Positions 1 through 48,469 of a DNA stretch of 48,469 nucleotides are shown here, piece by piece; position 1 is the first letter of the stretch; every line of letters begins with the position of its first letter. Made by a program: the position numbers and the translations under genes. This stretch comes from a virus, in IMG/VR virus record IMGVR_UViG_3300042430_001199, positions 1 to 48,469 of that record. One strand, given 5' to 3'. The notes beneath the pieces were generated by a model, which made no database searches, was not told the origin of the DNA, and worked only from the letters and a program-made list of their open reading frames with translations.

Positions 1-433
1 TCATAATATTCAACAATTTCGTTTTTATAATCAAGTGTTATTACTTTGGTGGGAACATTCCAAATATTTAATAATTCTAATATTATATCATCATCATTTT
101 GTGAATGACCATAATCTAATAAGCTCTCATATCCAAGAATATCAATACCATAGTTCTGTCTTTCTTTAAAACTCAACTCACGTTCAGTTATTTTACCCCA
201 CTTTTCACCAAACTCATCATCTGTTTTGATTTTGTTGACGAACTCTTCTTGTGTATGTGGACGATACCCATATTGAAATGATGGATTATTAAAATGTTCG
301 TACTCACCATCAAATTCAACTAAACATTTATCTAAATAACCTTTGATTTTATCAAAACCATTTTCAACACCTGAGATAGTATGAACTAAATACCCATTAT
401 ATACCTCATCAATTATTTGATTATATCTTTCAT
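1..433 (-). CDS. Hypothetical protein, partial, tandem paralogue of the next gene upstream
   Basis: The window edge cuts off the C-terminus; 144 codons are visible. It shares with the adjacent gene (430-801) an N-terminal RYNxIIDEVY block, a central KITERELS block and a KNEIVEYY block at the end, so the two are tandem duplicates that have diverged in between. The 3' ends are almost identical at DNA level over about 35 bases, which suggests a recent duplication or gene conversion. The ATG overlaps the stop of the upstream copy as ATGA. No known domain recognised; the protein is acidic and rich in Tyr and Asp. Function unknown. Confidence 0.75.
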
Positions 434-801
434 TCATAATATTCAACAATTTCGTTTTTATATTCAAGTCTATATTTTTTGGTGGGGATATCGAAAGCAT
501 CTAATAACCCATTTGGGTCATTTCTTTTGTGTGTGTTGGGGTAGTTCTCTTGGAATACCGAGAATTTACCACCAGGATATCTTAGATTAAACCTTTCCTC
601 CAAACTCAACTCACGTTCAGTTATCTTAACATCCAATTGGAACTCTTTAAGAACACTACCACCATTCTTTATTTCCTGAACCAATTCTTCTTTGGTTAAT
701 CTTTTTGGATATGGAGCACTAAACGCAGGATAATATGAATCAAATAACTCATCGTATTTGTCATACACCTCATCAATTATATCATTATAACGATTTTTCA
801 T
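430..801 (-). CDS. Hypothetical protein, paralogue of the left-edge gene
   Basis: A 123-residue soluble, charged protein with no membrane segment or signal peptide. Blocks shared with the truncated neighbour are RYNDIIDEVY at the N-terminus, KITERELS near residue 60 and KNEIVEYYE at the very end. The region between the last two is rich in Pro, Asn and Gly and is the least conserved. It is coupled by four-base ATGA overlaps on both sides, so the cluster is probably one transcript. Function unknown. Confidence 0.75.
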   Translation of the reverse strand: MKNRYNDIIDEVYDKYDELFDSYYPAFSAPYPKRLTKEELVQEIKNGGSVLKEFQLDVKITERELSLEERFNLRYPGGKFSVFQENYPNTHKRNDPNGLLDAFDIPTKKYRLEYKNEIVEYYE

Positions 802-1091
802 ATCAATTCACCTCTTTCAATTTGTTCTTTCCTATCCAGCAATTCAAGTTGTCTTAAAATTTTTGACCTAATATCTGATTTGGTGTAATACTCGTCTTCA
901 ACATTTAAAGATAATTGAAATAACACAATTGGTTCTTCCTTAGTCAATGTCGGACCAAATAACCAATACTTTTTATATGTTTTAGTATATGTTTCCTCAT
1001 AAAACTCAGTCCAATAGTAATCACCATATTCACTACATTGATTTTGAACTATATACTTGAATTCACGACCTTTAATATTAACCTTTTTCAT
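798..1091 (-). CDS. Hypothetical protein, aromatic-rich
   Basis: A 97-residue protein read from the ATG at 1091. A longer start at 1124 exists but would overlap the upstream gene by 47 bases; the chosen start has AAAGGGATA just before it and gives a 14-base overlap. The first half is unusually rich in Tyr, Trp and Phe (a KTYKKYWLFGP stretch), and the second half looks helical and charged. No family recognised. It lies in the left-edge run of overlapping small genes. Confidence 0.6.
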   Translation of the reverse strand: MKKVNIKGREFKYIVQNQCSEYGDYYWTEFYEETYTKTYKKYWLFGPTLTKEEPIVLFQLSLNVEDEYYTKSDIRSKILRQLELLDRKEQIERGELI

Positions 1092-1311
1092 TATCCCTTT
1101 CTCTTGGATGTAATAATATACCATTTGGTGTTAGTTGTGAATCATTTAATACCAAATATTCACCATCCCACCAACTAGCTCTAGGTCGTTTCATAACGAG
1201 TGTTGAAGTAACATAACCAGTTAAATTAAAACCGTTTTCATAACCTGGTATCAAGATTAACATATCATCGTCATACTGACTTAATATCTCTACTAATTCT
1301 TTCTTTGTCAT
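1078..1311 (-). CDS. Small conserved phage-type protein (TKKELVEILSQYDDDM family)
   Basis: A 77-residue protein. Its opening, a helix followed by DDDMLILIPGYENGF, resembles a widespread class of small phage and bacterial proteins of the form T-x-x-E-L-x-x-x-L-x-x-x-x-x-D-x-x-V. Their function is not known to me. It starts four bases after the exported-protein gene that lies upstream on the same strand, so it is probably co-transcribed with it. Assignment to the family is from memory of the pattern only. Confidence 0.65.
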   Translation of the reverse strand: MTKKELVEILSQYDDDMLILIPGYENGFNLTGYVTSTLVMKRPRASWWDGEYLVLNDSQLTPNGILLHPRERDNEKG

Positions 1312-1314
1312 AAT

Positions 1315-1845
1315 TTATTCAGGTATAGTATCTATGTAGTAATACTTTTTATTTTCATCATTAGGTAACACTAACGTAACCACAACGTGTTCACGTTTAG
1401 AGGTACTTGTAAACACTTGGAAATAATTTGTGTAAATCATTTTAGGTGTTAGTTCTTTAATGTCTTTATGTAATACTTTATCTTCATCAACATATTCCAT
1501 AATAGCTTCAATAGCATCTATCTTGTAACTATTACTAACATCAACATAGATTAGTAATATATTCTTACTTGAATCTACCGCAACTTTTTTACAGAAATCA
1601 AACCCCCCATTTAAAAATTCATTATCATAATCGTTAGATAAACTATACATTTTGGATAACCTATCTGAGGCAATATTTGAAAGGTCGTTATCAGTCATAA
1701 TTCTGAGTGTCTTTGTTGTATCACAAGTTGTATACTCAGTTGGTGACATAACTGCCGTATCAATATAGATTCTACCCAATACTGTAACGTCCTGTGCGAA
1801 TGTATTAAACGCAAGTAATAATAAGAATGTAAGAACTGTTTTCAT
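1315..1845 (-). CDS. Predicted exported protein of unknown function
   Basis: A 176-residue protein with a clear Sec signal peptide: MKT, a Leu-rich core of about 12 residues, and a likely signal peptidase I site FNTFA before QD. Gln directly after the cleavage site is typical of Bacteroidota exported proteins. The mature part has two Cys, near residues 41 and 85, which could form a disulfide, and a likely beta-rich C-terminal half. No domain recognised. It is the first gene after the tRNA-like cluster. Confidence 0.7.
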   Translation of the reverse strand: MKTVLTFLLLLAFNTFAQDVTVLGRIYIDTAVMSPTEYTTCDTTKTLRIMTDNDLSNIASDRLSKMYSLSNDYDNEFLNGGFDFCKKVAVDSSKNILLIYVDVSNSYKIDAIEAIMEYVDEDKVLHKDIKELTPKMIYTNYFQVFTSTSKREHVVVTLVLPNDENKKYYYIDTIPE

Positions 1846-1860
1846 AATTTAAATTTTAGT

Positions 1861-1929
1861 TGCGGCGATGGGACTCGAACCCACATCAAAGGAGACAATC
1901 CAATATGTTACCAATTACACTACTCCGCT
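1861..1929 (-). tRNA. tRNA-like gene T1, probably degenerate
   Basis: The T-arm is good (stem GUGGG/CCCAU, loop UUCGAGU) and a D-arm can be drawn (GUGU/ACAU with a GGUA-containing loop). The acceptor stem has two mismatches, and only 20 bases separate D-arm and T-arm. The best anticodon stem (UUGGA/UCCUU) pairs only in its three inner positions and leaves a five-base loop, UUGUC, instead of seven. If real the anticodon would be GUC, but I cannot fold a canonical tRNA. It may be a pseudo-tRNA. Confidence 0.4.
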
Positions 1930-1980
1930 TAACTATATGAATTCTTGTATCTAAATCGTTACCCAAATTCATTATAGTGT

Positions 1981-2094
1981 AGATAGGACAGGATTCGAAC
2001 CTGTTCGATTTCACCGTAGGACGTAACGAGACTGCTACTTTCAGAGTGTTACTATATCCCCTCACCTCTGCGTCTACCCATCCGCCACCTATCT
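1981..2094 (-). tRNA. tRNA-like gene T2 with enlarged central domain
   Basis: Acceptor AGAUAGG pairs perfectly with CCUAUCU. A Leu-type D-arm (GCGG...GUAGACGC) and a perfect T-arm (ACAGG, UUCGAAU, CCUGU) follow. At 114 bases it is too long even for a class II tRNA. The part between D-arm and T-arm contains a CAGAG/CUCUG stem closing a 19-base loop, then further pairing (GUAAC/GUUAC), so no standard anticodon loop is evident. A TAnnTTTG promoter lies just upstream. Confidence 0.55.
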
Positions 2095-2105
2095 ATATTA
2101 ACATT

Positions 2106-2113
2106 TCAAAGAT
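2106..2113 (-). promoter_or_regulatory. Bacteroidota-type promoter for T2/T1
   Basis: On the minus strand this reads TATCTTTG, matching the -7 consensus TAnnTTTG, with TTG 20 bases upstream matching the -33 element. It lies 11 bases before the 5' end of T2 and would also serve T1. Confidence 0.55.
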
Positions 2114-2156
2114 ATGTTTTTTTATTTAATTAAACAATACCTTCGTTATTTTTTGT

Positions 2157-2271
2157 AGTCAGGACAAGATTCGAACTTGTAAGACACAGTAATACAGTAC
2201 TGCATCATCCCTGTATGGATATGTGCGTCTACCAACGACCGAGTTACCTCAATCCCTTCCGCCACCTGACT
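2157..2271 (-). tRNA. tRNA-like gene T3 with expanded D-loop
   Basis: Acceptor AGUCAGG/CCUGACU is perfect and the T-arm (ACAAG, UUCGAAU, CUUGU) is canonical. The D-arm begins GCGGA and ends UUGGUAGACGC like a tRNA-Leu D-arm, but about 22 extra bases sit inside the D-loop. The centre contains a five-pair hairpin UAUCC/GGAUG with a six-base loop AUACAG, then a CAGUACUG palindrome. No seven-base anticodon loop with U33 is obvious. Length 115 bases. Confidence 0.5.
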
Positions 2272-2272
2272 A

Positions 2273-2441
2273 AAAATGTGTGTTTTTAAATTATCCCTAG
2301 AACACACAAACTATGCCGACATACGATTCGGAGAGCGTCCACGCCAACATATGTGTAAACCCGAAGGTCTTTTTATTTCAACCCATATCTGTAATCTCTA
2401 TCTTCGTTCCTTAGCGGTGCACCACCAGAGGGCTAATTCAG
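2273..2441 (-). other. Non-coding stretch between tRNA-like genes, with hairpins
   Basis: No convincing gene lies here. A plus-strand open frame crosses the region but runs straight through tRNA-like gene T4. On the minus strand there is an eight-pair hairpin TGTGTGTT/AACACACA (2277-2308) and an ACC-UUCG-GGU tetraloop hairpin. It may be processed spacer or a separate structured RNA. Confidence 0.35.
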
Positions 2442-2442
2442 C

Positions 2443-2585
2443 AGTCAGGACAGGATTCGAACCTGTACGATTTGAAAAGACCGATTTTATTCGGTTCTTG
2501 GGGATGGTCAACATATTTAATGTGATGTCTCACGGCCCCATTAATCAAATCACCCATTACACGTCTACCATTCCACCACCTGACT
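2443..2585 (-). tRNA. tRNA-like gene T4, the longest of the array
   Basis: Acceptor AGUCAGG/CCUGACU and T-arm ACAGG/CCUGU are perfect and identical to those of T5 and T6. The D-arm is GUGGAAUGGUAGACGU. At the position of the anticodon stem, UAAUG pairs with CAUUA and, inside it, GUGAU pairs with AUCAC, but they enclose a large loop rather than seven bases. A second hairpin (ACCGA/UCGGU, loop AUAAAA) sits where a long variable arm would be. Length 143 bases; decoding identity cannot be assigned. Confidence 0.5.
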
Positions 2586-2590
2586 GTTAG

Positions 2591-2821
2591 TTAATTATCT
2601 AAATTTTCTGTTTTAACATCAATTGTGTCCCTGAATGAAGAGTCAACCAAAACCCCCCAACTCATTCCGATTGGATGTGTATCAAATCCCGAACCCCTCA
2701 AATTATCTGCAACCCAAGCCATTCTTTCACCTCTTGGTCTTTTACAAAATACGGGGTCGTTTGTTGTCACTAACACCATTTCAAACATTAAATCAATCAA
2801 TTTTTGTTCTCTATTATTCAT
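2591..2821 (-). CDS. Hypothetical protein inserted in the tRNA-like array
   Basis: A 76-residue protein between T4 and T5. It has an N-terminal helix (EQKLIDLMFEM), a central RMAWVADNLRGSGFDTHP block and a hydrophobic SWGVLV segment. The WVADxLRGxGFDT pattern resembles small phage proteins that I recall but cannot name. It is the only protein-coding gene within the array and is not disrupted. Confidence 0.6.
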   Translation of the reverse strand: MNNREQKLIDLMFEMVLVTTNDPVFCKRPRGERMAWVADNLRGSGFDTHPIGMSWGVLVDSSFRDTIDVKTENLDN

Positions 2822-2835
2822 ATCTTATTTTTAGT

Positions 2836-2948
2836 AGTCAGGACAGGACTTGAACCTGTATGTGTGAACCAAACTTTTTGATAGGAGTTCCCGAGCTCTG
2901 ACTATCACACTTACCACCGTTAGCGTCTACCAATTCCGCCACCTGACT
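2836..2948 (-). tRNA. tRNA-like gene T5 with enlarged central domain
   Basis: Acceptor AGUCAGG/CCUGACU is perfect, the D-arm GCGGAAUUGGUAGACGC is a textbook tRNA-Leu D-arm, and the T-arm is ACAGG, UUCAAGU, CCUGU. Between them lie about 60 bases, against the roughly 32 expected for a class II tRNA. This segment folds on itself through GUGUG/CACAC and, inside, GAUAG/CUAUC, so the anticodon cannot be placed. It contains AACTCCTA and GTTCACA, which also occur in the repeat units of the ncRNA near 9.2 kb. Confidence 0.5.
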
Positions 2949-2964
2949 CGGACTCGAACCGTTG
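2949..2964 (-). other. Orphan tRNA T-arm remnant
   Basis: On the minus strand this reads CAACGG-UUCGAGU-CCG, a T-arm loop and partial stem, lying directly against the 5' end of T5. There is no matching acceptor or D-arm upstream. It looks like the 3' remnant of a lost tRNA gene. Confidence 0.35.
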
Positions 2965-3020
2965 AAAACACACACCTTTCAGTGCCAACAAAACCCTGAC
3001 CCCAAAGTTTTATTGTCAGT

Positions 3021-3118
3021 AGTCAGGACAGGATTCGAACCTGTATATCTGGTACCCATTTTTACCGTTAGGTGTTTAAACCCACTGACCAACGCTTTTA
3101 CCATTACGCCACCTGACT
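3021..3118 (-). tRNA. tRNA-like gene T6, possibly tRNA-Leu(UAA)
   Basis: Acceptor AGUCAGG/CCUGACU and T-arm ACAGG/CCUGU are perfect. The likely anticodon arm is UGGGU/ACCUA with the six-base loop UUAAAC, giving anticodon UAA if one loop base is missing. A four-pair variable arm GGUA/UACC follows, as expected for tRNA-Leu. About eight extra bases lie between the D-arm and the anticodon arm. At 98 bases it is one of the less deviant members of the array. Confidence 0.55.
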
Positions 3119-3379
3119 AAATACATCTTACTAAAAATACCATTGAGGCAAACTTCAGATGTTATACTTACACATATCTCAATTTGACACAGCATCTTAT
3201 AGAATAAATTCTATTGTGTAACCCATCTTTGAATGTGTAGTACAGTTTGTTTTAACTTGCAGAGGTTGGTGTGAGCCGTACATTTCAATCAATCACCATA
3301 GTAGGATTAATATCTTAACGCCGAACTTAACCACTTGAGTTGCAAGATGCAAACTACCCCCATTAACCAGCGAAGTTGT
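3119..3379 (-). other. 260-base non-coding stretch in the tRNA-like array
   Basis: No open frame with coding character on either strand. The one clear structure is a seven-pair hairpin ATAGAAT/ATTCTAT at 3199-3214. The remainder shows no promoter or terminator that I can defend. It may be spacer of a long precursor transcript. Confidence 0.3.
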
Positions 3380-3464
3380 AGCCAGGGTGGGACTCGAACC
3401 CACAACGATGCAACCCTTTTTAGTTGGATGAGATAACCGTTTTCCCATTACGCATTACCTGACT
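3380..3464 (-). tRNA. tRNA-like gene T7
   Basis: Acceptor AGUCAGG pairs with CCUGGCU with one G-U pair, and the T-arm (GUGGG, UUCGAGU, CCCAC) is good. At 85 bases it has class II length. The central hairpin CAACU/GGUUG has a six-base loop AAAAAG, and AACG/CGUU forms an outer pair. The D-stem is reduced to CGU/ACG. It has the same non-standard loop length as T3 and T6, and its anticodon is uncertain. Confidence 0.5.
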
Positions 3465-3465
3465 A

Positions 3466-3557
3466 TTTGAGGTTGAGAGCCTCTGTGTTGTAGCAATCTT
3501 CACCCTTCCTATGCTCCGTTTTTACCCTAGTTCCTTTCTCAAGGGAACAACACAATA
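3466..3557 (-). ncRNA. Compact structured RNA element between a gene end and T7
   Basis: On the minus strand a seven-pair outer stem (GUGUUGU at 3553-3547 with ACAACAC at 3491-3485) closes a domain. Inside is a GUUCC/GGAAC hairpin (3530-3548). Next to T7 is a further GAGG/CCUC hairpin (3469-3483). No open frame. It follows the stop of the 88-residue gene by two bases, so it may be a structured 3' UTR or a processed leader of the tRNA-like array. Confidence 0.4.
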
Positions 3558-3559
3558 AT

Positions 3560-3826
3560 TTATTTATAAACCACTCTTGGATATTTGTTAACCTCATCCA
3601 AGATTTTTGTAACTCTATCAGTCAACTCTTTGTCCTTAATGTTCTTGAAGTCCTCAGAGTTTAAGATGAATGGTGTGTAATCATACCCATCGAACAAACC
3701 GTATAAGTAATTTTCAAGTTTAAAAGACGACTCATCACTAAATGATAACGTTCTAATTACTTGTAAGATTTCAGAACGAGTTTCATCGTTCATTGATTCG
3801 TGTCTGTCGAAGCGTGTAATTTCCAT
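3560..3826 (-). CDS. Hypothetical protein
   Basis: An 88-residue, mostly helical, charged soluble protein with a central YLYGLFDGYDYTPF segment. No family recognised. It has its own Bacteroidota-type promoter 20 bases upstream (3846-3853), so it begins the transcript that enters the tRNA-like array. Confidence 0.65.
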   Translation of the reverse strand: MEITRFDRHESMNDETRSEILQVIRTLSFSDESSFKLENYLYGLFDGYDYTPFILNSEDFKNIKDKELTDRVTKILDEVNKYPRVVYK

Positions 3827-3845
3827 ATCTCTGTGTTTTGTCTTA

Positions 3846-3853
3846 CAAATATA
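3846..3853 (-). promoter_or_regulatory. Bacteroidota-type promoter
   Basis: Reads TATATTTG on the minus strand, with TTTG 18 bases upstream as a -33 element. It lies 20 bases before the ATG of the 88-residue gene. Confidence 0.5.
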
Positions 3854-3859
3854 GAAAAC

Positions 3860-3937
3860 TTATTTTGATTTCAAAACTCTAACCAAATTTTCTGTTAAAC
3901 TTTTTATATCATCATATACCTTGATATCATAATTCAC
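3860..3937 (-). CDS. Possible 25-residue peptide with GTG start
   Basis: An open frame beginning GTG, overlapping the end of the upstream gene, encodes NYDIKVYDDIKSLTENL and continues for eight more residues. It could be translated by coupling to the upstream stop. It is too short to judge and its 3' half contains the promoter of the next gene, so I report it with low confidence. Confidence 0.2.
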   Translation of the reverse strand: MNYDIKVYDDIKSLTENLVRVLKSK

Positions 3938-4280
3938 CTGTTTTATTTATTGTTATATTTACTTCAATGTATTGGGGAGTTTTCTTAGGTAGAAATGCAA
4001 CATACCCATTTTCGGATATAATAAATTCACCGATATCGTGGTTAAAACTAATTGGGAAATCTGTTTTATACATTGGGACATCCTTCAAATAGTTATTTAA
4101 GACAACATCTAAATCAGATTGTATCTTCTTCATTAACGTCTCTTCAAATTCTGAACCGATATAATGGTCCAACACTTTTATTGCTTCATTCTTAAACCCC
4201 TCTTTACCTGTAATTTTATCCATAAACTTTGAATACTCATCATCTGAGGGTAATTCAATTTCGTCTTTCCAATCACTCAT
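3927..4280 (-). CDS. Hypothetical protein
   Basis: A 117-residue protein. The first two thirds look helical and acidic; the last third looks like beta strands (GEFIISENGYVAFLP, then YIEVNITINK). No domain recognised. It is three bases downstream of the next gene on the same strand, so they probably form an operon. Confidence 0.65.
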   Translation of the reverse strand: MSDWKDEIELPSDDEYSKFMDKITGKEGFKNEAIKVLDHYIGSEFEETLMKKIQSDLDVVLNNYLKDVPMYKTDFPISFNHDIGEFIISENGYVAFLPKKTPQYIEVNITINKTGEL

Positions 4281-4283
4281 ATC

Positions 4284-4604
4284 TTATCCTTTATAATTCG
4301 AACCAAATGTTGGTTTAAATGAAAAATTAACCCAAAATTTACAAACAATCAAGTTGAGACCAACGTAGTAATCATTAACCATATTATCAACATTGAAGGT
4401 ATTCTTTACCGTTTCACCTTTGTCTGAACCCTTCTTAACCCTACCAACGACCTTATCTTTCTTAAACCAAACACCTAGTGATAATTCTTTTCTTAACTTG
4501 TTCGCATCGTAATTATCTAAAATAGATTTACTACCTTTCTCCCAACGATGTCTTAACACAAATGTGAATTGAGAGTCACCGATTTTGATTTTTTTTGAAC
4601 TCAT
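4284..4604 (-). CDS. Hypothetical protein, basic
   Basis: A 106-residue Lys-rich protein with alternating hydrophobic stretches (QFTFVLRHRW, LNLIVCKFWVNFSF) suggesting a small beta fold. No family recognised. Its ATG overlaps the stop of the upstream gene as ATGA, so the two are translationally coupled. Confidence 0.65.
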   Translation of the reverse strand: MSSKKIKIGDSQFTFVLRHRWEKGSKSILDNYDANKLRKELSLGVWFKKDKVVGRVKKGSDKGETVKNTFNVDNMVNDYYVGLNLIVCKFWVNFSFKPTFGSNYKG

Positions 4605-4783
4605 TTCATAATAGTTTTACCAGCTTGTAACCAAGATTCGTATTCTTTCTTTTTAAACTCCTCAATAAATGGTGTCATTTCAATTTTAATCCTTCTATTT
4701 ATTTCAGCAATTTCTTTCGGATGAATAACTGTGTATTCACCTTCATTAACTGTTTCAAAATTAATCTTAATTCTCTTGCTCAT
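4601..4783 (-). CDS. Hypothetical small protein
   Basis: A 60-residue basic protein with one strand-like opening and a long helical second half (EIAEINRRIKIEMTPFIEEF). Its 5' end overlaps the 3' end of a 53-residue membrane-protein gene by 17 bases. Function unknown. Confidence 0.6.
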   Translation of the reverse strand: MSKRIKINFETVNEGEYTVIHPKEIAEINRRIKIEMTPFIEEFKKKEYESWLQAGKTIMK

Positions 4784-4928
4784 CGGTCTTTTCTTTTAAC
4801 TTTTTTTCTTGTTCGTAAATCGCATCAAAATATTCTTCATCAGTCATTCCCATAGACCAAATGAATATACCGAAAGCCACCGCACCAATGCGTAACTTTA
4901 ATTTGTTCCAAATACTTAATTCGCTCAT
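4767..4928 (-). CDS. Small single-span membrane protein
   Basis: A 53-residue protein. ATG at 4928 overlaps the stop of the upstream gene (ATGA). A single hydrophobic segment at residues 14-28 (IGAVAFGIFIWSMGM) is followed by an acidic, charged tail (DEEYFDAIYEQEKKLK). The coupling and uninterrupted packing support it as a real gene. Topology would be N-in or N-out with a soluble tail; function unknown. Confidence 0.6.
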   Translation of the reverse strand: MSELSIWNKLKLRIGAVAFGIFIWSMGMTDEEYFDAIYEQEKKLKEKTDEQEN

Positions 4929-5413
4929 AATACCTGTGTTAATTTATGTATGTGATAACCATATTCACCTTGACCTGAATACATTTCCATTGTGTAGATA
5001 TTAAGAGTATAAGCGGCATCGGTAAAAGTGTCAGAATAATCACTTTTTAGACCATACTTACTGAACATTTCCCACAATAAATCTAAAGCGTTAGATTCAC
5101 AAGCAATGTAACCTTTTTTAAGACCATTACGATATAAATTACTTCTGTGACCATCAAGACGTTCCAACCATTCCTCAATCTTATCTTCCGCAGGTCTACG
5201 TACTTTAACCTCATATGAACTTGAATCGTTGATTAAACCAATCACGTATGTGTATAGTTTATCAATTCTTCGTTGTTTCATATGAGAAACAAACCCGTCA
5301 AAATCTTTTTTTAATTTAGCATATTCTTCCCACTCAGGAGTTTGCATCATCGCTTCAGTTTTTTTATTTAATTCCTCAATATGTTTTTTGAGGTTATCTA
5401 AATCTATTGACAT
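4925..5413 (-). CDS. Hypothetical protein with N-terminal coiled coil
   Basis: A 162-residue protein. Residues 1-50 form a charged, probably coiled-coil helix (LDNLKKHIEELNKKTEAMM); a second helical part contains EDKIEEWLERLDGHR. The C-terminal 40 residues are Tyr-rich (NIYTMEMYSGQGEYGYHIH). No domain recognised. It sits in a run of tightly spaced small genes. Confidence 0.65.
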   Translation of the reverse strand: MSIDLDNLKKHIEELNKKTEAMMQTPEWEEYAKLKKDFDGFVSHMKQRRIDKLYTYVIGLINDSSSYEVKVRRPAEDKIEEWLERLDGHRSNLYRNGLKKGYIACESNALDLLWEMFSKYGLKSDYSDTFTDAAYTLNIYTMEMYSGQGEYGYHIHKLTQVL

Positions 5414-5417
5414 AATA

Positions 5418-5777
5418 TTATTTTTTTAAACGTTCTTCTTTAATTTCTTTTATCGCATCAATAACCATTTCTAATTCGGGAACAACATTATTAATCAATT
5501 TTTGAGTACTTTTCTTACCAGCAAATATCCAATATATCATATGTGAAATAACAAAAGTGATGATAGTTGGTAAATCTAATTTAATGGCTCCAAATAAATA
5601 AAATATCCCCCAAATAATTAAAAAGGGTATGAAACTAACAACCCATAATATTTTTTCAGAGAAGATTTTTTTAGCAAGTATTAATAATTTAATATACCTA
5701 TCGAAATCTTTGTCATCATACTTCTCAACAACTTTCAGTTCACGTTCTTTAATTTCGTGATATGTTAATTTTTTCAT
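5418..5777 (-). CDS. Two-span membrane protein
   Basis: A 119-residue protein with two adjacent transmembrane segments at about residues 43-64 (ILWVVSFIPFLIIWGIFYLF) and 70-88 (PTIITFVISHMIYWIFAG), flanked by basic cytoplasmic ends. This hairpin topology with short ends is seen in phage membrane proteins such as holins and superinfection-exclusion factors, but nothing specific identifies either role. Confidence 0.65.
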   Translation of the reverse strand: MKKLTYHEIKERELKVVEKYDDKDFDRYIKLLILAKKIFSEKILWVVSFIPFLIIWGIFYLFGAIKLDLPTIITFVISHMIYWIFAGKKSTQKLINNVVPELEMVIDAIKEIKEERLKK

Positions 5778-5790
5778 TTTTTATTTGTTT

Positions 5791-6198
5791 TTAGTGAATA
5801 TAATAATTGAAGTAATAATTAACCTTACCTATAGGTAAACAATCTTCGACCTCGGCTAAAATATAAAATCTAATTTTATATAAATTCAAAGTAGTCATTT
5901 CTTTTAAAACCGCACGATATAATTTAACAGATTCGAATGCCCCATTCAAATATGATTCTCCGTATTGTGTAGTTTTAATTTGAAACTGATGTGGTAATGA
6001 ATATCTATCAGTCTTAACACTGGCATTAATCCCCATTTTAGATAAAACCTCAATCATATCCTTCTCAATCTTCTTCTCAAGATTAATCATAGTTTCCTCA
6101 TACTTTTCAGGTGTTCGGTCAGACTTGTTTCCTTTTTCACCCCACTTATCCATATAGAACAACAATTGGTTCTTCATATCAGGTATATTTCTTTTCAT
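5791..6198 (-). CDS. Hypothetical protein
   Basis: A 135-residue protein, helical in its first half (EKKIEKDMIEVLSKMGI) and beta-like in the second (LYKIRFYILAEVEDC). No family recognised. Its start overlaps the stop of the sirtuin gene as ATGA, so it is coupled to it. Confidence 0.6.
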   Translation of the reverse strand: MKRNIPDMKNQLLFYMDKWGEKGNKSDRTPEKYEETMINLEKKIEKDMIEVLSKMGINASVKTDRYSLPHQFQIKTTQYGESYLNGAFESVKLYRAVLKEMTTLNLYKIRFYILAEVEDCLPIGKVNYYFNYYIH

Positions 6199-6908
6199 AA
6201 CAATTCATTTAAAATTAATTCAACACCTTCCGTTGCCGGTTTCTCAATGTAAGTAATATCTTTACCTAAATGGTCCAAATACCTACTTGGTTGGGGGTCA
6301 ATATAATAAATCTTACACTCATCACTAACACTTGATAATAGATTTAATGTGTAACCAATCATCAAACTAGTTCCGATAATGATTAACACATCAGATTCGG
6401 TTATTGCGTCATAACTTTCCTCGACGTTGAATGGCATCTCTTCAAACCAAACAATGTGGGGTCTCAACTGTGAACCTGTTATCTCACACTTATCACCAAT
6501 GTTAATATCATTATAACCAATCACCACGATATTATCCAATGGACTTGTCTTATGACTATACATCGCACCTCTGGCTTTAGTCAACTCACCGTGTAAATGT
6601 AATATCTTAGATGAACCCGCTCTTTCGTGTAGGTCATCAACATTTTGGGTAACGATTGTTACGTCATATTTGTCCTCTAACTTAACCAAACCTGTGTGGG
6701 CTGAGTTAGGTTCAACCGTAGGTAATTGTCTTCGTCTATCGTTATAAAAATTCAAAACCTTCTCACGGTCTTTTTTCCATCCTGAAGGTGTACAAACATC
6801 ATCAATACTATGATTCTCCCATAACCCATCCACACTATCTCTAAATGTCAAGACACCACTTTCTCTTGAAACACCAGCACCTGTGAATACAACAATTTTC
6901 TTTTTCAT
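6195..6908 (-). CDS. cobB: Sir2-family NAD-dependent protein deacylase (sirtuin)
   Basis: A 237-residue protein with the full set of Sir2 signatures: the NAD-binding GAGVSRESG at 10-18, TFR at 21-23, TQNVDDLHERAG at 87-98, the catalytic His in HLHG (H106), RPHIVWFEE at 149-157 and GTSL at 179-182. FYNDRRR carries Tyr55 and Arg58 at the spacing that in bacterial CobB and SIRT5 binds succinyl or malonyl lysine, so desuccinylase activity is likely. The two Cys pairs that bind structural zinc in CobB are missing; there are only three Cys and no CxxC. Sirtuins remove acyl groups from lysine and release nicotinamide and O-acyl-ADP-ribose. In a phage it could reset host protein acylation or draw on NAD. 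Confidence 0.92.
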   Translation of the reverse strand: MKKKIVVFTGAGVSRESGVLTFRDSVDGLWENHSIDDVCTPSGWKKDREKVLNFYNDRRRQLPTVEPNSAHTGLVKLEDKYDVTIVTQNVDDLHERAGSSKILHLHGELTKARGAMYSHKTSPLDNIVVIGYNDINIGDKCEITGSQLRPHIVWFEEMPFNVEESYDAITESDVLIIIGTSLMIGYTLNLLSSVSDECKIYYIDPQPSRYLDHLGKDITYIEKPATEGVELILNELL

Positions 6909-6912
6909 TTTA

Positions 6913-7449
6913 CTAATATAATATTAATGATTTAAAAAAACAACTAACATCGTCAGGTGTTCTAACGTTTTGTTCTCTCATCAGGTTTCTATAATTTACA
7001 ATCTTTTGTTTAAAGAGTTTTGGGTCGACCTTTTTATGAATCTGTATTGGTGTAAAATCTTTACTAATTAAACCTTTCTTTTGTAATTGACGTATTTTCA
7101 GTGATGCCAATCTATCAGCAACGATTTCTTGTTTTAAAATGAATTCACTAACCTCATCATCACTCACATCATTTAAATAAAGATACATCTTGTCAACACC
7201 ATATTTATTAAATTGTAATTGGTGTGTTAATTCGTGTAGTATTATGAAAATACATAACGATAATGGATATTTTAACAACGTATCATTTAGTATTATACCA
7301 TCGTGTAATGAAACACCAAACAAACCATTATTAAATTCTAAAAATTCAATGTTAGAACAACCTGAATTATTAATATTATCTTGAATGTAATCTTTAAACT
7401 CATCCGACAAGGAAAATTGTTTAACCAATATATCACTTACTTTGTCCAT
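6913..7449 (-). CDS. Predicted zinc metallopeptidase (HELTH)
   Basis: Read from the ATG at 7449 (178 residues); a TTG four codons upstream also opens the frame. It contains HELTH at about residues 72-76, the zincin HExxH motif, preceded by a hydrophobic helix (LSLCIFIIL). EIVAD at about 108-112 could supply the third zinc ligand (Glu) plus the Asp often seen in gluzincins. No signal peptide, so it would act in the cytoplasm or in the particle. The stop is four bases from the sirtuin gene. Substrate unknown. Confidence 0.75.
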   Translation of the reverse strand: MDKVSDILVKQFSLSDEFKDYIQDNINNSGCSNIEFLEFNNGLFGVSLHDGIILNDTLLKYPLSLCIFIILHELTHQLQFNKYGVDKMYLYLNDVSDDEVSEFILKQEIVADRLASLKIRQLQKKGLISKDFTPIQIHKKVDPKLFKQKIVNYRNLMREQNVRTPDDVSCFFKSLILY

Positions 7450-7855
7450 TTGATAATTCAATTACTCGTTTTCTTAATTCTGTTGTTGAAAATGAATGTC
7501 GTCTTGTATTATAATAAATTTCAATATGTTGTAAGTTTTTACCTGTAAAATTAACTTCAGCGTATTCATCCCCAACAATCCTAACATTGATTGGATACGA
7601 TAACAATACGTCCATTAAATCTTTTTCTGTCGCATAAACCACAATCTCATCAACATACTTACAAGCATCCAATTGAATAAATCTTTCAACTATACTTTGA
7701 ACAGGTTTATTCTTCTCAGGTCTGTCTAACGTGGGGTCACTCTGTAAACCAACTATTAAGTAATCACAAACACTTTTAGCTTCTTTAAGCATCATAATAT
7801 GTCCCGCATGAAATAAATCAAAACAGGAACACGTAAATCCAATCTTTTTATCCAT
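7433..7855 (-). CDS. Cytidylyltransferase-like nucleotidyltransferase (TagD/RfaE-N type)
   Basis: A 140-residue protein of the size of glycerol-3-phosphate cytidylyltransferase. It has the nucleotide-binding opening GFTCSCFDLFHAGH (HxGH at about 17-20) and the C-terminal SFSTTELRKRV, equivalent to the ISTT motif that binds the triphosphate. These enzymes join CTP or ATP to a phosphorylated alcohol or sugar. With the glycosyltransferase and RmlC-like genes in this window, it may serve a sugar pathway. The 5' end of the peptidase gene overlaps its 3' end by 17 bases. Confidence 0.88.
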   Translation of the reverse strand: MDKKIGFTCSCFDLFHAGHIMMLKEAKSVCDYLIVGLQSDPTLDRPEKNKPVQSIVERFIQLDACKYVDEIVVYATEKDLMDVLLSYPINVRIVGDEYAEVNFTGKNLQHIEIYYNTRRHSFSTTELRKRVIELSNGQSK

Positions 7856-8053
7856 TCATCGTTTTAAATGTTTTTTTATCTCAAAAGATGAGTTCAATAT
7901 GTTAGTCAATAACCCCATATCATTCTTACCTTTAAGATGTTTTGATAAGTGAAAGTGAGCGATTGATAAATGTTCTAAACAACTATCTAAGTGGTTCTTA
8001 TGTATCAACCTACTACTCTGTTTGTTGATAATGTTAATTCTATGCTTATTCAT
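7856..8053 (-). CDS. Small helical protein, HLxxxxxHLxxHL type
   Basis: A 65-residue basic protein. Its central HLSIAHFHLSKHLKG resembles DHLNLGFVHLYRHLNG in the 72-residue protein at 16451-16669, so the two are probably diverged members of one family. The regular His/Leu spacing suggests a helical hairpin. Function unknown. The stop abuts the ATG of the nucleotidyltransferase. Confidence 0.6.
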   Translation of the reverse strand: MNKHRINIINKQSSRLIHKNHLDSCLEHLSIAHFHLSKHLKGKNDMGLLTNILNSSFEIKKHLKR

Positions 8054-8112
8054 AATCGTTAGTATTTAATCTAAAATTTCTTTTATGACTAAAGTTATAG
8101 ATAATTTACGAT

Positions 8113-8589
8113 TTAGTCTATAAAATAAACGATTTTTTTTCCGATTTTAACTGAACGATAATGTTCTAATGATTCTCTGATAACGGTCTCACCGTCTCTA
8201 GTTACGATAACACGTCTTGTTTTGTGTTTATCGTTAAATAATTGTTTTGGATGTTTGATTGATGTGTTAATTTTCAATTCTAATTTATTAGTCTTCAATG
8301 TTACCCAAAGTTGGTAATCGAACCCCATTGAATAATCACTTACTAATAAACCACATCTTCTTTCACAAGTATCTAATACCACCAATCCTTGTGTTACAAT
8401 AACTTCAATGATATCTCTCATTGATTCTAATATTTCTTCTTTGGGAACTCTACCGAATGTTGTATTATCCATTACCGCAACATCAGACTCACGAGTGCTG
8501 GTTACATCAACAACAAGACCGTTGACAACAAATCTGTCAAATAACCTACTCTCAGTAATTAATGTCGATAATAATTTTAATAACTTCAT
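8113..8589 (-). CDS. Unknown protein with (I/L)xE N-terminal motif
   Basis: A 158-residue protein opening MKLLKLLSTLITES, with I-T-E at residues 11-13, the peptide type described for the larger virion-class genes in this window. The rest is probably alpha/beta, with FGRVPKEEILESM and a long beta-like centre. It begins at the stop of the gene upstream, which has the same N-terminal motif, so both are probably expressed together. No enzymatic motif seen. Confidence 0.65.
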   Translation of the reverse strand: MKLLKLLSTLITESRLFDRFVVNGLVVDVTSTRESDVAVMDNTTFGRVPKEEILESMRDIIEVIVTQGLVVLDTCERRCGLLVSDYSMGFDYQLWVTLKTNKLELKINTSIKHPKQLFNDKHKTRRVIVTRDGETVIRESLEHYRSVKIGKKIVYFID

Positions 8590-9062
8590 AATTTAAATAC
8601 CCCCCAAAGTTGCCCAAATATTTTACTTAAAAACCTAGTTTCCAATCTATTCAAAGGTATATCATTATAATCGTAAGCTTCATCAAACATTTCACCTTCC
8701 TCATCATATTGCCACACTTCAGTATGTGCAAAATCAGTACTAATAGACATTATTCTAGATTCATACTGAAACTCTCTACCAGCATCTTCATTATAATCAC
8801 TCCAACTTTGATATAAGATATCTTCCCAATAGTCGTGAAGATAAATACTTGATTCATTTTCTATTCTGTTATTAACCTCAACACATTCATTTAAAAAATT
8901 AATAACACGTTCTCTATCCCATTGTGATGTATCACCTGAATAAAAATAATCAGGGTATATTTTATCAAAATTTTTATACCCACCAATATTTCTAATGGTT
9001 TTAACTATACCATATTTTTCAATTATTTTATCTAACTTATTCTCAGTTAATATTATTTTCAT
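8586..9062 (-). CDS. Unknown acidic protein with capsid-targeting-like N-terminus
   Basis: Read from the ATG at 9062 (158 residues); the longer frame begins upstream of the promoter-like motif. It opens MKIILTENKLDKIIEKYG, with L-T-E at 5-7 and I-I-E at 13-15 on an amphipathic helix. The rest is rich in Asp, Glu, Tyr and Trp. The ATG is preceded by AATATTTATTGAT, the same sequence found before two other genes of this class. Probably a late, virion-associated product; exact function unknown. Confidence 0.7.
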   Translation of the reverse strand: MKIILTENKLDKIIEKYGIVKTIRNIGGYKNFDKIYPDYFYSGDTSQWDRERVINFLNECVEVNNRIENESSIYLHDYWEDILYQSWSDYNEDAGREFQYESRIMSISTDFAHTEVWQYDEEGEMFDEAYDYNDIPLNRLETRFLSKIFGQLWGVFKL

Positions 9063-9064
9063 AT

Positions 9065-9075
9065 CAATAAATATT
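9065..9075 (-). promoter_or_regulatory. TATTTAT-type (late?) promoter motif
   Basis: Minus strand AATATTTATTG immediately before the ATG. Identical or nearly identical sites precede the genes starting at 26393, 47487 and 33131. Confidence 0.5.
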
Positions 9076-9084
9076 AGATAAAAC

Positions 9085-9114
9085 AAAAAACCCCCAATGT
9101 ACTTGGGGGTTTAA
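9085..9114 (-). terminator. Rho-independent terminator of the ncRNA
   Basis: On the minus strand, AAACCCCC pairs with GGGGGTTT around a nine-base loop and is followed by TTTTTT. It ends the non-coding transcript that starts near 9310. Confidence 0.8.
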
Positions 9115-9130
9115 ATTTCATCCTTTGGAT

Positions 9131-9297
9131 TGAGGTGTTTAACCCGAACCGCCTCACCCGATTCTTAGTGGTCAGATTGTGAACTAGGAGTTCTGACATC
9201 CTGATGGTTTCACTTACTAAGTTGGGGTAATCAACCCGTATCATCTCACCTGATACTTAATGGTCAGATTGTAAGTTAGGAGTTCTGACATCCTGTG
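9131..9297. repeat. Tandem repeat, period 92 bases, two copies
   Basis: Copy 1 (from 9131) and copy 2 (from 9223) align without gaps for about 75 bases. The best-conserved part is GTCAGATTGT, then GGAGTTCTGACATCCTG. The differences fall largely in paired positions of the predicted RNA. Confidence 0.8.
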
Positions 9298-9313
9298 TGA
9301 CACTCACACACTA

Positions 9314-9321
9314 CAAATATA
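9314..9321 (-). promoter_or_regulatory. Bacteroidota-type promoter of the ncRNA
   Basis: TATATTTG on the minus strand, with TTG 19 bases upstream. Nothing but the ncRNA lies between it and the terminator. Confidence 0.6.
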
Positions 9322-9359
9322 ACTATCTTTTGGATATGCACAACACCTGAGTGAAAATT

Positions 9360-9560
9360 TTATTCAAGTTCAATATCATAATCACTTTCAAAATCCAAAA
9401 ACTCTTGTTCGTCAATCTTAACTAAGGTGAAATCATTATCTAAAGCCCAATTAACAACACCAGCTTCATTCTCTGAACCTACTTCCATAACCGCAACCGC
9501 GACAACATCACCTTCAATAGTAATTAGTTTAGCATAATTATATTCCCCCTCAACCAACAT
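9360..9560 (-). CDS. Small acidic protein
   Basis: A 66-residue, strongly acidic protein with a beta-like first half (AKLITIEGDVVAVAVMEVG) and an acidic end (DFESDYDIELE). No family recognised. It lies upstream of the ncRNA promoter and 12 bases after the glycosyltransferase, in the same direction. Confidence 0.6.
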   Translation of the reverse strand: MLVEGEYNYAKLITIEGDVVAVAVMEVGSENEAGVVNWALDNDFTLVKIDEQEFLDFESDYDIELE

Positions 9561-9572
9561 ATAACACGTTAT

Positions 9573-10331
9573 TTATTTAAAATATTCGTTAAAATAAATC
9601 AACATTTTTTCATATTTAAAATCATAATTACCAGGACCACCTGCAAAATGTAAAACAACACCATCATATTTGATTAAATCTAAAGGTGAATTAACAAAAT
9701 GATAACCTTTATGACTAACCAAACCATTCAATTTATTATTATATAAATTATTACGATAAACATAAACATTCAAAAATGGTTGTTCTAAACACACATTTTG
9801 TAACTCTAAATTATTATTCAAAAATAAATCAACCTGCTCTAAATACGGTATCATTTTGTTATTAAACGCAAATAGACCACAATTTAACCCAAAAATTTTC
9901 AATTGGTCAATTTCAATTTTTTCAGTATCAGTTAACAACAAACCACCCCATAATTCATCAGTCATTAACCCTTCTTCATTACTCATATAAAATTTATCCT
10001 CATCAATAAGATTAAAAATTATTTCAGGGTTCGACACCCATAAAATATCTAAATCTGAAAATATAATTTTATCATATTCATTTATTTTATTAAATGAATA
10101 AACTTTAAGTTTATTCGCCGACGATTCTAACAATGAAGATTCTTTTAATTCTAAAAAATAAGGTTGAGTTTTAAAATTGATTTGGTTTAAAATCTCATTC
10201 TTTAAGTCAGTTATAAATAAAAAATCACCATCATAACCATTATGATATAAACTGTTAATACACATATCAGCCAATTTTAAGTAATTTGGATTATTACCTA
10301 ATGTAAAATAAATTAATTTCTTCATATTCAT
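9573..10331 (-). CDS. Glycosyltransferase, GT8-like fold
   Basis: A 252-residue protein. An N-terminal nucleotide-sugar binding region opens KKLIYFTLGNNPNYL. A DxD motif, SDLDILW, lies at about residues 92-98 and would bind the divalent metal and sugar nucleotide. HFAGGPGNYD near the C-terminus is typical of the last metal-ligand motif (HxxGxxK-like) of GT8 enzymes. A second ATG two codons in is equally possible. No signal peptide. It is coupled by an ATGA overlap to the Nudix gene. Acceptor unknown; phage proteins, DNA or host glycans are possible. Confidence 0.82.
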   Translation of the reverse strand: MNMKKLIYFTLGNNPNYLKLADMCINSLYHNGYDGDFLFITDLKNEILNQINFKTQPYFLELKESSLLESSANKLKVYSFNKINEYDKIIFSDLDILWVSNPEIIFNLIDEDKFYMSNEEGLMTDELWGGLLLTDTEKIEIDQLKIFGLNCGLFAFNNKMIPYLEQVDLFLNNNLELQNVCLEQPFLNVYVYRNNLYNNKLNGLVSHKGYHFVNSPLDLIKYDGVVLHFAGGPGNYDFKYEKMLIYFNEYFK

Positions 10332-10714
10332 ATATAATTTATAAATTTCAAATGTTCCTCCAACATTGTATTGTATTCTGAGAACGCCCCGTGTTTCAAT
10401 TCTTCAAATGTAACCCATTTAACGACACCGGCCTCTTCTGTATATATATCACCTGAATATTCACTAATCAAATAAACCACGGTCACGTATATACCATCTT
10501 CTCTGAAATATATCGGGACCGCCTTAATAACATCCAATCCTGTTTCTTCTTTCAACTCTCTAACCAATGCTTCATACATTGTTTCACCTTCATCAACCTT
10601 ACCACCAGGTAAACCAAATTTAGTTTTATCGTCTTTACGTGACACACCTAATACCATTGACTTATCTTCATTGAAGATTAACCCTGTTGATGCAATCAAA
10701 TTAACTCTACTCAT
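10328..10714 (-). CDS. Nudix hydrolase
   Basis: A 128-residue single-domain protein with a complete Nudix box: Gly38, five residues, Glu44, seven residues, then REL-KEETGL at 52-60 (G-x5-E-x7-R-E-x2-E-E-x-G). These residues bind Mg2+ and hydrolyse nucleoside diphosphates linked to another group. It overlaps the glycosyltransferase start by four bases. Substrate could be a nucleotide sugar, NADH or an oxidised nucleotide. Confidence 0.93.
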   Translation of the reverse strand: MSRVNLIASTGLIFNEDKSMVLGVSRKDDKTKFGLPGGKVDEGETMYEALVRELKEETGLDVIKAVPIYFREDGIYVTVVYLISEYSGDIYTEEAGVVKWVTFEELKHGAFSEYNTMLEEHLKFINYI

Positions 10715-10809
10715 ATCTCTAATTATAGTAATTTATTTCGGAAATTAAAAGACCCCCAAATTTTAAATATTAACTATCTTCGTATTCGTAACCCTTAAAT
10801 ATAAAACGT

Positions 10810-11331
10810 ATGAATGTGAAAGAACTTTTTAAATCGGCAATTATTTTAGTGTTAGGTATGTATTACCATTCCTATGTAGTCTATATGATGAACTTAGCCA
10901 AGGAATTAAATGAAAAACACAAAACACAAAAAGTTGTTAAGGTTGAGAAACCTAAATCAGTTGAGGTAACTATGCAGTTTAAAACCTTGAAGAAAAGTAA
11001 AAAGGTTTTGAAACATTTAACCGCAACAATGTATTACCCGGTAATCAAACAATGTGATAAGGACCCATTGGTAACTGCGGGAATGTATAAGATAAACCCA
11101 AAGAAAGCAAGTCAACATAAATGGATTGCTATGAGTCGTAACTTATTAAAAAGATGGGGAGGTCAATTTGATTATGGTGATGAGGTTTTGATTACTAATG
11201 CTGGTAAAAAATCAGGTGTGTATAAAGTAACCGACACAATGAATAAACGATATGTTAATAGAATTGACATCCTTGAAACTGAAGGAACTCCCCAATATAA
11301 ATTCAACGATATTCTTCTATGTAAACTATAA
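10810..11331 (+). CDS. 3D-domain (double-psi beta-barrel) protein, cell-wall acting
   Basis: A 173-residue protein with an N-terminal membrane anchor or uncleaved signal (residues 8-27), a Lys-rich linker, and a C-terminal domain from about residue 70. The end of that domain, VYKVTDTMNKRYVNRIDI, matches the pattern V-x-D-T-x(6-8)-N-R-I-D-I/V of 3D and MltA-type barrels, which hold catalytic Asp residues in lytic transglycosylases. Probably acts on peptidoglycan in the periplasm. It is one of few plus-strand genes and ends at a bidirectional terminator. Confidence 0.75.
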   Translation: MNVKELFKSAIILVLGMYYHSYVVYMMNLAKELNEKHKTQKVVKVEKPKSVEVTMQFKTLKKSKKVLKHLTATMYYPVIKQCDKDPLVTAGMYKINPKKASQHKWIAMSRNLLKRWGGQFDYGDEVLITNAGKKSGVYKVTDTMNKRYVNRIDILETEGTPQYKFNDILLCKL

Positions 11332-11332
11332 C

Positions 11333-11362
11333 AAAAAACCCCCAATTAAGGGGGTTTATTTT
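11333..11362. terminator. Bidirectional terminator between convergent genes
   Basis: AAAAAACCCCC and GGGGGTTTATTTTTT form a five G-C pair stem with T-runs on both strands. It separates the plus-strand 3D-domain gene from the minus-strand gene ending at 11363. Confidence 0.8.
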
Positions 11363-11911
11363 TTATCCATCAATTACTGAGAATCCTTCAACATTAATTG
11401 GTACACCCGTATATCGTGTTATCAAATCAAAAAATTGACCATTAATATCTGAAACAAAAGTATCTTTTACTTCCCAACCTTCAGTCATATCCAACTCCGA
11501 ATACCAATCATATAATGTAGTATCAATATAATCGTAATCTCCATTATCATCATTCCATACAGGAGCACCATTAACATCACCATAACAATCTATAAACACA
11601 GGTAAATAACCATCATATGGGTTAATCTCACTACCTACATCATAGATTGAATAATAAAACTCACCCTCAAATTGTGCATCATTTATTTTAATCCTATCAG
11701 GTAATTCTTTTAACATTTTTTTAGCAACCTCAGTAGCACCGTCTCTACCACCAAGGTAATCAAATAAGTAATCCAACAAAGTGTCTTCATCACTTTTAAA
11801 TAATTTATACAGTCTACTACTTACATAAGGTTGTTGACCTTTACTTTTTTGATTATCAAAATATCTGAATATCACATATTTTAAATTAGATTCCGTAATT
11901 ATAACTTTCAT
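11363..11911 (-). CDS. Unknown acidic protein with capsid-targeting-like N-terminus
   Basis: A 182-residue protein opening MKVIITESNLKYVIFRYF, with I-T-E at 5-7 followed by an amphipathic helix. The remainder is acidic and aromatic, with a run of Asp, Gly and Tyr around residues 115-140. It resembles in composition the acidic protein at 8586-9062, though I see no clear alignment. A TATTTAT motif directly precedes the ATG. Inferred virion-class; function unknown. Confidence 0.7.
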   Translation of the reverse strand: MKVIITESNLKYVIFRYFDNQKSKGQQPYVSSRLYKLFKSDEDTLLDYLFDYLGGRDGATEVAKKMLKELPDRIKINDAQFEGEFYYSIYDVGSEINPYDGYLPVFIDCYGDVNGAPVWNDDNGDYDYIDTTLYDWYSELDMTEGWEVKDTFVSDINGQFFDLITRYTGVPINVEGFSVIDG

Positions 11912-11913
11912 AT

Positions 11914-11924
11914 AAATAAATATC
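11914..11924 (-). promoter_or_regulatory. TATTTAT-type (late?) promoter motif
   Basis: Minus strand GATATTTATTT, three bases before the ATG at 11911. The hairpin that ends the upstream gene abuts it. Confidence 0.45.
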
Positions 11925-11943
11925 CCCTAACATTAATTAGGGG
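11924..11943 (-). terminator. Hairpin at the end of the GIY-YIG gene
   Basis: CCCCTAA pairs with TTAGGGG around a six-base loop; the stop codon of the upstream gene lies in the stem. The following ATATTTATTT is only moderately T-rich, so termination may be partial. Confidence 0.5.
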
Positions 11944-12418
11944 ACTTTAAACCGATAACATTTATAAATTTGGGATATTCTTCGTCGTATATCCTTATCA
12001 TTTCATCATAGAATACGATGTCATAAAATTCACCTTTACCAGGTAGTGTTAAATCAGTCGTGATTTTGAAGTCTTTAAACTTCTCTTTTAGTGATTTCTC
12101 AAACTCAATCGCACCTTTGGCTTGTAACTTACCTTCTCGGATTTTCTCAACAATCTCCAAACTATCTCTACCGGCATATCTATGTTCACCAAATCTACCA
12201 TCAACAGAATTCTTGGTATAACCTATCTTCAACATATCTTCACCGTTAACCCTCATATTAACCAAGTAAACAATGTGAGTCCCATAACAGGAATCAATCT
12301 TGGTTTCAATATAATCCATTAACTTAGGATTTTGTCTGATGATGTCGTTCATCACCTCAATTCTATCTTCAACTGAACCTGATGATTTAGTATTAAGATA
12401 TGTTTCGTATAAGTTCAT
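11933..12418 (-). CDS. GIY-YIG superfamily protein (T5orf172/MUG113-like)
   Basis: A 161-residue protein. After a 45-residue helical lead, the segment HIVYLVNMRVNG, then MLKIGYTKN, then RFGEHRYAG has the strand, KIGxT and R-x(4-6)-H order of T5orf172-type GIY-YIG domains. Glu near 113 (IEFEKSLKEKF) could be the metal-binding acidic residue. A second, more compact member is at 15706-16035. These domains are DNA endonucleases or DNA-binding parts of phage regulators. It is coupled by ATGA to the upstream gene. Confidence 0.75.
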   Translation of the reverse strand: MNLYETYLNTKSSGSVEDRIEVMNDIIRQNPKLMDYIETKIDSCYGTHIVYLVNMRVNGEDMLKIGYTKNSVDGRFGEHRYAGRDSLEIVEKIREGKLQAKGAIEFEKSLKEKFKDFKITTDLTLPGKGEFYDIVFYDEMIRIYDEEYPKFINVIGLKSPN

Positions 12419-12636
12419 AATTTATTTAATTTTTTAACTAACGCTTTAATTGCATCCAACTCACCTCTTGTTAATGAGATATGTTTATCATTTAATGTGA
12501 TATCATAACCATCAAGATTGGACCAATCAGTAACTTCAATGAAGTCGTGAGGTTTTGCCAAATAACAGAAATCATTTAAGTCTGCGTTAACTGACTTACG
12601 TTCTTTTGTATTGAATTTGAAATCTTTTTTCTTCAT
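12415..12636 (-). CDS. Conserved small phage protein
   Basis: A 73-residue protein. The centre and end, FIEVTDWSNLDGYDITLN, then SLTRGELDAIKALVKKL, match a pattern I recall from several phage small proteins (IEVTxWxNxxGxDV, then LTxGELDAIKxLV). Function unknown. It overlaps the GIY-YIG gene by four bases and follows the next gene by five. Confidence 0.65.
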   Translation of the reverse strand: MKKKDFKFNTKERKSVNADLNDFCYLAKPHDFIEVTDWSNLDGYDITLNDKHISLTRGELDAIKALVKKLNKL

Positions 12637-12640
12637 AACA

Positions 12641-12910
12641 CTAATACTTTTTTACAATATTACGAATTATTTCCATATCCTCATCACTGATACGATAAAA
12701 TAATCCACCTAACTTTGAAATCATCCTTAAATGTTGTTCCTGTTCAAATGTCGCATCCAATGGTATTTCTATTCTAACACCTTCATTAATAGGTGTTTTT
12801 TCCTCAGTTAAATAACCATCATGACGAAGGAAACTAACCATTTCTTTTTTATCCCAAGAATCCATTTGGTCGTAAACCTCATCTAAATCAACGTGAATTG
12901 AAATACCCAT
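12641..12910 (-). CDS. Hypothetical protein
   Basis: An 89-residue protein with an N-terminal DLDEVYDQMDSWDKKEMVSF helix and a C-terminal half with alternating strands and helices. It is soluble and acidic. No family recognised. It lies in a block of closely spaced small genes. Confidence 0.6.
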   Translation of the reverse strand: MGISIHVDLDEVYDQMDSWDKKEMVSFLRHDGYLTEEKTPINEGVRIEIPLDATFEQEQHLRMISKLGGLFYRISDEDMEIIRNIVKKY

Positions 12911-12916
12911 ACTTTT

Positions 12917-13066
12917 TTATTTTAAAACATCAATTGAATATACCGTTTCTTCATCATTAATCTCGTGGACTTTAACCACTAACCCATAATTTTCCAATGT
13001 TTGCGATATTAGTCTAATCGCAGTTGCTTTATCAGCGTTGTGACTTATTTTTACTAGTTCTAACAT
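12917..13066 (-). CDS. Small hypothetical protein (49 residues)
   Basis: An ATG frame from 13066 encodes a helix-strand protein with KATAIRLISQTLENYG and VVKVHEINDEETVYSIDVL. It fills the gap between its neighbours with five- and six-base spacings, which supports it as real. Function unknown. Confidence 0.6.
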   Translation of the reverse strand: MLELVKISHNADKATAIRLISQTLENYGLVVKVHEINDEETVYSIDVLK

Positions 13067-13070
13067 AATA

Positions 13071-13331
13071 TCAGTTTTGGTTTGTTAAACAATTATCGTA
13101 ACACCAAATCGGTGTCTTATCACCAACATAAGAACCACTAACATTAAAGTAAAAATACTCATTAGCTTCTTCATATGTCATATTTTCTTTCATTAAAATT
13201 TCAATGGATTTAGTCACAGAATATATAATTCTCATACTATTTTCGTCAACACCAATAATGGCATCGTCAAAACCATCCGCAACCAAAAAATCTTCACCTT
13301 CAAAATTCTCCGTTAAATAATCAATTCTCAT
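13071..13331 (-). CDS. Hypothetical protein
   Basis: An 86-residue protein with an acidic first half (ENFEGEDFLVADGFDDAIIG) and a Tyr/Phe-rich EEANEYFYFNVSGSYVG segment. No family recognised. It overlaps the upstream gene by four bases (ATGA). Confidence 0.6.
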   Translation of the reverse strand: MRIDYLTENFEGEDFLVADGFDDAIIGVDENSMRIIYSVTKSIEILMKENMTYEEANEYFYFNVSGSYVGDKTPIWCYDNCLTNQN

Positions 13332-13516
13332 ACTTTTGATTTTGTATGTTCCAAACTTTGGATTAGTTTATCGTCACTATTATTCAATGATACGGTGATA
13401 CTACCATCACCATTGTAATCCCATCGAACAACGAACTCTTTTAATACAACAGCACCTGACTTAGGTCCATCACTACACTCTGATGTAGTATAATTAGGTA
13501 ATTCAAATTCACTCAT
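13328..13516 (-). CDS. Hypothetical small protein
   Basis: Read from the ATG at 13516 (62 residues), two bases after the upstream stop; a TTG nine bases earlier is a less likely start. The protein has a beta-strand pattern, VVLKEFVVRWDYNGDGSITV. No known domain. Confidence 0.6.
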   Translation of the reverse strand: MSEFELPNYTTSECSDGPKSGAVVLKEFVVRWDYNGDGSITVSLNNSDDKLIQSLEHTKSKV

Positions 13517-13518
13517 AA

Positions 13519-13755
13519 TCAACAACGTAATATTTCTTTATCAGGATTTGAAAATGTTGACGGCCATTTACTTGGTGTATGAATTTCATTCAACACTTGT
13601 TGGTGTTTTTCATCACCCATTGCCGGGTCAATCTCGTGTTTGAAAACAAGATTTAAATGTCTCTTAATCATTTCAGTTTCTTTTGAACCGATAGAAATTG
13701 GGTTTGCAACTTCAAAGAATCCTTGCAACCAAAACGCAAAATCTCTACTTGTCAT
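13519..13755 (-). CDS. Conserved phage protein, WLQGFFE type
   Basis: A 78-residue protein. FAFWLQGFFEVANP, then MIKRHLNLVFKHEIDP, fits a pattern found in many phage small proteins (FxxWLQGFxE, then IxxHLxLVF). Function unknown. The family assignment is from memory of the motif. Confidence 0.7.
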   Translation of the reverse strand: MTSRDFAFWLQGFFEVANPISIGSKETEMIKRHLNLVFKHEIDPAMGDEKHQQVLNEIHTPSKWPSTFSNPDKEILRC

Positions 13756-13756
13756 A

Positions 13757-14122
13757 TTATTTTCTATTTAAATATTTATCCACCAATGATGTTAATAATA
13801 ATGAAACACCACAAAATCCAAGACCACCAGCAACCCATAATGGATTGTCGTAGATTACACCCGTCATACCTGATAATGCAACAACGGCAAGTAATAATAT
13901 AGCAAAACTTGGTGCCATTATTTTTGATTTGGTTACCTTACCAACACGTTCATTCCATAACAATCTTTCAATCGCATCTTGCATATCTTTACCATAAGCA
14001 GGAACTATGTGTTCCATTCCATCTTTTTCCCTGATGGTAATGTTATACCTGAAATAACCTGGGTTATCTCTACTTTCTCTAATTAACTCAGCGTGGACCG
14101 CTCTACGTCTGTTTTTTTTCAT
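13757..14122 (-). CDS. Membrane protein with C-terminal hairpin
   Basis: A 121-residue protein with a basic, soluble N-terminal domain (about residues 1-65, with strands such as YFRYNITIREKDG) and two transmembrane segments at about 69-84 (APSFAILLLAVVALSG) and 90-110 (NPLWVAGGLGFCGVSLLLTS). It would sit in the inner membrane with its domain probably in the cytoplasm. It is coupled by ATGA to the HAD gene. Function unknown. Confidence 0.65.
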   Translation of the reverse strand: MKKNRRRAVHAELIRESRDNPGYFRYNITIREKDGMEHIVPAYGKDMQDAIERLLWNERVGKVTKSKIMAPSFAILLLAVVALSGMTGVIYDNPLWVAGGLGFCGVSLLLTSLVDKYLNRK

Positions 14123-14523
14123 ATTTTATGTTTTTCTAATTCTTCTAAACAATTTCTTTTCCAATCTGAGTGACCAACATTCAATGGCATACAACCATCT
14201 TTGGATTCCATAATTGCGGTTAACTCATACAAATCATCATCTAAATGAAAAATATAATTCTTTCCTTTTAAAAATTCAATCTTATCCACAAAACTTGTGA
14301 ATACAACTTTACTTTTAGGTATACCCACATTTAAACAAGTGTCCCACAAATCTTTATTCCAATCAGGTGATTTCCAAGGTTGGAATGACTTATCTAAATT
14401 GTCATCACCCACTCTTGAAGTGACCACCCAAACATCATAACCTTGGTCCACTAACTCCTTAGCAAACTCCTCCACTGCGGGTAATGCCAATGTTCCATCA
14501 TAATCAAAACTAACCTTTTTCAT
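14119..14523 (-). CDS. HAD-family phosphatase
   Basis: A 134-residue protein. Motif I is FDYDGTL (nucleophile Asp7), motif II is VVTSR, a Lys is in FVDKIEFL, and motif IV is HLDDD. No cap domain beyond a short insert, so it is likely to dephosphorylate small molecules or a polynucleotide end. The stop-start junctions with both neighbours are close, indicating one operon. A second HAD protein is at 23171-23557. Confidence 0.82.
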   Translation of the reverse strand: MKKVSFDYDGTLALPAVEEFAKELVDQGYDVWVVTSRVGDDNLDKSFQPWKSPDWNKDLWDTCLNVGIPKSKVVFTSFVDKIEFLKGKNYIFHLDDDLYELTAIMESKDGCMPLNVGHSDWKRNCLEELEKHKI

Positions 14524-14901
14524 TCAATCGTCTCCTTCTCTTCTGTGTGAATAACATAAGGTCATATACCACCCGTTATTTCTTACTCTACCAGGTTCCC
14601 CACATACTTCACAAATTTTATAACTATCTTTTTCTGCTTTGAATACTCTATTGTGTAAATCATCATTTTCAATATGTGAATTCACATAGAATCTTAACCC
14701 ACCAAATTTCTCTTTAACTTGCATCACCTGTTTATCCCAACCCATTTCATTTAGGTCCACAATCAAGTCTTTGATTAATTGATACCAACCTTCCTTAACA
14801 CCAAAAAAATGTGGGTCAGTGATTGGGGGTCTGTCAGTAAAAAACCCATTTTCAAGTCCACCAATGGACTCCAAAAACTCTTTCATTTCATCGTATGTCA
14901 T
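14524..14901 (-). CDS. Conserved phage protein with Cys-rich C-terminus
   Basis: A 125-residue protein. The centre, KEKFGGLRFYVN, and the end, CEVCGEPGRVRNNGWYMTLC followed by YSHR, match a common phage family in which CxxC and CxxH appear to bind zinc. The role of the family is unknown to me. It is immediately adjacent to the HAD gene and overlaps the upstream gene by four bases. Confidence 0.7.
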   Translation of the reverse strand: MTYDEMKEFLESIGGLENGFFTDRPPITDPHFFGVKEGWYQLIKDLIVDLNEMGWDKQVMQVKEKFGGLRFYVNSHIENDDLHNRVFKAEKDSYKICEVCGEPGRVRNNGWYMTLCYSHRREGDD

Positions 14902-15137
14902 TTTTTCTCCAATTTTCTGTTAGTAAAATAATATCTACTGTAATAACCTAACGTTCCTGTGTCAGAATCTTCGTTATTAATAAACATAAACCCTGAATAA
15001 TTACCTGTTAAGTGTAATATATGTTCAATCATTACACTAATACCGACTTTAAAATCTTTAGTTGCAAACTCATCAGTTCTAGCCAATTGCATATTTGCGT
15101 ATTCTAACATTTCAACTACATTACACGTCTTTCTCAT
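14898..15137 (-). CDS. Hypothetical protein
   Basis: Read from the ATG at 15137 (79 residues); a longer frame would run into the promoter. It opens MRKTCNVVEMLEYANMQLAR, continues helical, then has a GTLGYYSRYYF segment. No family recognised. A TATCTTTG promoter lies 19 bases upstream. Confidence 0.6.
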   Translation of the reverse strand: MRKTCNVVEMLEYANMQLARTDEFATKDFKVGISVMIEHILHLTGNYSGFMFINNEDSDTGTLGYYSRYYFTNRKLEKK

Positions 15138-15156
15138 AAGTGATATATTTATAGAA

Positions 15157-15164
15157 CAAAGATA
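15157..15164 (-). promoter_or_regulatory. Bacteroidota-type promoter
   Basis: TATCTTTG on the minus strand with TTTG 18 bases upstream. It would drive the leftward block of small genes from 15137. Confidence 0.5.
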
Positions 15165-15199
15165 ACTTTTTAATTTTAAAAACAAAACTATTTATTTGT

Positions 15200-15670
15200 A
15201 TGTTCAAGATTTTTAGAGATGAACCAACCGAAAACCAATTAAAAGGTATTGATATGTTGCTTAAAACAATTCATAAAAAATACCCGTATATTGTTGGTTG
15301 GGAATTTACCGATAATGAACCTAATAGATATTCAACAATAGTTGGTATTGATATTATAGTAGATGTTGATAAATTATCTGATTATTTTAAAGTACCTGTA
15401 ATTAGCTATTTTAGTGAATATGAATTTATGAGGACTGGTTATTCTTTATGTGCACCACTACAATACTCATCAATGGATGGTTTTGAAAACAGACCTTGTT
15501 TTAAGGACTATTTTGACTTAAAAAAACAACTTAACAAGTATCACAGATATTTACCAAAAGAATATAAATTCTACACAAAAATGTACTATAATGGTGAATT
15601 AGACCCTGAATATATGGGTAGTGTTGATATTGATGTTAATAAAATAAAATTCATAAGAAAGGAAGAATAA
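15200..15670 (+). CDS. Hypothetical protein
   Basis: A 156-residue plus-strand protein. The first part (residues 1-60) looks alpha/beta with TIHKKYPYIVGWEFTDNEP; a strand IVGIDIIVDVDKLSDYF follows. No enzymatic motif. The ATG is preceded by CTATTTATTTGT, similar to the TATTTAT motif. It diverges from the minus-strand block and is followed by a GIY-YIG gene. Confidence 0.65.
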   Translation: MFKIFRDEPTENQLKGIDMLLKTIHKKYPYIVGWEFTDNEPNRYSTIVGIDIIVDVDKLSDYFKVPVISYFSEYEFMRTGYSLCAPLQYSSMDGFENRPCFKDYFDLKKQLNKYHRYLPKEYKFYTKMYYNGELDPEYMGSVDIDVNKIKFIRKEE

Positions 15671-15705
15671 TTTACTTAAAATCCCCTTGATTTACATTTA
15701 ACCAT

Positions 15706-16035
15706 ATGGATTATGGTTATGTATATCTAATAGTTGAATGGGGTTCCGAACCTGAACGATATAAAATCGGTATCTCAAAAAATGACCCCCAATTAAGACT
15801 AAAAGCCCATCAGACTTCAAACCCTCACGAGTTAGTCTTACTACGTAAACACCAATCAGAATACTACACAAAAATTGAAACGGTAATGAAACGAGATTAC
15901 TTTAAGTATTTGTTGGAAGGGGGAACTGAATGGTTCCAATTACCCCCTGAGATTGCATCTAACTTCATTAAAGAATGTAAACGTATCGAAGATATGTTTA
16001 ATAGTTTAAAAGAGTTTGGTAATCCTTATATTTAG
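15706..16035 (+). CDS. Compact GIY-YIG superfamily protein (T5orf172/MUG113-like)
   Basis: A 109-residue protein that is essentially one domain. GYVYLIVEWG gives the first strand (the GIY/YIG equivalent is GYVYL), YKIGISKN the second motif, RLKAHQTSNP the basic helix, and EYYTKIETVMKRDY the acidic residue region, ending TEWFQLP. These features match stand-alone T5orf172-type domains. Possibly a small DNA nuclease or DNA-binding protein. It overlaps the convergent minus-strand gene by four bases. Confidence 0.8.
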   Translation: MDYGYVYLIVEWGSEPERYKIGISKNDPQLRLKAHQTSNPHELVLLRKHQSEYYTKIETVMKRDYFKYLLEGGTEWFQLPPEIASNFIKECKRIEDMFNSLKEFGNPYI

Positions 16036-16286
16036 AAATACCATTTTACTAAATCCACCCCATTTTTATTGAAACTAACTTTTGTCATTCTGATGAACGG
16101 TATTTTCTTAATTAATGTCATAGGCATTTTCAAATTACTATAACCGGTAAAACCTTCTTGTTTCAAAGTTCTACCATCACCAGCTATAAACTGATAACAA
16201 GCACCATTATATAAAATATAATCACCACTCTTAACAGGATATGTTGTTCTACCTATCTTCACCTCACTCATTGTAATTGCTGCCAT
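16032..16286 (-). CDS. Hypothetical protein, beta-rich
   Basis: An 84-residue basic protein with a likely small beta-barrel (IGRTTYPVKSGDYILYNGAC, QFIAGDGR). A second Met at residue 6 is an alternative start. No family recognised. Confidence 0.6.
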   Translation of the reverse strand: MAAITMSEVKIGRTTYPVKSGDYILYNGACYQFIAGDGRTLKQEGFTGYSNLKMPMTLIKKIPFIRMTKVSFNKNGVDLVKWYF

Positions 16287-16290
16287 AATC

Positions 16291-16470
16291 TTAAAGTATA
16301 ATTTGACTGATTCCTAATAATAACATTTCTACGAATAACAAATATACTAAAAAATTAAAATACTTCTTATTATCGAACCCAAAACTTTTTAATCTCAAAG
16401 AATAATTAACCATTAATATAACAGTTAAGAATACCAACAAACCACCAATACTAAACGCTATCTCCTTCAT
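16291..16470 (-). CDS. Two-span small membrane protein
   Basis: A 59-residue protein from ATG 16470. Two hydrophobic segments (IGGLLVFLTVILMVNY and FNFLVYLLFVEMLLLGIS) are separated by a basic loop RLKSFGFDNKK. It overlaps the upstream gene by 20 bases and ends four bases before the next one. Size and hairpin topology are compatible with a holin or another small phage membrane protein, but there is no direct evidence for lysis. TATATTTG occurs inside it at 16339-16346. Confidence 0.6.
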   Translation of the reverse strand: MKEIAFSIGGLLVFLTVILMVNYSLRLKSFGFDNKKYFNFLVYLLFVEMLLLGISQIIL

Positions 16471-16669
16471 CCACTAATATCTTTTTTAGTTTTTCATTAT
16501 ACTCCTGTAAGTCTTGTAACAGATTTTGTTTATCATCACCATTTAAATGTCTATACAGATGAACAAAACCCAGATTAAGATGGTCTATAGCCGCCTCCAA
16601 ACCTGAACCATATTTTAAAGCATCCTCAATTAAACGCTCCAACATTTTATCATATTTATCGTTTTCCAT
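16451..16669 (-). CDS. Small helical protein, related to the one at 7856-8053
   Basis: A 72-residue acidic protein, almost all helix. AAIDHLNLGFVHLYRHLNGD parallels CLEHLSIAHFHLSKHLKG in the 65-residue protein at 7856-8053. The shared HLxxxxxHLxxHLxG core suggests a paralogous pair. Function unknown. Confidence 0.65.
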   Translation of the reverse strand: MENDKYDKMLERLIEDALKYGSGLEAAIDHLNLGFVHLYRHLNGDDKQNLLQDLQEYNEKLKKILVDEGDSV

Positions 16670-16817
16670 TTTCTAACCATTTATAAAATTTATCCATAAA
16701 GACTTTATCAAAGTACTTTTTCATTTGTTTCTTTTTCTTTCTTGGTAAACTACCTATGTTAGCAATCTCAGGTATTACCTTGACTGCCGCATCAATGGGG
16801 ATTTTAACTCTTCTCAT
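16656..16817 (-). CDS. Small basic protein (53 residues)
   Basis: ATG at 16817 overlaps the upstream stop. The protein opens MRRVKIPIDAAVKVIPEIA and has a Lys-rich centre (RKKKKQMKKYFDKVF). Its strong positive charge suggests nucleic-acid or membrane contact. It overlaps the next gene by 14 bases. Confidence 0.55.
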   Translation of the reverse strand: MRRVKIPIDAAVKVIPEIANIGSLPRKKKKQMKKYFDKVFMDKFYKWLENGKR

Positions 16818-17182
16818 TTCTCAGGTTTTAAATAAATTTCACTAAAATTATATTGAATGTCGTCATCACTAATTACAAACATAAACAATTTATATCCTGT
16901 GTAATCATTCGGCATTGGTAACTCGTGTAAAGCAACAAATTTGTTTTTCTTATCAACATATTCTTTACGGACCTCATCGTATACTATATCAGCGTTGAAC
17001 TTGATTTCCTTAATTGTTTTAGTAATTAATTCATCACCTTCGTAACACATAAATTTAGTCCCGACTAAGGTTCTAAACACCTCACCAAACTTATAGAAGA
17101 AGTTATCTTTAAGATACTCATCATAAGTTTTAAGTTTAGTATCTAAGTTAAAGTTAATTGGCTTGGCATCAAGATTCTTCAT
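16814..17182 (-). CDS. Hypothetical protein
   Basis: A 122-residue protein if started at the ATG at 17182, which has GGAAGC upstream and a 14-base overlap with the preceding gene; the next ATG upstream (17209) would give nine more residues. Alternating strands and helices, with IVYDEVRKEYVDKKNKFVAL. No domain recognised. Confidence 0.6.
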   Translation of the reverse strand: MKNLDAKPINFNLDTKLKTYDEYLKDNFFYKFGEVFRTLVGTKFMCYEGDELITKTIKEIKFNADIVYDEVRKEYVDKKNKFVALHELPMPNDYTGYKLFMFVISDDDIQYNFSEIYLKPEK

Positions 17183-17459
17183 CCAAGCTTCCGGGTTTAT
17201 CCAAGTCATCGTCTTCTTTAATTAATTCGTAATCACTATTCTTAGTCCTAAATTTAATATAATTTTCTGAACTTTCCAATAGTTCTGTAACCTCAGTTGT
17301 CATCCAAGTATAAAACATATTGAATGGTGACATAATTAAACTTAAACCAACATCAGGTTTTTCGTGCATTTCTTTACCACTACCTTCTTCGTTAAACTCA
17401 ATCCATCTAATATCTTCGGACCTTTTAACTAAACCATCACTTCTTTTTAATGTGTACAT
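17169..17459 (-). CDS. Hypothetical protein
   Basis: A 96-residue acidic protein, with an N-terminal basic strand (MYTLKRSDGLVKRS), a centre MSPFNMFYTWMTTEVTELLE, and an acidic C-terminal tail (KEDDDLDKPGSLDEES). No family recognised. It overlaps the upstream gene by 13 bases. Confidence 0.6.
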   Translation of the reverse strand: MYTLKRSDGLVKRSEDIRWIEFNEEGSGKEMHEKPDVGLSLIMSPFNMFYTWMTTEVTELLESSENYIKFRTKNSDYELIKEDDDLDKPGSLDEES

Positions 17460-17767
17460 AATTTATGATGTTTTTCTAAATATTTATATAATTCTTCATA
17501 TGTTTGACAGATTAATTCATCTTCGTGCCAAGCCTCCATAACAAAATCACCCTCACCATACTTATTTTCAAATATGAACCATTCCACCCAATCCAATCCT
17601 TCATCACCATAAACAGAACGTATTGAGTGTTGTAATTGTTCGTATAAAATATCGGATAATTTAAATTTACCCTCCATCAAATCAAAACCAAAATCGTGAA
17701 GGTCTGATATCATTTCAGACCCTCTCTTGTAACAATCAAGTATCTTAAAAAAATTTTCAAATGTCAT
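17447..17767 (-). CDS. Conserved phage-type protein
   Basis: A 106-residue protein. GLDWVEWFIFENKYGEGDF, then MEAWHEDELICQTYEELY, follows the order of a phage family I recall (G-x-D-W-x-x-W-F-x-x-E-N-D-F-G, later a Y/WEEL helix). N-terminal part helical. Function unknown. Confidence 0.65.
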   Translation of the reverse strand: MTFENFFKILDCYKRGSEMISDLHDFGFDLMEGKFKLSDILYEQLQHSIRSVYGDEGLDWVEWFIFENKYGEGDFVMEAWHEDELICQTYEELYKYLEKHHKLCTH

Positions 17768-17768
17768 A

Positions 17769-18305
17769 TCACTTTCTTTTTACTTGAATAGTAATTCTAT
17801 AATAACCCATCCAATTGTTTCTATCAATAATTGTTCTAAACTCTAACTCTTCCTTGGGTATAAACCCATCAACAACCCTAATCCCCTCACTTTTTTCATT
17901 TATCAATTTGATAACTCTATCAAATAAACCGGTATTAAGATTATGATTATAAAACTCCTCAACAAAGTTATTATAATCTTCAACATTTATTTTATGTAAA
18001 AAATGTTTCGAAGCCATTTTAAAATACGGTTCAGAATATAATAACCAACCATTAAACGTGTCTTTATTATATTTCTTTACCTCACGATATCTTTTTGTTT
18101 CAGGGTGAAAGATATCATATTTACTAATCTCAACCGTCTCGTCCAAGATAAAACGAGTTGGGTCGTAATCTACCGACTTAATCTTGTCGAATATAGTTCT
18201 ACCTTTACCACTCCACTTCATTCTTGGTGATTTGGTTTTTTTCACCCAACCATCAACTTGAACTAAGTTTTCAAATTCAATACCTGTTTTAGCCCTGTTT
18301 TGCAT
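17769..18305 (-). CDS. Possible PD-(D/E)XK-type nuclease
   Basis: A 178-residue basic protein. GIEFENLVQVDGW near the N-terminus resembles the helix that opens many endonuclease-like folds. SKYDIFHPETKRYREVKKY (about 61-79) places Asp64 before a hairpin and E75-V-K77 after it, the D...ExK arrangement of PD-(D/E)XK enzymes. The remaining C-terminal half is unknown. The assignment is inferred from motif order only. Confidence 0.5.
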   Translation of the reverse strand: MQNRAKTGIEFENLVQVDGWVKKTKSPRMKWSGKGRTIFDKIKSVDYDPTRFILDETVEISKYDIFHPETKRYREVKKYNKDTFNGWLLYSEPYFKMASKHFLHKINVEDYNNFVEEFYNHNLNTGLFDRVIKLINEKSEGIRVVDGFIPKEELEFRTIIDRNNWMGYYRITIQVKRK

Positions 18306-18308
18306 ATC

Positions 18309-18641
18309 TTATTTCGTATATGGTGATTTAATTGTTAAATACAATTGTTTTAAATATTCTACATCCTCATCAGTTACAATATCTACCACTGAATTTTGAA
18401 CTAATTCGTCAAGGTCAACATCTAACTGTTTCAAATTTAATTTCAACTTTGAATAATCAATTTCTTTACCTAAAAATTTAACGTTTAAGTAGTCGGTTAA
18501 TTCAACATCAACGTAAATTTCACCTTCATTATCTTGATTAATATACGCTTGATGTAATACCTTCATTGTAATCGCTCCGTTATGTAATGTGATATCATTC
18601 TCAATATCAACCATTAATGTTTTTGAAACTATATTTAACAT
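18309..18641 (-). CDS. Hypothetical protein
   Basis: A 110-residue acidic protein with a strand-rich first half (ITLHNGAITMKVLHQAYINQ, IYVDVELTDYLNVKF) and a helical acidic end. No family recognised. It precedes the possible nuclease by three bases. Confidence 0.6.
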   Translation of the reverse strand: MLNIVSKTLMVDIENDITLHNGAITMKVLHQAYINQDNEGEIYVDVELTDYLNVKFLGKEIDYSKLKLNLKQLDVDLDELVQNSVVDIVTDEDVEYLKQLYLTIKSPYTK

Positions 18642-18646
18642 ATCTA

Positions 18647-18799
18647 TTATTTTAAAACCATATATTTAACACCATCTACTATCTTCACAACATAGTTACC
18701 CTTCTTCTCAACTTTCTTAGTTGACTTGGCAGTTTTAGTGTTTTTCTCAGTTTCACCGTATTTCTCCTTTAACACTTCTCTCATTGAAAATCTTTCCAT
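18647..18799 (-). CDS. Small Lys-rich protein (50 residues)
   Basis: ATG at 18799. An N-terminal helix MERFSMREVLKEKYG, a Lys/Thr-rich linker and a C-terminal VKIVDGVKYMVLK hairpin. A TACATTTG promoter-like element is 18 bases upstream, and the gene ends five bases before the next. Function unknown. Confidence 0.6.
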   Translation of the reverse strand: MERFSMREVLKEKYGETEKNTKTAKSTKKVEKKGNYVVKIVDGVKYMVLK

Positions 18800-18816
18800 A
18801 ACTCTTATCGTTTTTA

Positions 18817-18824
18817 CAAATGTA
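18817..18824 (-). promoter_or_regulatory. Possible Bacteroidota-type promoter
   Basis: TACATTTG on the minus strand, without a clear -33 element. Placed before the 50-residue gene. Confidence 0.3.
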
Positions 18825-18830
18825 TAAATA

Positions 18831-19136
18831 TTATTTTAATCTACTAAATAAAATTTTGGTAACATCAGAATTAATATCAACCAAGGTGTCAGCCAATATT
18901 TCTTTACCTTTCATTTCAGTTAAGTATTTTTGATTACTTCTCTCGTTCTCAATATCTACAGAAGATACTGACTTATCTACCGGACATAAGTGTGTTGTTA
19001 TAACACCGTAACCTTTCTCGTTTTTATAGTCTACGTTGTCCTGAGTGATGTAGGCATACTTCATTAATACTTTATCTTCTTTTTTACAAGACACCACCCC
19101 CAAAACTAACAACCCTAATAAAACTACTTTTCTCAT
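18831..19136 (-). CDS. Predicted lipoprotein
   Basis: Read from the ATG at 19136 (101 residues), since the longer frame would cross the promoter. A short lipoprotein signal ends LGVVSC, with Cys17 as the lipidation site, followed by KKED. The mature part is small and has one further Cys. It would be anchored in a host membrane; phage lipoproteins often block superinfection or act in lysis, but nothing identifies the role here. Confidence 0.72.
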   Translation of the reverse strand: MRKVVLLGLLVLGVVSCKKEDKVLMKYAYITQDNVDYKNEKGYGVITTHLCPVDKSVSSVDIENERSNQKYLTEMKGKEILADTLVDINSDVTKILFSRLK

Positions 19137-19153
19137 ATCCGTTACATTTTTAA

Positions 19154-19161
19154 CAAATATA
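19154..19161 (-). promoter_or_regulatory. Bacteroidota-type promoter of the lipoprotein gene
   Basis: TATATTTG on the minus strand with TTTG 20 bases upstream, a full match to the consensus. It lies 17 bases before the ATG at 19136 and just after a terminator. Confidence 0.6.
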
Positions 19162-19186
19162 ATACATATCCAAACATCTACCAAAT

Positions 19187-19215
19187 AAAAAACCCCCAAT
19201 TTTACCTGGGGGTTT
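19187..19215 (-). terminator. Rho-independent terminator
   Basis: Minus strand: AAACCCCC pairs with GGGGGTTT, then TTTTTATTT. It ends the transcript of the 554-residue gene. Confidence 0.8.
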
Positions 19216-19218
19216 AAA

Positions 19219-20883
19219 TTATTTTACATTATATTCACTTCTTACATCGTAGAGATAATCGGATAACATTTCATTATAGTTATTTTTATCAACGCTTGGA
19301 TACCATCTATCATCAGGGTCCCACTTTGGTTTTTCAATTTCACCTTCATACGCAAGTTCCTTAAAGGTACATTCAATATCATCATCACATCTTTCAAAAT
19401 ATTCATCAAGATAATCAGAATGAACATCATCAAAATATCGTTGTGTATCTATATGTAAGATTACCCCCTCATCATTCATTTTCTCAATTGTCCCATATTC
19501 TTGTAACGCATCTTTTAATAATCCATATAAATAATTAGAGTAATCATCCGCTTCAGCGTTACTTTGAGCATTACCTAACGCACTTTGTATACTATGATTA
19601 TCATCATATTCTTCAATAATATCCTCAATATCCATTTCGTCAAAATCTTCAGCAATGAATTCATCATCATCACGTTCAGCAACTTTTCTTAAAATTTCTC
19701 TAATTTCTTGTTCATTCTTATCATCTACGTAATAGTTAAGACAATCTCTCCAATCCGTATAGTCATTATAATATAAATCCCAAGTTTCTCCCGCTAATAT
19801 TAATTCAAACATTGTAACTTCAACAGTTCTTTCATATTCTTGACCCGCAGGTGTTGTAACCTTTTTCTTATATCTTCTATAAACGTAATCACCATCAACA
19901 TATCTTGTAACATCATCAGGGTCTATATTAAGTGTAATATTATAGTTAACATTAGGAGCATCAATTATACCCATATCAACCAATTTTCTCATCATCACTC
20001 TACCTTCAAACAATTCAGGTCTATTTCGATATAACTCTCTGATAACATCATCAGGTAAGTCACTTAATTTGAAATCCTGTTGTGACGCGTATTCGGTTCC
20101 AAATCCTTTAACTAAATAATCATCTTCTTCACCTTCACCACCTAACACATAAAACAATGGTAAAATGTAGTTATGGTATTCTTCTTTAGGTTTAGAGTTC
20201 TTAGGACCTTTTAATTGATACATAATACCATCATGTCCAATTGCGGTTGTTAAATGACTTCTATTGATTTTGAATTTATCATTAATAGGTTTTGTTTCTC
20301 TTAATGAATATATATACCCATAATTTGAACGACCACAGTGACCCATTCTTTCAGACTCTTCCTTCGAATCCTTAGTATTCAAGTCAGCCCAATAAAACCC
20401 ATTACCATTTTCATCACGGAAGTCTTTAATTATGTCATTTTTCTCAACATAATTAATATCACCTTGACCAATACTCAATGATTCGTGCCATTCCTTAGCT
20501 TTCTTATCTAACTCTTGTAATGTTAAGTTTTTAAATGGTTTAACATTACTATTCAACCCAACTCGAACCCAATCCATAACATTAATAATGTTTGGTCTTA
20601 TCCTACTAGTTAACCCATTGACATTTATTAAATTAATCATTGCTTTATCGGATAAATCCTCCATATTTCTAATTCTAGCCGTTTCTCTTTGGAAATCTTT
20701 TATCTTACTTAACATCCAAACCGATAACCCACCGCATAACTCATCAAGTAATTCCGCTTGGTCTTGGTCTAAACCTTCTTTGTCTGTTAATATTTTTAAT
20801 TTCGAAGCTTCAAGTAGTAAGTCATCTTGAATACCCATCATAGATTGCATCTTACTAATTTGTTCGGCTAATATATTTCTCAT
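19219..20883 (-). CDS. Large protein with MGHCG motif and capsid-targeting-like N-terminus
   Basis: A 554-residue protein. It opens MRNILAEQISKMQSMMG with L-A-E at 5-7. Around residues 175-235 lies a conserved-looking core: EESERMGHCGRSNYGYIYSL, then SHLTTAIGHDGIMYQLKG, which I recall from phage proteins with an ExxxMGHCG signature (function unknown to me). The C-terminal third is very acidic. A TATTTATTAATAA motif is upstream and a terminator is directly downstream, so it is a single-gene unit. Inferred to be packaged in the virion; the His-Cys motif may be catalytic or metal-binding. Confidence 0.75.
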   Translation of the reverse strand: MRNILAEQISKMQSMMGIQDDLLLEASKLKILTDKEGLDQDQAELLDELCGGLSVWMLSKIKDFQRETARIRNMEDLSDKAMINLINVNGLTSRIRPNIINVMDWVRVGLNSNVKPFKNLTLQELDKKAKEWHESLSIGQGDINYVEKNDIIKDFRDENGNGFYWADLNTKDSKEESERMGHCGRSNYGYIYSLRETKPINDKFKINRSHLTTAIGHDGIMYQLKGPKNSKPKEEYHNYILPLFYVLGGEGEEDDYLVKGFGTEYASQQDFKLSDLPDDVIRELYRNRPELFEGRVMMRKLVDMGIIDAPNVNYNITLNIDPDDVTRYVDGDYVYRRYKKKVTTPAGQEYERTVEVTMFELILAGETWDLYYNDYTDWRDCLNYYVDDKNEQEIREILRKVAERDDDEFIAEDFDEMDIEDIIEEYDDNHSIQSALGNAQSNAEADDYSNYLYGLLKDALQEYGTIEKMNDEGVILHIDTQRYFDDVHSDYLDEYFERCDDDIECTFKELAYEGEIEKPKWDPDDRWYPSVDKNNYNEMLSDYLYDVRSEYNVK

Positions 20884-20895
20884 TCTAAAAGTTTA

Positions 20896-20908
20896 TTAAT
20901 AAATATTC
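20896..20908 (-). promoter_or_regulatory. TATTTAT-type (late?) promoter motif
   Basis: Minus strand GAATATTTATTAA, 12 bases before the ATG at 20883. Confidence 0.45.
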
Positions 20909-20967
20909 AAGAAATTGTTTGAGTAAAGAATAATTATTGTATTTTTATAAGACAAACACATCATACT

Positions 20968-21525
20968 ATGAAAACATTAATCTTGATATTGACAATCTTA
21001 GTAACGTTAAACGTTAACGCTCAAAGTGGTTACAAACTACACTCTAAAGTATGGTTATTTGACTTCAACAGTAAAACTTCAGTTGTTCAACCAATAAACG
21101 GTTTAGTTAGTTTTAGATATGACTACTTAGACTCAGTTAATTCAAAAATAGACACTAACAAAATAAAATCATATTTGTTTGAATCATTCAATGAATTCAG
21201 AAATGACTATGGTAAATGTTCAGTTGTTGAAGACAAACAATTAACCATTGATTGTCAAAAATACTCTAAAAAATTAGTAAAGAAGTACTGTCACGATAAG
21301 ATAACTAAAGGTGCCGAATGTATTAGTATGTTACCTATCGAAACGTTCACACTAATCAAAAAAACTGATGGTGACTTCAATAAATTAGTATCTGAATGTA
21401 TCTTCGATATCTTTGTAGCATCTAAACCACATATGTCAATATTACTTGACGAAAAATACAAAGAATTTGGTTTTGGATTCACTCTTGAAGACTCAACCAT
21501 TCACATAGTAATTCGTTGTAAATAA
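20968..21525 (+). CDS. Exported CAP-domain-like protein
   Basis: A 185-residue protein with a signal peptide (Leu/Ile-rich core, cleavage NVNA before QS). The mature protein resembles the CAP/SCP fold: FNEFRNDYGKCSVVEDKQL corresponds to the N-x-x-R-x-x-x-G-x-x-x-L start helix, and HMSILLDEKYKEFGFGF to the H-x-x-I-L-x-x-x-Y-x-x-x-G-x-G segment near the end. Four or more Cys could form disulfides. Probably acts outside the cytoplasm, perhaps on the cell surface. Fold assignment by pattern only. Confidence 0.65.
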   Translation: MKTLILILTILVTLNVNAQSGYKLHSKVWLFDFNSKTSVVQPINGLVSFRYDYLDSVNSKIDTNKIKSYLFESFNEFRNDYGKCSVVEDKQLTIDCQKYSKKLVKKYCHDKITKGAECISMLPIETFTLIKKTDGDFNKLVSECIFDIFVASKPHMSILLDEKYKEFGFGFTLEDSTIHIVIRCK

Positions 21526-21553
21526 AAAAAGGGAGTATTATCTCCCTTTTTTT
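21524..21553. terminator. Bidirectional terminator
   Basis: GGGAG pairs with CTCCC, flanked by seven A and seven T. It serves the plus-strand CAP gene and the convergent 400-residue gene. Confidence 0.8.
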
Positions 21554-21554
21554 A

Positions 21555-22757
21555 TTAATCTTCAGTTCCCCAATGAATTTTACCTTTCATATTGGTTGAC
21601 CAATCTTTAGGACCTTCACCCCAAGTTTCACATTTCATTTGAGTATTTGGTTCACCAATTTTACATTTAGATTGGGTTTTTGGATTCCAAACCCAAGCAA
21701 GGTCAATAGTTGGTATAGTACGTGGAATATCAGGAACATAAAATGCCGCAACATAATCATAACTAACATTTTTCGTTCCATCCTCATTAGTTGGGTCAAT
21801 AGGGATTTTTCTCTTACCTGAAATAACCAAATCTAAGGCAATTTCTAAATATTTATCCTGTTCATAATCATCAGTGTTTTTTGACGCTCCAGGTTGACCC
21901 CAAATATTACCACTGTTACTTGACGCCCCTAAATATTTACCCGTAAGACCACCTTCCCAATCATCTTCATAAATTAATTCAGGTGATATCTTAACCCCAA
22001 TTGATTGTAATTCTTTAAGAACAAAATCTTTTGCCGATTTGTTTCTTAATTTAGATAATTCAGCAAATGTGTGAACTTTACCATCAGGTGATTTACCATT
22101 AGGTAATGTTGAACAAGATGTTCTAACTGTGATTCCATTTAAAACACCTTGACCGTTAGGTGTATTTGACAATTCATCTTTAATATTTTTAAGGGTAGTT
22201 TCTCTAAATTTTGTAACAAATTGTATATCTAACGCCCAACTATTATCAACAAAATATTTTTCACTTTTTAAATCATCTTTAACAGGAAACTTTTTAGTAA
22301 ACGGTATTTCACCTCCAGGTTCACCTGTTGGTTTAGTTGTTGTTGTTTTTTCAGTTCTCTCAAATTTAAGTTTCGGATTTTTAACCCCACTTTCAATAAG
22401 CATTTGATACGTTTTAATTATTAGAGCTCGGTATTTTGGGTTTATTTGTCTCATTGTACCCATAAAATGACTTCCGTTACGTTCACCCAATTGATAAGAT
22501 AATCTTTGCCCATACCCACTTTTATTTAACTCTTTAACTTCATCGTCACTAATAAGACTGTTAACTTCTTCAGTTTTTATTGACTGTGGTAAATAAATAG
22601 TATAACCATCTTGCTTATTTCCAAAAATTGCACTCAACCAAGGTGCTGATTTACGCCCAAAACTTAACTGAGGTGAAAAATTTTTATTCTGTTGTTCATT
22701 AATACCCCTCAATAATTTTTTATACTGAGATTCAGTAATCATTATTTTATGTTTCAT
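21555..22757 (-). CDS. Unknown virion-class protein with capsid-targeting-like N-terminus
   Basis: A 400-residue protein opening MKHKIMITESQYKKLLRGIN, with I-T-E at 7-9 and I-N-E at 19-21. The segment around 205-250 (ITVRTSCSTLPNG, then FAELSKLRNKSAKDFVLKEL) has the LSxxRxxxVxxxL order of an OmpA-like peptidoglycan-binding domain, but the match is weak. Trp-rich C-terminus. A TATTTATTAATAA motif is upstream. Likely a late gene; function unknown. Confidence 0.65.
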   Translation of the reverse strand: MKHKIMITESQYKKLLRGINEQQNKNFSPQLSFGRKSAPWLSAIFGNKQDGYTIYLPQSIKTEEVNSLISDDEVKELNKSGYGQRLSYQLGERNGSHFMGTMRQINPKYRALIIKTYQMLIESGVKNPKLKFERTEKTTTTKPTGEPGGEIPFTKKFPVKDDLKSEKYFVDNSWALDIQFVTKFRETTLKNIKDELSNTPNGQGVLNGITVRTSCSTLPNGKSPDGKVHTFAELSKLRNKSAKDFVLKELQSIGVKISPELIYEDDWEGGLTGKYLGASSNSGNIWGQPGASKNTDDYEQDKYLEIALDLVISGKRKIPIDPTNEDGTKNVSYDYVAAFYVPDIPRTIPTIDLAWVWNPKTQSKCKIGEPNTQMKCETWGEGPKDWSTNMKGKIHWGTED

Positions 22758-22769
22758 ATCAGATTTTTA

Positions 22770-22780
22770 TTAATAAATAC
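22770..22780 (-). promoter_or_regulatory. TATTTAT-type (late?) promoter motif
   Basis: Minus strand GTATTTATTAA, 12 bases before the ATG at 22757. Confidence 0.45.
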
Positions 22781-22824
22781 TCAATGGTTTCCTTTTGTCA
22801 AGATTATACGTATACTTATACACT

Positions 22825-23160
22825 ATGAGAGTAATATTTATTTTATTATGTCTGTCATTAACCTCACTAACGAACACTCAACCTGACGTTCACACCGCAA
22901 CTTGGTATGATACAACAGGACATCCAAAAGTTCATAGAGAATATTCGACGGCAGCTTACAATTACTTACCACTACGTTCAAAAGCAATCGTTGTTAACTT
23001 ATCAAACAATAAATCAGACACTGTTGAAATTACCGATAGGATGGGTAATAAATCACAAAACAGAATTGATTTAAGTAAAAAATCATTTGGCAAGTTAGCA
23101 AACCACCAAGTGGGACGTATCAGAGTAAAAGTAATTCCAATTGAAAAGGGGTCGAATTAG
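22825..23160 (+). CDS. RlpA-like double-psi beta-barrel protein, exported
   Basis: Read from the ATG at 22825 (111 residues); a TTG 30 bases upstream is less likely. An N-terminal signal peptide (IFILLCLSLTSL) precedes HTATWYDTTGHPKVHREYST, which matches the RlpA opening A-x-W-Y-G. LPLRSKAIVVNLSN and EITDRMGNKSQNRIDLSKKS match L-P-x-G-T-x-V-x-V and V-x-D-R-x-x-x-x-x-R-x-I-D-L-S. RlpA cuts naked glycan strands. The stop codon lies in the loop of its terminator. Confidence 0.85.
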   Translation: MRVIFILLCLSLTSLTNTQPDVHTATWYDTTGHPKVHREYSTAAYNYLPLRSKAIVVNLSNNKSDTVEITDRMGNKSQNRIDLSKKSFGKLANHQVGRIRVKVIPIEKGSN

Positions 23161-23171
23161 ACCCCTTTTTT
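23144..23171. terminator. Bidirectional terminator overlapping a stop codon
   Basis: AAAAGGGGTC pairs with GACCCCTTTT, with TTTTTT beyond. The TAG of the RlpA-like gene is at the loop, and the convergent HAD gene ends at its edge. Confidence 0.8.
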
Positions 23172-23557
23172 CATTTCTTAAACATCAACATTGATTTCAC
23201 CTCATCACAGAATAATTGTTTCTCAATGATTGGTGACCACTTACCTTTATAGGTAATACCTCTGATTGGAATGTTATCAATCCAAACATACTCCTGAGCA
23301 TCTTTGATTCTTGGTTTATCAGTGATTAATCCGTGATACTTGAACCCATTATCGTTCAACCACTTTTCCGTAACCTCACGGTCTTTACTTTCTCTGGCAG
23401 TGAAGAATGTAATTATATTACCTTCATCATACAACTTATTTAATTCTTCTAAAGCACCATCATATACTTTAGCGTCAGGATATAAATGACTCTCTTCATT
23501 CTTTATATCATCACAGATAGTCCCATCAATATCGACTAAATAAACTCTTTTCTTCAT
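23171..23557 (-). CDS. HAD-family phosphatase, polynucleotide-kinase-phosphatase-like
   Basis: A 128-residue protein: motif I VDIDGTIC (Asp9, Asp11), motif II FFTARE, and a C-terminal YVWIDN as motif IV with a preceding KPRIKDAQ as motif III. It resembles small HAD phosphatases and the 3'-phosphatase half of T4 polynucleotide kinase, but has no kinase domain. It probably removes a phosphate from a nucleotide or nucleic-acid end. Coupled by ATGA to the upstream gene. Confidence 0.82.
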   Translation of the reverse strand: MKKRVYLVDIDGTICDDIKNEESHLYPDAKVYDGALEELNKLYDEGNIITFFTARESKDREVTEKWLNDNGFKYHGLITDKPRIKDAQEYVWIDNIPIRGITYKGKWSPIIEKQLFCDEVKSMLMFKK

Positions 23558-23865
23558 AAAATAATTTTGTTAATTAAACACATTTCGGCAAGGAATTTTT
23601 TCAAATTCAACATAGCATCTTTGAAATCAACTCTTGGTGTTTCATTGAACCTGATTGATTCCTCGTCGTCTTTTAATGTGTCATCAATACCTGTTCTAAT
23701 GTCCTTTAACATACTACGTAGAACGTGTTCCTTATCGTAATTATCATCAATCTTTCTATCCATAACTTGCCCTTCCAATTCACGGCAATATTCTATTAAC
23801 ACCTGAACTTCAGGTTCATCCATTAATTGTCTATTACTTCTAAAAATTTGACCGATTGATTTCAT
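23554..23865 (-). CDS. Hypothetical helical protein
   Basis: A 103-residue protein of mostly charged helix: QVLIEYCRELEGQVMDRKI, then EHVLRSMLKDIRTGIDDTLK. Resembles small phage helical proteins but no family can be named. It is immediately followed by the HAD gene and abuts the gene upstream by one base. Confidence 0.65.
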   Translation of the reverse strand: MKSIGQIFRSNRQLMDEPEVQVLIEYCRELEGQVMDRKIDDNYDKEHVLRSMLKDIRTGIDDTLKDDEESIRFNETPRVDFKDAMLNLKKFLAEMCLINKIIL

Positions 23866-24080
23866 TACTCTTTAATAAACATATTTGTGTTTGCGATTGG
23901 AACTCTTAATACAGGTAATTGTTTTTCTAATGCGTCTCTTTGCATTACTTGGTAATACCCATCATCCATAACTTTCACAGTTGGAACGTCAGTGTAGTGA
24001 GCGATTAGGGTTGTACTTTCCGCAATACCTTCATAAAGTTTTGCAGTTTTTGTTGTTGTGTTAAATACTAATGTTTGCAT
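23865..24080 (-). CDS. Conserved T4-like phage protein
   Basis: A 71-residue protein. TLVFNTTTKTAKLYEG, then VPTVKVMDDGYYQVMQ, then LPVLRVPIANTNMFI follows a pattern I recall from T4-like phages (F-N-T-x-T-K-x-x-K-x-Y-E-G ... P-V-L-R-x-P-I-A-x-T-N-M-x-I). Function unknown. The conserved match supports a T4-superfamily relationship. Confidence 0.75.
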   Translation of the reverse strand: MQTLVFNTTTKTAKLYEGIAESTTLIAHYTDVPTVKVMDDGYYQVMQRDALEKQLPVLRVPIANTNMFIKE

Positions 24081-24128
24081 ATAATTTTCTTTTTAATAAA
24101 GGTAACTAAATTTATTATACAACTCAAC

Positions 24129-24136
24129 TATTTATA
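24129..24136 (+). promoter_or_regulatory. TATTTAT-type (late?) promoter motif
   Basis: TATTTATA 18 bases before the ATG of the plus-strand gene at 24154, followed by CATATAAA. Confidence 0.4.
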
Positions 24137-24153
24137 CATATAAATTTAACATT

Positions 24154-24651
24154 ATGAGATTAGGAGAACAACCCGAAAAATTAAGACACGCGATTGTTAA
24201 ACGTTTTTATAAAACCACAGATTTACTTGAAAATATCTTAGACCGTGAGTTTGATTATATCGAATATGGTGATATATTAAATCAAGTTAGTAAATTACTT
24301 AAATTATTTGGTATTAAATCTGATGATTTAAGACTTGACACATCATACATTGTTAATTTTATTAAATTAAACGACGATAGTTTAGCAAACGAAGATTACG
24401 ATAATTTAATTGAACCTCAATATAATACTTATCAAGTACCATATTGGGTTGTTGAAAGTATTATAATGAGAACTGAATACTCACAAGAAATTGAGTCGTA
24501 TGGTGATAGTTCCGACGCTATTAATCTATTTAAGGAATTAGAATATGATGGTGCGTTAGATTTATTTAGTGGTCAAGAAATGAGTCAGGACCATTTAGAT
24601 GGTTCAATGGATGATTGGGGTATTTACAACCGTGATGTTAAACCAATTTAA
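24154..24651 (+). CDS. Hypothetical acidic protein
   Basis: A 165-residue protein, mostly helical, with an acidic, Asp-rich character (LDREFDYIEYGDILNQ; LDGSMDDWGIYN at the end). No enzymatic motif. A TATTTAT motif is upstream, so it may belong to the late class although it lacks the (I/L)xE opening. Confidence 0.65.
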   Translation: MRLGEQPEKLRHAIVKRFYKTTDLLENILDREFDYIEYGDILNQVSKLLKLFGIKSDDLRLDTSYIVNFIKLNDDSLANEDYDNLIEPQYNTYQVPYWVVESIIMRTEYSQEIESYGDSSDAINLFKELEYDGALDLFSGQEMSQDHLDGSMDDWGIYNRDVKPI

Positions 24652-24749
24652 TTCCCCTTCACTTTACTAACAATCAATTGTGTGATTACAACTAAAATAA
24701 CAACAGAACCTAATGTTGTTTGTAATATGGCTTCGGTATTGTGTATCAT
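24648..24749 (-). CDS. Small single-span membrane protein (33 residues)
   Basis: ATG at 24749. MIHNTEAILQTTLGSVVILV starts a single hydrophobic segment of about 18 residues, ending in SKVKGN. It overlaps the end of the convergent gene by four bases. Such a tiny membrane protein is common in phages; its role is unknown. Confidence 0.5.
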   Translation of the reverse strand: MIHNTEAILQTTLGSVVILVVITQLIVSKVKGN

Positions 24750-24759
24750 AATATAAGTT

Positions 24760-24927
24760 TTACTTATCATCATCAATAACCATACCAGAACTCAACCGTT
24801 TTTTCAATTTCTTTAAATCTTTTATGATTTTATCATAATCAATTTGAGATGAATACTCGCCACACCGCGGCGAGTTTAATTGTTTATCAATTATCTTCTT
24901 AATCAATTTTCCAATAGTTTCATCCAT
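24760..24927 (-). CDS. Small hypothetical protein
   Basis: Read from the ATG at 24927 (55 residues). MDETIGKLIKKIIDKQLNS is followed by a Lys-rich helix and an acidic end. It is preceded by TTATTGATATG, similar to the leader of the late-class genes. The interior CCGCGG at 24867-24872 is locally GC-rich compared with its surroundings. Function unknown. Confidence 0.55.
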   Translation of the reverse strand: MDETIGKLIKKIIDKQLNSPRCGEYSSQIDYDKIIKDLKKLKKRLSSGMVIDDDK

Positions 24928-24941
24928 ATCAATAACCACTC

Positions 24942-25001
24942 TTAAAAAGAACAAATAAGGTGGTCACCAAATTCTTCAAATTCTTCAATAATATCTTCCA
25001 T
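24942..25001 (-). CDS. Possible 19-residue acidic peptide
   Basis: An ATG frame MEDIIEEFEEFGDHLICSF ends 14 bases before the next gene. A TATTTATTGG element lies upstream (about 25024-25033). Too short to be sure it is translated. Confidence 0.25.
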   Translation of the reverse strand: MEDIIEEFEEFGDHLICSF

Positions 25002-25041
25002 TAGTTCGGGGGTTTTTAAACCAATAAATATAACCGACTAC

Positions 25042-25050
25042 ATATTTATA
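25042..25050 (+). promoter_or_regulatory. TATTTAT-type (late?) promoter motif
   Basis: ATATTTATA, 27 bases before the ATG of the plus-strand cell-wall enzyme gene, followed by ATTAAATAA. Confidence 0.45.
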
Positions 25051-25076
25051 ATTAAATAAACAAAAAAATTTAAATT

Positions 25077-25685
25077 ATGTCTTATACAAGAGAACAGATT
25101 GAATCAGCTTTAAAAGCTAAAGGTTATGTGTGGTTTGAGGACAAATCAAATAAAAGTTATGATGTTAATATCGTTGGTGTTAGAAACAACGCACCATCAG
25201 TTGCTAAAAAAGTAACTAACGTATTTGATGACCATATCACAATTTCATTTAAAGATGAGAAAGGTGTTTGGCAATTCTATTGCTGGAACGCAACCTGTGA
25301 CCCAGGTAAAAAAGGAGTTCAACAATTCCACAATAAAAAAGGTGTTGCTAGATTAGTTCCAAATCAATATAGAACTACTTGGGCGGTTGATTTACATCAA
25401 GGAAAATACGAAGCTCTTTGTCAAAGATTGGCGAAAGTAAAAGTATGGAGAGACGCTAATAAAGATTTAATATTCGAAGAGACTTTAATTGATGAAGGTA
25501 TGTTTGGTATTAACATCCATAAAGCAGGAACAGATTCTACTTGGGTTGAAAACTGGTCTGAAGGATGTCAAGTATTCAAAAGAGTTAAAGACTTTAACGA
25601 GTTTATGAAAATCTGTAAAAAAGCACTTAAAATTCACGGTAACAAATTTAGTTACACATTATTAGAATCAACTGATATCAAATAA
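25077..25685 (+). CDS. YkuD-like (L,D-transpeptidase fold) cell-wall enzyme
   Basis: A 202-residue protein without a signal peptide. YEALCQRLAKVKVWRDANKD precedes GMFGINIHKAG, and about 15 residues later WSEGCQVF. This His...S-x-G-C arrangement is the active-site pattern of the YkuD family, in which Cys attacks peptidoglycan crosslinks. I recall close relatives in Bacteroidota phages and prophages. Lack of a signal peptide would suit an endolysin delivered through a holin. It has its own terminator. Confidence 0.7.
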   Translation: MSYTREQIESALKAKGYVWFEDKSNKSYDVNIVGVRNNAPSVAKKVTNVFDDHITISFKDEKGVWQFYCWNATCDPGKKGVQQFHNKKGVARLVPNQYRTTWAVDLHQGKYEALCQRLAKVKVWRDANKDLIFEETLIDEGMFGINIHKAGTDSTWVENWSEGCQVFKRVKDFNEFMKICKKALKIHGNKFSYTLLESTDIK

Positions 25686-25713
25686 GAAAAACCCCCTATC
25701 TTGGGGGTTTTTT
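25686..25713. terminator. Bidirectional terminator
   Basis: ACCCCC and GGGGGT around a six-base loop, with A and T runs on both sides, between two convergent genes. Confidence 0.8.
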
Positions 25714-26393
25714 TATAAGAAATCGGTATAGACATAAGTTGATTGGAAATCTCCATCCATAAACCTTTTAGGAAAATCAAGGTAATCCATCTTAGTATAA
25801 TTCAATTCAGTTTCCTCATACGAACCAGTAAAACCTTCCTGATACACATATTCAGCATCTTCAAGGTCAAGTTCACCAACAGGTTGTCTTGAATTAACCC
25901 CAACAACATAAGCTTTAATTGGTCTTACTTTATTCACAAATCTAATAAAGTCACCATCCATTTCATATTTAAATGAAATGTGTTTAACCATAAACACATC
26001 TACCACTTCTTGACCATAATCAGTTGAGTAATATTTGTGTGTTTTTAATTTTGTAGTATTCTCAAACACACCACTAATTAATTCCCCCACATTATCACCT
26101 TTACCAATGTAAACTCCATCAGCATTTTCAATTTCAATTTCATCAAAACCAAAATTCCCCAAACTAAATAACCTGTTAAACTTTAGAACTTTATCCCGAA
26201 TTAATTCAACTAACGAAAATATATTATAAGATAAATCATCTACATTTGACATTCTAAACACCAATTGTTCGTTGATTAATTGGTTTCCAACACCAGGGTT
26301 ATTGATACCTATCAACGTAAATTTGATACCTTCAATATCAACCGCGTTTTTAGAGTATTTGTTAAAGATTTCTATATATTTTTTGTCTTCCAT
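25713..26393 (-). CDS. Hypothetical protein, late-class promoter
   Basis: Read from the ATG at 26393 (226 residues); the longer frame would start inside the promoter-like motif. MEDKKYIEIFNKYSKNAVDI opens a predicted alpha/beta protein. It lacks an (I/L)xE near the start but has the AATATTTATTGATATG leader of that class. TATATTTG is also present at 26415-26422, so two promoter types may be stacked. Confidence 0.65.
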   Translation of the reverse strand: MEDKKYIEIFNKYSKNAVDIEGIKFTLIGINNPGVGNQLINEQLVFRMSNVDDLSYNIFSLVELIRDKVLKFNRLFSLGNFGFDEIEIENADGVYIGKGDNVGELISGVFENTTKLKTHKYYSTDYGQEVVDVFMVKHISFKYEMDGDFIRFVNKVRPIKAYVVGVNSRQPVGELDLEDAEYVYQEGFTGSYEETELNYTKMDYLDFPKRFMDGDFQSTYVYTDFL

Positions 26394-26395
26394 AT

Positions 26396-26406
26396 CAATA
26401 AATATT
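26396..26406 (-). promoter_or_regulatory. TATTTAT-type (late?) promoter motif
   Basis: Minus strand AATATTTATTG immediately before the ATG at 26393, identical to the site at 9065-9075. Confidence 0.5.
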
Positions 26407-26423
26407 ACTAAATACAAATATAA

Positions 26424-26456
26424 TAAAAAAACCCCCACCTTTAACAGATGGGGGGA
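26424..26456 (-). terminator. Rho-independent terminator
   Basis: Minus strand CCCCCC pairs with GGGGG and is followed by seven T. It ends the DIP1984-family transcript and its long 3' region. Confidence 0.75.
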
Positions 26457-26509
26457 AATATAATCTTATTGTGTTGAAAAACAAATCCCAGGTAGACGAG
26501 TTTTAATTT

Positions 26510-26581
26510 TTAATTAGTGAACCTTGAATAAATTTGATGGTTGAACTTTGAGTCGGCATCACGGTCATAAACATCGAACAT
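26510..26581 (-). CDS. Possible 23-residue peptide in a 3' region
   Basis: ATG at 26581 encodes MFDVYDRDADSKFNHQIYSR plus three residues. The frame is open back to the stop codon of the upstream DIP1984 gene, in phase with it. TTG codons at 26620-26612 are alternative starts. It could be a short gene or a read-through extension. Weak evidence. Confidence 0.25.
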   Translation of the reverse strand: MFDVYDRDADSKFNHQIYSRFTN

Positions 26582-26626
26582 CTCTGAAGAATTTAGTAAT
26601 GATTTATTAGTCAACAACAAGTCCGA

Positions 26627-27061
26627 TTATATTGATGTGGTTGCGTTGTGAGTATCTAACTCTTCTTGCAATTGTTCAATCTCTTCTTCAATCATTTTAA
26701 CTCGTGAGTCTCTATCAACAACTGACACTTCCGCAGTTTTAATTGATGGTTCAGTACCTCTATGGTATCTGTCAGTTACTTTACCTTCATCACAATTAAT
26801 TTGGGTTAATCTTTTCGCCAAAGATTTCAACTCAGACAATCTGAAAATCTTATTGTAAACACCCATATTTGCTCTATGGATTTTTGTTTTGATGTCGATT
26901 AGACCTTCTTCCAAAGTCATTATGTTTTCTAATGCCGTAACCGTTGAGTATGGTCTAACATTACCCTCATCTATTGAGTTGTATGAGTACACTTTTTTGA
27001 ACTCATCGTCGATTGCTTTAATCAATCGGTTCTTCTCCTTTAACGCCTGTTTGATTGTCAT
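26627..27061 (-). CDS. DIP1984-family protein
   Basis: Read from the ATG at 27061 (144 residues). MTIKQALKEKNRLIKAIDDE, then the central KTKIHRANM, then LSELKSLAKRL, then the terminal helix IEQLQEELDTHNATTSI follow the order of the DIP1984 family (also called septicolysin-like): helix-rich, ending ID-x-L-x-x-x-L-D-x-x-N-x-x-T-x-I. The cellular role of this family is not established. The upstream leader is short. Confidence 0.75.
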   Translation of the reverse strand: MTIKQALKEKNRLIKAIDDEFKKVYSYNSIDEGNVRPYSTVTALENIMTLEEGLIDIKTKIHRANMGVYNKIFRLSELKSLAKRLTQINCDEGKVTDRYHRGTEPSIKTAEVSVVDRDSRVKMIEEEIEQLQEELDTHNATTSI

Positions 27062-27104
27062 ATTATTATCTTTTTTCTTATATAACAATCATATAGATTT
27101 TATT

Positions 27105-27431
27105 TCAATGTGTCAATAGATATACTTGTAAATTTTTAATTCTTTCTTCAAATATATCAAGATATAATTCACGAATCTCGTTTATTATTGATTCATCTTT
27201 AATTCTGAATAAAGTTTCTAAGTAAGTGATTAAGTGATAATTAGGTGGCATTCCAAAATTCCAAGAATTTTTTTCCAACTCAAGTTTTAAATAGTAATCC
27301 TTACAAACACCACCTTTTAAAAATGGAAATTCAATTCTGAATTGGATGAAGTTAATCCCTTCATAATTTACGGCTAATTTTGTCTTATCAACAAGCAATT
27401 CGGCTAACTTATATTTTCCTTTCGCATCCAT
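27105..27431 (-). CDS. Hypothetical protein, probably leaderless
   Basis: A 108-residue protein with mixed strands and helices (LAELLVDKTKLAVNYEGINF; IINEIRELYLDIFEERI). No family recognised. TATATTTG is only four bases before the ATG, so transcription would begin at or next to the start codon. Confidence 0.65.
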   Translation of the reverse strand: MDAKGKYKLAELLVDKTKLAVNYEGINFIQFRIEFPFLKGGVCKDYYLKLELEKNSWNFGMPPNYHLITYLETLFRIKDESIINEIRELYLDIFEERIKNLQVYLLTH

Positions 27432-27435
27432 AAAA

Positions 27436-27443
27436 CAAATATA
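27436..27443 (-). promoter_or_regulatory. Bacteroidota-type -7 element, leaderless arrangement
   Basis: TATATTTG, then TTTT, then ATG on the minus strand. No good -33 element at the usual distance; a terminator lies immediately upstream. Confidence 0.45.
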
Positions 27444-27445
27444 AT

Positions 27446-27478
27446 AAAAAACCCCAACTAATTAAAATTGGGGTAAAA
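27446..27478 (-). terminator. Rho-independent terminator
   Basis: Minus strand: ACCCCAA pairs with TTGGGGT around an A/T-rich loop and is followed by TTTTTTATT. It ends the Dps-like gene's transcript. Confidence 0.7.
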
Positions 27479-27501
27479 ATTAAAATACTATGAAAAGTAA
27501 A

Positions 27502-27969
27502 TTATTCCAAGAATTTCAACTTATAAATAGTTGAGTAAATTAATTCTTGAACTGTGTCTATTTGATTTTGAATGAAACTTTCTTTAACTGATTTTCTTGA
27601 ACTCTCAATTGTTTTATCCAATTTCTGTAAGTATTCAATTGCACTATTAACACTAGTGTAATTATCGTAACCATCACATTTATAATCCTCAACAATTCCG
27701 TGTTTACCTTGATATGATTCAACTAAACCGTCAAATAAATCAACAACACCATCATAATAATCATTTAAGGCTTTATGAACCGCAAACGATTTTGTTTGTA
27801 AATGATATATATGTATTTGAGTTCTTGAATGTAAAATCCCTGAAACTATATCAACAAATGACCCGCTTACTTTACCTTCAGATTTTTCAACGTTAGTATC
27901 ATCCTTTTCCTCTTCCTGTTCGAATAGTCTTTTATTCAATATTGATTTTTTACTAAAAACTTTTTCCAT
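27502..27969 (-). CDS. Dps/ferritin-like protein (DUF5856-like) with capsid-targeting-like N-terminus
   Basis: A 155-residue protein. L-F-E at 15-17 in MEKVFSKKSILNKRLFEQEE resembles a prohead-protease site. After a linker, LHSRTQIHIYHLQTKSFAVH followed by KALNDYYDGVVDLFDGLVE matches the first two helices of Dps-like four-helix bundles (H-x(2)-H-x-x-T-K-S-F-x-x-H, then D-x-x-D-x-x-x-E), as in phage DUF5856 proteins. The His/Asp/Glu residues could bind iron. If packaged, it might protect or compact the phage genome. A TATTTATAAATAA motif is upstream and a terminator downstream. Confidence 0.72.
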   Translation of the reverse strand: MEKVFSKKSILNKRLFEQEEEKDDTNVEKSEGKVSGSFVDIVSGILHSRTQIHIYHLQTKSFAVHKALNDYYDGVVDLFDGLVESYQGKHGIVEDYKCDGYDNYTSVNSAIEYLQKLDKTIESSRKSVKESFIQNQIDTVQELIYSTIYKLKFLE

Positions 27970-27982
27970 TTTATAAACTTTT

Positions 27983-27995
27983 ATTTATAAATATA
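27983..27995 (-). promoter_or_regulatory. TATTTAT-type (late?) promoter motif
   Basis: Minus strand TATATTTATAAATA, 13 bases before the ATG at 27969. The element is nearly palindromic. Confidence 0.45.
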
Positions 27996-28005
27996 CCCAA
28001 TACCC

Positions 28006-28203
28006 TTATTTACCGTATTTGGCGTTTAATATTTTACCATCAGGTCCTAATTCTGTTACATTAATAAGATAAGTTTCATTCATATCCACCTTGTCACCCA
28101 AACTTAAAACATAACCTTCCGCCAAACATATCTTTCGAGCCTCATCTATTGATTTACCAACAATTAAAGTTGGAATATCAAATTTAAATCGTTTCACCTT
28201 CAT
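28006..28203 (-). CDS. Small protein, possible I78/potato-inhibitor-I-like fold
   Basis: A 65-residue protein: LIVGKSIDEARKICLAEGY, then YLINVTELGPDGKILNAKYG. The order V-G-K-S-x-x-E-A-x-x-I, then a C-terminal strand with GKI-x-x-A-x-YG, resembles small phage proteins of the I78/potato inhibitor I type. No reactive loop can be identified with confidence, and the inhibitory role is unproven. It overlaps the upstream gene by 20 bases. Confidence 0.45.
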   Translation of the reverse strand: MKVKRFKFDIPTLIVGKSIDEARKICLAEGYVLSLGDKVDMNETYLINVTELGPDGKILNAKYGK

Positions 28204-28402
28204 TTAAATTTCTATAATAACTTCTTACTAGTTTACCTAAGTCCATATCGTTTGGGGTTTCATTCACCATCTGTTTGAACTTCTTACGTTCTTCAATAAC
28301 GTAACTTAGTATTTTCTTTAACTCAAGGTCTTTCTCTTCATCAATAAGATACTTCCCTTCAAAATACACATCTAATTTTTTAATTTCATTTTCGTATAAC
28401 AT
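28184..28402 (-). CDS. Hypothetical helical protein
   Basis: A 72-residue protein, charged and helical (KKLDVYFEGKYLIDEEKDLE; ILSYVIEERKKFKQMV). It follows the RmlC-like gene by 11 bases. Function unknown. Confidence 0.6.
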   Translation of the reverse strand: MLYENEIKKLDVYFEGKYLIDEEKDLELKKILSYVIEERKKFKQMVNETPNDMDLGKLVRSYYRNLNEGETI

Positions 28403-28413
28403 ACCTCTATATT

Positions 28414-28935
28414 TTATTTGTTTAATTTAAAATTTATAGTTTTATAATCTTTAACCGACATTATAATGTCTTCATCTTCTAATTCTTTAAAATATGACGC
28501 AAAATTCAACACATCGTACAACCCTTCAATCTCTTTCCAATAAATCGACCCTTCCGATTCGGGTGAATAAACATTGTCAACTAAATACTGAACTACCGTA
28601 TTTGGTTGCGTTGTCATAAACCCGTGAGCAAAACCCCTCGGTACTAGTAATTCAGAACCCGACACCATATTATAATGATACAATTTCATATACTCAGGTG
28701 AATCCTCACGAATATCAACTATGAAATCAACAATAGACCCTGTAATCACCTTAATTAGTTTGGACTGAGCCTTATCCCCAACTTGGAAGTGTAAACCTCT
28801 TAGAGTAAACATTTGGGGGTTAATACTAATGTTACTTTGTAACCATTCCTTATCGTAGGAATTTAAAGATAGTGGAGTGAATGTTCCTCGGTGGTCCACA
28901 AACACCTGATTGAAATTAACTTGGGGATATTCCAT
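28414..28935 (-). CDS. rfbC: dTDP-4-dehydrorhamnose 3,5-epimerase-like cupin
   Basis: A 173-residue protein of normal RmlC length. TLRGLHFQ at about 44-51 holds the catalytic-type His. KLIKVITGSIVDFIVDIR is the central cupin strand pair, and LLVPRGFAHGF at about 95-105 is the second signature with its conserved His. YSPESEGSIYW matches the C-terminal Y-x-x-x-x-E-x-x-I-x-W. It epimerises a 4-keto-6-deoxy nucleotide sugar; partners RmlA, RmlB and RmlD are not in view. It may supply a sugar for virion or host surface modification. Confidence 0.85.
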   Translation of the reverse strand: MEYPQVNFNQVFVDHRGTFTPLSLNSYDKEWLQSNISINPQMFTLRGLHFQVGDKAQSKLIKVITGSIVDFIVDIREDSPEYMKLYHYNMVSGSELLVPRGFAHGFMTTQPNTVVQYLVDNVYSPESEGSIYWKEIEGLYDVLNFASYFKELEDEDIIMSVKDYKTINFKLNK

Positions 28936-28937
28936 AA

Positions 28938-28974
28938 AAAAACCTTTATCTAATTATAGGATAAAGGTTTTATA
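28938..28974 (-). terminator. Rho-independent terminator
   Basis: Minus strand AAACCTTTATC pairs with ATAAAGGTTT and is followed by a T-run. It separates the acidic-tail gene from the RmlC-like gene downstream. Confidence 0.7.
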
Positions 28975-28992
28975 ATATCAAACATTTGTTAA

Positions 28993-29349
28993 TTAAAAAT
29001 CGTCACCGAAATCAACGTCCTCATCATCATCTTCGTAATCATCATCTTCGTAATCTTCATCATCCTCACCTTCACCTTTTGTCTCATTCATTAAGAAATC
29101 AAATACTTGGTCCATATTGTTTTTTGCTTCAGCAATATGGTCCTGAGCCCAATCGTGACCGTTTTCTAATATCTCATTAATTGTTGATTCATCCATTTCC
29201 AATAACATTTCACATTGTCTTTTAATTTGTTCCAAATTACTAAAGAACATATATCGAGAGTTATTGTGATTACCACCTTCATTAATGTTATTTTTCAATC
29301 TATTAACTAAAGTTTCTAATTGTTTTTCATTTATAATAATTGTTCCCAT
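28993..29349 (-). CDS. Unknown protein with capsid-targeting-like N-terminus and acidic tail
   Basis: A 118-residue protein. It opens MGTIIINEKQLETLVNRLKN with I-N-E at 6-8 and a second I-N-E at 22-24, separated by an amphipathic helix. The centre, NLEQIKRQCEMLLEMDESTI, then GHDWAQDHIAEAKNNMDQV, resembles a phage family I recall (I-L-x-x-G-H-x-W-A-x-D-H-I-x-x-x-K). The last 25 residues are nearly all Asp and Glu. It may bind basic partners or mimic DNA inside the capsid. A TATTTAT motif is upstream. Confidence 0.68.
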   Translation of the reverse strand: MGTIIINEKQLETLVNRLKNNINEGGNHNNSRYMFFSNLEQIKRQCEMLLEMDESTINEILENGHDWAQDHIAEAKNNMDQVFDFLMNETKGEGEDDEDYEDDDYEDDDEDVDFGDDF

Positions 29350-29358
29350 AATACCTTT

Positions 29359-29372
29359 TATTTATAAATATA
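29359..29372 (-). promoter_or_regulatory. TATTTAT-type (late?) promoter motif
   Basis: Minus strand ATATATTTATAAATA, nine bases before the ATG at 29349. Confidence 0.45.
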
Positions 29373-29376
29373 TCTA

Positions 29377-29407
29377 AATAAAAAAAGGGAGACCGAAATC
29401 TCCCTTT
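29377..29407 (-). terminator. Rho-independent terminator
   Basis: Minus strand GGGAGA pairs with TCTCCC and is followed by seven T. Just upstream (29408-29463) the transcript can form CUUUGU/ACAAAG and GCC/GGC hairpins, so this 3' region is structured. Confidence 0.75.
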
Positions 29408-29463
29408 GGGGCCATAGAGGCACATCCACCACTTTGTTATACGATACAAAGAAACGTTATTTC

Positions 29464-29688
29464 CTAATAACCAGGTGTTGATTCTTTAACAGTTTCTTCA
29501 ACAACTTGTTCAATTTTTTGTTTACCTTCAGTTGAACCGTTAAAATATTTTTTCAATGAAAAATAAGTGTAAACAATACAAAAACAAATTAATCCAATCA
29601 CTAATTTTATTGCTGTCTTCCAAAATTTGAAAATCATATACCCACCAAAACCTATCACTGCTAATGTACCTAATGTCTCTGAACTCAT
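29464..29688 (-). CDS. Small two-span membrane protein
   Basis: A 74-residue protein. Two hydrophobic segments (TLAVIGFGGYMIFKFW at about 7-22 and IKLVIGLICFCIVYTYF at 27-43) precede a charged C-terminal tail (IEQVVEETVKES). It has its own promoter and ends in a structured 3' region with a terminator. No specific family; holin-like architecture is possible. Confidence 0.65.
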   Translation of the reverse strand: MSSETLGTLAVIGFGGYMIFKFWKTAIKLVIGLICFCIVYTYFSLKKYFNGSTEGKQKIEQVVEETVKESTPGY

Positions 29689-29713
29689 ATCCGTTTGTTT
29701 TTATTTATATATA

Positions 29714-29721
29714 CAAATATA
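29714..29721 (-). promoter_or_regulatory. Bacteroidota-type -7 element
   Basis: TATATTTG on the minus strand, 25 bases before the ATG at 29688. No strong -33 element. Confidence 0.4.
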
Positions 29722-29734
29722 AACAAAATTTCAA

Positions 29735-30250
29735 TTACTCAGCATCCTCATACTGAAAATAATTTCTTGGAGGTTCAAAATCCATTGGAAGGTTTTTTAT
29801 ATCTTCCTTCAGTTCATCAACCATTTCCTGAGTGTAGTATGTTCTAAAATGAGAACGTCGTTGATTATAAGGTTTCTCTTGGTCCTCAGCATCATCACGT
29901 AATTCTTCTTCCATCCTTTGAAGGAGTATAGTTAATCCCTTGTGTTTATTCCACTTCTCATAGTCCTCAAGTGATTTTATAACTTTAGTATCACCATAGT
30001 TATAAAAACCTTCACCTAAGTCAGTATTTGTCGTGTAGATGTCAACAATACCGTTTTCACCATCATATTCATAACATAAGTCTCTCAATCTACTTATATT
30101 AGTAATACCCTTTTCTTCCCAATTACGACCATAAGACCTAACCTTACAGATGTAGATGTGTCCATCTTTATATTCCCAAATTAAACCATTGATTTTATCT
30201 CTAAGTTCAACTAAATCGTTTAATAATAAATTTGACACATCTAATTTCAT
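29735..30250 (-). CDS. Hypothetical protein
   Basis: Read from the ATG at 30250 (171 residues); an upstream ATG would overlap the SPFH gene by 64 bases. The N-terminus forms a DUF-like strand-helix unit (MKLDVSNLLLNDLVELRDKI, then GLIWEYKDGHIYICKVRSYG). C-terminal part charged and helical. No family recognised. Confidence 0.6.
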   Translation of the reverse strand: MKLDVSNLLLNDLVELRDKINGLIWEYKDGHIYICKVRSYGRNWEEKGITNISRLRDLCYEYDGENGIVDIYTTNTDLGEGFYNYGDTKVIKSLEDYEKWNKHKGLTILLQRMEEELRDDAEDQEKPYNQRRSHFRTYYTQEMVDELKEDIKNLPMDFEPPRNYFQYEDAE

Positions 30251-30321
30251 ATCTATAAGTTTTGGTTGTTGGTTATTAATGGTAACGACACCATTGTCGT
30301 TACCATATTGTATTATGTTTA

Positions 30322-31224
30322 TTATTTTATATTCAAGAATGTTCCTGTTCCACCCGCAACTGTTGAAGGTAATTGACCATCCCATTTCTCAATTTTCTTA
30401 TATTCAACATACAAAGGTGTTAACTTTTGTTGTGTTAAATCCATCGCTCTCGCCTTAGCGGATGCGTTGATAACAGTCTCTGCGGAGTCAGCCTTTGCAA
30501 CCGCAACTTTACGTTGACCATCAGCCTGAGCAGCAATTGCTTGTTGTTTAGATGCTTCCGCTTGTTGGATGGCTCTTGTTTTTGCGATAATTGATTCTTG
30601 TAATGCCTCAGGAGGTGTAATGTTAGTTCTCAACTGAGATACGTCAAACCATTTAATCAATCGTTTATTACATTCGACTACGATATTAGACTCGAAATTT
30701 TCACGGTGGTTAAAGATACTATCGACAGACCAAGTATTCGCCACGTCATTCACCGCTCCAACGATTGCATTTTTCAACCATCCTTGCTCCACTTCTTTAA
30801 TCGGTAATCTCAAGTTTTGGAACATATCCCCAACTGTACTAGATTTCAATTTGTAGTTAAACGTAGGGTTAATAGTTGTGGTAAATCCACCCTTAGTAAT
30901 CACCATTTGGTCACCATACTCAATGTGTTGTTGGAACACAGGGAACTCATACATTGTTTCAGTCCAAGAGTTATAAACTACCCAACCTGTTTTGTACTCA
31001 TACTTCGATACACCACGAGCATCACCTGTTAAATTAACTTTGATACCAACGTTACCTGTATCCACTCGTTCTGTTGAGAATGGTTGAATTAATGAGATAA
31101 CAATCCCCAATACACCAACGATAATCCCGTTTCTTAAACTCACAGTGTCATCATTCGCAACACCTCTAAAAATCATTACACCTGCAACAACCAATGACAA
31201 TACTAATAAAATAATTGTAATCAT
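30322..31224 (-). CDS. SPFH/Band 7 (prohibitin-like) membrane protein
   Basis: A 300-residue protein with two N-terminal hydrophobic segments (ITIILLVLSLVVAGVMIF and IIVGVLGIVISLI), an SPFH domain at about 50-200 with VDTGNVGIKVNLTGDARGV, and a long Ala/Gln-rich coiled coil at about 215-265 (TRAIQQAEASKQQAIAAQAD). This is prohibitin/HflK architecture. Such proteins form membrane rings that regulate proteases and curvature; phage copies may reshape the host membrane or protect phage proteins. Coupled by ATGA to the gene upstream. Confidence 0.9.
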   Translation of the reverse strand: MITIILLVLSLVVAGVMIFRGVANDDTVSLRNGIIVGVLGIVISLIQPFSTERVDTGNVGIKVNLTGDARGVSKYEYKTGWVVYNSWTETMYEFPVFQQHIEYGDQMVITKGGFTTTINPTFNYKLKSSTVGDMFQNLRLPIKEVEQGWLKNAIVGAVNDVANTWSVDSIFNHRENFESNIVVECNKRLIKWFDVSQLRTNITPPEALQESIIAKTRAIQQAEASKQQAIAAQADGQRKVAVAKADSAETVINASAKARAMDLTQQKLTPLYVEYKKIEKWDGQLPSTVAGGTGTFLNIK

Positions 31225-31454
31225 ACTTCTTCTTCTTTTTCTTTAAAATTAAATAAATTTATAACATATTTGGATATTATTTTTAATTGAGACACAGTGT
31301 AAAATAACCCAAAAAACACTGATATCATTTGTAAGAACATCGGAAATTCTCTACTAATAACATATTCAAATATTATTGTAAGGACACTGATGTAGACAAT
31401 CGTAGAGGCCAATACCAACCAACCATTACTACTTAAATTTAACCAACTTTTCAT
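31221..31454 (-). CDS. Small two-span membrane protein
   Basis: A 77-residue protein with two transmembrane segments (WLVLASTIVYISVLTIIFEY and FLQMISVFFGLFYTVSQL). Coupled by a four-base overlap to the SPFH gene, so it may be a membrane partner of it. No family recognised. Confidence 0.6.
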   Translation of the reverse strand: MKSWLNLSSNGWLVLASTIVYISVLTIIFEYVISREFPMFLQMISVFFGLFYTVSQLKIISKYVINLFNFKEKEEEV

Positions 31455-31514
31455 TTCATAACTAATAGATTTTTAATTGTTAATAAACTTATATATAATA
31501 TTTCAAACTATCAA

Positions 31515-31964
31515 TCAGATTTTATTCATCCAAAGAAAATAATTTGTTTGGTTACTCGAACCAGGTGTAATATCAATAAATTTCAACCCTTCGATTTTAC
31601 CACTCTTTAAATTGTATTCATAGATTGTCCCACTTAAATTACCCCAAGACGTTCCGTTAATACTCATATTAAAACCACCACCTGTGTAATACAACGAATA
31701 TTTTGAACTATACCCGTTGTATTTATAACTTGTGTTTGATATAAATTGTAACGTATCACTAACTGTTTGAGGATTACCTATACCTCCAATTCTGATTCCC
31801 GTTAATACCCAAGTTGACCCTTTCAATGTTGGTATTGAATCAGTAACTGTATCAGTCACATATGGGTAAACGATAATAGGTTTAGACTCTTTTGGTTGGG
31901 GGTCTTCTTTATAACAAGAACTTACCCCCAACACCACCAACAATATGTAAATTAGTTTCATCAT
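31515..31964 (-). CDS. Predicted lipoprotein, beta-rich
   Basis: A 149-residue protein. MMKLIYILLVVLGVSSC is a lipoprotein signal with the lipidation Cys at 17. After a Pro/Lys-rich linker, a beta-rich domain (STWVLTGIRIGGIG; SKYSLYYTGGGFNMSING) resembles small lipocalin-like lipoproteins of Bacteroidota. It would be anchored in the host envelope. Second lipoprotein of the window, after 18831-19136. Confidence 0.7.
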   Translation of the reverse strand: MMKLIYILLVVLGVSSCYKEDPQPKESKPIIVYPYVTDTVTDSIPTLKGSTWVLTGIRIGGIGNPQTVSDTLQFISNTSYKYNGYSSKYSLYYTGGGFNMSINGTSWGNLSGTIYEYNLKSGKIEGLKFIDITPGSSNQTNYFLWMNKI

Positions 31965-32239
31965 TTTGTTACCAATGCTTCGATTTTACTTTTAACGTGG
32001 TCAGATGAGGTATACTCGGTCTTACCTGTTTTGATTATCGAATCAACCAAATGTTTAAATGGGACGTGAACTAAAAAATCAGTCCCGTTGAAGAATGTCA
32101 AATCCTCTTTCTCAACTAAACACCCGTGAATCGCTTTAAGGAATAATTTGAATTGTGTTCCATCAATGAATGTCTCATCTAATACTACTCCAAACTTTTC
32201 GTGTTCTATTTTAATGTTATGAAAACTATTAATCACCAT
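31961..32239 (-). CDS. Hypothetical protein
   Basis: A 92-residue protein with strand-helix order (IKIEHEKFGVVLDETFIDG, then FKLFLKAIHGCLVEKEDL). Coupled by ATGA to the lipoprotein gene downstream. No family recognised. A TATATTTG lies 22 bases upstream but inside the end of a small gene. Confidence 0.6.
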   Translation of the reverse strand: MVINSFHNIKIEHEKFGVVLDETFIDGTQFKLFLKAIHGCLVEKEDLTFFNGTDFLVHVPFKHLVDSIIKTGKTEYTSSDHVKSKIEALVTK

Positions 32240-32269
32240 ATCTCAAATTTTAAATGTTCAACAAATATA

Positions 32270-32383
32270 CTAAATTTCTGAATTCTTGTGCTTACTCTTT
32301 CTGTAATATTTTTTCTTATTACGATAGATGTTAGGTCTTGTAGCCATTCTTAATTCTTGTGGTGTTATCTCTATTGTTTTCAT
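32270..32383 (-). CDS. Small basic protein (37 residues)
   Basis: ATG at 32383, preceded by AAAGGAT as a ribosome binding site and by a full promoter (32402-32409). MKTIEITPQELRMATRPNIY is followed by an Arg/Lys-rich tail (RNKKKYYRKSKHK). The strong positive charge suggests nucleic-acid binding. The clean promoter-RBS-ATG order makes it credible despite its size. Confidence 0.6.
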   Translation of the reverse strand: MKTIEITPQELRMATRPNIYRNKKKYYRKSKHKNSEI

Positions 32384-32401
32384 ATCCTTTAATTATTTCA
32401 A

Positions 32402-32409
32402 CAAATATA
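32402..32409 (-). promoter_or_regulatory. Bacteroidota-type promoter
   Basis: TATATTTG on the minus strand with TTTG 19 bases upstream, a full consensus. Drives the 37-residue gene and probably the genes after it. Confidence 0.6.
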
Positions 32410-32412
32410 ACA

Positions 32413-32652
32413 CTATTTTACTATTTCACAAAATTTAAATGAACCTCCATTATCAATATATAATTCAAACACAAATTCAACCTCATCACCCTCCTTTAAA
32501 TTGTGTTCAGTGAAGGGGTTAAGAATATCATACTTGTAAAAGACTTTTTCAATTGACTCCCCTTTTAATTCTGCAAATATTTTCTTTGGTGAATGTTCCA
32601 CCATTAGTTCACCACCTTGGTGGACTATTTTACCTTTTAATACCTTTGTCAT
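32413..32652 (-). CDS. Hypothetical protein, possible small beta-barrel
   Basis: A 79-residue protein with KVLKGKIVHQGGELMVEH at the start and HNLKEGDEVEFVFELYIDNG near the end, a pattern seen in OB-like or cold-shock-like barrels (K-E-G-D-x-V-x-F). No RNP motif. Coupled by ATGA to the SmpB gene upstream. Confidence 0.5.
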   Translation of the reverse strand: MTKVLKGKIVHQGGELMVEHSPKKIFAELKGESIEKVFYKYDILNPFTEHNLKEGDEVEFVFELYIDNGGSFKFCEIVK

Positions 32653-33083
32653 AGACCTCGTTTTAATTCTCTATTTATATCTCGTTCTTTAATCGAATCT
32701 CTCTTATCCCACAACTTCTTACCTTTGGCTAATACAATCTCCATCTTAATCAACCCGGTCTCATTACGATACAATCTATACGGAACAATCGTTAACCCAT
32801 TAATTAATTCGTTCTCAAGTTTACGCAATTCTTTCTTCTTCATTAACAATTTACGTTCCCTCATAGGTTCGTGAGCGTATGACACATTAGAACTAGCAAT
32901 GTTTAACCCTTTAACATATAACTCACCATTCTTAAAGTAACAATACGTATCAGTCATTGAAACTTTTGAGTCACTGATTGACTTAACCTCAGAACCCTGT
33001 AGTTTAACCCCAACGACAAATGTCTCAACGAAAAAGTATTCAAACTTAACTTTCTTGTTAACTATATTCACTCTCGATTTCAT
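32649..33083 (-). CDS. smpB: SmpB, tmRNA-binding protein
   Basis: A 144-residue protein, close to the usual 150-160. Signatures: GVKLQGSEVKSISDSKVSMT near the N-terminus (typical G-x-x-L-x-G-x-E-V-K-S-x-R), the surface strand AYCYF-like TYCYFKNGELYVKG, HEPMRERKLLMKKKELRKLE, and the C-terminal AKGKKLWDKRDSIKERD. SmpB binds the tRNA-like part of tmRNA and places it in the empty A site of stalled ribosomes; the C-terminal tail reads the mRNA channel, and it is present here though short. No tmRNA gene is recognisable in this window. TATATTTG lies five bases before the ATG, so the message may be leaderless. Confidence 0.92.
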   Translation of the reverse strand: MKSRVNIVNKKVKFEYFFVETFVVGVKLQGSEVKSISDSKVSMTDTYCYFKNGELYVKGLNIASSNVSYAHEPMRERKLLMKKKELRKLENELINGLTIVPYRLYRNETGLIKMEIVLAKGKKLWDKRDSIKERDINRELKRGL

Positions 33084-33088
33084 AGTAA

Positions 33089-33096
33089 CAAATATA
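33089..33096 (-). promoter_or_regulatory. Bacteroidota-type promoter of smpB, leaderless arrangement
   Basis: TATATTTG, then TTACT, then ATG on the minus strand, with TTG 20 bases upstream. The transcription start should fall at or within a base or two of the ATG. Confidence 0.55.
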
Positions 33097-33117
33097 GTTA
33101 ATTTTATTTAACCTCAC

Positions 33118-33126
33118 AATATTTAT
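33118..33126 (+). promoter_or_regulatory. TATTTAT-type (late?) promoter motif
   Basis: AATATTTAT, then AGATATG at the start of the DUF192 gene, the same layout as the minus-strand sites. Confidence 0.5.
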
Positions 33127-33130
33127 AGAT

Positions 33131-33472
33131 ATGAATATTCGAATTAATAATAACAAGTTTGTAGTAAAAACTATGATTACCCCCAAGGATAAATCAAACG
33201 GTATGATGGGAAAAAAGTTTACATCACCAAATCAAGGTATGTTATTTTTAATGGATGATGCCGACCATTGTTTTTGGATGAAAAATTGTGTGATACCTTT
33301 GGATATAATCTTTATTAAAGATGGTATGATATCAAACATCCACCACAATTGTCCCCCTTGTAAATCAAAAGATTGTGGAAACTATTGTGGTGAAGGTGAT
33401 ATGATTTTAGAAGTTAAAGGTGGTACATGCAAACGTTTAGGTATTAAACTTGACGACCGAATAGAATTTTAA
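33131..33472 (+). CDS. DUF192 protein with added Cys cluster
   Basis: A 113-residue protein. SNGMMGKKFTSPNQGMLFLM, then HCFWMKNCVIPLDIIFI, then DMILEVKGG match the DUF192 order (G-L-M-x-R, M-x-F, F-W-M-K-N-x-x-I-P-L-D-x-x-F-x, L-E). The IHHNCPPCKSKDCGNYCG insert adds four Cys and two His, more than usual, possibly a metal site. DUF192 proteins are found in many bacteria and their function is not settled. It ends four bases inside the convergent DHH gene. Confidence 0.82.
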   Translation: MNIRINNNKFVVKTMITPKDKSNGMMGKKFTSPNQGMLFLMDDADHCFWMKNCVIPLDIIFIKDGMISNIHHNCPPCKSKDCGNYCGEGDMILEVKGGTCKRLGIKLDDRIEF

Positions 33473-34914
33473 CCTTCTTGTATTTTTTGTTGTAATACTC
33501 TTACAAATTCGTTTTGAATCATTTTTGTAAACTTAACCGATGGTGAATCATCTTCACTTTTTTGGTAACTTCCACCTCCTGATAATTTCTGAGGGTTCTT
33601 ACCTAAATAACTAAGACCTGATATATTCGTAATACATTTGTGTCCACCACTATTAGCTTGAATTATATCCCAAGCACTAACAGTTACTTTCTCCATAATA
33701 GATTTTTGTTTATCACTTAAACTATTATAATGTCTTTGCATTATATTACTAATAATGTTTAATAATTCAGGTCCGTTGTTAATCTTACTAAATTTTTCAC
33801 CATACAATGCTTCAAAATCTTTAAACGTAAAACCAACTGACTCAGTATTTAATTTGTTCTCAGATACCCATTTGATTGTAGATAATGGAATTTCTTTTTG
33901 TTTTAATTGTGTTTCCCATTTAGATAACACCTCATCTTTAACCTCACCTAAGTTAACACCTTTCAATGCTCTCTCTTTTTTGAATGGATTACAAGACGCT
34001 TGAACTAACCCCAACGGCCAAGCAATAACTATAAAGTCAGCTTCAGGATTGTTTTTAAATGGTGTATACCTATCATAAGAACCAGGTTTCATCATATTAC
34101 CACCACCGTATTGAACAATGATATTATCCATAACTTTAACGTTAGGATGATTCTTCATTGATTGAACGTAGTTGTCTCTATTTTGTTGTAGAACATCAAC
34201 TGACGCAAACCCCTTCTCTTTCATAATTCTCTTAATGTTAGTTAAGATATTAAGTAAAGATGGTGTTGATTCCATAACCAATTCTTCTAAGAAATCAGGT
34301 TTGTTTTTAAACGCCAATAATAATTTATTAATCGTCAAACCAAGAGCCATTTTGTTTTTTGGAACTGATTTTTCTTTATCTAAGTTGAAGATGTAATTAT
34401 TAACCTCATCAACTGTGATATCGTTTGGTGCAAAATTCGCCGAGTCAACCGTCGAGATTAATAACAAATCATCACTTGGGAATAATTCTTTTGGTGATAT
34501 TGATTGTGATATAGTTTCAACATTTGAACGTGATGATTTAAAGTTTGTTGCAGTCCCTGATTCAACACCCGCTTGTGTGTCGTGGTGGTCTGTGTGAATA
34601 ACAAACATTGGTTTACCGTGAGCAAAGTCAACCAATACAGGCATAACATCACCACTACCTTCAGGTTTTTTAATCGACCATTCTTTATCACCGTATTGTA
34701 TTACCTCACAATCAACGGTTTCAATCCCATATTGTTTTAAATATTCTTTCATCGCAATCGCAGTTGTTACACCATCCAAATCTTGATGAAAATAAATTTT
34801 AGCTTTTCGATATCTCTCAGCGATTTTATTAATATCACGAATCCCTGACTCCATTATCATTCGTTTAATGACATCGGTCATTTGATTCTCATTTAATCTT
34901 ACTATTTTTTTCAT
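33469..34914 (-). CDS. DHH-family phosphoesterase with capsid-targeting-like N-terminus
   Basis: A 481-residue protein. MKKIVRLNENQMTDVIKRMI has L-N-E at 7-9 and I-M-E at 20-22. The catalytic domain follows at once: HQDLDGVTTAIAM (D-x-D at 45-47), VDFAHG at 95-100, and TDHHD at 108-112, the DHH motif that binds two Mn2+. SGGHK near residue 425 is the DHHA1 substrate motif. DHH enzymes include RecJ and nanoRNase. A packaged DHH enzyme could degrade short nucleic acids or signalling dinucleotides after entry; this role is inferred. The gene begins at the last base of the pre-toxin-like gene's stop. Confidence 0.85.
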   Translation of the reverse strand: MKKIVRLNENQMTDVIKRMIMESGIRDINKIAERYRKAKIYFHQDLDGVTTAIAMKEYLKQYGIETVDCEVIQYGDKEWSIKKPEGSGDVMPVLVDFAHGKPMFVIHTDHHDTQAGVESGTATNFKSSRSNVETISQSISPKELFPSDDLLLISTVDSANFAPNDITVDEVNNYIFNLDKEKSVPKNKMALGLTINKLLLAFKNKPDFLEELVMESTPSLLNILTNIKRIMKEKGFASVDVLQQNRDNYVQSMKNHPNVKVMDNIIVQYGGGNMMKPGSYDRYTPFKNNPEADFIVIAWPLGLVQASCNPFKKERALKGVNLGEVKDEVLSKWETQLKQKEIPLSTIKWVSENKLNTESVGFTFKDFEALYGEKFSKINNGPELLNIISNIMQRHYNSLSDKQKSIMEKVTVSAWDIIQANSGGHKCITNISGLSYLGKNPQKLSGGGSYQKSEDDSPSVKFTKMIQNEFVRVLQQKIQEG

Positions 34915-35987
34915 TATTTAAACAAAGGATTTAAAAAAACTTCTAACGGGTTTATACCCATAATATCTTGAGTATTTAACCCACCATCTGTTTGTTGGGT
35001 TTGTGTATCACCACCTGAACCAAAATCTTGATTCCATGTTTGTTGAGCCTTTTCAGTTTGATTATACTTATTAACTTGTTGTTCTATATTCGGATACTTA
35101 ATCATTAATTCATCAGGTGTTGTTTTAAAATCACCAATACCTAAGAAATCAAGAAACCCTAAATACCATTTAGTTCTTCTCATTAATGACCTAGTAGCCG
35201 GATTACCACCAAATATTCGTGGTGCTCCCGCAGTGAATTTTTTCCAGAGTGATACGTCCTTAGATGAAATGTACTTGAGGTATTTATTTTTAAACCCACC
35301 AAAATCTCTAAACCCTCTAAAAGTATTTTTTAACGTTTCCTTTTCCGCAAGACCGATACCTTTGGTTACCTCAGCACCAAGTTTCATTTCTTTACTAGCG
35401 GTTACAAACACTGAAACATATTCCTCAATTAACTTAAACATTCGTCTTAGTATTGGAACTTTGTTTCCCGCATTTTTTAAAATTTCTAATAATTTAACAC
35501 CCCAAGTAGGTGAAGTACTAACAAATTTACCAATAGCTCCACCTGATTTAGTTGCAGTTTCAGCAACTTTAGCAGCATCACCCGCAAGAGCTGCGGCTTT
35601 AAACATTTTAGCAGTATCACCACCTAATTTTAATGCACCAATAACAGGTTTACCAATCACGTCACCGATTAATGGTACTACAGAAATCCAAGACAGTAAC
35701 GCAAATAACTTATCATCTTGTCTCCAATAACTAATACCGTTGATAACATCAATCACACCTGTAGGGTCAAAAATACCGGCAATATCACCTAAAGTATTAT
35801 ACCATTTAGATTCTTGTATTAATTTAGATTTATCAGGATATATGACTTTTAGAAATTCTAATACGAATATTTTTTCCCCTTTACTTAATTTAGACCATTT
35901 CTCATTTAAAATGTTTTTTTGTTCTTCTAAGTAAATTTTATTAACAACGTCTTTAAATTCGTGTTTATTAATAATATAATGGCTCAT
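34914..35987 (-). CDS. Pre-toxin-domain-like (PT-TG) virion protein
   Basis: A 357-residue protein. Near residues 60-120, WYNTLGDIAGIFDPTGVIDV followed by NGISYWRQDDKLFALLSWIS and VVPLIGDVIGKPVIG resembles the pre-toxin domain (G-D-x-x-G-x-x-D-P-T-G-x-x-D-x-x-N, then L-S-x-I-x-x-x-P-x-x-G-D). A hydrophobic Ala/Gly-rich stretch follows, then a basic helical region and a Gln/Thr-rich tail. L-E-E at 20-22 and L-N-E at 27-29 fit the (I/L)xE pattern, though the opening I-N-K does not. A late-type motif is upstream. It may act on host membranes during entry. Confidence 0.65.
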   Translation of the reverse strand: MSHYIINKHEFKDVVNKIYLEEQKNILNEKWSKLSKGEKIFVLEFLKVIYPDKSKLIQESKWYNTLGDIAGIFDPTGVIDVINGISYWRQDDKLFALLSWISVVPLIGDVIGKPVIGALKLGGDTAKMFKAAALAGDAAKVAETATKSGGAIGKFVSTSPTWGVKLLEILKNAGNKVPILRRMFKLIEEYVSVFVTASKEMKLGAEVTKGIGLAEKETLKNTFRGFRDFGGFKNKYLKYISSKDVSLWKKFTAGAPRIFGGNPATRSLMRRTKWYLGFLDFLGIGDFKTTPDELMIKYPNIEQQVNKYNQTEKAQQTWNQDFGSGGDTQTQQTDGGLNTQDIMGINPLEVFLNPLFK

Positions 35988-35998
35988 AACATTTTTTA

Positions 35999-36010
35999 TT
36001 ATAAATATTA
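35999..36010 (-). promoter_or_regulatory. TATTTAT-type (late?) promoter motif
   Basis: Minus strand TAATATTTATAA, 11 bases before the ATG at 35987. Confidence 0.45.
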
Positions 36011-36016
36011 TGAAAA

Positions 36017-36047
36017 CAAAAAAAGGGGGATTTTTATTCCCCCTTTT
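36017..36047 (-). terminator. Rho-independent terminator
   Basis: Minus strand AAAAGGGGG pairs with CCCCCTTTT and is followed by a T-run. The methyltransferase stop codon lies within it. Confidence 0.8.
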
Positions 36048-36897
36048 CGAATTCTAATTCTTGTTGTTTTTTTTGGTCCACAAATCCTTGGACTCGTTTC
36101 CAAGCTATCTCAGCATAATTTGGTGATAATTCAATACCCACCCATCGTCTATCCAATGTTTCAGCAGCAACCAAACTTGTTCCTGAACCCGCAAATGGGT
36201 CCAATATTACGTCATTCTTATATGACAATATTTTAATCGCCTTAGTTGGGATATCCATAGAGAAAGTCGCTTTTGTTAACGATTTAGTATCAGCAAAATA
36301 TTTCCACTGACCAAACACCAATTCCATAAACTCTTTCTTATCCATTTCATCATAGACAACTTTTTTCTTAACTGTCCCATCTTCTTGTTCAATCTCAGTT
36401 GGCATTCCTTTCCATTGTGGTTCACCTTTAACTGTTTTAATATGTTTGTGTTTGTAGGCTAATATAACACATTCTTTTGGATTATATATGTAAGGACTTG
36501 AAGGTGACATCCAACTACCCCAAGCCGTAGTTTTACTACGATGAGGAGAATCTTCTTCAAGGTCAACAATACCAAAGAATTTAAATCCAATTCTTTTCAT
36601 TACCTGATAAACCTCAGAACAAAAGAAAATTCTTCCACCTTTGTCCTGTCTATTAATTTCATAAGGAATGTTTATCGCAATCCTTCCATCATCTTTTAAT
36701 ATCTGATATGCTTGTGTTAACCATTTGGTTGTAAATTTCAAATATTCATCAATATACATATCATCATCGTGAACATCATAGGCAATCCCAACTCCGTATG
36801 GGGGTGACGTTACAATTAAGTCAATTGAGTTTATTGGCATTTCTGACATAACATCAACACAATCACCATTTATAATTTTTCCTATATAATTTTCCAT
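36034..36897 (-). CDS. DNA methyltransferase, N4-cytosine/N6-adenine type
   Basis: A 287-residue protein. Catalytic motif IV is VTSPPYG at about 29-35, and the SAM-binding motif I, LDPFAGSGTSLVAAE, comes near residue 230, so the order is that of beta-class enzymes. The S-P-P-Y form is most often N4-cytosine. The target recognition region is in between. No restriction enzyme gene is adjacent. Orphan phage methyltransferases usually protect DNA from host nucleases or regulate expression. It precedes the adhesion module. Confidence 0.9.
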   Translation of the reverse strand: MENYIGKIINGDCVDVMSEMPINSIDLIVTSPPYGVGIAYDVHDDDMYIDEYLKFTTKWLTQAYQILKDDGRIAINIPYEINRQDKGGRIFFCSEVYQVMKRIGFKFFGIVDLEEDSPHRSKTTAWGSWMSPSSPYIYNPKECVILAYKHKHIKTVKGEPQWKGMPTEIEQEDGTVKKKVVYDEMDKKEFMELVFGQWKYFADTKSLTKATFSMDIPTKAIKILSYKNDVILDPFAGSGTSLVAAETLDRRWVGIELSPNYAEIAWKRVQGFVDQKKQQELEFEKGE

Positions 36898-36931
36898 AAA
36901 TAATTTTAGACTTTTTAAATTGAAATGTCAA

Positions 36932-37894
36932 CTACCAACAAGTAATAATTACAACACCATCACCACCTTTACCTCCGTCACCACCTTTACCATTATAAGA
37001 TGCACCTCCACCTCCACCTCCTGAACCGTAAGCAGCGTGACCTCCGTCACCACCTTCTCTATCAGCATTTGGACCAGCACCACCACCACCCGCAGCTCCC
37101 GTAAAAAATAAAGGACTTGGTGAACTTGATTCAGTTGTTAATAAATTCATACCATAACCACCCGCACCATTACTAGCCGTTAATGAATTCGCAGTTCCAC
37201 CAACAATAGTTGGTATTATCCCAACACCCGTAATTGAACCACCACCACCTGATGAGCCACCACTTGTTGTTCCACCTCCACCACCACCACCTGTTGTTGG
37301 ACCTGTAATAGTTATCGAACCACCATTACCACCACCTGTTGAACCACCGATACCACCATTTTGACCAGCAAATGGTGATATCTGTCCTAATTGGGGAAAT
37401 ATAAATGTTGTGTTATAAGTCCAAGTTGTTCCCGCAGTTCCCGCAGCACCTTGAACTGAACTTTGTCCACCATTACCACCATCAGCACCCGCAGTACCGT
37501 TTTTCATCAATACCGCAGTAGTTCCCGTTGATGGTATAACTGACACATAAGAATGTTCTCCCGAACCACCATCAGTTCCGTTAACACCCTTAGCACCACC
37601 AACACCACTAGCACCTCCTTTACCCACCTGAACGAATAATGTATCAGGTAATAAAACCGCAGGAAATAATCCAATTGAGTGAGCTGCAGAACCTCCACCA
37701 CCTCCTCCTGTTGCGGTATTCAGCGAACTACCACGAGCCCCTCCTCCACCTCCTCCACCACCAATACATAAAATATGGATGTAAGAAATGTTTGATGGTT
37801 TATTCCAAGTTTCCCAACCTGTTGACCCACTTGAGTTTACTGTAAAAATTTGTGTATACCTTTCCTTTCCAGGTAAATTGAATGTATCTATCAT
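36932..37894 (-). CDS. Glycine-rich tail adhesin A
   Basis: A 320-residue protein with an N-terminal domain MIDTFNLPGKERYTQIFTVN, then WETWNKPSNISYIHILCIGG, then long Gly-rich runs, and an end in GGDGVVIITCW. The glycine blocks (eight G in a row at about 49) with serine and threonine between match the polyglycine sandwich of phage receptor-binding tips such as gp38 of T4-like phages. The Gly-rich middle would be variable and select the receptor. First of three tandem paralogues, 10 bases from the next. Confidence 0.85.
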   Translation of the reverse strand: MIDTFNLPGKERYTQIFTVNSSGSTGWETWNKPSNISYIHILCIGGGGGGGGARGSSLNTATGGGGGGSAAHSIGLFPAVLLPDTLFVQVGKGGASGVGGAKGVNGTDGGSGEHSYVSVIPSTGTTAVLMKNGTAGADGGNGGQSSVQGAAGTAGTTWTYNTTFIFPQLGQISPFAGQNGGIGGSTGGGNGGSITITGPTTGGGGGGGTTSGGSSGGGGSITGVGIIPTIVGGTANSLTASNGAGGYGMNLLTTESSSPSPLFFTGAAGGGGAGPNADREGGDGGHAAYGSGGGGGGASYNGKGGDGGKGGDGVVIITCW

Positions 37895-37903
37895 TTTATA
37901 ATA

Positions 37904-38848
37904 TTACCACCACGTTATTATGACTATTCCGTCACCACCTTTACCACCATTACCACCTTGGTTAGTTATTCCGGCTCCACCTCCTCCACCACCACAACCA
38001 TAGGCTCCGCCAGCTCCTGAACCTCCGGGTCCACCATCTGATGAACCACCACCAGCACCACCGATAAATATCAATGGTTCTGTTGTGTATCCAAGTGTGT
38101 TAGGGGTAAATGTCATATATCCACCACTACCATTACCTCCGGGTGTTGTTGATGTCGCTGAACCACCCGCTGGTCCTCCTGTCATTGTAGGTATTGACCC
38201 ACCACCAACAACTGAACCACCCTCTTGTGCAGTTGCACCGTTTTGACCCGCACCTGGACCACCACCACTTACAATACCACTAATTGTTAAGTTAGTTGGT
38301 AATGCCGTTGTTTGACCTAAAACACCCGCTTGACCCGCATAAGTATCAACCAACCCAAATTTATAAAAAATATTATTAGTGAATACCCAAGCCGTTGCAG
38401 CAGCACCAAGAGCACCACCATTTAAACCTGAACGACCACCACCCGCAGCCGCCAAACTACTTTGTAGTAGTATATTTTGTGCAGTTTCAGTAGTGTCAGG
38501 TGTAACCATAACATATGATATACCAGCAGTACCACCATCACTGTTAGTCGTACCACCAACACCAGCAGTTCCACCTGAACCAACTTGAATATATAATCTA
38601 TCAGGAATAATTGAAGAGGGAAACATACCTTTAGTTAATCCACCTGAACCACCTGAACCACCACCTCTACGAGAGGTTCCTGTTCCACCACTTTGACCAC
38701 CTCCGCCACCTCCGCCACCTCCGATTAATACGAAGTAAACGAATTTACAGTTTTGGGGTTTATTCCAAGTTTGGAAGGTATTCGGTCCTGTCGCATAGAA
38801 CACTTGTCTATTGACACTACCATCTGATATGTGAAAAGTATCTATCAT
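37904..38848 (-). CDS. Glycine-rich tail adhesin B
   Basis: A 314-residue paralogue of the neighbours. MIDTFHISDG and FQTWNKPQNCKFVYFVLIGG are the shared opening, with nine G in a row after that, and the end is GGDGIVIITWW. The middle differs strongly in sequence from A and C while keeping the Gly-rich frame, as expected for a receptor-recognition surface under selection. Spacing to adhesin C is only three bases. Confidence 0.85.
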   Translation of the reverse strand: MIDTFHISDGSVNRQVFYATGPNTFQTWNKPQNCKFVYFVLIGGGGGGGGGQSGGTGTSRRGGGSGGSGGLTKGMFPSSIIPDRLYIQVGSGGTAGVGGTTNSDGGTAGISYVMVTPDTTETAQNILLQSSLAAAGGGRSGLNGGALGAAATAWVFTNNIFYKFGLVDTYAGQAGVLGQTTALPTNLTISGIVSGGGPGAGQNGATAQEGGSVVGGGSIPTMTGGPAGGSATSTTPGGNGSGGYMTFTPNTLGYTTEPLIFIGGAGGGSSDGGPGGSGAGGAYGCGGGGGGAGITNQGGNGGKGGDGIVIITWW

Positions 38849-38851
38849 ATT

Positions 38852-39772
38852 TTATGTAACTGTAATTATAACTAATCCGTGACCACCATCACCACCACGT
38901 CCCGCAGTTGTGTTTCCACCGGCACCACCACCTCCTCCACCACAACCATAGGCTCCATCACCACCACGTCCTCCAACACCTGTTGCGTTAGAGGCTGCAC
39001 CACCACCGGCACCTCCTGTAAAGAACATAGGATATTTATAATTTTGGCTAGTAAAACTTTCTCTTGTCGAAAATCCGTTATTTCCCGAACCCGCAGTCGC
39101 ACCTGCCGATGATGTATTTGTACCACCTGAGATAATTGGGAAATCTAAAATACCTACGATATCCCCCGCAACACCTAACGTTCCTGTCGAACCACATCCA
39201 GCACCACCCGCACCTGATGTGAATGGAATACCTGTTGGTGTTATATCAACCGCAGGAGTACTTGTTACACCACCCGCACCACCTGTTTGACCCGCATATC
39301 CTGAAATAAACGCAGCCTCAGCTAATAAAATATCCGCAACAGTAATTGCCGCACCCGCAGTTGTTGTTGTTGTAACACCCGCATTCGCCGAACCACTCCT
39401 CATTAATATATTATTAACAGTTGACGTATCAGGTACAGAACAGACATAACTAAGACTTCCTTGACCACCGGCACCACCACTTGACGCACCTCCTGTTCCA
39501 CCACTTGCCACTAATATATATAAAGTATCGGGAATTGCAAATGCTGGAACGGTTATATATGAAAAGGCGGCAGAACCACCTCCCGCACCTCCATTACGAT
39601 TGGCGGCAGAATTAATAATACCACCTTGACCACCGGCACCACCACCAACTAAAAAGAAATTCACTAAATTACATTTAGGTGGTTTGTTCCATACTTGCCA
39701 CCCTGTATTCCCATTATAGTTGAACACTTGGTTGTTTAAACTACCGTCATTTATGTTAAAAGTATCTATCAT
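38852..39772 (-). CDS. Glycine-rich tail adhesin C
   Basis: A 306-residue paralogue: MIDTFNINDGSLNNQVFNYN, then WQVWNKPPKCNLVNFFLVGG. The end, GDGGHGLVIITVT, lacks the Trp seen in A and B. It contains more Ala/Thr between the Gly runs (TTTTTAGAA). It is the first adhesin after the tail gene block upstream. Confidence 0.85.
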   Translation of the reverse strand: MIDTFNINDGSLNNQVFNYNGNTGWQVWNKPPKCNLVNFFLVGGGAGGQGGIINSAANRNGGAGGGSAAFSYITVPAFAIPDTLYILVASGGTGGASSGGAGGQGSLSYVCSVPDTSTVNNILMRSGSANAGVTTTTTAGAAITVADILLAEAAFISGYAGQTGGAGGVTSTPAVDITPTGIPFTSGAGGAGCGSTGTLGVAGDIVGILDFPIISGGTNTSSAGATAGSGNNGFSTRESFTSQNYKYPMFFTGGAGGGAASNATGVGGRGGDGAYGCGGGGGGAGGNTTAGRGGDGGHGLVIITVT

Positions 39773-39773
39773 A

Positions 39774-39953
39774 TTATAACGCCCAACTTGGTCTTTCTGG
39801 TGTTACATTTATTAAATTATACCCGTAAGCACCTTCAAGTGTTAAAGTATTCCCATCCAAATCACAATATCTAATAACTTGTCCGTTATTGATTTCCTGA
39901 TACACTTGACCTGTGTATCCGTATTCAAACTCCCACAATATATACTCGTTCAT
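39774..39953 (-). CDS. Small tail-module protein (59 residues)
   Basis: ATG at 39953. MNEYILWEFEYGYTGQVYQE is followed by strands ending TPERPSWAL. It is Tyr- and Trp-rich, beta-like, and packed between two tail genes by single- to few-base spacings, so it is very likely real. It might be a small fibre or linker protein. No family name known to me. Confidence 0.7.
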   Translation of the reverse strand: MNEYILWEFEYGYTGQVYQEINNGQVIRYCDLDGNTLTLEGAYGYNLINVTPERPSWAL

Positions 39954-39956
39954 ATC

Positions 39957-40379
39957 TTAATATTTTCCACCTATAACTGTTATCGCAAAACCTGCGGCCA
40001 CACCCGTAGCAATAGTCACAAACAATCTGTAACCTGCGGGTAATGCAAAATTTAATGGAATTTCATAAGTAGGTAAAGCCGATGTCTCAGAAACTGTTGT
40101 TGCCGGTAATGATATCTCATCCCAAAGAATATTATTCGCGGTTGTTCCTGTAACATCACCATTATTAATAAATATTCTAGCCAATGATGCGACGTTAGTC
40201 CCTAATGGTCTTAATCTTAATCTTTGAACATACCCCCCATTCGCTGACGCAGTAAACGCCAAATAAGCAGTTCCTGATGTTAAGTCTTTAGTTGTGTTCG
40301 CAGTTAAAGCCCCTCCAATCCATTGAGTATCAGCGGATGCCGTATAAATTGGTTGTGTATTTAATGATGTATTTGCCAT
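39957..40379 (-). CDS. Conserved tail-module protein
   Basis: A 140-residue beta-rich protein. YLAFTASANGGYVQRLRLRP, then LGTNVASLARIFINNG, then IPLNFALPAGYRLFVTIATG, follow a family I recall next to phage tail-fibre genes (T-A-x-x-N-G-x-x-V-x-x-I-x-x-x-x-L-G-T-N). Probably a structural virion protein. Exact place in the tail unknown. Confidence 0.72.
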   Translation of the reverse strand: MANTSLNTQPIYTASADTQWIGGALTANTTKDLTSGTAYLAFTASANGGYVQRLRLRPLGTNVASLARIFINNGDVTGTTANNILWDEISLPATTVSETSALPTYEIPLNFALPAGYRLFVTIATGVAAGFAITVIGGKY

Positions 40380-40405
40380 ATATTACTTTATTTTTATTTT
40401 TATTT

Positions 40406-40876
40406 TTATGTTAAAAAAGTTCCTGTCATTATTGCGTTTGCCAACCCATAGTTGAATGGGAATGATGTTGTATCGACTAATTCGACAGTTCCCGTTACTG
40501 GGTCTCTTGATAATACTTGAGTTAACGTATTATCAGTAGTTGGTGTTGTTGTTATAACCATAGTCCCACCTGATATTGTTGTTGCCGATATGGTATTTGC
40601 AGTAACACCCTGTAATGATGTATCACCCGTAACAGTTAAAACACCATTAACAGTCCACCCTGTTACAGAATTTATTGTTGCCGTTAAATCAGATTGTCCT
40701 GTTTGCTTAACCGTAAATACGTTATTACTATACGTGAACGCAGTTACATAATAATTGGGGTCAACAGGTAAGTTTTGATAAGTTGTTGCTGATATTGTGT
40801 TAGCGGTGAAACCACCAATCACTCTAGAATCTGAGTTTGAGATAAACCCATTCTTTATATTAAATTCGTTTGACAT
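40406..40876 (-). CDS. Tail-fibre-like structural protein
   Basis: A 156-residue protein, rich in Thr, Ser, Asn and Val. Repeated short blocks GFTANTISATTYQNLP and VTANTISATTISGG give a fibrous beta repeat. ISATTYQNLP also occurs in the 626-residue fibre at 42640-44520, so they share modules. A late-type motif is upstream. Confidence 0.72.
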   Translation of the reverse strand: MSNEFNIKNGFISNSDSRVIGGFTANTISATTYQNLPVDPNYYVTAFTYSNNVFTVKQTGQSDLTATINSVTGWTVNGVLTVTGDTSLQGVTANTISATTISGGTMVITTTPTTDNTLTQVLSRDPVTGTVELVDTTSFPFNYGLANAIMTGTFLT

Positions 40877-40910
40877 AATTTTTACCTTTCCCTATCCAGG
40901 TTTATTTATG

Positions 40911-40920
40911 TATAAATACC
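40911..40920 (-). promoter_or_regulatory. TATTTAT-type (late?) promoter motif
   Basis: Minus strand GGTATTTATA, 34 bases before the ATG at 40876, followed by CATAAATAA. Confidence 0.45.
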
Positions 40921-40933
40921 ATCAATTATTAAT

Positions 40934-41203
40934 TTATTCAGGTATTGTCCCACTCCATTCAGAAGTATTTAAAATAACGATTATTTCATCATAAGTATAT
41001 GGACCTTCTTTGGTTGTTAGTTGATTAACTGATGATGGTATTCCATCCGAATCCCATTTAACCAATGTTTTAGTTCCATCAACTGATTTTCTAACAGTAT
41101 CAATTGATGTTTGATAAACTTGTGTAAAATCAATCAAGCCCAATTCAGATACGTTAAATATCATAAATTTTCTGTTTTCGTAATCTTGTAATATTGTTTC
41201 CAT
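40934..41203 (-). CDS. Hypothetical tail-module protein
   Basis: An 89-residue protein. FMIFNVSELGLIDFTQVYQT, then KTLVKWDSDGIPSSVNQL, then EWSGTIPE resemble small proteins coded between tail-fibre genes. Probably structural or an assembly helper; no domain recognised. It begins two bases after the LamG gene stop. Confidence 0.6.
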   Translation of the reverse strand: METILQDYENRKFMIFNVSELGLIDFTQVYQTSIDTVRKSVDGTKTLVKWDSDGIPSSVNQLTTKEGPYTYDEIIVILNTSEWSGTIPE

Positions 41204-41205
41204 AA

Positions 41206-41889
41206 TTATAAATATCTACCTTTTGTTGCATTATAGTTTTGATTAATTTCATCTTGTGTTAATTCTTTATTATAAACCTTAACAATTGATATTTTACCTT
41301 TAAATGGATAATCAGTTGGTAAATTAGACCTCCAACCACCAATAACTAGAGGAAGAAAAGTTGTTGTAATCGTTTGACCTGTATTAGTAATACTACGAAC
41401 TAAAGTGCCGTTAATATACGATTTCATTGTTGTATTAACACCATCATATGAATTTACAAAATGAAAACAATACCAAGTATTATCCATTAAAGTTCCTGAT
41501 GGTGAAGAAAAAGCACTTCTTTGAACACCACCTATTGAATTAGAAAAGTGTAAAGTATTACCACTATTCATAGCAAAATAAGGTAGATACATACCAGCCA
41601 TCATATTATATGCGTTGACACTCTCAGTTCTATTAGCCCATATCTCAAAACTACTATTTACAGTTATTGTTTGAAAATTTGTTCTAACCATATCGTCAAT
41701 ACCATCAAATGTCATACAACCATTTTTTTCACTACTAAAACCCGTACCATTAATTAACGTACCATTATAATTATTACCACTTAAATCATACCATGTGGTA
41801 GAACCACTAACATAAGAATCAGAGTTTCCCGCATCTAAATACAACACAAGGTTATTAATATCTATTTTTGGACCTGAAAATGAACTCAT
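41206..41889 (-). CDS. LamG/concanavalin A-like lectin-fold protein
   Basis: A 227-residue protein of single-domain size. LVLYLDAGNSDSYVSGSTTW, then DLSGNNYNGTLINGTGF, then FDGIDDMVRTNF, then the late YPFKGKISIVKVYNKELTQD match the laminin G-like jelly roll (LamG_3) with the typical F-x-G-x-I-x-x-x-x-x-Y-x-x-x-L-x-x-x-E-I end. In phages such domains decorate fibres and bind glycans. Tandem paralogue of the next gene. Confidence 0.85.
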   Translation of the reverse strand: MSSFSGPKIDINNLVLYLDAGNSDSYVSGSTTWYDLSGNNYNGTLINGTGFSSEKNGCMTFDGIDDMVRTNFQTITVNSSFEIWANRTESVNAYNMMAGMYLPYFAMNSGNTLHFSNSIGGVQRSAFSSPSGTLMDNTWYCFHFVNSYDGVNTTMKSYINGTLVRSITNTGQTITTTFLPLVIGGWRSNLPTDYPFKGKISIVKVYNKELTQDEINQNYNATKGRYL

Positions 41890-41914
41890 ACAATTCTAAC
41901 TATTTTTTTTATAT

Positions 41915-42643
41915 TTAATTAAATCTATTTTTTAATGTATTATAATTTTGTAAAATTTCATCAGACGTTAGTAATTTATCATACATTTTAACTGACGAAA
42001 TATTACCTTTAAACGGATATGCCGCTGGAGCGTAATTCGCCAATCTAAAAAAAGTCCCAGCAGTGGGTTGATACACACTATCAGTTGCCGAACCAACACT
42101 TATAGTATTGTTTAATTCACCATTAACATACATTTTAGCATCAACCACTTGTGTTGTCGTATTTTGAGATAACGTACAAACAACATTATACCAAACATTA
42201 TTACTAAACGTATTATTAGAATATAAATAACGTTGCGTATTAGTTGAAGATATTCTAGTTAAAAATGAAAATAAAAAATATTGAGAGTTAACACCCGCAC
42301 CCGAACCTCTAAACGCAATATAAGGAACCGGATTTGAAACCACCATATTAAATGCGTTCATATCTTGAGTTCGTTTAAACCAAACATCAAATGTCATACC
42401 ACTAGTCATTTTACCGTTCATCGTAACATCAGATAACATTAAGTCATCAACACCATCAAATGTAAAAACACCACCATTATTATTTTCAAATGCAACCCCA
42501 TTAACTAAAGACAGTTCTAATAATTGACGACGTGATAAATCATCACAAATAGTTCCTGTTCCAGGGTATGATGAGGTATTAGCACCGTCAACATAATAAA
42601 TTAAATTATCAGTAATAATCCTTGGTTTATAATGTGTACTCAT
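41915..42643 (-). CDS. LamG/concanavalin A-like lectin-fold protein, paralogue
   Basis: A 242-residue protein paralogous to its downstream neighbour: LIYYVDGANTSSYPGTGTIC at the start, VFTFDGVDDLMLSDVTM, and AYPFKGNISSVKMYDKLLTS near the end. The centre diverges. Coupled by ATGA to the long fibre gene. Probably a second glycan-binding tip or decoration. Confidence 0.85.
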   Translation of the reverse strand: MSTHYKPRIITDNLIYYVDGANTSSYPGTGTICDDLSRRQLLELSLVNGVAFENNNGGVFTFDGVDDLMLSDVTMNGKMTSGMTFDVWFKRTQDMNAFNMVVSNPVPYIAFRGSGAGVNSQYFLFSFLTRISSTNTQRYLYSNNTFSNNVWYNVVCTLSQNTTTQVVDAKMYVNGELNNTISVGSATDSVYQPTAGTFFRLANYAPAAYPFKGNISSVKMYDKLLTSDEILQNYNTLKNRFN

Positions 42644-44520
42644 ATACTTCTAACTATAGTTTTTAATATCCAACCCGTAGTAGTTGCGGAACAACTTAAC
42701 ACTGAATTACCACCGGAAACCGCAACTGAAAATGATATCCCCGATGTATTACCAATATCATTAGTTGATACATCAGTGTATTCAGCCGTAGTACCACTCC
42801 ATATAGACATAACAGTTCCCGCTCTAGCTCCCGCACCTCCACTACTAATCACAGTATAATCAAAGAAACCACCTGTATAGGCACTTGTCGGTATTGAATA
42901 GACAGTATTAGTTCCAGCAGTTAATGATACCCTAACGGTCGTGTTTAACGAAGGTGCTAAATACGTTCCCATTAATATGGTATTATCAGAATATACTTGC
43001 CAAATTGGTAAACCTGAGATATTATTAACACTTTGTAATAAACCTGTTAATGAATCAGTAACACTAAACAATTCTCCTTGTGAACCAATAACTTTAAATA
43101 TTGGTGATGAGGTACTATTACCTGAACCTGTAACAGTTAAAACATTTTGACCTGAACCTGATATTGATGCGGTTGTTGCTGATATTGTTGTCGCTGATAA
43201 AACACCATCTATGAGTGTATCACCACTTACATGTAGTCGTGCAATAGGATTTTCATTATTTATTCCGATAAACCCTTTAGTAGTTCCAGAACCTTGCACG
43301 TGTAAATGTGATATACCTTGAGTCGCAAGTAAACCCGCATATAATCTAATATAATCATTATTAATACCTGTAAAAGGTGCATTAACAATACTTAAACCCT
43401 TAGCACTTGCATTAACATAAATAAATGCATCACCTTGTCCACCAACAGTAGGATTATCAGTTTCACCAGATGTTCTAATACCAATATTTATTGAATTAGT
43501 CCCATCAGTTGCAATAAATCTAGTTAATTTTGTAAGGTCTGTAGTACTAATAACAGCTGCTGGTCCACTTGTACCAGTTAAGTTAAAATAAGCTAAACTA
43601 GCACCATCTACAACCTCAAACTTTCTAGTTGGGTTACTTTGACCAATACCAACATTCCCACCATTATAGTATATACTACTACCATTCTGAGTCCATAAGT
43701 CAGGTGGTAAATTTTGATATGTCGTTGCAGATATTGTTGTCGCCTGCACATATGTAAGACCTGAAATTGTTTTAGTATTCACCCAAACAGGTGAACCGTT
43801 ATAGGTACTACGAACCAAGACATCATTCTCAGACACACTTGTGATTCTAACGTCGTGCAATTCATCTAGTTCATAACCATTCTGAACATTAACATATATA
43901 GAACCCGTAGTTGCGTTTGACACAACCACTTTACCAATACGAACATCGTGGTCAGGGGCTTGCGGTTTATTTGAGGAATACGTCCCACCTGTGAACAAAT
44001 ATAATGATGTTCCTGCCGTATAATCAATTGTGTTGACACCTTCAAGAATTCCTGATGTGATAACATAACCATTATCACCATTATTTATGTCAGCTGCAAC
44101 TAAACCAATAACTGACGCTGATGACGTATCAGCACTATAATCCGCCTTAGTCACTGTAGGTCTTTGACCTTGAGCACCGTTGATATACACAACAGTCCCT
44201 TTAGTTAAAATAGAACCTGTTTGATTGTTAACTCTAATAACCATTTCGTGTCCTACTTGGACTTGAACTTCAGGGTTTTCAGTATCAATTTCTAATGATT
44301 TAATATCATCATTCCAAGAAACTCGACCTTCCTCGTGTGTTGTTACGGCAGTTAAGTTAAAATCTATTTGATTAACACTTGTTAATATTTCGTCTCTTGT
44401 AATCTGTTTGGAACTACCCGTTGGGTCATCCGTTATATCACTAACGTCAACAACGTAAAATAAATCACTACCTGTGATAGCGGTTAATACGGGTAATTGG
44501 GGGACTTTTTGATTAGCCAT
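42640..44520 (-). CDS. Long tail fibre protein
   Basis: A 626-residue protein. MANQKVPQLPVLTAITGSDL followed by FYVVDVSDIT is the typical base-attachment start of phage fibres (discrete P-x-L-x-x-x-T). The centre contains YYNGGNVGIGQSNPTRKFEV, common in fibres and usually upstream of a chaperone domain, but no S74 peptidase end is seen. A repeated ISATTYQNLP block recurs in the 156-residue protein. It heads the adhesion module on this strand and has a late-type motif upstream. Confidence 0.85.
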   Translation of the reverse strand: MANQKVPQLPVLTAITGSDLFYVVDVSDITDDPTGSSKQITRDEILTSVNQIDFNLTAVTTHEEGRVSWNDDIKSLEIDTENPEVQVQVGHEMVIRVNNQTGSILTKGTVVYINGAQGQRPTVTKADYSADTSSASVIGLVAADINNGDNGYVITSGILEGVNTIDYTAGTSLYLFTGGTYSSNKPQAPDHDVRIGKVVVSNATTGSIYVNVQNGYELDELHDVRITSVSENDVLVRSTYNGSPVWVNTKTISGLTYVQATTISATTYQNLPPDLWTQNGSSIYYNGGNVGIGQSNPTRKFEVVDGASLAYFNLTGTSGPAAVISTTDLTKLTRFIATDGTNSINIGIRTSGETDNPTVGGQGDAFIYVNASAKGLSIVNAPFTGINNDYIRLYAGLLATQGISHLHVQGSGTTKGFIGINNENPIARLHVSGDTLIDGVLSATTISATTASISGSGQNVLTVTGSGNSTSSPIFKVIGSQGELFSVTDSLTGLLQSVNNISGLPIWQVYSDNTILMGTYLAPSLNTTVRVSLTAGTNTVYSIPTSAYTGGFFDYTVISSGGAGARAGTVMSIWSGTTAEYTDVSTNDIGNTSGISFSVAVSGGNSVLSCSATTTGWILKTIVRSI

Positions 44521-44552
44521 CTAAAAATAATCTGAACTTTAATTTATTTTTA

Positions 44553-44564
44553 TTAATAAATATA
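44553..44564 (-). promoter_or_regulatory. TATTTAT-type (late?) promoter motif
   Basis: Minus strand TATATTTATTAA, 32 bases before the ATG of the long fibre gene at 44520. Confidence 0.45.
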
Positions 44565-44590
44565 AGTCCAGACTATTTTATTCTGTATAA

Positions 44591-44821
44591 TTAATTAGAT
44601 TGTTTTTTCTCCAACTCTTCGATGTGGTGTTGAAGATACCACATTGCTTTTTTAAGGTCTTGTAATTCTTTGTCAGACTCTTTCTTACCAGCTCTTGAGA
44701 TATACTTCACAGTATTACCTAAACTAAAACCCAATTCCCAAGCATCAATCACTTTGATTGCTTCGTAAGGGTTACCTTCTCCCCCGTAATGTGTTGGGTG
44801 ATTTACGTGTTCTTTACTCAT
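44591..44821 (-). CDS. DUF3310 protein
   Basis: Read from the ATG at 44821 (76 residues). VNHPTHYGGEGNPYEAIKVI, then LGNTVKYISRAGKK, then ELQDLKKAMWYLQHHIEELE is the full DUF3310 signature (V-N-H-P-x-H-Y, then N-A/T-x-K-Y-I-x-R-x-x-x-K, then D-L-x-K-A-x-W-Y-L). This small family is widespread in phages and is sometimes annotated as a nucleotide-kinase-like protein, but the role is not settled. Confidence 0.9.
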   Translation of the reverse strand: MSKEHVNHPTHYGGEGNPYEAIKVIDAWELGFSLGNTVKYISRAGKKESDKELQDLKKAMWYLQHHIEELEKKQSN

Positions 44822-45002
44822 TTGGTTTAATATAAAAATAATCTTTAGATGTTTCACTTTCAAACATATAACCATCTTCCATAAGTTTGGTTACTAATTT
44901 TCTTGTTTCAGTAATATCTTTCTTCAAGATGTGTTCTGAAATGTAGGTAATGTGAATTGGTCTTCTAAGTTTCGACTGTAATAATTTAATTGTTTTGTCC
45001 AT
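44814..45002 (-). CDS. Small protein with possible winged-helix fold
   Basis: A 62-residue basic protein: PIHITYISEHILKKDITETR, then LVTKLMEDGYMFESETSKDY, then FYIK. Helix-helix-wing order is compatible with a minimal winged helix. It might bind DNA. Overlaps the DUF3310 start by eight bases and the upstream gene by 17. Confidence 0.5.
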   Translation of the reverse strand: MDKTIKLLQSKLRRPIHITYISEHILKKDITETRKLVTKLMEDGYMFESETSKDYFYIKPNE

Positions 45003-45183
45003 AGTTATTTAGTTTTAATTTGATTTCTTTATCAGTCAACTCCTCTAAATACATCCTATATACATCGTAACTCAAATCATCATTGAAGAAGTATGCGTCA
45101 GCGTTATATAGTTCGTCTAAATCCCCTCGGTTTAAATATTCTTTTGTTGTGTCGATATTAATATATCTTTTATGAAAGCTCAT
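44986..45183 (-). CDS. Hypothetical small protein
   Basis: A 65-residue acidic protein, helical, with a Tyr/Asp-rich centre (YFNDDLSYDVYRMYLEELTD). It starts at the last base of the preceding stop. No family recognised. Confidence 0.6.
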   Translation of the reverse strand: MSFHKRYINIDTTKEYLNRGDLDELYNADAYFFNDDLSYDVYRMYLEELTDKEIKLKLNNYGQNN

Positions 45184-45947
45184 TAGTCAATCATTATTAG
45201 TTTCTTCTCTTTTTTAGTTTGGCTAATATACGCTAAAATTTTTCTTTTCACAATTGGAATAACAGTTTCTTTTAGTGGAAATATATTATCACAAACAACT
45301 TCAAAGACCGGACTTTCCGATTCTTTATTCTTATCATATGTTTTTGAATGTGTCGAGATTATCTCATTCACATCAAAATTATCATCAAATGTTTTATAAA
45401 TTAATTTTAATTCAGTTCTACCTTCAGGTTGTGATTTATATCCACGTTTTTTGTCATATCTCCATACGTAGTTTTTCTCATTGTATTTAATATAGAAAAA
45501 ACCAATCTTCTTTTCAATATTCTCAACGTTTTTAACAACTTTAAGTGTTACAGAATCATATACTATTGTCCATAATGATTTTGCAAAGTTGAAGTAGTCG
45601 TGAATTTGTGGTTGGAAATGTTTTAAAATCTTTTTATACTCATCAACTTCTTCATCAGTTAATACCGGTATCTCTTTCAATTTTAAATCCGATAACAATA
45701 ATTCATCGTCAGGTGTAGTGAATTTCTTTTCGGTATATAATATTTTGTCTTGGGTTAACAATGTTTGCATATTACCCAAATGTAATGACAACTCAATAAA
45801 CATTGGATATATTTTCATTTCATCAAAATCCTTATTTAACTTTTGAAAATAATCTAACAGGATATATTGTTTTTGCTCCGCATCAATGATTCCTTGAAAC
45901 AACCAATCGGTGTCCATTATGAAATCATTTTTCCTACTCTTAGTCAT
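45183..45947 (-). CDS. Hypothetical protein (254 residues)
   Basis: A 254-residue protein. The N-terminal half is helical and acidic (YILLDYFQKLNKDFDEMKIY; LSLHLGNMQTLL). The middle has an alpha/beta region with KIGFFYIKYNEKNYVWRYDK; the C-terminus is basic. The overall pattern suggests a globular cytoplasmic protein, but I see no catalytic motif. It may be conserved among related phages. Confidence 0.65.
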   Translation of the reverse strand: MTKSRKNDFIMDTDWLFQGIIDAEQKQYILLDYFQKLNKDFDEMKIYPMFIELSLHLGNMQTLLTQDKILYTEKKFTTPDDELLLSDLKLKEIPVLTDEEVDEYKKILKHFQPQIHDYFNFAKSLWTIVYDSVTLKVVKNVENIEKKIGFFYIKYNEKNYVWRYDKKRGYKSQPEGRTELKLIYKTFDDNFDVNEIISTHSKTYDKNKESESPVFEVVCDNIFPLKETVIPIVKRKILAYISQTKKEKKLIMID

Positions 45948-45990
45948 ATTTTTTTTATTTAATTATAACGATTGATTGTTATTTAATCAA

Positions 45991-47487
45991 TTAATTAATT
46001 CTCATCACAACGTAATAATCACCGCCAATTTTAATTTCGTCATAACTCCCATCATAACCATTTAAATCACCATAATCACTATCACGAGATAAATCTTCCA
46101 CAACACCATCCATATCAATATAATCACGAATACTTCTACTGTCATAACCCATTTGATTTTTTAAGAAATCATATGGGTCTTGTCTAATATCATATAATTT
46201 ATCTTGAACTTCAGATTCAATCATTTCATCAGTAACTTCACCCCTCATTTCATCAATCTCCTCTTGAGCATCTTCTTTTTTCTTTTCAGCCTCATCAATT
46301 AATTCTTGAATCCTATCATATTCTTGAGAATATTCATCAGGGTCTTCAATCTCATCTTCAAGTGATGATTGTTTTTCTTCCATTTCCTCAATATATGATT
46401 CCAATTCTTCAATATATGATTCCATATCTCTTTTTCTACTTTCTTGTTCCGGACTTAATTCCAAATCATCAAGATTAAAATACACATCTAAATTATCTCG
46501 AATATCACCTTCATAATATTCTTCAAACTCTTCAGCAACCCTATCACCATCAATGTTATTTTCAATTATGTATTGTTGAATACCATCAACCCCAATGTCA
46601 TCCAATAAATTCTCCCAATATTCTTTTAACGCCTTATCAGCTTCATCGTTTGTTCCTACAGCATATTCTTTTAAATTACCTAAATTACCTTGGTCTCTAA
46701 AATTAAACACAGTCATTTCACCATAATGACTATAACCTGTTGGTAACGCATCGTATACGTCATAATAAAGACCTGTCATCTCATCAATTCTAGCTTCAAT
46801 TTCATCAATTTCACTAGTTAATTCAACAATCCTATCATCATCATCAGTCTCATTATATTGGTCGTTAAGTAATTCTAATCTACGTTTCAACCCATCAAAT
46901 TCCTCTCTGGACTCCTCATCCCATATATCAATACGCTCATTATTATCAATGTATTCTAGTAACGCGTGTGCTTTTGCTGACTCATCATCATTTTCAACAT
47001 CATCCCACTCACCACTTTCACGTCTTTCATTAGCTTCATCTAATTTACTTTGAAATTCTTTTCTCAACCTTGCGGTTTCAATAGGTGTTCCCCAATCTCT
47101 AATTGAACCACTAACTCTAACTCCTTCAACCGTACTAACTTTAGTACTTGAAATATCTAAAACTCCGTCAACAAAATCTAATTCACCTAATGACTGTAGA
47201 TTGGATAATCTACTAACATCCAAACGACCCTCAACACCGTGTAATTTACCCAATGTTTTAACTTTATCATTACTTGGAAAGTTAAGGTCACCAGCAATCA
47301 CAACCTTTTTATCTTTATATTTTTTTTGATTTAAAATCGCATCAACACTATTGGTGTATTTAAATAATTTTAAAAACTCAGTAGGTAATATCTTAACAAT
47401 TTCACTTTCGGATTCATTCTCAGTTTCTTCTATGATTAATCTGACTAGTTTTCTAAGGTCCGACTCTATTAGTTTAAAATTTTTCAT
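45991..47487 (-). CDS. LRR and coiled-coil protein with capsid-targeting-like N-terminus
   Basis: Read from the ATG at 47487 (498 residues). MKNFKLIESDLRKLVRLIIE has L-I-E at 6-8 and I-I-E at 18-20. Residues about 60-130 form irregular leucine-rich repeats (SRLSNLQSLGELDFVDGVLD). The rest is an exceptionally acidic coiled coil with runs of Glu/Asp (YIEELESYIEEMEEKQSSLE). Its size, acidity and leader with the AATATTTATTGAT-like motif suggest a packaged virion protein; function unknown. Confidence 0.7.
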   Translation of the reverse strand: MKNFKLIESDLRKLVRLIIEETENESESEIVKILPTEFLKLFKYTNSVDAILNQKKYKDKKVVIAGDLNFPSNDKVKTLGKLHGVEGRLDVSRLSNLQSLGELDFVDGVLDISSTKVSTVEGVRVSGSIRDWGTPIETARLRKEFQSKLDEANERRESGEWDDVENDDESAKAHALLEYIDNNERIDIWDEESREEFDGLKRRLELLNDQYNETDDDDRIVELTSEIDEIEARIDEMTGLYYDVYDALPTGYSHYGEMTVFNFRDQGNLGNLKEYAVGTNDEADKALKEYWENLLDDIGVDGIQQYIIENNIDGDRVAEEFEEYYEGDIRDNLDVYFNLDDLELSPEQESRKRDMESYIEELESYIEEMEEKQSSLEDEIEDPDEYSQEYDRIQELIDEAEKKKEDAQEEIDEMRGEVTDEMIESEVQDKLYDIRQDPYDFLKNQMGYDSRSIRDYIDMDGVVEDLSRDSDYGDLNGYDGSYDEIKIGGDYYVVMRIN

Positions 47488-47489
47488 AT

Positions 47490-47500
47490 CAATAAATATC
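47490..47500 (-). promoter_or_regulatory. TATTTAT-type (late?) promoter motif
   Basis: Minus strand GATATTTATTG immediately before the ATG at 47487. Confidence 0.5.
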
Positions 47501-47550
47501 AATTAATTATATTAATAATTATCTATTATTTACAATTAAGTTGTTTGTAA

Positions 47551-47560
47551 GATATTTATT
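47551..47560 (+). promoter_or_regulatory. TATTTAT-type (late?) promoter motif
   Basis: GATATTTATT followed by GATGAATAA, 28 bases before the ATG of the MGCGC gene, on the plus strand. Confidence 0.45.
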
Positions 47561-47588
47561 GATGAATAAACTTTAAAACAAAAATACA

Positions 47589-47738
47589 ATGGGATGCGGA
47601 TGCAAAAATAAAGGAAATCAAGCACCACAACAAGGAGGAGCTCAACCACAACCGGAACAAGGAGGTGCTCAACCTCAAAACCAAACGATTCAAGAGTCAA
47701 TTAAGAAAGTAGTTGAGAAATACTACACGAAAAGGTAA
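47589..47738 (+). CDS. Small Cys-start protein with Gly-Gln linker
   Basis: A 49-residue protein. MGCGCKNKGN begins it, two GGAQPQ repeats form a flexible linker, and TIQESIKKVVEKYY at the end is a helix with an I-x-E-S opening like the N-terminal peptides of the virion-class proteins, here at the C-terminus. The two Cys could bind metal with a partner. Late-type motif upstream, terminator downstream, so it is a monocistronic unit. Confidence 0.65.
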   Translation: MGCGCKNKGNQAPQQGGAQPQPEQGGAQPQNQTIQESIKKVVEKYYTKR

Positions 47739-47756
47739 GGTGTTAAGATATTCGAT

Positions 47757-47787
47757 TAAAATGGGGGTCAGTGACTCCCATTTTTTG
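47757..47787 (+). terminator. Rho-independent terminator
   Basis: ATGGGGGTC pairs with GACTCCCAT around a three-base loop, flanked by AAAA and TTTTTT. Ends the MGCGC gene transcript. Confidence 0.75.
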
Positions 47788-47842
47788 TTTAACTATTTAG
47801 AGTGTTAATTTAATTGAATATTAATTAAGAAAAATATTTAAT

Positions 47843-48469
47843 ATGAAATACATTAACCCTAAAAGAAATAGAGGTATAGTTAACAAATTTGCGGACCATA
47901 TCCTAAATGAAATTAATAAGTTAGGTGATTATGACTCTGTAATTGAAACCTCAGATTGTGGTAAATTTGTTATAATTAACGGATTCACGTCATATGAGAA
48001 ACCATTAGACCTTACACACATTAAAGAATCGTTTTTAAAAGAAAATAAAGACGTTTTAGAGGTGTTGGGATATAAAGACCTTAACCTTGTTGATTTAGTC
48101 GAATACGACGTTAGTCCTAAAAAACAAGAAGACTATTGGTTCACATTCTATAACACATCAAGACCAATATACTCCGACTTCATAATTCAAAACGCAAGTT
48201 TAGATAATTCCCTTTCAATCACAAATGATTTAGTATATGAAATTGATTTTTTAAGTACCGATATTGACGTATTACCTAATTTCATTTACCCCCCAATAAC
48301 AATCACATCTGAATTCCCTCACGGTTACAGTCTAAATATGGGTCGAATACATTATTATTATTCTGAATATATCGCCCATAACATTATGACAAGTATTAGT
48401 TCAAAAAAATTAACATTTAAAATCTCAACAAGGATTGATGAAGATGAAGATTTTATGATTGAGATTAAA
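47843..48469 (+). CDS. Partial protein, weakly AdoMet-synthetase-like
   Basis: 209 codons are visible before the window ends with no stop. The order NKFADHILNEI, then YDSVIETSDCGKFVIINGF, then VLEVLGYKDLN recalls the start of methionine adenosyltransferases (K-x-A-D-Q-I-S-D-A, then V-A-C-E-T-x-x-x-T-G-x-V-x-x-G, then I-G-Y). However, the ATP-binding E-G-H-P-D at the start is missing, so it would not be active as such. The resemblance may be accidental. AATATTTAATATG precedes the start. Confidence 0.5.
   Translation, partial: MKYINPKRNRGIVNKFADHILNEINKLGDYDSVIETSDCGKFVIINGFTSYEKPLDLTHIKESFLKENKDVLEVLGYKDLNLVDLVEYDVSPKKQEDYWFTFYNTSRPIYSDFIIQNASLDNSLSITNDLVYEIDFLSTDIDVLPNFIYPPITITSEFPHGYSLNMGRIHYYYSEYIAHNIMTSISSKKLTFKISTRIDEDEDFMIEIK

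Follow-up and report, generated by a model that had tools for sequence, protein, structure and literature searches.

T4 RNA C and D, GOLLD and ROOL are stable phage-associated RNAs of unknown function. Like the RNA described here, they are discrete and structured (for structures of GOLLD and ROOL, see PMC12286853). Phages are also known to carry RNA mimics directed against RNA-dependent defences, namely pseudo-ToxI (PMC5449768) and the Racrs (PMC10651486), the former being a phage-borne RNA mimic in phage PhiTE (PMC8860590, PMC5449768). In ToxI (Rfam RF02519), as in the present locus, tandem repeats precede a terminator and each repeat forms an H-type pseudoknot, the stem 1 of which has four pairs with two G-C pairs in the middle (PMC8860590, PMC5449768). 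The Racrs provide another likeness, in that they are small phage ncRNAs that occur as solitary repeat units and mimic CRISPR repeats (PMC10651486).

The present locus lies on the minus strand, from 9343 to 9085, of a 48,469-nucleotide stretch of virus DNA (IMG/VR record IMGVR_UViG_3300042430_001199, in the following called the window), and consists of a promoter, a leader hairpin, two units and an intrinsic terminator (Table 1). The RNA predicted from these signals has its 5' end near 9310, its 3' end near 9085 and a length of about 222-225 nt. The original prediction had proposed an RNA with its own promoter (a TTG 19 bases upstream) and terminator; both are present on the minus strand, and the promoter recurs in relatives. 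The two tandem 92-base structured units that it named are also found, each 91 nt long and with a spacing of exactly 92 nt.

Table 1. Features of the ncRNA locus and related features in the window (paired strands separated by a slash)
Feature	Positions	Strand	Basis
Promoter, Bacteroidota type, TTG (9343-9341)-N19-TATATTTG (9321-9314)	9314-9343	minus	sequence and relatives
Predicted leader hairpin P0, GUGUG/CACAC	9295-9309	minus	sequence comparison
Unit 1 (5' copy)	9207-9297	minus	covariance model (E 2.6e-18) and pair counts
Unit 1 P1, AGGA/UCCU	9294-9291 / 9281-9278	minus	sequence and pair counts
Unit 1 pseudoknot, GUCAG/CUGAC	9289-9285 / 9267-9263	minus	sequence and pair counts
Unit 1 P2, GUAUCA/UGAUAC, loop GGUGAGA	9256-9251 / 9243-9238	minus	
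Unit 1 P3, GGGU/ACCC	9237-9234 / 9228-9225	minus	
Unit 1 P4, then UGAAA	9222-9219 / 9215-9212	minus	
Unit 2 (3' copy)	9115-9205	minus	covariance model (E 1.3e-17) and pair counts
Unit 2 P1	9202-9199 / 9189-9186	minus	
Unit 2 pseudoknot	9197-9193 / 9175-9171	minus	
Unit 2 P2, GAAUCG/CGGUUC, loop GGUGAGG	9164-9159 / 9151-9146	minus	
Unit 2 P3, GGGU/ACCU	9145-9142 / 9136-9133	minus	
Unit 2 P4, AUCC/GGAU	9130-9127 / 9123-9120	minus	
Intrinsic terminator, CCCCC/GGGGG + U6	9085-9110	minus	sequence, relatives
Next gene, 158-aa ORF, not part of the RNA	8586-9062	minus	gene context and upstream motif enrichment
ORFs with shared N-terminal pattern	8113-8589, 8586-9062, 11363-11911, 19219-20883, 21555-22757, 27502-27969, 28993-29349, 33469-34914, 34914-35987, 45991-47487	minus	

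Unlike ToxI, the phage unit has the extra stems P2-P4 and often occurs singly, and 2-5 nt lie between its pseudoknot strand and the 3' strand of P1. The RF02519 covariance model has no match at the locus and reaches at most 19.4 bits elsewhere, which is chance level (cut-off 50), and the ToxN domain PF13958 is below cut-off everywhere in 16 carrier records and absent beside the locus. Since searches gave neither a match to the family model nor a toxin gene, the RNA is not a member of ToxI, and at most it may work like pseudo-ToxI. Unlike the Racrs, the multi-helix unit of 57-92 nt exceeds typical CRISPR repeats in size and complexity, and it shows no similarity above chance to the Rfam CRISPR repeat families. 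Unlike GOLLD and ROOL, the phage RNA is far smaller and is matched by no Rfam model: a scan of the window with Rfam 15, at gathering score and with E up to 10, gave only chance matches for it, as did a scan of the distant relative L018, which agrees with the earlier statement that it belongs to no known family. BLAST against named phages with four queries gave no true match. The RNA family is new relative to Rfam 15, and its kind, a structured phage RNA that is perhaps a decoy, is already known. It is a well-supported family, absent from Rfam, that spans many large phages of uncultured hosts, and its pseudoknot core is simple enough for in vitro testing.

Each unit contains an H-type pseudoknot formed by P1 and the pseudoknot helix. 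The three hairpins originally described for a unit are correct as far as the named stems are concerned, including the base changes in P2 and P3 that preserve pairing around the loop GGUGAG(A/G), but there are five helices, and the pseudoknot, P4 and the leader hairpin had been overlooked. Pair statistics were obtained from a model-based alignment of relatives (A4, 24 distinct rows), MAFFT having misplaced P1 of L108 and L112. In this alignment 95.1% of the cells pair according to the five-helix model, compared with 27-49% when the partners are slid by 1-3 columns, and changes on both sides of a pair occur in 58 cells, a number reached by none of 500 shuffles (mean 20.3). Such changes are seen in all six pairs of P2 and in three of the four pairs of P4. 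P2 and P4 are confirmed in this way by the relatives, and by this comparison the structure of the unit is shown to be under selection, as had been suspected from the two copies in the window. Single units have an ordinary minimum free energy (z from -1.15 to 0.84), and the structural evidence is therefore comparative rather than thermodynamic.

P1 is near-invariant, with GGGA/UCCC in one divergent unit (L054 unit 2). The GUCAG/CUGAC pseudoknot helix is invariant in near relatives, its first pair being lost in some, and in L108, L112 and L113 it is GUUAG/CUAAC, so that a C-G pair is replaced by U-A on both sides with P1 kept. This change is one evolutionary event, and the pseudoknot therefore has less covariation support than P2. 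A competing helix, GG.UGUCAG/CUGA.CRYY, which excludes P1, fits 97.4% of the cells and shows no two-sided change outside the core that it shares with the pseudoknot; it could be an alternative state or a conformational switch. Its site corresponds to A4 columns 5-14 with 34-42 (9293-9285 with 9267-9259 in unit 1 of the window). R-Y-Y is found without exception in the three columns that follow the pseudoknot strand on its 3' side, and these columns could lengthen the pseudoknot helix at the cost of P1.

The near-invariant unpaired elements are A..A.AAU before the pseudoknot strand, GGUG in the P2 loop, UUNA in the P3 loop and the UGAAA tail, and loops are more conserved than stems. A conserved core with drifting P2 and P4 stems is as expected of an RNA that would bind a protein or another ligand. 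Conserved loops would also suit a small RNA that uses the GGUG loop of P2 and the A-rich loop preceding the pseudoknot for base pairing with mRNAs of host or phage, and the unit occurs both as a stand-alone RNA and in 3' UTRs, forms that are typical of bacterial sRNAs. The most conserved segments, however, lie within the P1/pseudoknot core, and the P2 loop has only about four conserved bases, so we regard base pairing with mRNAs as quite unlikely.

That the locus contains no open reading frame, as originally stated, holds in the sense that no frame is conserved among the relatives, although short frames exist in single copies. In many units, a frame from an AUG in P1 (MSELLTYNLTIK..) is open for 14-30 codons and might encode a small peptide. 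The frame is shifted by +1 in L029 unit 2 and by -1 in L079 unit 2, L104 and L114, it is stopped by a UGA within P2 in L001, L018 and unit 1 of the window, and in L108 and L112 it stops within the pseudoknot strand; furthermore, the changes in P2 preserve pairs yet alter amino acids. From these frameshifts and stops follows that a conserved peptide is ruled out, and we give a coding function next to no chance. In L108, L112 and L113, the leader that immediately precedes the unit is longer, about 60 nt, and may contain a frame of 19 codons (MSKKRGGNPNTSKDGDKEC), which has few differences, mostly synonymous, and ends inside the pseudoknot strand. This leader may equally be a hairpin leader.

Relatives were collected by pattern scans of IMG/VR and then with the covariance model R1. 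The scans gave 41, 26 and 120 matches, many of which were chance matches in coding sequence that the model search separated out. The covariance-model search that had been suggested for the family finds the unit in a further 33 phage contigs of IMG/VR, among which are near-identical copies of the same phage, with identities down to about 55-65%. With the window included, 26 contigs have one unit and 8 have two, and there is one locus per carrier record. Two full 92-nt units occur in the window, L002 and L005; in a more compact tandem arrangement the first unit is 57 nt and lacks P3-P4 (L029, L035 and L057, and, with a divergent second unit, L054 and L079). A single unit with its own promoter is found in L001/L004, L003, L040/L045, L053/L055/L073/L074, L066, L104/L109/L121/L124, L114 and L127, and L108/L126, L112 and L113/L119/L125 form a distant group.

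The single units of L001 and L003 share 95% identity with unit 1 of the window, and those of L009 and L028 share 80-82% with unit 2; the two window units are 73% identical to each other. Each is closer to single units of other phages than to its neighbour, and they are therefore old paralogues. From this follows further that the compensatory differences between the copies reflect the long divergence of two lineages that were later joined or kept in tandem. Close relatives differ in copy number: L035 has two units and L040 one, and their last units are 97% identical. Since about three-quarters of the contigs carry one unit, and since there are two tandem layouts (92-nt full units, or a 57-nt shortened first unit), the tandem is optional. 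This argues against the cooperative aptamer, in need of two copies, that was once suggested by the duplication; the unit has rather the look of a module that acts in trans. The RNA decoy that was suggested at the same time would be compatible with the data.

The pattern TTG-N19-TAnnTTTG precedes 16 of 20 first-or-only units examined; its frequency in the window, with spacers of 17-21 nt, is only about 0.015 per 100 nt and strand. The exceptions are L003, which has the TAnnTTTG box only, and the 3'-UTR copies L009, L018 and L028. Leaders of other loci can form different stems, such as GUUG../..CAAC, and the terminator stems 3' of the unit in the relatives that were read are unrelated in sequence. 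These signals show that in most relatives the RNA has the makeup of an independent transcription unit, with a host-type promoter, a leader hairpin, one or two pseudoknot units and a terminator. The promoter is presumably of the host sigma type and used early.

In L009, L018/L024 and L028, a single unit lies in the 3' UTR of an unrelated gene, 4-5 nt past the stop codon and with a terminator behind. There, it could act as a 3'-end or exonuclease-resistance element that stabilizes the upstream transcript, and compact pseudoknots can block exonucleases. Most members have only a short leader and no upstream gene in the transcript, and as an account of the family this is very improbable.

A different cis-acting role, in which promoter, aptamer-like element and terminator set the read-through into the next gene as in an attenuator or riboswitch, is suggested by the layout itself, since promoter, element, terminator and gene follow each other as in attenuators. 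The unit is always just before the terminator, the next gene is co-directional in most loci, and P1 and the extended pseudoknot helix are mutually exclusive pairings. The next gene is convergent, however, in L108, L112 and L113, the terminators lie outside the unit and vary in sequence, the next genes belong to several families, and the unit also occurs in 3' UTRs. In addition, the motif AATATTTAT sits between the ncRNA terminator and the next gene in the window, so that the expression of this gene may be independent of ncRNA read-through. TATTTAT is found before the next gene also in L018, L035, L053, L066 and L104, and in L009 and L028 there is a TTG-N19-TATATTTG box instead. In the window, TATTTAT occurs at most 40 nt upstream of 14 of the 86 ORFs, many large ones included, where 1.5 are expected, and TATTTGT or TATATTTG upstream of 8, where 0.7 are expected; the former look like phage-specific (late?) and the latter like host-type (early?) promoters. 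Among the loci examined, we found neither a controlled gene that is always next nor a terminator that competes with an antiterminator in the aptamer, and cis-acting control is unlikely.

In one clade (L029, L035, L053, L066 and related loci) the gene order is a divergent adenine-methylase-like gene, the ncRNA, families F0 and F1 and a DnaJ-like gene. The unit is portable: it lies with its own promoter between the methylase-like gene and F0 or F1, or in 3' UTRs of unrelated genes. A Pfam search with the neighbouring proteins gave no matches.

The carriers are large viruses that probably infect Bacteroidota, and the promoters in the window are of Bacteroidota type. Their contigs reach 318 kb, one of them (the record of L024) has a T4-type gp23 capsid gene, and the only other phages found to share a 480-aa protein of the window, at 37-44% identity, are two uncultured huge phages, 634 and 642 kb in size. 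Conservation over such contigs, the single locus per record and the conserved neighbourhood in the F0/F1/DnaJ-like clade would all agree with a phage-internal, housekeeping RNA, in which the partner is a phage protein and the RNA serves in packaging, as a scaffold or as a guide-like cofactor. Copy number and surrounding genes vary, however, and the RNA does not keep a set place among the other genes. Because of this variation, and because the covariance model finds no copy in the distant huge phages that share the window protein (LR745206 and LR756502), the RNA is not universal. No TnpB/Cas12f-type domain was found in 16 carriers, which speaks against a guide-like cofactor. We consider a phage-internal role possible, though rather unlikely.

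The reading that we prefer, with a probability of roughly one in three, is that the RNA is expressed early and acts in trans as a ligand, most likely by decoying a host protein much as a mimic of a type III antitoxin does. The host RNA polymerase would make the RNA early in infection, and the RNA would fold into a compact P1/pseudoknot core beside the leader hairpin, so that the near-invariant single-stranded elements are displayed to a partner. The putative partner would be a protein of the host that the RNA titrates or keeps inactive; the most plausible candidate is a component, RNA-binding or RNase, of a system for antiphage defence or RNA decay. Two units would mean more binding sites per transcript, with each unit able to function alone. 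A role in trans is favoured because next genes may be convergent and are of varied families, because terminators do not overlap the unit and because downstream genes have motifs of their own. Decoys act early in infection, and early expression is what a host-type promoter with constant spacing suggests. A decoy would also fit the portability of the unit and its varying copy number.

Against a decoy it must be said that a mimic should resemble a host RNA, yet none similar was found in the bacterial genomes searched. Exact and loose pattern scans of the core in GTDB genomes gave no cellular counterpart, although divergent mimics would be missed by such scans, and none was obtained when 395 Bacteroidota genomes were searched with the model, a weak negative because the prefilters were strict (10 candidates scored per genome). 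Neither a toxin or defence gene adjoining the ncRNA nor, in the 16 carrier records, a ToxN domain above the family cut-off was found. That the core is conserved among phages that differ greatly in size is explained just as well by a phage-internal function. A more specific version of the decoy, which we hold to be doubtful, is a pseudoknot invented by the phage and uncopied from host RNA, which inhibits a defence protein that binds RNA, or one that acts in RNA decay, with a wide distribution among aquatic Bacteroidota, and is present in one or two copies in large T4-like and giant phages. If the RNA is a decoy, RNA-based counter-defence would extend beyond CRISPR and ToxIN, and the RNA could be used as bait for the targeted Bacteroidota host protein.

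Three further candidates were rejected. For a CsrA sponge, ACAAGGAUGU resembles the CsrA SELEX consensus, but its GGA is paired in P1, and Bacteroidota are not known to possess CsrA. A hammerhead- or HDV-like ribozyme has no matching core by eye and no Rfam match. A guide RNA of TnpB/IscB type would require variable leaders, but these are conserved within a clade, and a search for the zinc-ribbon domain PF07282 of Cas12f/TnpB gave no match in the 16 carriers, whose records may be fragments.

Two minor observations concern the rest of the window. ARAGORN, with introns allowed, reports up to six tRNA-like genes on the minus strand at 1859-3118, several of them 100-145 nt long owing to insertions, and Rfam tRNA matches lie at 2835-2948 and 3020-3118; the ncRNA is outside this cluster, with the nearest tRNA-like gene about 6 kb away. 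Many unrelated minus-strand proteins (Table 1) begin with a pattern of the kind MKxxIxExxLxxLIxRxIxEE, in many cases preceded by TATTTAT, and this pattern resembles a T4-like capsid-targeting signal, which may serve delivery with the virion.
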